Part shown: positions 1 to 35,420 of the stretch, piece by piece | Layout: each line of letters begins with the position of its first letter | Position numbering within the stretch: position 1 is the first letter of the stretch | Notes under the pieces: generated by a model | What the model was told of the DNA's origin: nothing | Databases searched by the model: none | Seen by the model: the letters and a program-made list of their open reading frames with translations, nothing else | Program-made: the position numbers and the translations under genes | Assembly (NCBI GenBank): GCA_003139615.1 | Contig: PLJH01000053.1 | Span: 1-35,420 of the forward strand | DNA length: 35,420 nucleotides | Reading direction: 5' to 3' | Origin: Alphaproteobacteria bacterium | Lineage (GTDB): Bacteria > Pseudomonadota > Alphaproteobacteria > Micropepsales > Micropepsaceae

Positions 1-181
1 ACCACGCAATGGGACACGATCGAGACACACCGGGAGACGCCGTTCGGACTGACTGCCAGCGCCCACCAAATAGTCAAACTTTTCAGAAGTCTTCCCGCGA
101 CGTTCCGGTTCGCGGTGCGACAGCTGTTGGAACTGATTTGTGTCCCTGACGTTGCGCTAAGGCACCACTTGGGGGACTCAC

Positions 182-262
182 ATGCGTTCGGCCCTGCTTT
201 GGCTTATCGGCGTTCCTATTCCGATCATCATCATCTTGTGGCTTTTCACCGGCCACGCCTGA
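182..262 (+). CDS. 26-residue single-span membrane peptide
   Basis: The ATG at 182 opens a 26-codon frame ending in TGA at 260-262. It follows a GGGGGA ribosome-binding site about five bases upstream. The peptide starts MRSALLWLIGVPIPIIIILW and ends LFTGHA, so it is one hydrophobic helix with a central PIP motif, an N-terminal Arg and a polar C-terminus. Very similar short peptides (pattern WLIGxPIPIIIL, ending FTGH) are familiar as hypothetical proteins across Proteobacteria. This is recalled family knowledge, not a search. It would be inserted in the inner membrane; its function is unknown. It ends 40 bp before the next membrane-protein gene and may share a transcript with it. Standard gene callers would usually miss it because of its length. 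Confidence 0.75.
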   Translation: MRSALLWLIGVPIPIIIILWLFTGHA

Positions 263-302
263 CAGGCTTCATCTTCCACATCGTATTTCGAGGAATCGAC
301 AG

Positions 303-1478
303 ATGGCCGAGACAGTCGTGATTGCAGAAGAGGCGGCGGAAAACACGGGCTACCGGTTTTCCTGGGGTTTGGCGATTGCAGGCGGCGTCGCTGCGACGGC
401 GGTCACCTTCTTTCTGTTGACGCTCGGCGCGGGCTTCGGGCTGCTGCTGGTTCACCCCGTCACGCACACCGGTCCTTCTTTGCCGGCCTTCCTGACGGGA
501 GGCGCAATCTATTTCTTCGTCGCGCAGGCGTTCGGCTTCGCCGTCGGCGGACATCTCACCGGGCGCCTGCTGGGTCCCATCGTGGAAAGCGGCATTCAGG
601 AGGAGTTCCGCGCCGGCGCGCATGGGTTCGTGGCCTGGGCCGTTGCAATACTGGCAACGCTCACAGTCGTGGCGATCGTTGGAATGTCGTCTGCCGGCAC
701 GGGCGCGACCACGTCCGCGCTGTATGGCATTGCGCCGGCGGATACCGGCGATGCGAAGACTACGGCCGGCATGTCGTCGGCAGCCTCTTATCTTGTCGAT
801 GTTCTTTTCCGTCCGGGCGCCAATGCAACGGCTGCATCGATTGCACCCCAGTTTCCCACGCGAGCCGCAGACGAGGAGTATGCCCCCGCGCCGCGCGCCA
901 TTTTGATCGACCAGCAAACGACTGTACCCCAAACACCGGATTCCGAAGCATCTCCCGCGACGTCGGCGCCGGCACAATTGAACAATCAGACGACCGACGA
1001 ACAAAGTGCGCCGAACGCTTCGCCCGGAGCTTCACAGCCGTCGCAGACGAACAGCGCAACGCCTTATTCGGACGTTCAGAGCCCGGCGCCTGCCCAGCCG
1101 GTTGAGTCTGGAACGATCGCGCCGCCGCCCGCTCCCGCCATGGCCCTCGCAACGCCCGATCCGCGCGGCGAGGCGCGCCGGATTCTGGAGGCCAGCGTGT
1201 TGCGTGGCGAAGAGATGACGCCGGACGATCACAACCGTCTCATCGCACTTGTTACCGCACAGGCGGGCATTCCAAACACGCAAGCCGCCGCCCGCATCGA
1301 CCAGATGATGGCCAACATCCAGGCGAAGACAAAACGCGCCGCGGATATCGCGCGCAAGGCTGCGAGCTACGCCAGCCTGTGGATCGCGTTGTCGCTGTTG
1401 TTTGGTGCCGTCGTGGCCGTGTTCGCAGCCACCAGCGCGCGACTGGAAGACGATCGCGACGCAATTCGAGTCAGGTGA
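303..1478 (+). CDS. hypothetical membrane protein with Pro/Ala/Gln-rich linker
   Basis: This is a 391-residue protein with an AGGAA ribosome-binding site just before the ATG. Three hydrophobic segments lie in the N-terminal third, at about residues 20-48, 58-85 and 105-130. A long low-complexity region rich in Pro, Ala, Ser, Thr and Gln follows (about 190-285). Then comes a charged helical stretch (about 285-355) and a fourth membrane segment at about 357-378, just before a charged tail. The N-terminal glycine-rich helices resemble membrane proteins of unknown function found in Rhizobiales, some annotated loosely as PhnA-like, but I do not recognise a defined family. The linker could span the periplasm between the helix bundle and the last helix. 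The gene lies 40 bp downstream of the 26-residue peptide gene. Confidence 0.85.
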   Translation: MAETVVIAEEAAENTGYRFSWGLAIAGGVAATAVTFFLLTLGAGFGLLLVHPVTHTGPSLPAFLTGGAIYFFVAQAFGFAVGGHLTGRLLGPIVESGIQEEFRAGAHGFVAWAVAILATLTVVAIVGMSSAGTGATTSALYGIAPADTGDAKTTAGMSSAASYLVDVLFRPGANATAASIAPQFPTRAADEEYAPAPRAILIDQQTTVPQTPDSEASPATSAPAQLNNQTTDEQSAPNASPGASQPSQTNSATPYSDVQSPAPAQPVESGTIAPPPAPAMALATPDPRGEARRILEASVLRGEEMTPDDHNRLIALVTAQAGIPNTQAAARIDQMMANIQAKTKRAADIARKAASYASLWIALSLLFGAVVAVFAATSARLEDDRDAIRVR

Positions 1479-1721
1479 AGGTGAGGTTCCGCACCCGAAT
1501 GGAATAAAAGTGCCAAGAGCAACTGTCCCTGTGGATTAAAGCGTTGCCATCATAGTAGTCGGCCAACAAGTCGGAATGACGCCCCTGTTACAGGAAATTT
1601 TGCTTCCGAAATCGATCTACGCCAACGCCGCCCGCGAGGGGCGCGACACCTCTTAAATGTAGGCTGACTTTTCCATCCTCCGTTCGGCATGTTAGCGTCG
1701 GCCGTCCTGGGGGAGATCGTC

Positions 1722-3449
1722 ATGTATCGCTATTATGCTATCGCGCTTTTTCTGGTTCTTGCAGGTTCGACCAGCGCAAGCGCAACACCCATCTATGACG
1801 TCGTCATCCGCAACGGAACGATTTACGACGGTTCGGGCGGGTCGCCCTTCGTGGCCGATGTCGCGATAAACGGCGACCGTATCGCTGCGATCGCGCCGCA
1901 CATTGACGGAAGCGGCCGCACGGAAGTCGATGCGCGCGGCAAGGCCGTGTCGCCGGGCTTCATCAACATGCTTGCCCATCCTGAAGAGAGCCTGATCGCC
2001 GACGGCCGCGGTCTCTCCGATCTCGCGCAAGGCGTCACGCTCGAAGTGATCGGCGAGGACTCGATGGGCCCGCTGACGCCGGAAATGATACGGCTGGGCG
2101 AAGAGCGCCAGAGCGACATCAAATACAAAATCACCTGGACGACGCTGGGCGGCTATCTCGACATGCTTCAGAAAAAGGGCATCTCGCCCAACGTCGCGTC
2201 GTTCGTCGGCGCGGGCACCGTCCGCACCAATCTGCTGTGCGAAGCAGACGTGCAGCCCACACTAGCGCAGCTCGAAGCGATGCAAGGCCTCGTCAAACAG
2301 GCGATGGAAGAGGGCGCGCTGGGTCTCACCGACGCGCTGATCTATTCGCCCAATACTTACGCCAAGACGCCCGAGCTCATCGCGCTCGCGAAAGTTTCGG
2401 CGAAGTGCGGCGGCATTTATATCGCCCATCTCCGCAGCGAAGGAGACCGGCTGGAAGAAGGCGTGCAGGAGAGCATCGACATAGCAGAGGCGTCCGGCGC
2501 GCCCGCCGAGATCTATCATTTCAAGCAGGCCGGCCGCGACAGCTGGCCGAAGCTGGACAAGGTCGTCGCGATGATCAACGCCGCCCGCGCTCGCGGTACG
2601 CGCATCACAGCCAACATGTACACTTATACGGCGGGCGCCACCGGTCTCGATGCGGCGATGCCTTCCTGGGTGCAGGATGGCGGGTTGGAGAAATGGATCG
2701 CGCGGCTGAAAGACCCCGCCATTCGCGCGCGCGTCAAAGCGGAGATGCTGGATGCGCATCCCAAGACCTGGGAAAATATCTATGCCGGTGCGGGGCCAGA
2801 GGGCACGCTGCTGCTCGCGTTCAAGAATCCCAAGTTGAAACCGCTCGCCGGCAAGACCTTGGCCGAAGTCGCGAAGATGCGGGGCGAGAGCCCCGAGGAT
2901 ACCGCGATCGATCTTGTCATCGAAGACGGCTCGCGGGTAGGCGTCGCTTATTTCCTGATGAGCGAAGACAGTGTTCGCCGCGAGGTGGCGCTGCCGTGGA
3001 TGAGCTTCGGCTCGGACGAGGCCGCGCCTGCGCCGGAAGGCGTGTTCCTGCTCGCGAAAAGCCACCCGCGCGCCTACGGGAATTTTGCGCGCCTGCTGGG
3101 GAAATATGTGCGGGAGAACCACGATCTGACCTTGCAGGATGCCGTGCATCGCCTGTCGGGCTTTCCGGCGCAGAATCTGTCGCTTGCAGATCGGGGGCTC
3201 TTGAAGGCCGGCTATTACGCCGACGTCGTCGTGTTCGATCCGAACACGATCGCCGACCGCGCGACCTATGCCGTGCCGGATCAACTGGCCGTGGGCGTGG
3301 AGGACGTTCTGGTGAATGGCGGTTTTGCGTTCAAGGACGGCAAACCGACGGGAGCCTCCACCGGCCGCGTCGTGCGTGGCCGCGCCTGGACGGGCGCGAC
3401 TGGCGGCGGCTGCCGCGCCTCGGCCTCCGATTGGTCCTGGAGCAAGTGA
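1722..3449 (+). CDS. exported amidohydrolase, D-aminoacylase (N-acyl-D-amino-acid deacylase) type
   Basis: The protein is 575 residues. The start at 1722 is preferred over an upstream in-frame ATG at 1689 because a GGGGGA site precedes it and a clean signal peptide (residues 1-21, ending SASA) follows. The composite amidohydrolase architecture is clear: an N-terminal beta-sandwich starting YDVVIRNGTIYDGSGG, the SPGFIN turn, a TIM barrel with AHLRSEG and IYHFKQAG histidine motifs, a GSDEAA aspartate near the end of the barrel, and a C-terminal LKAGYYADVVVFDP sandwich strand. The family hydrolyses N-acyl-D-amino acids or related amides. The usual first metal motif HxH is degenerate here (L84-A85-H86), and the Cys of the GNCG motif is replaced in GEDS. 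Substrate and metal content are therefore uncertain. It probably acts in the periplasm. Confidence 0.85.
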   Translation: MYRYYAIALFLVLAGSTSASATPIYDVVIRNGTIYDGSGGSPFVADVAINGDRIAAIAPHIDGSGRTEVDARGKAVSPGFINMLAHPEESLIADGRGLSDLAQGVTLEVIGEDSMGPLTPEMIRLGEERQSDIKYKITWTTLGGYLDMLQKKGISPNVASFVGAGTVRTNLLCEADVQPTLAQLEAMQGLVKQAMEEGALGLTDALIYSPNTYAKTPELIALAKVSAKCGGIYIAHLRSEGDRLEEGVQESIDIAEASGAPAEIYHFKQAGRDSWPKLDKVVAMINAARARGTRITANMYTYTAGATGLDAAMPSWVQDGGLEKWIARLKDPAIRARVKAEMLDAHPKTWENIYAGAGPEGTLLLAFKNPKLKPLAGKTLAEVAKMRGESPEDTAIDLVIEDGSRVGVAYFLMSEDSVRREVALPWMSFGSDEAAPAPEGVFLLAKSHPRAYGNFARLLGKYVRENHDLTLQDAVHRLSGFPAQNLSLADRGLLKAGYYADVVVFDPNTIADRATYAVPDQLAVGVEDVLVNGGFAFKDGKPTGASTGRVVRGRAWTGATGGGCRASASDWSWSK

Positions 3450-3476
3450 AATTGCCGCCCAGAGGGCAGGAGTTTC

Positions 3477-4490
3477 GTGAAACAACTTCTGATGATTGCG
3501 CCTTTTCTTCTGATGAGCGGTCTGGGAACCGATATTGCGGACGCGGCCGATTCTCCGGCGACGTATACCTATAACTGCAAAACCGACGCCGAAATTCCAC
3601 AGGCGCAGCGGGATGCGATCAATAAAGTCGCGATGGATTTTGTGACTGCCTCGCAAAGCTCCCATCCAGAAACCGCCTTCGCAATGCCCACTTCAGCCGT
3701 CCAGGAAACTACATCGGCCGACAAGCTCGCCGCAGAATTTGCATCGCATATCGACCAATCCGACCCCTACAAGAATTTGAAGGTCGACCACTCGTATCTC
3801 ATTTCGACCACAGGCGGCGGATCGGAAGTGAGAGCTATTTGTAGTTCGGTACACGGTAGGGACTCAGTGTCCGTTCAAATCAAGACAGGGCTTACCCAGG
3901 CTCATGTTTTGATCTCGGGGCAGACTCGCAACAACAGTTCAGCATTTACGCTGTGGCTACTGCCGGAGGGCAATTTATGGCGCGTACAAGTTTTTCATGT
4001 CGGGGATTCCACGATGGTCGGTCGATCTGCAGGCGATCTTCTGGAACTGGCTCGTAAGCAACGAGACGCGGGTCACGCTTTCAACGCGACCATGTTGTAC
4101 ATTGGTGCGGCTAGTTTGTCAGATTGGGGGCCGGTCTTTCAGCCAGACATCGCGCAGACAATTGACGAAGAATCCAAGGGATTGGTGCTTCCAATCGAAT
4201 TTCAGCAAACTCCGCCGATGACTTGGAAAATGAACGGCATAGAATTCAAGGTCGATAAGGTTGAAATTCTCGGCGTTGATGGAAAAATCGGATTGGCGTT
4301 CGATCTACCTTTGGCAGCATGGACCGGTGACGAAGACGCCGACAAGCGGAATCACGCATTCTTGGACGCGTTCATTGCTTCGCACCCCGACTATTCTTCT
4401 GCTTTCGGTTTTCTCGTGGCCAAGGCCCAAAAGCCAGACGGCTCCGGCGGTTTCGCGAGTGTCTATGAGGTGGGTAAGGGTTACGATTGA
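3477..4490 (+). CDS. secreted protein of unknown family
   Basis: The protein is 337 residues and starts at GTG 3477, with GGAG four bases upstream and 27 bp after the amidohydrolase stop. A signal peptide covers about residues 1-23 (MKQLLMIAPFLLMSGLG, then DIADA). The mature part begins with an NCKTDAEIP segment and has alternating beta and helix character, with no motif I recognise. Its C-terminal half contains a WKMNGIEFKVDKVEILG strand pair. Codon use is visibly more AT-rich than the flanking genes from about 3600 to 4490, which hints at a more recent arrival or relaxed selection. The gene may be cotranscribed with the amidohydrolase. No function is proposed. Confidence 0.75.
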   Translation: MKQLLMIAPFLLMSGLGTDIADAADSPATYTYNCKTDAEIPQAQRDAINKVAMDFVTASQSSHPETAFAMPTSAVQETTSADKLAAEFASHIDQSDPYKNLKVDHSYLISTTGGGSEVRAICSSVHGRDSVSVQIKTGLTQAHVLISGQTRNNSSAFTLWLLPEGNLWRVQVFHVGDSTMVGRSAGDLLELARKQRDAGHAFNATMLYIGAASLSDWGPVFQPDIAQTIDEESKGLVLPIEFQQTPPMTWKMNGIEFKVDKVEILGVDGKIGLAFDLPLAAWTGDEDADKRNHAFLDAFIASHPDYSSAFGFLVAKAQKPDGSGGFASVYEVGKGYD

Positions 4491-4602
4491 ATTTCACCGG
4501 GCTGCCCTACCGAGAACCTATCCAGACGATTTTCGATCGTATCGGCGTAAGCCGCCGAAAATACGTTGCAAGTGCAATAAAAGTAGCTTGCTCGATATCC
4601 GA

Positions 4603-6048
4603 TTACACTTCTGCGTGCGGCAATCGCATCGTTTTCACCAAGGTCTTCATCCACGCGTAGGACGCCTTGGTTGTCCGTACACCTGTCTTGCGGTCCATTG
4701 CGCACAGGCCGAATTTCGCGGTGAAGCCCTGGTCCCATTCCCAATTGTCGACGAGGGTCCAAACGAAATAGCCGCCGATGGGCGAGCCTTTTTCCATCGC
4801 GAGCTTCACGACTTCCAGATGGCGGCGCAGATAGTCGATGCGGAATTTGTCGTTGGGGACGGCCGACGCTTTCATGCTCAATGGATCGGAGCAGCCGTTC
4901 TCCGTGACCAGCACATGCGGATTGCCGTAGTCGTCGCGCAGACGCGTGAGCATCTCGCCGAGGCCGGACGGATCGATCTCGCGGCCGAACGCATCGAGCT
5001 CGACGCCTTTGGGCGGCAGGCCGGGGCCGATATAGGAGGGATTGGTCTTGTCGAATTTGATATAGGTCGGCGAATAATAATTGACGCCCAGGAAATCGAT
5101 CGGCTGGCGCGTGATCGCCACGTCGCCGTCTTTCACGAACGGTCCCACGATCAATTGTGCGGCCCAGGGATAATTGCCGCGCAACAGCGGATCGAGATAG
5201 GCGCCGTTCCACAGCGCATCGAAAGCGCGCGCGGGCAGGATGTTCATTATATCCCAGACCGAACCCGCGGCCCGCGACGGCGCAAGCGCCATGGTCGTGC
5301 CGATGGTGAGGCCGCCGCGCGCAGCGCGCAGCGCCTGGATCGCGAGGCCCTGCCCGAGATTCTGGTGATGCGTCACGGGCCCCAGCAGTTTGCCGTCTTT
5401 GAGCCCTGGCGCCTGCGTGCCCAGAAGATGACCCACGACGGTGTGAACGGCGGCTTCGTTGAGAATGATGAAATTCTTGAGCCGGTCGCCCAGCTGATGC
5501 GCCACGAGCGCGCTGTAATCCGCGAGGCGCTTCGGCGTGTCCCGCGACGCCCAGCCGCCTTTTTCGAACAGGGCCTGCGGCAGGTCCCAATGGAACAAGG
5601 TCGCATAAGGTTCGATGTTCTTCGCCAGCAGCGCGTCGACAAGGCGGCGATAATAATCGAGGCCCTTCTGGTTCACCGCGCCCGCACCTTCCGGCAGCAT
5701 GCGCGACCAGGAGATCGAAAAGCGATAGGCGCCGAATCCGGCGCCATCGAGCAGCGCGACATCGTCCATGTAACGGCGATAGGAGTCGGTCGCGACGGAC
5801 GCGTTGGAGCCGTCTGCGATATGCGCCGGATTGCCCCCGAACACATCCCAGATGCTGGGGCCGCGCCCGTCGACATCGAGCGCGCCTTCGATCTGGAATG
5901 CCGAGGTGGCAGCACCCCATTTGAAGCCGGACGGGAATTGCCGCGATGCCGGTTGCTGCGTGCCCATGGGGCCGCAGGCGGCAGTCGCAGCCAAGCCCGC
6001 GCCGGCCATCAACGGCGCCAAAGCCCTGCGGCTGATGTTGTTGTCCAT
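4603..6048 (-). CDS. exported family 1 glycoside hydrolase (beta-glucosidase/beta-galactosidase type)
   Basis: The protein is 481 residues, a normal length for GH1 plus a leader. The start at 6048 is chosen because AGGGTGGGGA precedes it and because residues 1-25 form a Tat-like leader (SRRAL, hydrophobic stretch, then AAC). GH1 marks appear in order: FKWGAATSAFQIEGA (about 42-56), a subsite -1 LFHWDLP stretch (about 151-157), the acid/base Glu198 in LNEA, NYYSPTYI (about 323-330), the nucleophile Glu383 in VTENG, and a WTLVDNWEW aglycone loop (about 430-438). Both catalytic glutamates are present. The Pro that normally follows the acid/base Glu (NEP) is Ala here. The enzyme should release sugars from beta-glycosides, probably in the periplasm. 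It lies 67 bp downstream of the esterase gene, in a run with galT and a transporter. Confidence 0.93.
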   Translation of the reverse strand: MDNNISRRALAPLMAGAGLAATAACGPMGTQQPASRQFPSGFKWGAATSAFQIEGALDVDGRGPSIWDVFGGNPAHIADGSNASVATDSYRRYMDDVALLDGAGFGAYRFSISWSRMLPEGAGAVNQKGLDYYRRLVDALLAKNIEPYATLFHWDLPQALFEKGGWASRDTPKRLADYSALVAHQLGDRLKNFIILNEAAVHTVVGHLLGTQAPGLKDGKLLGPVTHHQNLGQGLAIQALRAARGGLTIGTTMALAPSRAAGSVWDIMNILPARAFDALWNGAYLDPLLRGNYPWAAQLIVGPFVKDGDVAITRQPIDFLGVNYYSPTYIKFDKTNPSYIGPGLPPKGVELDAFGREIDPSGLGEMLTRLRDDYGNPHVLVTENGCSDPLSMKASAVPNDKFRIDYLRRHLEVVKLAMEKGSPIGGYFVWTLVDNWEWDQGFTAKFGLCAMDRKTGVRTTKASYAWMKTLVKTMRLPHAEV

Positions 6049-6115
6049 TATCCCCACCCTCGGTCTTGTTGTCCCGCGAGTGTGGGGGAGAACGGTTCCG
6101 GCTTTCAAGCGGGCG

Positions 6116-7075
6116 TCAGGAACGCGCGAAAACCTTTGCCAGCGCGTTGCCGTAGTCGCGGCCGAACGCTTGGGCGACTTGCGAATCGACGATGATGTCG
6201 AACGCGTGAAACGCGCCCGGATAGACATGCAATTCGGTCGGCACGCCCGCGCGGATGAGGCGGCGCGCATAGTCGAGGTCCTCCTCGAGGAAAAGATCGA
6301 GCGCACCGGTGGCGATGAAGGCGGGCGGTAACCCGCGAAAATCTTCGAGGCGCGCGGCTGCCGCGTAAGGCGATACGTCTTTGCCGCCGGGCGCGCGGCC
6401 GAGATAAGAGCGCCAGCCATAATCGTTACTCGCCCGCGTCCACACGAATTCGCCGACATAAGGATGCTCATAGGCGGTGCACGAGCGATCGTCGAGCATG
6501 GGATAGACGAGCATCTGACAGGCAATGGGTGCGGCGCCGCGATCGCGCGCGAAGATGGCGAGAGCCGCTGTCAATCCGCCGCCCGCGCTTTCGCCGCCAA
6601 TCACGATGCGCTTGGTGTCGATGCCGAGCGCCTTCGCATTCGCGGTCACCCATTGAAACGCCGCGAAGCAATCTTCGATCGGCCCTGGAAACGGCGTTTC
6701 CGGTGCGAGGCGATAATCGACCGAGATGACGACCGCCCGATATGTCTTGGCGATTTCGATGGAGGCCGCCTGACGAAGTTCGGGTGTCCCCAATATCAGT
6801 CCGCCGCCATGGATGTGAAAAAAGACGGGCAGCAATCCATCGGCCTTGGCCGGCCGATAGATCGCGACGCGCACCGGCGGCGCGCCGGCAGGCCCGGGAA
6901 CGCGCTCCTCGGAAATCGCGATGCCGTCCACGGGCGGCAGTTCCAGCTGCAGCTTCGCGAATTCCTGCATCAAAGCGCGGATCTGCGGCAGGGTCTCGGC
7001 CGTGAACTCCGGGAAAACCGGAAGGGCTTCGAGGCCCGCCACAAGTTCGCGGTCGAGCAGATAACGCGATGACAT
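6116..7075 (-). CDS. alpha/beta hydrolase, hormone-sensitive lipase family esterase
   Basis: The protein is 319 residues and starts at 7075 behind an AGAGGAA site. It has the hallmarks of the HSL (family IV) esterases: the oxyanion-hole HGGG at residues 89-92, the nucleophile Ser163 in GGESAGG, the acid Asp260 in GALD, and the base His290 in GAFHAF. The DYRLAPETPFP stretch (about 120-130) is also typical. There is no signal peptide, so it should be cytoplasmic and act on short acyl esters; the natural substrate is unknown. It is placed between a GH1 glycosidase and a DMT transporter on the same strand, so deacetylation of imported glycosides is a reasonable but unproven role. A short palindrome lies immediately upstream. 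Confidence 0.92.
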   Translation of the reverse strand: MSSRYLLDRELVAGLEALPVFPEFTAETLPQIRALMQEFAKLQLELPPVDGIAISEERVPGPAGAPPVRVAIYRPAKADGLLPVFFHIHGGGLILGTPELRQAASIEIAKTYRAVVISVDYRLAPETPFPGPIEDCFAAFQWVTANAKALGIDTKRIVIGGESAGGGLTAALAIFARDRGAAPIACQMLVYPMLDDRSCTAYEHPYVGEFVWTRASNDYGWRSYLGRAPGGKDVSPYAAAARLEDFRGLPPAFIATGALDLFLEEDLDYARRLIRAGVPTELHVYPGAFHAFDIIVDSQVAQAFGRDYGNALAKVFARS

Positions 7076-7105
7076 GGGTGCATTCCTCTATTTGCAGTCG
7101 CATGA

Positions 7106-7123
7106 TGCACGACTTGTCGTGCA
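7106..7123. promoter_or_regulatory. perfect 8-2-8 inverted repeat upstream of the esterase gene
   Basis: TGCACGAC and GTCGTGCA are exact reverse complements separated by TT. The element sits in the 87-bp gap between the DMT transporter stop and the esterase start, about 30 bp before the esterase ATG. There is no following T-run on the transcribed (minus) strand, so an operator for a dimeric repressor is more likely than an intrinsic terminator. The cognate regulator is not in the window. Confidence 0.45.
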
Positions 7124-7162
7124 ACGATCCAGCGCAATCTTCCCGGGCCGCACGCGCGGAGA

Positions 7163-8077
7163 TCAGTGTCCCGCCAGATTGATGAGTGCGACGCCTATCG
7201 CGGCGAGGGCGGCGCCTGCACCCTTCTGGGCGAGGTTGCGCCAGGAGAGATATTCATGGCCCAGTTTCGGAAAGAACGCCGTGAGCAGAATGCCGAATGC
7301 GAACACAAAGAGAGTCGTGGTCGAGGAGATGGCAGAGACCAGCGCCACGGGCGCCAGCAGCGACGCGAACCGCACGCTCAATCCGCCGCCCAGATTGATC
7401 AACTCGTTGGCGCCGTTGATGGCAACCACCGGTCCCGGACTCTTTCGGAAGAGGGCCGCGAATTGCTCGCGATAGGCCGGGATCGCGATGATGCCGAGGC
7501 CGAACAGCGCCTCACCCACATAGGTCCAGAAAGTGGTGATCCAGAATTCGTCGCGCACGGCGAACAGCTTGAAGATCACCGAAGAGATGGCGAGCACCGA
7601 TGTGGCGGCGAGCATCAGGAGCACAAGGCGCAGCTTGATGCGTCGAAACCTGAGCGAAGAATCGAGCGACAGGATCAGCGCGCCGCCCAGCAGCAGCGCG
7701 CCGCCGCCGATCTGCTTCCAGGTGAGGACTTCGCCCAACAGCAAATAGGCGAACAGGAATGTGAACAGCGTCGATGATTGAAACAGGGGCGCCACGACCG
7801 AGGCTTCTTCCGACTGGATCGCGCGCAGATAGAAGAGCATCGCGCCCATATAGAGGATGCCGGACACGATCATCACGGCCATGTCGAGCGGGCGCAGCGC
7901 GAACACGCCCGGCACGTAATGCCAGATCGGCGGCAGCATCAGGACGCCGATGAGGGCGGTGAACACCATCAGCACGGCGGTGTCGCTGTTCTGGAAATAG
8001 CGATCGACAAGGTATTTGTCGATGTGGGTGGAGGCGGCCCATAGCACCGGCCCGGCGAAGGCAAAGAGCAGCCACAT
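7163..8077 (-). CDS. EamA/DMT-superfamily transporter
   Basis: This is a 304-residue, almost wholly hydrophobic protein with about ten predicted membrane segments in two five-helix halves, the normal layout for EamA permeases. It starts with WLLFAFAGPVLWAASTHIDKY. A loop with PLFQSSTLFTFLFAYLLLGE, typical of the end of the first EamA repeat, is at about residues 96-115. The ATG at 8077 directly abuts the TAG of galT (8078-8080), so translation is coupled. The family moves small metabolites across the inner membrane, and the substrate cannot be predicted from sequence. The neighbourhood (galT, GH1, esterase) suggests a sugar-related solute, but this is inference only. Confidence 0.9.
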   Translation of the reverse strand: MWLLFAFAGPVLWAASTHIDKYLVDRYFQNSDTAVLMVFTALIGVLMLPPIWHYVPGVFALRPLDMAVMIVSGILYMGAMLFYLRAIQSEEASVVAPLFQSSTLFTFLFAYLLLGEVLTWKQIGGGALLLGGALILSLDSSLRFRRIKLRLVLLMLAATSVLAISSVIFKLFAVRDEFWITTFWTYVGEALFGLGIIAIPAYREQFAALFRKSPGPVVAINGANELINLGGGLSVRFASLLAPVALVSAISSTTTLFVFAFGILLTAFFPKLGHEYLSWRNLAQKGAGAALAAIGVALINLAGH

Positions 8078-9094
8078 CTAGTTTGTTTCACCTGCGGCGC
8101 GCAGGCGCGCGGCCGCGTCTTCCGGGAGATCGTCGCGCTCGCGGCCCGCGGCCAGTTCGTAACCGGCCATCACCTTCTGCACGGATGCCGAGCGCATCGG
8201 CGAATAATAATGGGCATGGAAATGCCATTCGGGATGCGGTGCGCCGTCCGGCGGCGATTGATGCGTTCCCATCGAATAGGCGAAAGGCGCGTGAAAGAGA
8301 TTGTGATAGCGCGTCGTAAGCCGCTTGACGAGATCGCTCAACGCGTCGCGTTCTGCGGAGTACATTTCATCGATCGCACCGAAATGCCGCTTGCCGAGGA
8401 TCATCGTCTCGAACGGCCAGACCGCCCAGAACGGCACGACGGCAACGAAAGACTCATTTTCGCAAACGACACGCTCGCCGAGCGAAGCTTCCAGCTTCGC
8501 GTAGTCGCACAAGAGGCAGGAGCCGTGCGTGTCGCGATATTTCTTCTGATGGGTCTGTTCCGCGAGCGGTTCGTTCGGGATATCCGCGCTGGCCCAGATC
8601 TGGCTGTGCGGGTGACGGCTGCTGGCGCCGCCGACGGCGCCGTGGTTCTCGAAGATCTGGACGTAATTGACCCAGGGCAACGATCCGAGCTCGCGCGATT
8701 GCACAATCCATTCGTCGACGACGGCGCGAAGCTGCGATCGCTCCAGCCGTGCGGGCGGCAGATCGTGACGCGGCGAATAGCAGAGCACGCGACACACGCC
8801 ACGCTCCGGATGGCCCAGGATCAGCCCGCCTTCATGGATCGGCTCGCCGGAAACGTCCGGCGACAGCGCGGGGAAGTCGTTGTCGAACGCAAAGACGGAC
8901 GTGCAGGCCGGATTGCGGATGCCGACAGCACGTGCATTGCCGGGACAAAGGTAGCAAGTAGGATCGTAGGGCAGGGCAGGCGGAAGCGGCGGGATTTCCG
9001 GTTCCGATTGGGGCCGCGTGCCGCGCCTGGGACAGACCAGAACCCATTCGTCCGTCAGAGGATTGTGCCGGAGTTGCGAAGCGACAGTCGCCAT
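8078..9094 (-). CDS. galT: galactose-1-phosphate uridylyltransferase
   Basis: The protein is 338 residues, the usual GalT length. The N-terminal NPLTDEWVLVCPRRGTRP matches the family signature. Zinc-ligand cysteines are at C47 and C50 (CYLC). The active-site HPH triplet is at 161-163 in SSRHPHSQIWA, with His163 as the expected uridylylated nucleophile. A second histidine cluster (PEWHFHAHYY) lies near residue 290. The enzyme exchanges UMP between UDP-glucose and galactose-1-phosphate in the Leloir pathway, in the cytoplasm. galK and galE are not in the window. The Shine-Dalgarno is weak. The start lies 11 bp after the stop of a small secreted-protein gene, so expression may depend on coupling. 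Confidence 0.93.
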   Translation of the reverse strand: MATVASQLRHNPLTDEWVLVCPRRGTRPQSEPEIPPLPPALPYDPTCYLCPGNARAVGIRNPACTSVFAFDNDFPALSPDVSGEPIHEGGLILGHPERGVCRVLCYSPRHDLPPARLERSQLRAVVDEWIVQSRELGSLPWVNYVQIFENHGAVGGASSRHPHSQIWASADIPNEPLAEQTHQKKYRDTHGSCLLCDYAKLEASLGERVVCENESFVAVVPFWAVWPFETMILGKRHFGAIDEMYSAERDALSDLVKRLTTRYHNLFHAPFAYSMGTHQSPPDGAPHPEWHFHAHYYSPMRSASVQKVMAGYELAAGRERDDLPEDAAARLRAAGETN

Positions 9095-9105
9095 CGGCTC
9101 AGCGC

Positions 9106-9420
9106 TCAGACCCCGCGACTTTCAGCGGCATGTCGCCTTTGTGAGAGGAGATCGATTGTACCAGCGCTTGCGCCGAGGGTCTTTTTCACGGCGTCTGCGA
9201 ATGAAGGACCGTTCGAGCGGACGATTGCGCCATCCGACTGGCCTTCGACAACGACTCCGGGCAACGGGACGCGCGGCGTTTTCACGAATTCGCTCATGTC
9301 GGTGTTGCCAGCGCGACCCGCAGCGCTCGCCAATGCGCAAAGAGAGAGCAAGGTTGCGGCAATGGACACGCGGACCGCATGCCATTGGAAATTTCTGCCC
9401 GCCATCCGCACCATCAGCAT
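9106..9420 (-). CDS. small secreted protein of unknown function
   Basis: This frame encodes up to 104 residues. Alternative starts are at 9414 and 9405; the last (MAGRNFQWHAVRVSIAATLL) gives the more compact leader. A plausible signal peptide ends around ALASAAG. The mature part is only about 65 residues, with a VPLPGVVVEGQSDGAIVRSN segment and no known motif. Codon use (GC-rich third positions) looks coding. It is the first gene of the minus-strand run ending in GH1, 11 bp before galT. The ribosome-binding site is weak for all three starts, so both the gene and its start are uncertain. Confidence 0.5.
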   Translation of the reverse strand: MLMVRMAGRNFQWHAVRVSIAATLLSLCALASAAGRAGNTDMSEFVKTPRVPLPGVVVEGQSDGAIVRSNGPSFADAVKKTLGASAGTIDLLSQRRHAAESRGV

Positions 9421-9586
9421 TTCGACCGCGACAATTTATAAGCCAACCGTGCTTCGAAAGCCATCGGCGCAGTCTCATTGCAGCGATGGTCCGGACGTTG
9501 GGCGCTGGATCTTTTGCAATATAGCCCACATTGGCAGCCGGCACGCGAATGGCTTAGCGTATGCCCAACAACAGGAGAGGAAAACC

Positions 9587-10465
9587 ATGGGACGGACGAC
9601 GCGCGTTCTGGCCGGGGGCATCTATTTCGGCGAAGCGCCGCGCTGGCATGAAGGGCGGCTGTGGTTCAGCGATTTCTATGCCCATGCGGTGAAATCGGTT
9701 TCCCTGGCCGGGGACGTGCGCACCGAATTCGAGCTCGACGACCGGTCCTCCGGTTTGGGCTGGATGCCGGACGGCGCGATGCTCATCGTGTCGATGACGA
9801 AGCGCCAGGTGCTGCGCCGTGCACGCGACGGCAAGATGAGCCTGCACGCCAATCTCAAGGATATCGCCGGTTTCCATTGCAACGACATGGTCGTCGATTC
9901 GGTCGGCCGCGCCTATGTCGGCAATTTCGGTTTCGATCTCGACGCAGAGTTGGTGGCGCGCGGCGCGGAGAGTGTGATCGCCGATCATCCCAAGGCGAAG
10001 CTTGCCTGCATCGCGCCCGACGGCTCGGTCCGCGTGGCGGCCGAAGGCATGCGCTTCCCTAACGGGTCGGTGATAACCCCGGACGGCAAAACGCTGATCC
10101 TGGGCGAAACGCTCGGCCTGTGTCTGACGGCGTTCGATATCGCCGCCGACGGAGCGCTGTCGAACCGCCGCCTGTGGGCTTCCGTCGGCCCGGTTGTTCC
10201 CGATGGGATTGCGCTCGATGCCGACGGCGCCATCTGGGTGGCCAATGCGCTTGCTCCCCAATGCGTGCGCATCGCGGAAGGCGGCAAGGTGCTTGAAACG
10301 ATCGACACCGGCCAGAATTGCTATGCCTGCATGCTGGGCGGCGATGACGGCAAGACCCTGTTCATGCTGACGGCGCCGACATCGCTCGCGCACGAAGCCG
10401 AAAAAACGCCCAAAGGCAAGATCCTGATCGCAAAAGTCGAAGCGGGCCACGCCGGCCGGCCGTAG
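9587..10465 (+). CDS. SMP-30/gluconolactonase-family sugar lactonase-like protein
   Basis: The protein is 292 residues. The start at 9587 has a strong AGGAGAGG site. The six-bladed propeller pattern of the SMP-30/LRE family is clear: GEAPRWHEGRLWFSD at the N-terminus (metal Glu), FHCNDMVVDSVGRAYVGNFG near the middle, FPNGSVITPDGKTLILGET, and PDGIALDADGAIWVAN (metal Asp). Members hydrolyse aldono-lactones or other lactones using a bound divalent metal, and the cytoplasmic enzyme often works in oxidative sugar catabolism. It diverges from the galT run, with about 165 bp between the two start regions. The substrate cannot be assigned; a galactono- or gluconolactone would suit the neighbours. Confidence 0.9.
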   Translation: MGRTTRVLAGGIYFGEAPRWHEGRLWFSDFYAHAVKSVSLAGDVRTEFELDDRSSGLGWMPDGAMLIVSMTKRQVLRRARDGKMSLHANLKDIAGFHCNDMVVDSVGRAYVGNFGFDLDAELVARGAESVIADHPKAKLACIAPDGSVRVAAEGMRFPNGSVITPDGKTLILGETLGLCLTAFDIAADGALSNRRLWASVGPVVPDGIALDADGAIWVANALAPQCVRIAEGGKVLETIDTGQNCYACMLGGDDGKTLFMLTAPTSLAHEAEKTPKGKILIAKVEAGHAGRP

Positions 10466-10523
10466 GGCACCCAGGCAAAAGGCGGCGGCTCTTTCCGGCT
10501 CGCTTATTTTTGTCCTCGCCAAA

Positions 10524-10548
10524 ATACATGACATTCGATGTCATGTAT
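10524..10548. promoter_or_regulatory. perfect 25-bp inverted repeat, probable operator
   Basis: The arms ATACATGACAT and ATGTCATGTAT are exact reverse complements around a TCG centre. The repeat lies 40 bp upstream of the ATG of the DUF1579-like gene, in the AT-rich part of the gap after the lactonase. Length and symmetry are typical of TetR-family operators. No regulator gene is in the window, so it must be encoded elsewhere. A cruciform or attenuator role is less likely because no T-run follows. Confidence 0.6.
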
Positions 10549-10588
10549 CGACCTGTACTGTGTCCTCTATCGAAACAAGGAGGACATC

Positions 10589-11173
10589 ATGACGACTCAA
10601 ACACGCCGGACGGTCATTGCGGCAACTCTTGCGACGGGGGCCGGTGTTGCGATTGCGGCGCAGGCCGCGCCTTCGGCAGCAGAAAGCGCCGTCGATCCCA
10701 ATCGCGACGGCGCGCACGATTTCGATTTCCTGATCGGCGATTGGAAAGCGCATGTCCGGCGGCTGCCCGATCGGCTGGTGGGATCGACCGATTGGATCAC
10801 TTATGACGGCATCTCCAATCACAAGAAACTCCTCGACAGCAATGCGAATTTCGAGGAGTTCGATGTCCGGAATTCCGAGAAGAACCTGCGCATCAAGGCG
10901 CAGACCTTGCGCCTCTACAATCCGGCCACGCACCAATGGTCGATCTACCTCGTCGATGTGGATAACGGCACGCTCGGCCTTCCGGCCACTGTCGGACAGT
11001 TCACGAACGGTCGCGGCGAGCTCTTCGACCAGGAGGAATACAAAGGGCGTGCCATTCTGGTGCGTTATCTGTGGCTCAATATCTCGCCCAATGCGGCGCG
11101 GATGGAGCAGTCGTTCTCGCCCGACGGCGGCAAGACCTGGGAGGTGAACTGGATCTGCGAGTTGTCCCGGTAG
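10589..11173 (+). CDS. exported DUF1579-like protein with Tat-type leader
   Basis: The protein is 194 residues. The start at 10589 is fixed by AGGAGGACATC directly upstream; an in-frame ATG at 10538 lies inside the operator-like palindrome and is rejected. The leader begins MTTQTRRTVIAATLATGAG, which carries a twin arginine and a long Ala-rich core. The mature part opens with HDFDFLIGDWKAHVRR, the DF-x-x-G-x-W signature of the DUF1579/calycin-like group of small beta-barrels. The end is KTWEVNWICELSR. The fold usually binds small hydrophobic ligands, but no activity is known. It is probably periplasmic. The strong inverted repeat upstream suggests tight repressor control. Confidence 0.8.
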   Translation: MTTQTRRTVIAATLATGAGVAIAAQAAPSAAESAVDPNRDGAHDFDFLIGDWKAHVRRLPDRLVGSTDWITYDGISNHKKLLDSNANFEEFDVRNSEKNLRIKAQTLRLYNPATHQWSIYLVDVDNGTLGLPATVGQFTNGRGELFDQEEYKGRAILVRYLWLNISPNAARMEQSFSPDGGKTWEVNWICELSR

Positions 11174-11308
11174 CGCGTCCGGCCGAACTTACCTGCCCAA
11201 AGAATGCCGCCCAGCCGTCTTCCACCCAGTAGACGCATCCCCCCCAAGGGCTATTATTCGCGTTCGTCGCGTGGTTGCCGCGTCGGCGCGAAGGTTGGGG
11301 AGTGGCGG

Positions 11309-12403
11309 ATGGCTGAAGACGGTTCTGCGCTTGTGGCGATGCGTCCGGCAAATGTGCCGAACGATCTGCGTCGCGTGGGCGCTCATCCCGATCACTGGTA
11401 TCCGCTGGCGTGGTCTGATGAACTGAAGCCGGGCAAGGTTTTGGGCCGCCGTTTCGCCGAGCAGCCCATCGCGCTTTATCGCGGCAAGGATGGGCAGGTG
11501 GTGGCGCTCGAAGATCGTTGCGCGCATCGCCAAGTGCCGCTGCATCTGGGTGTCGTCTGCGGCAACGAACTCAAATGCCATTATCACGGCTGGGCCTACG
11601 ACTCCGCCGGCAAATGCGTGGATGTGCCCTATCTCGGCAAGGAGCGGCTGCCGAACGGCGTGCGGAGCTATCCCGCGCGCGAGATCGACGGGCTCATCTT
11701 CGTGTTTCCGGGCGATCCCGTTCTGGCAGCCGCCCGCGTGCCTTCCACGCTCGGCTCGTCGCAGCGCAAGGATTACAAGACGCGGCGGCTCAACCGCCAG
11801 GTCGCGTGCCACTACACTTTCATGCACGAAAACCTGTTCGACATGAATCATCAGTTCATGCATCGCAAGCAGATGGGCTCGATCAAGGCGCGCTGCATCG
11901 GGCGCGATCACGGCGACGACTGGGCGCAAGTCGAATACACCTTCAGCCGCACGGAAGGAAAACCTTCCCTGGGCGAACAGGTGATCGTGGATCTCGTGCG
12001 CAAGCGTAACGAGGCGAAGAAGGATTTCTCCGATCGCATGCGCATCCGTACCGATTATCCGAGCCAAAGCCTCCGTGTTTGGGTCGGGCGCGATATCAAG
12101 GATACGCAAGATCCCGTGCTCGATGTGTGGTTGGGCTATACGCCGCTCGATGCCGAGCAACGCACCAACCGCACCTTCGGCTATCTGTCGGTGAAGAAGC
12201 CACCCGTGCCGGGGCTGATCCACGCCGTCTGGCCGTTCGTCGTGTGGTTCACGGAGAATATTTTCGCCGAGGACAAGGACATCGTGGAGCACGAACAGCG
12301 TGCTTACGACGCGCAAGGCGGCGACTGGAACAACGAAGTGTTCCCAGCGATCCGTGACCTCCGCACCGTGCTTGCCAATTGCGGCAAGCCGATGGACGGG
12401 TGA
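11309..12403 (+). CDS. Rieske non-heme iron oxygenase, alpha subunit
   Basis: The protein is 364 residues. The start at 11309 (GGGGAG six bases upstream) is preferred to an upstream in-frame ATG at 11204, because the extra 35 residues are Arg/Pro-rich and unlike the family. The Rieske [2Fe-2S] ligands are C71-x-H73 and C90-x2-H93, in CAHRQVPLH and CHYHGW. The mononuclear iron site is in HENLFDMNHQFMHRK, with D178, H181 and H185. The His spacing is three residues rather than the four of naphthalene dioxygenase or dicamba monooxygenase. A late FAEDKDIVEHEQ segment fits the C-terminal ligand region. It should hydroxylate or demethylate an aromatic or related substrate using electrons from a reductase that is not in the window. 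Confidence 0.92.
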   Translation: MAEDGSALVAMRPANVPNDLRRVGAHPDHWYPLAWSDELKPGKVLGRRFAEQPIALYRGKDGQVVALEDRCAHRQVPLHLGVVCGNELKCHYHGWAYDSAGKCVDVPYLGKERLPNGVRSYPAREIDGLIFVFPGDPVLAAARVPSTLGSSQRKDYKTRRLNRQVACHYTFMHENLFDMNHQFMHRKQMGSIKARCIGRDHGDDWAQVEYTFSRTEGKPSLGEQVIVDLVRKRNEAKKDFSDRMRIRTDYPSQSLRVWVGRDIKDTQDPVLDVWLGYTPLDAEQRTNRTFGYLSVKKPPVPGLIHAVWPFVVWFTENIFAEDKDIVEHEQRAYDAQGGDWNNEVFPAIRDLRTVLANCGKPMDG

Positions 12404-12408
12404 ATAAA

Positions 12409-12540
12409 TTTCCCTCTACCCCGCAGGGGGGAGGACAGGGTGAGGGGGTGTTTATGCAGCACACCTCACTTGCAAGAATTGACTTTGCACGAACGCCCCC
12501 TCACCCCGACCCTCTCCCCCGAAGTGGGAGAGGGAAGTAA
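12409..12540. repeat. GC-rich inverted-repeat pair between convergent genes
   Basis: Two related units face each other. The left unit at about 12409-12452 contains CAGGGTGAGGGGGTG, and the right unit at about 12491-12540 contains CCCCCTCACCCCGACCC and ends GAGAGGGAAG. The right unit reverse-complemented aligns with the left over about 40 bp. Each unit also has its own small hairpin (CCCCGCAGGGG-like; CCCCCGAAGTGGGAG). It fills the gap between the Rieske and dxs stops. A related pair occurs at 30089-30235. It is a REP-like intergenic repeat and probably acts as a two-way transcription barrier. Confidence 0.7.
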
Positions 12541-12541
12541 T

Positions 12542-14392
12542 TCACGAACTTCGTACCGCCGCCGCGACATGACGCACGCGAGTCGCAGCTTTCGCAGGCA
12601 TAGCCGCCATCACCGCTTTCACGATTCCTTCCGCATCCAATCCGGCTTCGGCGTATTGGCGCGGTTGGTCGTCGTGGTCCTGCAGGCGGTCGGGGAGAGT
12701 GAGTGCGCGCACGGCTAATCCGCGATCCAAGAGTCCTGCGTTCGCCAGATAATGCAGCACCTGCGAGCCGAAGCCGCCGGCAGCACCTTCTTCGACCGTG
12801 ATCAGCGTGTGGTGGTTGCGAATCAGGTCGTTCACCAAATCGGTATCGATGGGCTTGGCAAAACGCGCATCGGCAACGGTGCAGGAAATGCCCTGTTCAT
12901 CGAGCAGGGACGCGGCTTCCAGCGCCGATGCGAGACGCGTCCCCAAACTCAGGATCGCGACGTCGGTGCCTTCGCGCATGATGCGCCCCTTGCCGATCTC
13001 GAGAAACTTCGTCTTTTCTGCGGACGCAAGGCGCGCCACTTCGCCGCGCGGATAGCGGAAGGCAATCGGGCCTTCGTCATACGCCGCCGCAGTCGCGACC
13101 ATCGCGATCAGATCGGCTTCATCGGCGGCCGCCATCACCACCATGCCGGGCAAGCAACCGAGATAGGCGAGATCGAAGCTGCCTGCATGCGTGCAACCAT
13201 CGGCACCCACGAGGCCCGCGCGATCCATCGCAAAACGCACCGGCAGTTTCTGGATCACCACGTCGTGGACGACCTGGTCGTAGGCGCGCTGCAGGAACGT
13301 CGAGTAGATCGTGCAGAACGGTTTGTAGCCTTCGGTCGCCATTCCGGCCGCAAACGTCACCGCGTGCTGTTCGGCGATGCCGACATCGAAGGTGCGATCG
13401 GGAAAGCGCTTCTCGAACAAATCTAGTCCGGTGCCGGACGGCATTGCCGCCGTGATCGCGACGATCTTCGGATCGATTTCCGCCTGGCGGATCAATTCCT
13501 GCGCAAACACGGTCGTATAGGTCGGCAGGCTGCTCTTCGACGCGGCCGATTTGCCGGTCGCGATATCGAATTTCCCGACCGCATGGCCCTTGTCGGAGGA
13601 ACCGGCAGCGGGCGCATAGCCGCGACCTTTTTCCGTCGCGATGTGCAGCAGGACTGGGCCGCCGTCTTCGTCGTCGCGGATTTTTTCGAGTGCGGAAATC
13701 AGACCGTCAACGTCGTGGCCGTCGATGGGACCCACATGGCGAAGCCCAAGCTGCGCGAAGATCGTGCCGGCATTCGACTTCTCCGCCGTCATGCGGTTGA
13801 GATGCTTGTTGAGCGCGCCGCAGGCGGGCGCGATGGACATGTTGTTGTCGTTGAGGATCACCAGAAACCGCGAATTGCGCGCGCCCGCATTGTTGATCGC
13901 TTCATAGGCCATGCCCGCGCTCATCGCGCCGTCGCCGATCACGGCGATGACATGATTGTTGCCGCCGGCCAGATCGCGCGCGACCGCCATGCCGAGGCCG
14001 GACGAAATCGAGGTGGAAGAATGCGCCGCGCCGAACGGGTCGTATTCGCTTTCCGCGCGCTTGGTGAACCCCGAAAGACCGCCGCCCTTGCGCACGCTGC
14101 GCATGCGATCGCGCCGGCCGGTCAGGATCTTGTGCGGATAGGCCTGGTGGCCGACATCCCAGATCACGCGATCGGCCGGCGTGTTGAAGACGTAATGCAA
14201 TGCGACGGTCAACTCGACCACGCCGAGGCCCGCGCCGAAATGGCCACCCGTGACGGAGACGATATTGATCAGCTCGTTGCGCAATTCCTCGGCGACCGCG
14301 CTCATCTGGCTCTTATCGAGCTTGCGCAAATCGGCCGGATCGCGGATCGCGTCCAGCAGCGGGAATTCAGCTTTCACCGATTGCAAGCTCAT
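12542..14392 (-). CDS. dxs: 1-deoxy-D-xylulose-5-phosphate synthase
   Basis: The protein is 616 residues, close to family length. The start at 14392 ([16 protein letters not shown]) follows TTTGGTGAG; upstream in-frame codons encode Arg-rich, non-homologous residues. Dxs hallmarks are present: [21 protein letters not shown] (His51), [25 protein letters not shown] (His124), the thiamine diphosphate motif starting GDGAMSAG at 153, [15 protein letters not shown] in the pyrimidine domain, and a transketolase C-terminal domain. It condenses pyruvate with glyceraldehyde-3-phosphate to give DXP, the first and often rate-limiting step of the MEP isoprenoid pathway. It lies 61 bp downstream of ispA on the same strand, a pairing common in bacteria, and so feeds the hopanoid genes next door. 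Confidence 0.97.
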
Positions 14393-14453
14393 GGACTCAC
14401 CAAACCTTTGCCGCCAAAACCTGTTTCGAATGCGAGCGGATTGAACATCGGTT

Positions 14454-15389
14454 TCACGATTCGCGCTTGAGAAGAAATATCGGCAATTCCTGGAGCTCGG
14501 CGGCGGCCTTTCCATAAGGCGCGACGGTGAGGGCGGCGCGGCGCGCCAGCGATTCGGCTTTTTCGCGCGCGGCCTGCACGCCCAGCAGGGACACGAGCGT
14601 GGCTTTGCCCTGGCTCTTGTCCTTGCCCGCGGTCTTGCCGATCTTTTCCGTCGTGCCCAGTTCGTCGAGCAGGTCGTCGGTGATCTGGAAGATGAGCCCG
14701 ATATCGCGGGCGTAGCTGCGCAGACGGTCTTCGTCTTTCGCGCCGGCCTGGCCGAGGATCGGTCCGGCCACGCAGCAGAATTCGAACAGCGCGCCGGTCT
14801 TCAACTGTTGCAACAAAATCACTTCCTCGGCGCCGAATGCGCCTGTGGGCGCCAGCATATCGATCATCTGACCGCCGATCATTCCGTCGCTGCCCGCGGC
14901 CGTCGCCAACTCCTGCACAAGCCGGCAGCGAACCTCCCCCGATTCGTGAGTCGCGGGCGCAGAGAGAATCCCGAAAGCGGATGTCAGAAGCGCATCACCC
15001 GTCAGCACGGCCGTCGCTTCGTCGAAGGCTTTGTGAGTCGTGGGCCTGCCGCGACGCAGATCGTCATCGTCCATGCAGGGGAGATCGTCATGCACCAACG
15101 AATAGGTATGCACGGCTTCGATCGCGGCCGCGGTGCGCGCAGCCCATTCCGGCTTCACGCCGAAGAGGCCGGCGCTCTGCAAGACAAGAAACGGCCGCAG
15201 ACGTTTGCCGCCTGCGAAAATCGCATAGCGCGTTGCTTCGTGAATGCGCGCATGTAACCCGCTTGGTTGCGGCAAAACGCGCTCGAGAACGGCTTCCGTG
15301 ATTTCCGCAGAACGTGACAATGCCGTAACGAAATTCGAGTTTTGTGCCTCGTCGGCTGAGACCGGTTGCTTTTGTTGGGTCGAATTCAT
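14454..15389 (-). CDS. ispA: farnesyl diphosphate synthase (short-chain prenyltransferase)
   Basis: The protein is 311 residues from the start at 15389; an alternative in-frame ATG is at 15416 and neither has a strong Shine-Dalgarno. The N-terminal 25 residues are Gln/Ser-rich and variable. Homology begins around [23 protein letters not shown]. The first aspartate-rich motif is D101-D102-LPCM-D107, the second is DDLLDE preceded by [28 protein letters not shown] and the bacterial two-residue insertion in the first motif are typical of IspA-type FPP synthases; geranylgeranyl specificity is not excluded. It makes C15 FPP from IPP and DMAPP, the substrate of HpnD. The usual upstream partner xseB is absent; ispH diverges instead. 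Confidence 0.93.
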
Positions 15390-15744
15390 TTCATCTGGTC
15401 CCGGTCGCGCCGGCATGGCTAGCCGAATATCACGACATCTTGCCAGTGCAAGGGTGGGTTTCGCCAGTATAATGATGTGATCCATGACGGCGCATAATTG
15501 TGTTGGTGCGAGTGTTGAATTTGGGATACGTGCCGGATAATTGCGCAAAGGCACACGGATTTCGCTCATATTTTCATCCGTGATGGCTGTAACTCATAAA
15601 ACGTCGATTGGATGCGGACGCGCGCCGCAAAAATAGCGGTTGCGAGAACTTCGAAGTTTCCCGACACTGGATGACCCATCGTTATGCGGGCCGTCGTGCG
15701 GGGGCGAGTCGCGTGGACGCAGGACGTAATGGAGGGAGTTGTTG
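15390..15744. other. 355-bp divergent intergenic region between ispA and ispH
   Basis: No convincing gene is seen on either strand. The region must hold the promoters for ispA-dxs (leftward) and ispH-hpnH (rightward). A TATACT hexamer on the minus strand at 15466-15471 is a possible -10 for ispA, but I could not pair it with a good -35 element. The ispH ribosome-binding site GGAGGGAG is at 15731-15738. No riboswitch or long palindrome was recognised. Confidence 0.4.
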
Positions 15745-16671
15745 ATGCGCGTAGTACTTGCACAACCTCGCGGATTTTGCGCCGGCGTGGTTCGGGCCAT
15801 CGATGTCGTCGAAGGCGCGCTCGAGCAATTCGGCGCGCCCGTCTATGTGCGCCATGAGATCGTTCACAACAAGCACGTTGTCGAAGCGCTTCGGAACAAA
15901 GGCGCCCGATTCGTCGAAGAGTTGAGCGAGGTCCCCGACGGCGCGCTCACCATCTTCAGCGCGCATGGCGTTTCGCAGGCCGTGGTTAACGATGCGGCGG
16001 CGCGCAAGCTGCCGGTGATCGACGCGACATGCCCGCTCGTTTCCAAGGTGCATAGCCAGGGCAAGCGCTATGTCGCAGGTGGCCGCACCTTGGTCCTGAT
16101 CGGCCATGCGGGGCACCCCGAAGTCGAAGGGACCATGGGCCAGGTGGGTGGACCGACCTATCTTGTGTCGTCGGAGGCCGATGTCGCGGCCCTCGACCTG
16201 CCGAAAGATGCCAAAATCGCCTATGTCACCCAGACCACGCTCAGTATCGACGATACCCGTTCGATCATTGGGGCTTTGCACCGCAAGTTTTCCGATGTGG
16301 TCGGCCCCAATACCTCCGACATCTGCTATGCTACCCAGAACCGGCAAAGCGCGGTGCGCGAGCTGTCCAAGATCGCGGATATCGTGCTGGTCGTGGGGGC
16401 GAAGAACAGCTCGAACTCGAATCGCCTGCGGGAGATCGGCTTCGAGAACGGCGTGCCGAGCTACCTGATCGCGGATGCGAGCGAGTTGGACGTGGCCTGG
16501 CTGGTGGGCAAAGAGGTCATCGGCTTGACGGCCGGGGCGTCTGCGCCGGAAAAGCTGGTGCAGGAAGTGATCGAAGCGTTGCGGGCGTTTGACGAGGCGC
16601 TCGAAGTCGAGGAACTGGACGGCAAGAAGGAACACATTACCTTCCGCTTGCCTGCCGAACTCAGAGTCTGA
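15745..16671 (+). CDS. ispH: 4-hydroxy-3-methylbut-2-enyl diphosphate reductase
   Basis: The protein is 308 residues. The ATG at 15745 follows GGAGGGAG with six-base spacing; in-frame TTG codons just upstream are less likely. The three iron-sulfur cysteines are C12 (GFCAGV), C96 (DATCPLV) and C194 ([10 protein letters not shown]). The first two match the E. coli numbering and the third is shifted by a few residues. The catalytic Glu126 region ([10 protein letters not shown]), TQTTLS and [11 protein letters not shown] are present. The enzyme reduces HMBPP to IPP and DMAPP with a [4Fe-4S] cluster, the last MEP step. It is 37 bp upstream of hpnH on the same strand and diverges from ispA-dxs, so precursor supply and hopanoid side-chain formation share one locus. 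Confidence 0.97.
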
Positions 16672-16708
16672 ATTCGGTCGACACGGCCGGCGGAAACGGA
16701 GCACTACA

Positions 16709-17857
16709 GTGGGAATACCTTTCAAACAGGCCGCCAAAATCGGTTCTTACGCCGTCAAGCAGCATCTGCTGGGCCGAAGCCGCTATCCGCTCGTGCTGAT
16801 GCTGGAGCCGCTGTTTCGCTGCAATCTCGCCTGCGCGGGCTGTGGCAAGATCGACTATCCCGACGAGATCCTGAATCAGCGGCTGTCGTTCGACGACTGC
16901 ATGCAGGCGATCGACGATTGCGGCGCGCCTGCGGTGTCGATCGCGGGCGGCGAACCTCTCCTGCATCGCGACATGCCGCGCATCGTCGAAGGCTTCATCA
17001 AGCGCGACAAGTTTGTGATCCTGTGCACGAACGCGCTTCTGCTCGCCAAGAAGATCGACGATTATAAGCCGCACCCGAATTTCAGCTGGTCGATCCATCT
17101 CGATGGCGACAAGGGTATGCACGACCATTCCGTCTGCCAGGAAGGCGTCTACGACAAGGCTGTCGAAGCGATCAAGCTTGCGAAGTCCAAAGGCTTCCGC
17201 ACGCAGATCAATTGCACCCTGTTCGGACAGGCGGATCCCGAACGCACCGCAAAGTTTTTCGACGAAGTGACGGAAATGGGTATCGACGGGATTACGATCT
17301 CGCCTGGCTATGCCTATGAACGCGCACCGGACCAGGAACATTTCCTCAATCGCGAGCGCACGAAGAAACTGTTCCGCGATATTCTCGGCCGCGGCAATGG
17401 CGGCAAGAACTGGGAATTCACCCAGTCCGATCTGTTCCTCGATTTCCTCGCGGGCAACCAGACCTATGAATGCTCGCCCTGGAGCATGCCGCTGCGCTGC
17501 GTGTTCGGCTGGCAGAAGCCCTGCTATCTGCTCGGCGAAGGCTACGTCAAAACCTTCAAGGAATTGATGGAAGGCACGGAGTGGGAGAAATACGGCGTCG
17601 GCAATTACGAGAAATGCGCCAACTGCATGGTGCATTGCGGCTTCGAAGGCACTGCTCTCACAGATTCCATCAAACACCCGTGGAAAATTGTTCCGATCCT
17701 CGCGCGCGGTGTGAAGACTGAAGGTCCTATGGCGCCGGATATTCCGCTCGACAAGCAGCGCCCGGCCGAGTTCGTGTTTTCACGCCATGTGGAAAACAAG
17801 CTAACCGAGATACGGGCAACCAAGCCCAACCCCAAGAAGGTCGCGGCAGCGGAGTAG
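16709..17857 (+). CDS. hpnH: adenosyl-hopene transferase, radical SAM (HpnH)
   Basis: The protein is 382 residues from a GTG at 16709, chosen because GIPFKQAAKIGSYAVKQHLL is the conserved HpnH N-terminus and GGAG precedes it. The radical-SAM cluster motif is C38-NLA-C42-AG-C45, followed by GKIDYPDEILNQRLS. GGEPLLHRDMP gives the SAM-binding GGE. A C-terminal Cys cluster (EKCANCMVHCGFEG) is conserved in the family. HpnH adds the 5'-deoxyadenosyl radical of SAM to diploptene to form adenosylhopane, the first C35 hopanoid. The last 57 bp overlap, tail to tail, the 3' end of hpnG, which encodes the next step. It is probably cotranscribed with ispH. Confidence 0.96.
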   Translation: MGIPFKQAAKIGSYAVKQHLLGRSRYPLVLMLEPLFRCNLACAGCGKIDYPDEILNQRLSFDDCMQAIDDCGAPAVSIAGGEPLLHRDMPRIVEGFIKRDKFVILCTNALLLAKKIDDYKPHPNFSWSIHLDGDKGMHDHSVCQEGVYDKAVEAIKLAKSKGFRTQINCTLFGQADPERTAKFFDEVTEMGIDGITISPGYAYERAPDQEHFLNRERTKKLFRDILGRGNGGKNWEFTQSDLFLDFLAGNQTYECSPWSMPLRCVFGWQKPCYLLGEGYVKTFKELMEGTEWEKYGVGNYEKCANCMVHCGFEGTALTDSIKHPWKIVPILARGVKTEGPMAPDIPLDKQRPAEFVFSRHVENKLTEIRATKPNPKKVAAAE

Positions 17858-18466
17858 CACACGAAACGCGCGGCCGGCATTCCGCGCGGTTCCGATCAGG
17901 CGCGGGATTTGCGTCGGCCGCGTCAGCAGCGAACCCATCACGGCGGCGAGATCGAGCCCGCCGCCGTCTTTCATCGCGACACGCGCCGCATGCGGCAGCG
18001 AATCGAATGCGTCATCGGAAATAATCCGGAGCGCCGCGAAGGGCAAGTCGCGCGAGGCGGCGACTTCCGCGGCGATCCCCGATTCCATGTCCACGGCATC
18101 GGCCCCCGTTGCAAGGTGCAGGGCGGCTTTCGCGTCCTTGTCCACCGCCGGCTGACGCACACTGGCAATCGCGCCGGATTTTGTTTCCGCCAGGCGGCCC
18201 GCAAGACCGTCGGCCCATGTCGTGTCTGTTTTGAAGCGCTTGCCGTCCACCACGATCTCGCGCGCGATGATGCAATCTCCCACGCGCAGGTTCGGCGCGA
18301 GAGCGCCCGCAATGCCGATGCTGATGACGCCGCTGACCGAACCTTCGATCTCGCGGTCGATCCTGCGCCGCACGATATCCACGCGACCGCCCGCGATCAC
18401 CGGTACGGCCACCATGCCGATGATGCGTGCTTCGCGGGGCAGGCCGACTACGGCAATGACGCTCAC
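17801..18466 (-). CDS. hpnG: hopanoid-associated nucleoside phosphorylase (HpnG)
   Basis: The protein is 221 residues. The start is taken as GTG 18466, which overlaps the shc stop as GTGA; the protein then begins VSVIAVVGLPREARI, as expected for the family. ISIGIAGALAPNLRVGD gives the phosphate/ribose-binding loop, and DAVDMESGIAAEVAA gives the purine-phosphorylase Met-Glu motif. HpnG removes adenine from adenosylhopane to yield ribosylhopane or its phosphate. There is no good Shine-Dalgarno of its own, so translation should depend on ribosomes finishing shc. The 3' end runs 57 bp into the opposite-strand hpnH gene. The C-terminal RCRDLLG region looks like a family end, so the overlap seems real. 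Confidence 0.92.
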   Translation of the reverse strand: MSVIAVVGLPREARIIGMVAVPVIAGGRVDIVRRRIDREIEGSVSGVISIGIAGALAPNLRVGDCIIAREIVVDGKRFKTDTTWADGLAGRLAETKSGAIASVRQPAVDKDAKAALHLATGADAVDMESGIAAEVAASRDLPFAALRIISDDAFDSLPHAARVAMKDGGGLDLAAVMGSLLTRPTQIPRLIGTARNAGRAFRVLLRCRDLLGVGLGCPYLG

Positions 18467-20409
18467 AAGCCGTAAGCCACGTGGCGGGAATTGCTCACCG
18501 TCAGGTTGCGATAGCGCGCGAGCGCCCACAGCGGGAAGAATTTCGGATAGCCGTGATAGCGCAGATAAAACACGCGCGGGAATCCGCCCCCCGTGTAATG
18601 TTCCTGACCCCATAGCCCGTCATCCAGCTGTGTCTCCTTGAGCCGCGCGATCCCGCGCACAACTGCGGGATGATCGCGCTCGCCCGCGGCCATCAATCCG
18701 AGCAATGCCCAGGCCGTTTGCGACGCAGTCGACGGTGCGGCTTCGTAGCCCTCATAGGCGAGCTTGTAGCTGTCGCAGCTTTCACCCCAGCCGCCGTCCT
18801 TGTTCTGGATTGCTGCGAGCCAGTCGACGGCCTTGCGGATCATGGGAGTTTGCGGATCGACAGGCACGGATGCGAGACCCGCCAGCGCCGACCAGGTGCC
18901 GTAGATGTAATTGACGCCCCAGCGCCCGAACCAGCTTCCGTCTTTCAGTTGCACCCTCGCAAGATAATCGATTGCGGCTTTCATGCGTGGGCTGTCCGCC
19001 GGTTCGCCAAGCTGCGCCAGCATGCCGATGCAGCGGCCGGTCACGTCATCCGTCGGCGGATCGAGCAATGCGCCGTGATCGGCGAACGGGATGTTGTTGA
19101 GATAGTGATAGGTGTTGTCGGCGTCGAACGCACCCCAGCCGCCGTTCCTGCTTTGCAGGCCCTCGACCCATTCGCGGCCGCGCGCGATGGGCATTTCGTG
19201 TGCCGCGTTCGGCGAAGAATCTTTCCCCGAGCGGTCCAGCGCCATCACGACCACGGCCGTGTCGTCGAGATCGGGGTAATAGGCGTTGTTGTATTGAAAC
19301 GCCCAGCCGCCCGGCCGCACATCCGGCCGCTCCTCCGCCCAATCGCCTTTCACATCGAGAACCTGAAGGGGCGTGAGCCATGCGAGGCCGCGGGTGACGG
19401 CATTCGTTGCCGCTTCGCTCTTGGCTTCCATCAGCGCGTGACACGCAAGCGCCGTATCCCACACGGGCGACACGCAGGGCTGGCAATAGGCTTCGTCGTC
19501 TTTGATCACGAGCAGTTTCTCGACCGAGAGCCGCGCAATCGCGCGGCGCGGATCGCTCTCCGGAACACCCAGCGCATCGAACATCATCACGCTGTTGGCC
19601 ATGGCGGGATAAATCGCGCCCAAGCCATCCTCGCCATTGAGCCGCTCGACGACGAAAGCGAGGCAGGCGTCGACCGCGCGCTTGCGCAAACCCTTGGGCC
19701 AAATCGGCGCCACGAGCTTCAGCAGCCAGTCGACCACGCCGAAAAACGCAGCCCAATAGCGATTCTGATGTGGCGCGCGCTGCGAGATGTGAGAGCCCTC
19801 AGGCGCGAACAGCTCCGGCACATGGACGTTGCGCGCGTTACGCGCGAGGGGCTTCAGCGCCTGCAGCACCAGAAGCGGCACGATTACGGTGCGCGCCCAA
19901 TAGGACATTTTGGACAGATGAATGGGAAACCAGCGCGGCAGCAGGATCAGTTCGGCCGGCACGGTCGGCGTGTTGTTCCACGAAGTCTCGCCGAACAGCG
20001 CGAGCTGGATGCGCGTGAACACATTCGTCTTGAGCGCGCCGCCGCATGCGAGGATTGCGTCGCGGGCGCGCGTCATATGCGGCGCATCGACCGGATCGCC
20101 GATCATCTTGAGCGCGAAATAGGCTTTCACCGTCGCGCTGATGTCGAATGCGCCGTCGTGATAAAGCGGCCAACCGCCATGCGCGCCCTGGATGCGCCGC
20201 AGATAGGTGCCGATCTTCTTTTCGAGTTCGAGGTTCGGCGTCTCGCCCAGATAATGGACGAGCAGGATATATTCGGCGGGGATCGTCGCATCGGCTTCGA
20301 GTTCGAACACCCAGTGTCCGTCCGCGCGCTGCTGCGCCAGAAGTGCTGCCGAAGCTTTGGCAATCGCCGCCTCAAGCTCCGCGCCGTCCATGGTCAAAGC
20401 CTTGTCCAT
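18463..20409 (-). CDS. shc: squalene-hopene cyclase
   Basis: The protein is 648 residues, normal for Shc/HpnF. The start at 20409 (MDKALTMDGAEL) lies 10 bp after the hpnE stop; M7 is a possible alternative. The catalytic DxDD is D380-L-D382-D383 in YYPDLDDTAVV. Several QW repeats are visible, including HGGWPLYHDGAFDIS (about 77-91), QSRNGGWGAFDADNTY, LKDGSWFGRWGVNYIYGTW, and NKDGGWGESCDSYK. The enzyme is a monotopic inner-membrane protein that cyclises squalene to hopene and hopanol. It sits in the order hpnA-B-C-D-E-shc-G. hpnG starts inside its stop codon. Confidence 0.97.
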   Translation of the reverse strand: MDKALTMDGAELEAAIAKASAALLAQQRADGHWVFELEADATIPAEYILLVHYLGETPNLELEKKIGTYLRRIQGAHGGWPLYHDGAFDISATVKAYFALKMIGDPVDAPHMTRARDAILACGGALKTNVFTRIQLALFGETSWNNTPTVPAELILLPRWFPIHLSKMSYWARTVIVPLLVLQALKPLARNARNVHVPELFAPEGSHISQRAPHQNRYWAAFFGVVDWLLKLVAPIWPKGLRKRAVDACLAFVVERLNGEDGLGAIYPAMANSVMMFDALGVPESDPRRAIARLSVEKLLVIKDDEAYCQPCVSPVWDTALACHALMEAKSEAATNAVTRGLAWLTPLQVLDVKGDWAEERPDVRPGGWAFQYNNAYYPDLDDTAVVVMALDRSGKDSSPNAAHEMPIARGREWVEGLQSRNGGWGAFDADNTYHYLNNIPFADHGALLDPPTDDVTGRCIGMLAQLGEPADSPRMKAAIDYLARVQLKDGSWFGRWGVNYIYGTWSALAGLASVPVDPQTPMIRKAVDWLAAIQNKDGGWGESCDSYKLAYEGYEAAPSTASQTAWALLGLMAAGERDHPAVVRGIARLKETQLDDGLWGQEHYTGGGFPRVFYLRYHGYPKFFPLWALARYRNLTVSNSRHVAYGL

Positions 20410-20419
20410 ACCGAATCCG

Positions 20420-21664
20420 TCATCGCAACGCCAGATCGGCCGCCTTTTTCCCGGACCGCACCGCGCCTTCGATTGTGGCGGGAAGGCCGGTGTCCGTCCA
20501 ATCGCCGGCGAGGAACAGGTTTTTCCAGCGCGTTGCGGCAGCTGCGCGCAGTCTGGCCTGTTCCGGTGTCGCTGCAAATGTGGCACGGCGCTCTTTCACG
20601 ATCTGCCAGGGTGGAAGTTCCGCGCCCAACCGATGCACGGCGGCGACATCCTTCCACAACAGCTTTGCAAGCGCTTCGCGATCCTGGTCCACAATCGCGT
20701 CCGCGCCGGAAACCGTGACGGAGAGACGGTCCGAGAACGCGAACACCCATTCGGCTGTGCCGCCGATCACGCCGGTCATCAGCGAAGCGCCTGCGGGAGC
20801 CGGCATCGCAAAATGCGCGTTCACGATTGTGCAGAATTGCGTCGGCGCCGCGACATCGGGGATGAGGTCCTTCGTCACCCAGGCCGGCGTCGCCAGCACG
20901 ACGCGATCGTCGGCCGACAGTGCAACGGAGCCATCCGCAAAGTCGAGGCTCGCCAATTTGCCATTATCGAAGCCGAGGCCGCGCAGGCGTGCGCCGAATG
21001 TCACGCTTGCGCCTTTGATCTTCAGAAACGCAAGCGCGGGATCGATGAATGTCGCCCCGAGAGTCGGCGAGGCGATGCGGGGGCGGTAGGCGTGGCCGCC
21101 GCGCGCGAGGCTCTCTCGAATGACGGCCGAAGCGAGTTCGGCGGAGCCGGATGCCGGATCGGTGTTCAATGCGGCGAGCAGCAAGGGTTGCAGGAGTTTC
21201 TCCCAAACCGCGCCTTTGCAATCGATCACCTCGTCGATGCGTTTGCCCGGCGAGCGCGCAAGCAATTTCGCCAGCGCCACATATTCGCCGACCGAACTTC
21301 CCGGCACGCGCCGCGATTTCACGAGCACCCACCATGGAAGCGGTCCTTCATTGGGCGCGATGGTCCAGCGCGCGCCGCTTCGCACATCCATGAAGTCGAA
21401 GCGGGCAGCGTCCGGTCCCGCAAGCTTGTCCACCGAACCGATGGTACGCAGATAATCATGCGTCGCGTGATTGCCCGACAGCACCAGGTGATTGCCGTTG
21501 TCTATGATGTGGTTGAGCACGGGATCGAAATAGGAGCGGCAGCGACCGCCTGCCTGCACGCCGCCTTCGACCAACCGGACTTTCGCGCCGCGGTTTGCGA
21601 GCGCAACAGCCGCCGAAAGGCCGGCCAATCCTGCCCCGATCACATGGACCGTACGTGCGCTCAT
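20420..21664 (-). CDS. hpnE: hydroxysqualene dehydroxylase, FAD-dependent (HpnE)
   Basis: The protein is 414 residues. The ATG at 21664 overlaps the hpnD stop as ATGA. The N-terminal Rossmann motif VHVIGAGLAGLSAAVALANR binds FAD, followed by a GGVQAGGRCRSYFD dinucleotide loop. LFLAGDWTDTGLPATIEGAV is the C-terminal FAD-contact motif of amine-oxidase/phytoene-desaturase-type enzymes. HpnE reduces hydroxysqualene to squalene, the last step of the HpnC/D/E route, which replaces a single squalene synthase. The stop lies 10 bp before the shc start, the only junction between hpnA and hpnG without an overlap. Confidence 0.95.
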   Translation of the reverse strand: MSARTVHVIGAGLAGLSAAVALANRGAKVRLVEGGVQAGGRCRSYFDPVLNHIIDNGNHLVLSGNHATHDYLRTIGSVDKLAGPDAARFDFMDVRSGARWTIAPNEGPLPWWVLVKSRRVPGSSVGEYVALAKLLARSPGKRIDEVIDCKGAVWEKLLQPLLLAALNTDPASGSAELASAVIRESLARGGHAYRPRIASPTLGATFIDPALAFLKIKGASVTFGARLRGLGFDNGKLASLDFADGSVALSADDRVVLATPAWVTKDLIPDVAAPTQFCTIVNAHFAMPAPAGASLMTGVIGGTAEWVFAFSDRLSVTVSGADAIVDQDREALAKLLWKDVAAVHRLGAELPPWQIVKERRATFAATPEQARLRAAAATRWKNLFLAGDWTDTGLPATIEGAVRSGKKAADLALR

Positions 21665-22521
21665 GCCAGCAGGCCGTCCGCGATCACGATGCGCAACAGG
21701 CGCCATTTGCCGAGGCTCACGCGATGGCGCGGTGGTTGCCAGCCTGTCTTCTCCATCTCCGAAAGGATTTGCGAATAAACCGCACCCATCAGCTTCGGCG
21801 TCCGGATGCGTCCCGTCGGACGGCTCGCCATCACGCACCTAGCTTCGCGGTAATGCTCATGCGCGATCACCGCCACCTTGCGGCACACGCCATCGATCGC
21901 GGGATCGGAAATCGCCCTGGATGGATCGCTGGTCTCGATGCCGGCTTCGCTCAGATATTCTTTCGGAAGATAAAGCCTGTCGATGCGCGCATCCTCATCG
22001 ATATCGCGCAGGATATTGGTGAGCTGCAGCGCGCGGCCGAGATGATGGGCCAGCACAAATCCCGGCTCTTCGTCCATGCCGAACACCTTGATCGACAGCC
22101 GCCCCACCGCGCTCGCGACACGGTCGCAGTAAAGATCGAGCACGGCGAGTGAGGGGCCACGAATATCTTCCGCCACGTCCATATCCATGCCGTCGATGAC
22201 GGTAAGAAAATCCTCTTTCCGGAGTCCGTAAGCGTCGATCGCTTTCTTCAGGAATGCGACCCGGCCTGGCGAGCCGCCGGCATACAGCGCATCGAGATCG
22301 CGGCGCCAGGCGGTCAACGCATCGTGCCGCTCGGGGCGCGTACCGACACCGTCATCGGCGATGTCGTCAACGGCGCGGCAGAACGCATAGATCGCGAACA
22401 TCGCTTCGCGTTCCGGCTTCGGCATCAATCGCATCGCGGAATAGAACGAACTTCCCGACGCCTTCTGCTGGACGGCGCGGATTTTTGGAGCCGTGTCGTC
22501 GATGGACATGGCGGACGTCAT
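21661..22521 (-). CDS. hpnD: presqualene diphosphate synthase (HpnD)
   Basis: The protein is 286 residues. The start at 22521 makes an ATGA overlap with hpnC; M5 at 22509 is an alternative. It is a squalene/phytoene-synthase fold protein with the first Asp-rich motif DDIADD at about 52-57 (AFCRAVDDIADD) and the second at D173-x3-D177 in NILRDIDEDA. DRLYLPKEYL follows, as is typical. HpnD condenses two FPP molecules head to head into presqualene diphosphate. The C-terminus (LGKWRLLRIVIADGLLA) overlaps the hpnE start by four bases. FPP should come from ispA, 7 kb away in this locus. Confidence 0.95.
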   Translation of the reverse strand: MTSAMSIDDTAPKIRAVQQKASGSSFYSAMRLMPKPEREAMFAIYAFCRAVDDIADDGVGTRPERHDALTAWRRDLDALYAGGSPGRVAFLKKAIDAYGLRKEDFLTVIDGMDMDVAEDIRGPSLAVLDLYCDRVASAVGRLSIKVFGMDEEPGFVLAHHLGRALQLTNILRDIDEDARIDRLYLPKEYLSEAGIETSDPSRAISDPAIDGVCRKVAVIAHEHYREARCVMASRPTGRIRTPKLMGAVYSQILSEMEKTGWQPPRHRVSLGKWRLLRIVIADGLLA

Positions 22522-23390
22522 CGCGAACCGCCCGCAAGGCCGAGTGCGCGCTTCTCGCGGCCCCGTCCGAGAAACCGCGCCGTCGCTTGCGCGAGCAGCG
22601 GCAGGAGTTCGAGCTTGGTATGATGCACGCGCTCGCTGAGCGGATCGCGGCGCAGGAGTTTCCCGCAAAGATCCTCGGCCAGCTTCTGGATCACGCTCAC
22701 TTCCAGCGCCAGCCGCGCATCCGCGATCTGGCTCGCGAAAGGCCGCGCGATGTCGAGCAGTCCCATCGTGCGCTTCGTCAGGTCTACGGTGATTTGGTGC
22801 AAGGCAGGCGACGATTTCTCCGCCGCAAGCGCTTCGACCGAAAGGCCTGCGGCGGCAAGCGCGTCCTGCGGAATATAGACGCGATCAAGCGCGAGATAAT
22901 CCTTCTTGCAGTCCTGCAGGTGATTGACGATCTGGAGCGCCGCGCACAAAGCGTCGTTGGCCGGCCATGCGGCGCGCGCTTCACCATGCACGTCCAGCAC
23001 GAAGCGGCCGACGGGCATGGCCGAGTAGCGGCAATAATCCATCAGCCCGTCCCAGTCGGGATAGCGCAGCACCGTGCAATCGCGGCGGAACGCTTCCAGC
23101 AGATCGGCCGCATGTTGCGAGGTGAGATTCTGCGCAGCGAGCAAATCGCGCAACGCCATTGCTTCTTCGGCGCCTTTGCCTATCAGTCCGCTGCGAAATT
23201 CTTCGAGCAGGCGAAGCTTCTCTGCGGCGGGTGCCGTCGGATGATCCGCGATGTCGTCGGCCGCCCGCGCAAAGCGATAGAACGCCATGATCGCGGGCCG
23301 GTGCGCTTTTTTGATGAGCGCAGACGCCACCGGAAAATTCTCGTTCCGGTGACCCTTGCCCGATTGAAGTTCTGCCGCTGTCAGTGTCAT
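22518..23390 (-). CDS. hpnC: hydroxysqualene synthase (HpnC)
   Basis: The protein is 290 residues. The ATG at 23390 overlaps the hpnB stop (ATGA). A second squalene/phytoene-synthase paralogue: GHRNENFPVAS at the N-terminus is characteristic of HpnC. The Asp motifs are D45-D46-IA-D49 and D160-x3-D164 in NHLQDCKKDY, and VYIPQDAL follows. HpnC turns presqualene diphosphate, the HpnD product, into hydroxysqualene. The two paralogues are adjacent and coupled, which suits equal expression. It should be a peripheral membrane or cytoplasmic enzyme. Confidence 0.95.
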   Translation of the reverse strand: MTLTAAELQSGKGHRNENFPVASALIKKAHRPAIMAFYRFARAADDIADHPTAPAAEKLRLLEEFRSGLIGKGAEEAMALRDLLAAQNLTSQHAADLLEAFRRDCTVLRYPDWDGLMDYCRYSAMPVGRFVLDVHGEARAAWPANDALCAALQIVNHLQDCKKDYLALDRVYIPQDALAAAGLSVEALAAEKSSPALHQITVDLTKRTMGLLDIARPFASQIADARLALEVSVIQKLAEDLCGKLLRRDPLSERVHHTKLELLPLLAQATARFLGRGREKRALGLAGGSR

Positions 23391-24532
23391 CGCTCAGCCA
23401 TCGCCTGGGCGCGACCTTTCCACATTCCGCCTTTGCCGCGCCAGTACTGGATCGCGGAGTCGAGCGTAAAGCCCGCATAGGCGATGCCCGTCAGCGGCAG
23501 GGCGAACCCCCACAAAGGATTGCGGTCATAGAAACGCAGCATAGGCTGGAAGCTCAGACCCGTCAGACACCATGTCGCGCTACCCGCGATCCGCAGCGCG
23601 CCGGTGCCGAAAATTGTCGCAAGCGGCGGAAACACGAACATCAGGCACAGGCCGGTCAGGGTCCCCGCCAGGATGAGCGGCGAGTAATCGAGTTGCGCAT
23701 AGGCCGAGCGCGCCACCATGCGGCGGATTTCGCTCATGTCCGCGTAAGGCCTTGTCGAAAAGGCACGATTTGTCAGCCCGATCCATGTGGGGCCTTGCGC
23801 TTTCATCAGGCGCCCGAGCGCGCAATCGTCGATGATGGCGCTGCGGATGGCAGCGATGCCTCCGCCTGCTTCAAGGGCTGTGCGCTTGACGAGCATGCAG
23901 CCGCCGGCCGCCGCGGCCGTTTTCGCCTTCGGATCGTTGCTCCACGCAAACGGATAAAGCATCCGGAAGAAATAGACGAAGGCCGGAACGAAGAAGCGTT
24001 CCGCCCAATTCACGCACGCGAGTTTCGCCATCAGTGAAACGAGGACGAGCCCGCCGTGTTCGGCGCGCGCCACGAGATGACGCAGATTGTCCGGCGCATG
24101 CGCAATATCGGCATCGGTGAGCCACAAATATTCCGGTGCGCCGTCGCAGGTCGCCAGCGCGATGCCTTGCGAAACCGCCCAGAGTTTTCCCGTCCAGCCG
24201 GCGGGACGTTTCGTGCCGGTGATGACGGTGAGCTTGCCGGTCGTATCGAGCGCACGCGCGATCCCGGCCGTGCCGTCTTCGCTTTCGTCATCGACGAGAA
24301 TGATGCGCAGCAGACCCGGATAATCCTGCGCGAGAATGCTGCCGATGGAGCGCGCAATCACATCAGCTTCGTTGCGCGCCGGCACCACCGCGACGACGGA
24401 CGGCCAAGATGCAGGCTCGGGCGGCTCGCCAAGGTCGTCACGCTCCCGCGTCAACCAGTATCCGCCGCGCGCCGCAAGCAGATAAAGCCAGATCGCCAGC
24501 GGCAACAATCCGAATAGTGCGAGCACGCTCAT
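23387..24532 (-). CDS. hpnB: hopanoid-associated family 2 glycosyltransferase (HpnB)
   Basis: The protein is 381 residues. The ATG at 24532 overlaps the hpnA stop as ATGA. Residues 1-20 form a membrane helix. A GT2 catalytic domain follows, with VVAVVPARNEADVI (about 47-60), the nucleotide site LVDDESEDGT, the metal-binding TDADI, and IIDDCALGRLMK. At least two further membrane helices are at the C-terminus (LAGTLTGLCLMFVFPPL onward). The family is named for its constant linkage to hopanoid genes. A role in glycosylating the hopanoid side chain has been proposed, but the precise product is not established. It probably works on the cytoplasmic face of the inner membrane. Confidence 0.93.
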   Translation of the reverse strand: MSVLALFGLLPLAIWLYLLAARGGYWLTRERDDLGEPPEPASWPSVVAVVPARNEADVIARSIGSILAQDYPGLLRIILVDDESEDGTAGIARALDTTGKLTVITGTKRPAGWTGKLWAVSQGIALATCDGAPEYLWLTDADIAHAPDNLRHLVARAEHGGLVLVSLMAKLACVNWAERFFVPAFVYFFRMLYPFAWSNDPKAKTAAAAGGCMLVKRTALEAGGGIAAIRSAIIDDCALGRLMKAQGPTWIGLTNRAFSTRPYADMSEIRRMVARSAYAQLDYSPLILAGTLTGLCLMFVFPPLATIFGTGALRIAGSATWCLTGLSFQPMLRFYDRNPLWGFALPLTGIAYAGFTLDSAIQYWRGKGGMWKGRAQAMAER

Positions 24533-25521
24533 TTGACGTAACCCGCCTTGCGGAACCACTGGAGCGCATCGGCGAGCGCTTCGGCGTAAGTTCGCGCATG
24601 GTAACCCAGTTCGGTCTCGGCCTTCGTCGAAGCGAAAAACATATGATGCTTCGACATATCGAGCGCATCTACAGTGAGAAACGGTTCGTGGCCCGTGAAC
24701 CGCGCGACCGCTTCGGCGGCGTGCGCCAGCGGATAAAGCGGGCCGCGCGGCAGCTGCCAGCGAGGAGGTTTGCGGCCCACAAGCTTCGCAATCGCAAAAA
24801 GCATTTGGGCCAAGGTCGCGTTCTGCCCGCCCAGAATATAGGTCTCGCCGATGCGGCCTTTTTCGAGCGCCAGCAGATGGCCGTCGGCCACATCGTCGAC
24901 ATGCACGAGGTTGAGCCCCGTATCGAGATAGGCCGGCATGCGCCCGGACGCTGCCTCGACGATGATGCGCCCCGTCGGCGTCGGCTTGATGTCGCGCGGG
25001 CCGATGGGAGTCGACGGGCTCACCAGCACGGCGGGCAATCCTGCCGCGACCATTTCCTCCACCACGCGCTCGGCCGCCACCTTGCTCTTCTTGTAATGAC
25101 CGATGGCGGTTTCGATTGTTGCGCGATCCTGCTCGGTTGCGTCGCGCCCCGCCTTCGGCTTCAACGTCGCCACGCTGCTGGTGTAGACGATGCGCTCGAC
25201 CTGAGCATCGCGCGCCGCCTGCATCACATTGCGCGTGCCTTCGCGATTGTTCTCGACGATCTCGCCCGGATCGCGCGCCCACAGCCGGTAATCGGCCGCA
25301 ACGTGAAACACATAGCGCGCGTCTTTCATCGCGGCGGCGAGCGATGCCGCATCGCGCATGTCGCCTTCCGCGATCTCACAATCGAAGCCCGTCACATTCG
25401 CGCGTACGCTGTTTTTGCGCACCAACACGCGCACTTTGTGACCGCGCTCCGCAAGCTTGCGCGCCACCGCCGAACCGACAAAGCCGGACGCACCCGTTAC
25501 GAGAACCAAATCGCCAGACAT
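24529..25521 (-). CDS. hpnA: hopanoid-associated NAD-dependent sugar epimerase (HpnA)
   Basis: The protein is 330 residues, an extended short-chain dehydrogenase. The NAD motif is VLVTGASGFVGSAVARKLAE at residues 6-25. YTSSVATL gives the active-site Ser region and GHYKKSKVAAE supplies the Tyr-x3-Lys pair. FHVAADYRLWARDP and EGTRNVMQAA are conserved in HpnA. It is expected to act on a nucleotide sugar or on the sugar part of a hopanoid; the exact reaction is unknown. It is the first hpn gene in the operon, 30 bp after the DUF202 gene, with no strong Shine-Dalgarno visible before its ATG. Confidence 0.93.
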   Translation of the reverse strand: MSGDLVLVTGASGFVGSAVARKLAERGHKVRVLVRKNSVRANVTGFDCEIAEGDMRDAASLAAAMKDARYVFHVAADYRLWARDPGEIVENNREGTRNVMQAARDAQVERIVYTSSVATLKPKAGRDATEQDRATIETAIGHYKKSKVAAERVVEEMVAAGLPAVLVSPSTPIGPRDIKPTPTGRIIVEAASGRMPAYLDTGLNLVHVDDVADGHLLALEKGRIGETYILGGQNATLAQMLFAIAKLVGRKPPRWQLPRGPLYPLAHAAEAVARFTGHEPFLTVDALDMSKHHMFFASTKAETELGYHARTYAEALADALQWFRKAGYVK

Positions 25522-25551
25522 CGTATTTTCGATTCGTTCGTTTCGGCGGTT

Positions 25552-25941
25552 TCAGGCCTGCGCCGAAAGCGTGCCGTAGAGATAAAAGAGTAGGCCGATC
25601 CCGAGAATAATCAGAAGTGCTGCGAGCGCAAAATCGGTGCGCGAACCGGTGCCCTTGTGAACCTCCTCGTCGTCGATCTCGCGTGCGGTTCGCGCAAAGC
25701 GCCAGGTCGCAACCCCGATCATCGCCATGCCCAGCACGATGAGGGTGAGCCCCGCCACATGGCCGAACTCGCCATGCGGCGCCGCGATGTGGGGTTTGCC
25801 CGTCGCGGGCGCCATATAGGCGAGAAACAGGTCGAACCGCTCCACCAGGAAGCCGAATGCGATGACGGCGATGGAGGTCCGCACCCAGGCCAGAAAAGTA
25901 CGCTCGTTGGCGGCGTGGTCGGAATAGTTTCGAATCGTCAT
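25552..25941 (-). CDS. DUF202 (YidH-like) inner-membrane protein
   Basis: The protein is 129 residues. ANERTFLAWVRTSIAVIAFG at the N-terminus is the diagnostic DUF202 signature, followed by three membrane segments (about 21-44, 62-84, 103-125). The start at 25941 has AAGG about eight bases upstream. The function of the family is unknown. It lies upstream of hpnA with a 30-bp gap on the same strand and no visible terminator, so the hopanoid operon is probably transcribed from the promoter in front of this gene. The divergent neighbour at 26067 is 125 bp away. Confidence 0.9.
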   Translation of the reverse strand: MTIRNYSDHAANERTFLAWVRTSIAVIAFGFLVERFDLFLAYMAPATGKPHIAAPHGEFGHVAGLTLIVLGMAMIGVATWRFARTAREIDDEEVHKGTGSRTDFALAALLIILGIGLLFYLYGTLSAQA

Positions 25942-26066
25942 GGTCGCAACCTTAGATTTTCCGCAATGTTATTGGCAGGGGCGTCGTCCTTGTATGGTTC
26001 CCTTGCGGGCAGTAGATTTCGCAGGCGGGATTGTCCCGCAAGGGCATACGGTGGGGAGAAACGTCC

Positions 26067-26459
26067 ATGAAAAGCTACACGAAATTTGCGCTGATTGCCG
26101 GATCCTTCGCATTGCTGCCGGTGGCCGCAATGGCCGCCGATCTGAAAGCGGAAATCGCCACGGCCGGTCAGCATGCGGGCATGGCAGCGACCGCCTCGGA
26201 CATCGCCACCGTGCATATGCATCTGCATCACACGATCAACTGCATCGTAGGTTCCAGCGGCGCGGGTTATGACGCGAAGGAAATGAACCCCTGCCAGAAC
26301 CAAGGCGCGGGTGCGCTTCCGGACGCCACGGCCGCCGCGACGAAGACGAGCCTTCAGACGGCAGTCACGCAAGCCCAGGCCGGACTCGCGACAAACGATA
26401 TGACCGCGGCCCAAAAGGATGCGGCAAACGCGGCGGCAACGCTCAAGTCGACGACGTAA
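26067..26459 (+). CDS. small secreted His/Cys-containing protein, possible metal binder
   Basis: The protein is 130 residues with a GGGGAG site six or more bases before the ATG at 26067. A signal peptide (MKSYTKFALIAGSFALLPVA, cleavage near AMA-AD) leaves about 107 mature residues, mostly helical and Ala-rich. The striking part is H50-x-H52-x-H54-H55-TIN-C59, followed by GYDAKEMNPC76QNQG. That gives four clustered histidines and two cysteines, able to form a metal or heme site or a disulfide. Further His residues are at 36. I recall similar motifs in alphaproteobacterial hypothetical proteins but cannot name a family. It is probably periplasmic and is transcribed divergently from the DUF202-hopanoid operon. 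Confidence 0.8.
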   Translation: MKSYTKFALIAGSFALLPVAAMAADLKAEIATAGQHAGMAATASDIATVHMHLHHTINCIVGSSGAGYDAKEMNPCQNQGAGALPDATAAATKTSLQTAVTQAQAGLATNDMTAAQKDAANAAATLKSTT

Positions 26460-26556
26460 CGTCGCCGGGTTCGCGCTCGCCAAACGATCTTGTCCCGGCT
26501 GCCGTTGCGGCCTCGCGACCCCGCGTATAAAGTCAAGCTACAGGTGTGGAGCAGTA

Positions 26557-27693
26557 ATGAGGGCGTTTCTGTCGGCCGGACTATTATGCGTTGCACTGGC
26601 CGGACCGGCGGCGGCCAGCGGCTATTCGTTGTTGAATGCGGGCATAGCGGCGCGTTCGCACAGCGACGCAGACGAGACCATCCGGCTGATGACGCTCGCA
26701 ATTGCTGCGCCGGATCTGCCGTCGCGCTTTCTTCCCGTCGCCTATCTCGATCGCGGCGAGGCCTATGACGACAAGAAACAATACGATCCGGCGATCGCGG
26801 ATTTTACGAACTGCCTGCGGCTGAAGCCGGACAGTTTCTACTGCTATTCACAGCGCGCATCGAGCTACGGCGAAGAGAAGAAATATGACGCGGAACTCGC
26901 GGATATTTCCGCCGCGATCCAGCTTCGCCCCGATCTCGCCATCGGTTACCTGATGCGGGGCGCCGTCAACGCGGACGCCAACAAAATGGACGCCGCAGTC
27001 GCCGATTTCACGGCGGCCATCTCGATCGAACCCGATTCCATGCCGGCCTATTTCCTGCGCGGCGAGATTTATCGCCTCCAGCTTAAATTCGACGCCGCCC
27101 AGAGCGATCTCGACAAGGTCGTCGATTTGAACCCCAAGGACCCGGATGGATATTTCGCGCGCGCGCTGATTTACCAGGATCGGGGGAAATTGAGGGACGC
27201 GCTCGACGATCTGGAAACCGGCCTCAAATATGAGCCGGGCGATTTCGACGGACGCCTTCACGCGGGTCTCGTCGAGTGGGAACTGGGCCGCTTCGACGAT
27301 GCGGCGGTGACATTCGAGCAGGTCGTGAAGATCCGCCCGGCGAACGCCTATGGCGTGCTGTGGCTCGACATCGCGCGGCTGAAGGCCGGCAACGCGGATG
27401 ACGATCTGCTCCGCAATGCCGCTGGTTTGGACGGCGTCAAATGGCCCGCGCCTATCATCGCCGTGTTCCTCGGGAAATCCCTTCCGGGCCAGGCCATCAA
27501 GGCCGCCAATTCGGGCACGCCGGACATCGTGCAGAACCAGACATGCGAGGCCGATTTCTATGTCGGCGAATGGCAATTGCTGCACCGGAATGCGGACATT
27601 GCCAAACCGCTGCTGCAGGCGGCCGCCGCAAATTGTCCGCACGATTTCGTCGAGCTTCCGGCCGCGGTCGCCGAATTGAAGCGGCTGTCATGA
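26557..27693 (+). CDS. secreted tetratricopeptide-repeat protein
   Basis: The protein is 378 residues. The start at 26557 has GGAG five bases upstream and gives a signal peptide ending near AAASG; an earlier in-frame ATG at 26419 overlaps the previous gene and encodes an Arg-rich run. TPR units are clear from about residue 65 to 280: AYLDRGEAYDDKKQYDPAIA, CYSQRASSYGEEKKYDAELA, GYLMRGAVNADANKMDAAVA, AYFLRGEIYRLQLKFDAAQS, and GYFARALIYQDRGKLRDALD, each followed by a second helix. The C-terminal third has CEADFYVGEWQLLH, typical of the tail of such proteins. It is likely a periplasmic scaffold. Its stop overlaps the start of a predicted aspartic protease gene, so the two are probably made together and may interact. 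Confidence 0.88.
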   Translation: MRAFLSAGLLCVALAGPAAASGYSLLNAGIAARSHSDADETIRLMTLAIAAPDLPSRFLPVAYLDRGEAYDDKKQYDPAIADFTNCLRLKPDSFYCYSQRASSYGEEKKYDAELADISAAIQLRPDLAIGYLMRGAVNADANKMDAAVADFTAAISIEPDSMPAYFLRGEIYRLQLKFDAAQSDLDKVVDLNPKDPDGYFARALIYQDRGKLRDALDDLETGLKYEPGDFDGRLHAGLVEWELGRFDDAAVTFEQVVKIRPANAYGVLWLDIARLKAGNADDDLLRNAAGLDGVKWPAPIIAVFLGKSLPGQAIKAANSGTPDIVQNQTCEADFYVGEWQLLHRNADIAKPLLQAAAANCPHDFVELPAAVAELKRLS

Positions 27694-28658
27694 GCAAATC
27701 GGAGCGGGATATGCGCATTGGGACCGCGGCTCGTGCGTTGCTCGCGGGTATGACCGCGCTGGCGATAGGGCTGCTGCCTGGTTCTGTCGCGTCGGCCGAT
27801 CCGCAATGCCAATTGCAGCAAATCGAATCTCTCGATCTGGATACGGGCGGCGACGGTACGATCACCGTTCCCGTGAGCATCGAAAACCATCCGGCAAAGC
27901 TGATGATCGATACGGGTGCAGCCTTCAGCGTGGTCGATGAATCTTTCGCGCGTTCTGTGGGTCTTGAGCCCCGCTTCATGGGGCCCGGGATCAGCATGAC
28001 GCTCGGCGGCGGTATCCCGCTCACGCAGATCGTGACGACACGATCGTTGAGGCTTGGCCGGCTTATCGGTCTGCGATTTACGTTCATCGTTGCACCATCC
28101 AGGGTGCTTACGCCCGAGACGATGGGAATGATCGGGCCCGACGTCCTGAGTTCCTACGATGCGGAAATCGATTTTGCCGGAGGAAAGCTGAACATCTTCT
28201 CGCAGGATCATTGTCCGGGCCACGTGGTGTATTGGACGCAGGCGCCTTACGCGGCAGTGCCGATGAAGCTGGACGACAACCGGCACATCACCATTCCCGT
28301 GATGCTCGACGGCAAGCCCCTGACGGCCGTCGCGGATACGGGCGCGGCAAGATCTTTCATGAGCTTCCAGGTCGCGAAGGAGATTTTCGGGCTGGACGAG
28401 AAAAATCCCGCGCTCAGGTCGCTGGGTGTCTTCGGCATCAACAACGTTGCGGCCGAACAGCTATTTCACTATCCGTTCCAGTCGCTCACATTCGAGGGAA
28501 TCGAAATTCGCAACCCCGATATCGCGATCACGAAAGGGTCCGATGCGGACAAGGACGATCCCCAATTGGTGATCGGCATCGGCGTACTCAGGCAGCTGCA
28601 CATGTATATCGCGTATAAGGAACAGGTGCTCTATCTGACGCCCGCGGAAGCTCGCTGA
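27690..28658 (+). CDS. secreted retropepsin-like aspartic protease with two DTG motifs
   Basis: The frame gives 322 residues from ATG 27690, which overlaps the TPR stop (ATGA). ATG 27711 has a better GGAGCGGG site and a tighter signal peptide, and may be the true start. The leader ends near SVASA. Two aspartyl-protease half-sites follow: D74-T-G in LMIDTGAAFSVVD and D216-T-G in AVADTGAARSFMS. Each has a downstream hydrophobic-Gly strand (MIGPDVLSSYDAEIDF; VIGIGVLRQLHMYI). One chain thus carries both catalytic aspartates, which retroviral enzymes obtain by dimerising. Bacterial members are little characterised. The 3' end overlaps the opposite-strand reductase gene by 28 bp. Confidence 0.87.
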   Translation: MSKSERDMRIGTAARALLAGMTALAIGLLPGSVASADPQCQLQQIESLDLDTGGDGTITVPVSIENHPAKLMIDTGAAFSVVDESFARSVGLEPRFMGPGISMTLGGGIPLTQIVTTRSLRLGRLIGLRFTFIVAPSRVLTPETMGMIGPDVLSSYDAEIDFAGGKLNIFSQDHCPGHVVYWTQAPYAAVPMKLDDNRHITIPVMLDGKPLTAVADTGAARSFMSFQVAKEIFGLDEKNPALRSLGVFGINNVAAEQLFHYPFQSLTFEGIEIRNPDIAITKGSDADKDDPQLVIGIGVLRQLHMYIAYKEQVLYLTPAEAR

Positions 28659-29605
28659 CGCCGGCGCTTCACCCCAGCCACGATCGCTTCGGCTTTTGCG
28701 AATAATGCGGTATCGATCACGAGCCCCGACGCGGCCGCGTTTTCGTCGAGCTGTTCGGGCCGGCTCGCGCCGACGATCGCCGAGGCGACATTCGGTTCGC
28801 GCAACACCCAGGCCAGCGAGAATTGCGCGAGCGTGGTGCCCGCTTCCTTTGCGAGCGGCTTCAGCTTCTCCACTGCCTCGAGGATGGCGGGCTGCAGCCA
28901 GCTGCTGATGGGGCCGCCCATGCGGGCGCTGGTGGCGCGGGAATCCGCGAGCGGCTGCGCGCCGGGTTTGTATTTGCCCGTCAACACACCCTGCGCCAGC
29001 GGCGACCAAACGATCTGGGAAACTTCCAGCTTCCGGCAAAGCGGAAACACATTCTCCTGGGACCTGCGGAACAGCAGCGAATATTGCGGCTGGCTGGAAA
29101 CGAAATGCACCATGCCGGGAATGGCGAACGCCTCTTCGATATGATCGGGCGACCATTCGCTGAAGCCGATATAACGCGCTTTGCCCGCGCGCACGACCTC
29201 GCTGAGCGCGCCCATCGTTTCCTCCAGCGGTGTGTTCTCGTCATAGCGGTGGCACTGATAGAGGTCGACATGATCGGTCTTGAGGCGGGCCAGCGAGGCG
29301 TCGATCTGCTTCAGGATCTGCTTGCGCGAAAGACCCCGATCGTGCTCGCTCATCGGGGAGAATACCTTCGTCGCGAGCACATAGGAGTCGCGGGGTCTTC
29401 CCGCGAGCGCTTCGCCCAGAAGCGACTCCGCGGCGCCCTTGCCATAGGTATTCGCCGTATCGATGAAATTGATGCCGAGTTCAAAGGCGCGGTTGACGCA
29501 GGCGAGCGCATTTTCGTGCGCCACGCCCACGCCGAATGTAAGCCATGTGCCCAGCGAGATTTCGGAGACGCTGAGATCGCTCGCGCCGAGCTTGCGGTAT
29601 TTCAT
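28631..29605 (-). CDS. aldo/keto reductase
   Basis: The protein is 324 residues. The start at 29605 (MKYRKLGASDLSVSEISLGT) follows GAGG at six-base spacing. The catalytic tetrad is visible: Asp and Tyr in INFIDTANTYGKG, Lys in YVLATKVFSP, and His in VDLYQCHRYD. SEWSPDHIEEA and VWSPLAQGVLTGKY match the voltage-gated potassium channel beta-subunit/YghZ-like branch of the superfamily, and the C-terminal SAIVGASRPEQLDEN loop binds NADPH. It should reduce aldehydes or ketones in the cytoplasm; the natural substrate is unknown. It is followed at its 3' end by the convergent protease gene, with a 28-bp overlap. Confidence 0.93.
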   Translation of the reverse strand: MKYRKLGASDLSVSEISLGTWLTFGVGVAHENALACVNRAFELGINFIDTANTYGKGAAESLLGEALAGRPRDSYVLATKVFSPMSEHDRGLSRKQILKQIDASLARLKTDHVDLYQCHRYDENTPLEETMGALSEVVRAGKARYIGFSEWSPDHIEEAFAIPGMVHFVSSQPQYSLLFRRSQENVFPLCRKLEVSQIVWSPLAQGVLTGKYKPGAQPLADSRATSARMGGPISSWLQPAILEAVEKLKPLAKEAGTTLAQFSLAWVLREPNVASAIVGASRPEQLDENAAASGLVIDTALFAKAEAIVAGVKRRRQRASAGVR

Positions 29606-29624
29606 GCAGTGCCTCGTTGGGGTG

Positions 29625-30044
29625 TTATGTAGCCGAAGCCATACTGCGCCGCCACGAAAGAAGGATCGTAGCAATCCCGAGCGCCAGGGACCATATGTTG
29701 ATCACGATCTCGAATTTCATCGGGTCGGAGTGCGCGGCTAGCGAATAAAGTCCGTTTTCGACATCGAAGGTGATGTCCATGGCGGCGAGATAGAGCAGCG
29801 CGCTGCCCGCCAGCAGCCCGAACCGCGCGCCCCAGGGCCGACCCACCCACAATCCGATGCCGGCGAAGAACAGACAAACTGCCATCCAGCCATCAGCGAC
29901 CGGGAAGCTGCCTTCGAACGCCGTGTACCAGCGCGCATCCGACACGCGCACATCGCCGCCGGAATAATAGTTGATCCAATAAAGCACCGTGACAACGGAG
30001 CTGAGGACGAGCAGGGCGGCAAGAATGCGGTCGCGGGTTTTCAT
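29625..30044 (-). CDS. four-helix hypothetical membrane protein
   Basis: The protein is 139 residues with four membrane segments at about 8-26, 52-70, 73-92 and 109-130. The first loop has YYSGGDVRVSDARWYTAFEG, and the second helix starts after VADGWMAVCLF. A short Arg-Arg tail follows the last helix. I do not recognise the family. No Shine-Dalgarno is apparent before the ATG at 30044. It ends 19 bp before the aldo/keto reductase start on the same strand, so the two are probably one transcript. Confidence 0.7.
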   Translation of the reverse strand: MKTRDRILAALLVLSSVVTVLYWINYYSGGDVRVSDARWYTAFEGSFPVADGWMAVCLFFAGIGLWVGRPWGARFGLLAGSALLYLAAMDITFDVENGLYSLAAHSDPMKFEIVINIWSLALGIATILLSWRRSMASAT

Positions 30045-30088
30045 GGGAGGAATATGCGCGGATTCGTGCCCGCCTTTGAAGTCAGCGT

Positions 30089-30235
30089 TTGCCCCTCACC
30101 CTAACCCACTCCCCCTGCGGGGGAAGAGGGGAAATGTAAGTGCAGCGCATTGATCCCCTCGCCCTTGTTCGGGGGAGAGGGCGAGCATTGCGCAGAATTG
30201 CAAGTGTGTCGCGATGCGGGTGAGGGGGTCTCCCA
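30089..30235. repeat. GC-rich REP-like repeat pair, second copy
   Basis: The left unit (about 30089-30137) contains CCCCTCACCCTAACCCACTC and a CCCCCTGCGGGGG hairpin. The right part (about 30151-30235) contains CCCCTCGCCC, a hairpin around TTCGGGGGAGAGGG, and ends with GCGGGTGAGGGGG in inverted orientation. The same words occur in the repeat at 12409-12540, so this is one family present at two intergenic sites. It lies between the start of the membrane-protein gene and the 3' end of the broken VOC gene. Confidence 0.65.
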
Positions 30236-30243
30236 GCCCGCAA

Positions 30244-30750
30244 TCAGTTCTTCACCTTAAACGCTTCCCCGATTTTCGAATGCCTCAGCCCCGGTGCCAG
30301 CTCGATCATTTCGATCATGTGGCCGTTGGGGTCGTAGGCGACGGCGCAGGCCATGATGCCGGCCTCGGGGATAGAGGTGGGTTCATCGGTGGTGAACTTC
30401 ACGCCCTTGGCTTTCAGCTACCGATGCGCCTCGCGCACATTCTCGGTGCGGAAGGCGATCACGCGCGGAATGGTCGTGGGCGAGGGCGTGGGGAAATGCG
30501 CTTTCGGTTCGACCCATTCAATGATGTCCATCATCGGGCCGTCCGGATCGCTGGGCAGCACCATCAACACGCCCTTGCCGACCGTGTCGGGAATCAGGGC
30601 GAAAGACTTTCCGCTGCCCTTGGGCCACACCGCATCGCGCCGGTCGCTGATGATCTGGAAGCCCAGCATCTCGTAGAACGCGACTGTCTCGTCCACATTC
30701 TTCGCGTTGACGATGGTGTGATAGAAATGTTTCAGACGCCATTCGGCCAT
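30244..30750 (-). pseudogene. VOC/glyoxalase-family gene interrupted by one amber codon
   Basis: The frame starts at ATG 30750 behind AGGGGGA. It encodes a lactoylglutathione-lyase-like protein: LKHFYHTIVNAKNVDETVAF, YEMLGFQIISDRRD, then MMDIIEWVEP. At 30418-30420 a TAG stops it after 110 residues (VREAHR-stop). The same frame continues without shift for 57 more residues (LKAKGVKFTTDEPTSIPEAG, then YDPNGHMIEMIELAP, ending FKVKN) to a TGA at 30244-30246. The second part carries the C-terminal GH-x-I-E-x2-E metal-ligand strand of the fold. One base change from CAG or AAG would give the TAG. The truncated 110-residue product would lack this strand and is probably inactive. A sequencing error or stop readthrough are alternatives. 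Confidence 0.85.
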
Positions 30751-30861
30751 GCGGTCCCCCTGTTTGTTGCGGTGCATTAGACGCCGAACCCAGCGTCCGC
30801 GCGTCCGGCGCTGCAATCCGCCCGTCCGTTTTATGGCACGCGCCAGCGCGCCTGTGATAGC

Positions 30862-30875
30862 ATAACGTCCGTTAT
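30862..30875. promoter_or_regulatory. short inverted repeat in the VOC/LLM1 divergent promoter region
   Basis: ATAACG and CGTTAT are exact reverse complements around TC. They lie about 35 bp before the ATG of the first luciferase-like gene, next to an AT-rich TATAAAAG stretch. The AACG-N2-CGTT core is common in operators of TetR-family regulators. At 14 bp it is short enough that chance cannot be excluded. Confidence 0.35.
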
Positions 30876-30909
30876 ATAAAAGCAAGATCCGAGAGGGAGA
30901 CGGCGCCTC

Positions 30910-32142
30910 ATGCATCTGATGTATTTCACCGAACAACCGATGTCGGCCTATCCGGTCGAGGAGGCCAAGCGCGGCGGCAACATCACCTCGCTGATGTTCT
31001 CCAACAAACATTACGATCCGGTCGCGGCCAGCCGTCTCTATAACGGCTATATCGATGACTATGTGCTCGCCGAAGAGTCGGGCTTCGACGGCATCATGCT
31101 GAACGAGCATCACAACGGCCCGTTCTGCATGCAGGCCAAAGCCAACATCATGGCATCGGTTCTCGCGGCAAAAACGAAGCGCGTCAAGATCGTGATCCTG
31201 GGCAATCCGCTGCCGCTCAGCGAGAATCCGGTGCGGCTCGCGGAAGAACTCGCGATGATCGATCTGATCTCGAAGGGACGGCTCGTGTCCGGCTTTGTGC
31301 GTGGCGCGGGTGTCGAGCAGCTCGCGACCAGCGTCAATCCCACCTACAACCGTGAGCGTTTCGAGGAAGCGCATGACCTGATCATCCGCACCTGGACGGA
31401 ACGCGGACCGTTTCGCTGGGAAGGCGCGCATTACCAGAATCGCGTGGTCAATCCGTGGGCGTTGCCGTTGCAGCAGCCGCATCCGCGTATCTGGATTCCG
31501 GGCGTGGTCTCGACGGAGACTGTGCTGTGGTCTGCCCGGCACCGCTATCCCTATATCGCGCTCAACACCACCATCGAGATGACGAAGAAGTTGTGGGACA
31601 CCTATGACAATGCCGCAGCCGACGCGGGCTACAAATCCGGCCCCGAGCAGCATGGCTATCTGTTGCGCTGCCACGTCGCCGAGACGGACGAGAAGGCGCT
31701 CGAAAACGCGCGCAATTTCATGTGGATGCAGGGCGAGTTTATCGGCGTCGGCCATCCCGTCTGGGCCAATCCGACGGGCTATTATTCTCCCTCCATGCGC
31801 AAGACCTTCGTGCAGATCGTGGCGGGGCGTATGCCGCCTTACGTTCCCAATTCCTATGAGACGCAGCTCGAAAATCTGGAAATCATCGCGGGCTCGCCGA
31901 AAACGGTGATCGCCAAGCTCCGCAAACTGATCAGCGAGACGCGCCCCGGCATCATGTCGTTCTGGGCCAATGACGGTTTCATCAGTCACGCCGACGCGCA
32001 AACCTGCATTCGCCTGCTGGGCCAGGAAGTGCTGCCTGCGGTGCGCGAAATGGGCAGGGAATTTGGGCTCAACTCGCCGTTCGATCTGAACACGCCCGTC
32101 AGCCTCGATTTCTCGACCGATCTCAAGAAGAAAGCTGGTTGA
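30910..32142 (+). CDS. luciferase-like (LLM class) flavin-dependent monooxygenase, copy 1
   Basis: The protein is 410 residues with a GAGAGGGAGA site before ATG 30910. It has the luciferase-like TIM-barrel pattern: MHLMYFTEQPMSAYP, ESGFDGIMLNEHHNGPF, VKIVILGNPLPLSENPVRLA, EELAMIDLISKGRLVSGFVR, and YNRERFEEAHDLIIRTW. A late HPRIWIPGVVSTET loop is at the C-terminal side of the barrel. Members use FMNH2 from a separate reductase and O2 to oxygenate ketones, alkanes, sulfonates or aldehydes. It is roughly three-quarters identical by eye to the protein at 34130. It leads a same-strand block with an SDR and an alpha/beta-hydrolase-fold protein. The substrate is unknown; the combination would suit oxidation of a cyclic or branched alcohol or ketone. 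Confidence 0.93.
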   Translation: MHLMYFTEQPMSAYPVEEAKRGGNITSLMFSNKHYDPVAASRLYNGYIDDYVLAEESGFDGIMLNEHHNGPFCMQAKANIMASVLAAKTKRVKIVILGNPLPLSENPVRLAEELAMIDLISKGRLVSGFVRGAGVEQLATSVNPTYNRERFEEAHDLIIRTWTERGPFRWEGAHYQNRVVNPWALPLQQPHPRIWIPGVVSTETVLWSARHRYPYIALNTTIEMTKKLWDTYDNAAADAGYKSGPEQHGYLLRCHVAETDEKALENARNFMWMQGEFIGVGHPVWANPTGYYSPSMRKTFVQIVAGRMPPYVPNSYETQLENLEIIAGSPKTVIAKLRKLISETRPGIMSFWANDGFISHADAQTCIRLLGQEVLPAVREMGREFGLNSPFDLNTPVSLDFSTDLKKKAG

Positions 32143-32156
32143 TGCGTTCCGGGTTG

Positions 32157-32380
32157 TCGAAAAAGGAAGATTTAACGCAGAGGGCGCGGAGGGTGCGCAG
32201 AGGACGCGGGGGAAAGCGAGTTGACCGTGCGTCCAATTCGACTACTTTCATTTCCTGCTGCGCGCGTACCGCGCGCAAGAAGTATTTTCGAACGTTAGCG
32301 TCTTTCGAACAAATGCGCGCAGTTCTCCTCTGCGTCCCCCGCGCATCCGCCGCGCCCTCTGCGTTAAAATCTTTTTCAAC
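32157..32380. repeat. long imperfect inverted repeat with internal palindrome
   Basis: The left arm (about 32157-32213) contains TTAACGCAGAGGGCGCGG and GCAGAGGACGCGGGGG. The right arm (about 32326-32379) contains the reverse complement CCGCGCCCTCTGCGTTAA. The arms are imperfectly complementary over about 50 bp. Between them lies TGCGCGC, GTACC, GCGCGCA (32259-32277). The word TTAACGCAGAGG-CGC-GG is a familiar theme of dispersed intergenic repeats in several bacterial groups. It fills the LLM1-SDR gap and could reduce readthrough or stabilise the upstream mRNA. Confidence 0.75.
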
Positions 32381-32404
32381 GCCTTAGCAATCGGAAAACC
32401 AGAT

Positions 32405-33202
32405 ATGGGACGCGTTCAGGACAGAGTCGCCATCGTCACTGGTTCGGCGAAGGGTATGGGTGCGGCCATCATGCGCATTCTTGCGCGTGAGGGTGCGCAT
32501 GTGATCGGCGGTGATGTGGATGAAAAGCTCGGAGAAGAAATTGCCGCCGGCATCCGTGCCAAAGGCGGCGATGCCGTATTCCTGCGCCACGACGTGTCCG
32601 ACGAAGCAAGCTGGCAGCGTATTGTGCAACTTGCGGAGGATCGCTTCGGCGGACTGCACATTCTCGTCAACAATGCAGGCGTGCTGCCGCAACAAAGCGT
32701 GATCGACGAACTCCCGCTCGCGCAATGGCGGCACACTTTAGGCGTCGATCTCGACGGCGTGTTTCTCGGCTGCAAGCATGGCGTGCGCGCGATGAAGAAG
32801 GTCACGGCCAAGGGCGGCCCCGATTGTGCCATCGTGAACATCTCTTCGGCGCTCGGTCTCGTCGGCGCCTCGCATTGCGCGGACTATGTTGCGGCAAAAG
32901 GCGGCGTACGTCTCCTTACCAAGGCGGTCGCGCTCGAATGCGCGGAAGGCAAGCACCGCATCCGGGTCAACTCGATTCATCCGGGCGCCATAGATACGCC
33001 GATGATTCGCGGCCATGTCGCGGACGGGCACAGGCTCGGCACTTCGAATGAAATGATCGACTTGATGATCAAGACGCATCCGATCGGGCGCCTGGGCGAA
33101 CCGTCGGATATCGGCAATGCGGTGCTCTTTCTTGCGTCGGATGAAGCGGGTTTTATCACGGGCTCCGAGCTTGCGGTGGATGGTGGCCTGACGGCTCAAT
33201 GA
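32405..33202 (+). CDS. short-chain dehydrogenase/reductase
   Basis: The protein is 265 residues, a classical SDR. The cofactor motif is VAIVTGSAKGMGAAI (about 9-23) with TGxxxGxG, and an Asp at about residue 38 (GGDVDEK) favours NAD. The NNAG is in LHILVNNAGVLP. Catalytic residues are Ser in VNISSALGLVG, and Tyr and Lys in DYVAAKGG. The C-terminal SDEAGFITGSELAVDGGLTA is standard. The family oxidises secondary alcohols or reduces ketones. It sits between the two luciferase-like genes and so could supply the ketone they oxygenate. There is only a weak ribosome-binding site (CGGAA). A long repeat separates it from LLM1, so independent initiation is possible. Confidence 0.93.
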   Translation: MGRVQDRVAIVTGSAKGMGAAIMRILAREGAHVIGGDVDEKLGEEIAAGIRAKGGDAVFLRHDVSDEASWQRIVQLAEDRFGGLHILVNNAGVLPQQSVIDELPLAQWRHTLGVDLDGVFLGCKHGVRAMKKVTAKGGPDCAIVNISSALGLVGASHCADYVAAKGGVRLLTKAVALECAEGKHRIRVNSIHPGAIDTPMIRGHVADGHRLGTSNEMIDLMIKTHPIGRLGEPSDIGNAVLFLASDEAGFITGSELAVDGGLTAQ

Positions 33203-33337
33203 AAGGCCGGTAACGCTGCCGAACAGTTCTCCGTCCGCGCGTCCCGCGAGGTGGCCTTCGCGTCCGCTTAAGCCCGAGGCCCGCTTGCGTGGAAGCTTAA
33301 AAAAAACGAGTGTTCTAAAAAGCAACGAGGGATAAAA

Positions 33338-34114
33338 ATGGTTGCCTGGAGCGAGAGCACGGTCACGGTTGCCGGCGGCAAGGTTCACGTCGTCCGCGGC
33401 GGTAAGGGCGCGCCGCTGGTGTTGCTGCATCACGACATCGGCACGCTGGACCAGCTCGATTTCTACGACCGGTTGGCCCAGCGCTTCGAGATCATCCTTC
33501 CGCATCATCCGGGCTGGGGAAAATCCGGGCGGCCGCAATGGATGCGCAGCGTGCGCGATGTGGCCGTCATCCATCAGGAGCTGCTCGCGGAATTGAAGAT
33601 CAGCGGGCATTCGTTGCTTGGTCTTGGTTTCGGCGGCTGGATCGCAGCCGAAATGGCGACGATGGCGCCGCGCGATATCAAGAAGCTTGTCGTAGTGGGC
33701 GCGATGGGCATCAAGCCACCCGAAGGCTTCATCGCCGACCAGGCGCTCCTCAGCTACATCGCTTATGTAAAGACCGGCCTGCACGACAAATCCGTCTTCG
33801 AGAAAACCTGGGGCGCTGAGCCCGAGCTCGATGTGCTCGAGCAATGGGACATCCATCGCGAGATGTGTTTCCGCATCGCGTGGAAGCCTTACATGTACAG
33901 CCAGACCTTGCCGCATCTGTTGAAGAACGTGCATGCGCCCGCGCTGGTGGTGACGGGTGACGATGACGGCATCGTGCCGAAGAGCGCTGCCGAGGTTTAT
34001 GCGAAGTCGCTGCCGCACGCGACCCTGAGCGTCGTCAGGGACAGCGGCCATTTCGTCGAGCTCGAGAAACCTGCCGAGCTGGCCAAGCTCGTCACATCCT
34101 TCATCGCCGGCTGA
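33338..34114 (+). CDS. alpha/beta-hydrolase-fold protein lacking the nucleophile serine
   Basis: The protein is 258 residues with a GAGGG site before ATG 33338. The fold is clear: the strand-turn PLVLLHHDIGTLDQL, the HHPGWGKSGRP loop, the nucleophile-elbow position, LVVTGDDDGIVPKSAAEVYA (acid Asp), and VVRDSGHFVELEKPAEL (base His). At the elbow, where GHSFGGW is usual, it reads G95-L-G97-F-G99-G-W, so the catalytic Ser is Gly. S92, five residues earlier in GHSLLG, is not at the elbow position by length. The acid and base residues are retained. It could have a non-hydrolytic or ligand-binding role, or use another residue. It lies 15 bp upstream of LLM2, almost certainly cotranslated with it. 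Confidence 0.88.
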   Translation: MVAWSESTVTVAGGKVHVVRGGKGAPLVLLHHDIGTLDQLDFYDRLAQRFEIILPHHPGWGKSGRPQWMRSVRDVAVIHQELLAELKISGHSLLGLGFGGWIAAEMATMAPRDIKKLVVVGAMGIKPPEGFIADQALLSYIAYVKTGLHDKSVFEKTWGAEPELDVLEQWDIHREMCFRIAWKPYMYSQTLPHLLKNVHAPALVVTGDDDGIVPKSAAEVYAKSLPHATLSVVRDSGHFVELEKPAELAKLVTSFIAG

Positions 34115-34129
34115 CCGGAGAAATTCGCC

Positions 34130-35374
34130 ATGCACATCATGTATTTCACCGAACAGCCAATGTCGTCCTATCCGGAGCAGGAGGGCCGCAATTTCCGCTC
34201 GACCGCGCTCATGTTCCCCAACAAGCATTTCGACGAGAAGGCCGCGAGCCGGCTCTACAACCAATATATCGAGCAATATGTGCTGGCCGAGGAAATGGGC
34301 TTCGACGGCATCATGCTGAACGAGCATCACAATGCGCCGTTCTGCATGCAGGCCAAGACGAACATCATGGCGTCTGTCCTCGCCGCCGTCACCAAGCGCG
34401 TGAAGATCGTGCTGCTGGGCAATCCGTTGCCGCTCTCTGAAAACCCGATCAGGCTCGCCGAAGAACTCGCGATGATCGATCTGATCTCGAAGGGGCGTCT
34501 CGTCTCCGGTTTCGTGCGCGGCGGCGGCACCGAGCAGCTCGCCTCGGGCGTGAACCCCGCCTACAACCGCGAACGCTTCGAAGAGGCACATGATCTCATC
34601 GTGCGCACCTGGACGGAGCGCGGGCCGTTCCGCTGGGAAGGCGATCACTACCAGAACCGCGTGGTGAACCCGTGGGCACTCCCGTTGCAGCAGCCGCATC
34701 CGCGCATCTGGATCCCGGGCGTGCTTTCGACCGAGACAATCAAATTCGCGGCGCGCCATCGCTATCCCTATGTTGCGCTCAACACGTCTGCCGAGCAGTC
34801 GCGCAAGGTTTGGGACACGTATGACCAGGTCGCGGCCGAAGTGGGCTATCAATCCGGCCCGCAGCAGCGCGGCTATCTGCTCCGCTGCCATGTGGCCGAG
34901 ACGGAAGAGAAGGCGTTGGAGAATGCGCGCCAGTTCATGTGGATGGCGGGCGAATTCACCGGCGTGGCGCATCCCGTGTGGGGCAATCCGGCGGGATATT
35001 ATTCCGCGTCGCAGCGCCAGATGTTCGTGAAGATGGTGGCGGGCCGGCCCGAGTCCGCATGGGCCACGGGTTACGCCGCACCGTTCGAGCAGCAAGTGGC
35101 CGAACTCGGCATCGTCTGCGGCACGTCCAAGACCGTGATCGAGAAGCTCAAGATCGTGCTCGAGAACATGCAGACCGGCATCCTCGCGCTGTGGGCGAAT
35201 GACGGCAAGGTGAGCGAAGCGGATTCGAAAACCTGCATCCGCCTCATGGGCCAGGAAGTTGTGCCCGCGATCCGCGAATATGGCGACAGAATTGGCCTCA
35301 AGAGCCCGTTCGATCTCGATACGCCGGTGAGCACGAAATTCTCGAAGGATCTGAAACCGCGGGTTGCAGCGTAG
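34130..35374 (+). CDS. luciferase-like (LLM class) flavin-dependent monooxygenase, copy 2
   Basis: The protein is 414 residues with GGAG nine bases before the ATG. It aligns end to end with LLM1: MHIMYFTEQPMSSYP, EMGFDGIMLNEHHNAPF, KIVLLGNPLPLSENPIRLAE, ELAMIDLISKGRLVSGFVRG, and HPRIWIPGVLSTET are nearly the same. Differences concentrate at residues 15-28, around 208-235 (KFAARHRYPYVALNTSAEQS against LWSARHRYPYIALNTTIEMT), and 300-320. These include segments likely to line the substrate pocket, which suggests the two have diverged in substrate. Gene duplication followed by specialisation is the simplest reading, although a two-protein enzyme is possible. No flavin reductase gene is in the window. 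The window ends 46 bp after the stop, so the operon may continue. Confidence 0.93.
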   Translation: MHIMYFTEQPMSSYPEQEGRNFRSTALMFPNKHFDEKAASRLYNQYIEQYVLAEEMGFDGIMLNEHHNAPFCMQAKTNIMASVLAAVTKRVKIVLLGNPLPLSENPIRLAEELAMIDLISKGRLVSGFVRGGGTEQLASGVNPAYNRERFEEAHDLIVRTWTERGPFRWEGDHYQNRVVNPWALPLQQPHPRIWIPGVLSTETIKFAARHRYPYVALNTSAEQSRKVWDTYDQVAAEVGYQSGPQQRGYLLRCHVAETEEKALENARQFMWMAGEFTGVAHPVWGNPAGYYSASQRQMFVKMVAGRPESAWATGYAAPFEQQVAELGIVCGTSKTVIEKLKIVLENMQTGILALWANDGKVSEADSKTCIRLMGQEVVPAIREYGDRIGLKSPFDLDTPVSTKFSKDLKPRVAA

Positions 35375-35420
35375 GGCGGTTTTCTTTCTTCCCCCGTTTA
35401 CGGCTAGGGTATCTACACAT

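Follow-up and report, generated by a model that had tools for sequence, protein, structure and literature searches.

Four genes on the same strand close the window, the 35,420-nt stretch of an alphaproteobacterial contig analysed here: two luciferase-like proteins (LLM1 and LLM2) and, between them, an SDR-family dehydrogenase and an alpha/beta-hydrolase-fold protein (ABH). Do these genes work as one unit, as an earlier note proposed in describing a four-gene degradation module, and which chemistry would they carry out? All four are present as open reading frames at 30910–35374, each with an assigned Pfam family (Table 1). Their spacing is tight only between ABH and LLM2 (15 bases), with 262 bases separating LLM1 from the SDR gene and 135 separating the SDR gene from ABH. 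The gap between LLM1 and the SDR gene holds an imperfect inverted repeat; a 13-base pattern taken from its arm matches both arms and nothing else in the window.

Table 1: Features at the end of the window
Feature	Position	Strand	Description
LLM1	30910..32142	+	410 aa; luciferase-like; Pfam Bac_luciferase; sister copy of LLM2
Imperfect inverted repeat between LLM1 and SDR	32171..32368	.	arms 32171-32213 and 32326-32368; 43 nt, 86% complementary
SDR-family dehydrogenase	32405..33202	+	265 aa; Pfam adh_short_C2, PF13561/PF00106; outside the conserved pair
ABH, alpha/beta-hydrolase-fold protein	33338..34114	+	258 aa; Pfam Abhydrolase_1, PF00561
LLM2, luciferase-like TIM-barrel oxidoreductase, ABH partner	34130..35374	+	414 aa; Pfam Bac_luciferase, PF00296

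The contig ends 46 bases past the LLM2 stop codon (35374 to 35420). The IspH gene on this contig makes contamination unlikely, since it matches the copies in most genomes of the genus: 59 of 68 other genus genomes carry one that is 67–81% identical, most of them 73–81%, with seven having a second type only (51–56%) and two having none. The contig end itself could still be chimeric.

Comparison with other genomes reduces the unit to two genes. Across 80 related named loci, taken with up to 10 kb of DNA on each side and some shortened by contig ends, ABH lies directly upstream of LLM in 79, in hosts from the Alphaproteobacteria, Rokubacteriota, Binatota and Myxococcota. Measured over 87 forward-strand pairs, in which some genomes count twice, the gap from the ABH stop to the LLM start is 14 nt at the median. 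We are highly confident that the real conserved unit is an operon of two genes, ABH followed by LLM. The four-gene module is rejected: the order LLM–SDR–ABH–LLM recurs in none of the 80 loci and, among the loci examined, is seen in this genome only. What stands of that proposal is that ABH and LLM belong together. The SDR and the second LLM lie outside any conserved module; SDR matches above 70 bits occur in 13 of the 80 loci, at 27–44% identity and in varying positions and strands, and a second close LLM occurs in none of them. A VOC gene was also considered as a partner and discarded, its pieces matching in a single locus (L111), and plasmid carriage was set aside, matches at E ≤ 1e-60 being limited to four records from Neorhizobium with an identity of about 35%. 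Nor did a physical ABH–LLM complex hold up in an AF2 model of the read-through fusion (pTM 0.60), which gave no inter-domain support. Our search of open-licence papers found no published description of the pair.

The ABH partner has a hydrolase fold and an altered active site. The fold is confirmed by its match to PF00561 (63.1 bits), by structural Z scores of up to 30.6 and by a confident AF2 model (pLDDT 95.7, pTM 0.94). In the elbow alignment, however, the motif GLGFGG places Gly97 where the catalytic serine is expected, so that ABH keeps the Asp and His of a serine alpha/beta hydrolase (Asp210 and His238) without a Ser, Cys or Asp nucleophile at the elbow. It scores 59.6 bits against the curated HsaD model NF045632, for which the cut-off is 400. 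The elbow glycine is found in all 83 distinct ABH sequences of the clade, the window's included, alongside the catalytic Asp in 81 (two have Asn) and the His in 82 (one has Ala). It has one origin in the tree (support 98/98); Ser-type ABHs, which also adjoin LLMs, branch beside the Gly-type clade. Judged by sequence, ABH is very probably not a serine hydrolase, the replacement being observed and the loss of activity expected from it. The earlier suggestion that the hydrolase-fold partner processes a lactone or ester is therefore unlikely as far as serine hydrolysis is concerned.

The LLMs are members of the luciferase-like superfamily (PF00296, 131.5 and 160.7 bits against a cut-off of 27.9). 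Among F420-dependent families, their best NCBIfam score is for TIGR03619 (67.6 bits for LLM2 and 61.7 for LLM1, cut-off 166.9), and LLM2 falls far below the cut-off of every curated F420-dependent LLM family. The cofactor site is of the luciferase type. The clade keeps EHH, R130, S200 and T203 (R130 and S200 invariant and T203 nearly so in 42 sequences), and in an alignment to 1brl_A, with 16 clade rows compared, its residues align with luciferase Arg107, Ser176 and Thr179, which we take to be FMN-phosphate contacts. At these positions 28 F420-type LLM neighbours have a glycine-rich motif instead. This site keeps FMN alive as an option, and the nearest solved relatives are FMN enzymes, including RslO1 (7bip), luciferases and 3,6-diketocamphane monooxygenase (3,6-DKCMO; 4uwm, E 5e-12).

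The genomic context may point to a different cofactor, the deazaflavin F420. In a 385-genome sample, the F420 biosynthesis marker CofE (PF01996) is present in 9 of 11 clade genomes versus 61 of 374 others (Fisher 5.6e-6), and among named clade genomes it is present in 48 of 50, each picked from the 66 loci that themselves contain no cof genes; these are raw genome counts, not corrected for shared ancestry. CofC, CofD, CofE, FbiC or FGD lies within the locus itself in 14 of the 80 loci. All cases of this direct linkage fall into a single LLM-tree clade of 23 rows, and the linkage may go back to a single event. The FMN-type family TIGR03860 is likewise enriched in F420 producers (CofE in 29 of 61 genomes with it versus 41 of 324 without), but the tie to CofE is stronger for the ABH–LLM clade: among TIGR03860 genomes, CofE occurs in 8 of 9 that have the clade versus 21 of 52 that do not (p = 0.0085). 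On this co-occurrence we lean towards a link between LLM and F420. It points away from a simple FMN Baeyer–Villiger route, and the earlier analogy to type II Baeyer–Villiger enzymes has the luciferase-type cofactor site and the proximity of 3,6-diketocamphane monooxygenase in its favour and the F420 co-occurrence against it.

Four clade genomes are CofE-negative (G862, G867, G406 and G000). Two of them have FbiC (G862 and G406), and neither CofE nor FbiC was found in G867 or in the window's genome, which is 96.67% complete. Absence from the latter is weakened as proof, since the cof genes are clustered in same-genus CofE carriers and a single contig absent from the assembly could take all of them with it; the draft may lack F420 genes merely through incompleteness.

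Our tentative reading of the pair, a little short of an even chance, is that the oxidoreductase is F420-associated and that its alpha/beta-fold partner is non-hydrolytic. LLM would be a TIM-barrel oxidoreductase exchanging electrons with a small organic substrate and, as the co-occurrence suggests, tied in most hosts to F420 as a cofactor or as a pathway. The role that best suits the His–Asp pair and pocket of ABH would be a non-covalent acid–base step on the substrate or product of LLM, such as tautomerisation or C–C or C–X elimination; alternatively, ABH may bind the substrate and hand it over. We hold the acid–base role as plausible and somewhat less than probable. In the window's lineage LLM was duplicated, with LLM1 now upstream and adjoining an unrelated SDR, and since this genome yielded no gene for F420 biosynthesis, the two copies may now use FMN or serve otherwise. 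Rather unlikely is a fuller version, in which the pair, undescribed and widely shared by Alphaproteobacteria, Rokubacteria and Binatota, is F420-linked, the permanently nucleophile-less ABH is a non-covalent acid–base catalyst or an obligate subunit, LLM uses or modifies F420, and the window records the aftermath of an escape: a host free of F420, in which the LLMs are duplicated and changing fast.

The chief alternative, less probable than the F420-associated reading, takes LLM as an FMN-dependent monooxygenase in the style of luciferase, RslO1 or type II Baeyer–Villiger enzymes, with a flavin reductase encoded elsewhere, ABH as a binding or acid–base partner, and an F420 signal that reflects soil bacteria with many LLMs. 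The conserved luciferase-type residues, the nearest PDB chains, the enrichment of TIGR03860 and the CofE- and FbiC-negative genome of the window are all consistent with this, but the F420 tie of the pair exceeds that of TIGR03860, and the ten neighbour proteins classified include no flavin reductase. An FMN-dependent pair that modifies or degrades F420 or its precursor FO would explain at once why the cofactor site is luciferase-like and why the pair co-occurs with F420. The riboflavin lyase RcaE is itself an LLM and a weak profile match (5w48, E 0.0023); the window's genome, however, yielded no gene of the F420 pathway, and we consider this improbable.

The two LLMs are 72% identical, and their NG86 distances (dN 0.217, dS 0.814) suggest that both copies have been selected to remain intact. 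They group together in the tree (99/95) on end branches of 0.40 and 0.41, compared with a median of 0.045, which marks a duplication in the window's lineage followed by fast divergence of both copies. The differences between them had been placed mostly at pocket segments; they instead track how variable the family normally is at each part of the chain, and pocket-specific divergence is rejected. A LuxA/LuxB-like heterodimer with division of labour would suit a duplicated, fast-diverging pair and is similarly improbable, with EHH, R and S..T kept in both copies and no second close LLM in the DNA compared for the 80 relatives. Least probable is the pathway first proposed, SDR to ketone, oxygen insertion by the LLMs and lactone hydrolysis by ABH. 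The folds of this pathway fit, but its hydrolase has no nucleophile, and neither its SDR nor its double LLM is conserved.

What F420 does in proteobacteria is for the most part unassigned; according to a 2021 review, no F420-dependent reductase or F420-reducing dehydrogenase from bacteria outside the actinobacteria had been studied experimentally (PMC8498797). Small, conserved and associated with F420 genes in several phyla, the ABH–LLM pair offers a direct way to test such roles. Further, when the loss of a nucleophile persists across phyla and the remaining active site is retained, this suggests that a common enzyme fold is doing chemistry other than ester hydrolysis.

Among known systems, the nearest solved LLM is RslO1, an FMN-type enzyme of rishirilide biosynthesis (7bip; E 1.1e-21 with a single sequence, 4.6e-26 with a profile). 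It also heads the Foldseek results for the fused ABH–LLM model, at about 20% identity, and carries Arg and Thr/Ser where the cofactor positions align, as in the LLM clade. RslO1 is proposed to carry out epoxidation together with the flavin reductase RslO2 and, unlike LLM2, has no ABH partner mentioned in the sections of that paper considered here (PMC8093152). F420-dependent hydride transferases (FGD, TIGR03619 and others) belong to the same superfamily, are neighbours in some loci and share with LLM the co-occurrence with F420 biosynthesis, but LLM differs in the cofactor-site motif and scores below their cut-offs. For ABH, the meta-cleavage-product C–C hydrolases HsaD, BphD, CarC and MhpC are among the closest folds (Z 29–30 across some 250 residues), level with lipases and esterases; they share its His and Asp and have the Ser nucleophile that it lacks. 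Finally, alpha/beta-hydrolase Cluster 64, described as a family of unknown function, also has a replaced serine and lies near LLM genes in Streptomyces (PMC11878206); its serine is replaced by Asp, making its members candidate epoxide hydrolases, whereas in the window's ABH clade it is replaced by Gly.

The genes LLM1, SDR, ABH and LLM2, encoding two luciferase-like oxidoreductases (LLMs), a short-chain dehydrogenase family protein and an alpha/beta-hydrolase-fold protein, are all real and correctly placed by reading frames and Pfam, but the earlier note's proposal that they may form a four-gene degradation module is not supported by the 80 related loci compared. A profile built from LLM1 and LLM2 found 439 relatives in named genomes, and among the best 80 of these 439 loci, covered up to 10 kb on each side, the four-gene order was found as a shared unit in none (0/80), and none showed another LLM at 60% or above (0/80); SDR matches above 70 bits occurred in 13/80. 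The shared element is an ABH–LLM pair: a same-strand ABH relative lies immediately 5′ of the LLM in 79/80 named loci, L106 being the sole exception. The median gap from ABH stop to LLM start is 14 nt over 87 forward-strand pairs, a set that mixes loci with and without names and counts some genomes twice, with a single value of −824 at L067, whose ABH is frame-broken. ABH relatives (E ≤ 1e-40) occur in 2/96 genomes of the window's taxonomic order, the window genome and one with a Ser-type protein (37%), and the pair is therefore rare there.

In the window, 262 bases separate LLM1 from SDR, 135 SDR from ABH and 15 ABH from LLM2. The window is the complete contig C23 (35420 bases) of a draft genome of 142 contigs and 4.65 Mb, and because the contig stops 46 bases past the LLM2 stop, nothing downstream is readable. 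Its class is inferred to be Alphaproteobacteria, as the class relative G279 and the genome behind locus L033 (Rhodospirillaceae bacterium SYSU D60007) carry CofE at an identical contig position. The C23 IspH is 67–81% identical, mostly 73–81%, to a copy in 59/68 other genomes of the genus; seven have a second type alone (51–56%) and two no match, and the window genome also carries this second type on contig C32 (53%). A long imperfect inverted repeat, which may be a terminator or a mobile repeat, separates LLM1 from SDR; within the window its arm pattern is confined to the two arms. Divergent from LLM1 lies a VOC/glyoxalase-like frame broken by an in-frame stop, either a pseudogene or a sequencing error.

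The ABH elbow reads GLGFGG, versus G-x-S-x-G in hydrolases. Of the distinct ABHs linked to LLMs, 92 once L067, short sequences and identical duplicates are excluded, 83 have Gly as the elbow residue, 6 Ser and 3 Cys. The Gly-type ABHs have one origin (support 98/98) and retain Asp in 81/83 and His in 82/83. Their nearest neighbours in a midpoint-rooted tree are Ser-type ABHs (GFSLGG or GFSFGG), which likewise adjoin LLMs, these being 42–49% identical to LLM2. Glu175 is a candidate compensating residue, because it is invariant across the Gly group and present in at most 2/9 non-Gly ABHs.

Several observations link the pair to F420. First, CofC, CofD, CofE, FbiC or FGD is present in 14/80 named loci (tblastn, one representative per protein, each above its curated cut-off). 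Second, CofE lies elsewhere in the genome in 48/50 tested of the 66 named loci without nearby cof genes (phylogeny-uncorrected). The two CofE-negative genomes among these 50 are G862, with FbiC, and G867, where neither CofE nor FbiC was found. Third, in a 385-genome class sample, CofE (PF01996) occurs in 9/11 genomes positive for the clade of the pair versus 61/374 others (phylogeny-uncorrected); of the two clade-positive genomes in which CofE was not found, G406 has FbiC, while the other, the window genome, yielded neither gene. The FMN-type family TIGR03860 (E ≤ 1e-100) served as control: 29 of its 61 positive genomes among the 385 have CofE (phylogeny-uncorrected), which indicates that F420 genes are in any case frequent where LLMs are numerous. 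Even within TIGR03860-positive genomes, the clade adds to the association, with CofE in 8/9 with it versus 21/52 without (p = 0.0085, phylogeny-uncorrected).

Against this stands the LLM site. LLM1 and LLM2 fall below the cut-off of every F420 family compared, and the LLM clade has EHH, Arg130, Ser200 and Thr203, whose luciferase counterparts in the alignment include Arg107, Ser176 and Thr179. The 28 F420-type neighbour LLMs compared (8 FGD, 8 Rv2161c-type, 8 CPS_4043-type, 4 MSMEG_2256-type) have a GxGxG or GLGTQ motif at the Arg position and do not retain the Ser/Thr pair. A search of the window genome found neither CofE nor FbiC. CofE occurs in 3/69 genomes of the genus, clustered with CofC and CofD and with FbiC nearby in 2/3; as these genes cluster and the draft is 96.67% complete, the absence may reflect a lost contig. 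Weighing co-occurrence against the luciferase-type site, the cut-offs, the FMN-type nearest solved LLMs and the window genome, we consider an F420 link of the pair likelier than not, although F420 is not proven as its cofactor.

LLM1 and LLM2 are sisters (support 99/95) in a tree of 81 distinct LLMs, with end branches of 0.40 and 0.41 versus a median of 0.045. Each deviates at 9/168 near-invariant columns, the highest among the 81 rows, and between them dN is 0.217 and dS 0.814 (NG86).

Other arrangements occur at the fetched loci (L-numbers). The Cys-elbow ABHs (GACFGG or GSCFGG) belong to a more distant pair type, close behind the main pair in L033 and L034 and 1.3 kb behind it in L047. The window genome (G000) also carries a distant Ser-elbow pair, at L012. 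The L104 contig, a MAG titled Klebsiella pneumoniae, has a pair that groups with Binatota, and the title is probably a misnomer. In L097, L104 and L110 (Binatota-like), small proteins with similar start sequences, by eye presumably SnoaL/NTF2-like, lie 3′ of the LLM.

Features in the window and at fetched loci
Feature	Sequence	Position	Strand	Remark
LLM1, SDR, ABH, LLM2	window	30910-35374	+	
VOC/glyoxalase-like reading frame	window	30238-30750	-	family by eye; piece without Pfam match
Imperfect inverted repeat	window	32171-32368		between LLM1 and SDR; arms 43 nt
Second ABH-LLM pair, Cys elbow	L033	11379-13329		downstream of main pair
Second ABH-LLM pair, Cys elbow	L034	11246-13219		downstream of main pair
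Second ABH-LLM pair, Cys elbow	L047	8164-10119		downstream of main pair
Distant LLM-ABH pair, reversed order	L012 (G000, C41)	about 12816-14822		Ser-type elbow; about 31% and 26%
SDR-matching stretch fused to LLM	L138 (G000, C96)	7077-9107		one open frame; stretch about 112 residues

The pair is best read as an oxidoreductase pair, F420-tied in most hosts, with an ABH working without covalent catalysis, and the window as a duplicated, fast-diverging version in a host for which no F420 synthesis was detected. The portions consulted of PMC8498797, PMC8093152, PMC11878206 and PMC13101518 do not describe it. The closest solved relatives of its LLMs are FMN enzymes. For the ABH (AF2 model, pLDDT 95.7, pTM 0.94), the closest folds are lipases and meta-cleavage C–C hydrolases (CarC, HsaD, BphD), tied at Z about 30; mutants of C–C hydrolases indicate that an acid–base half-reaction can persist without the serine in such enzymes.
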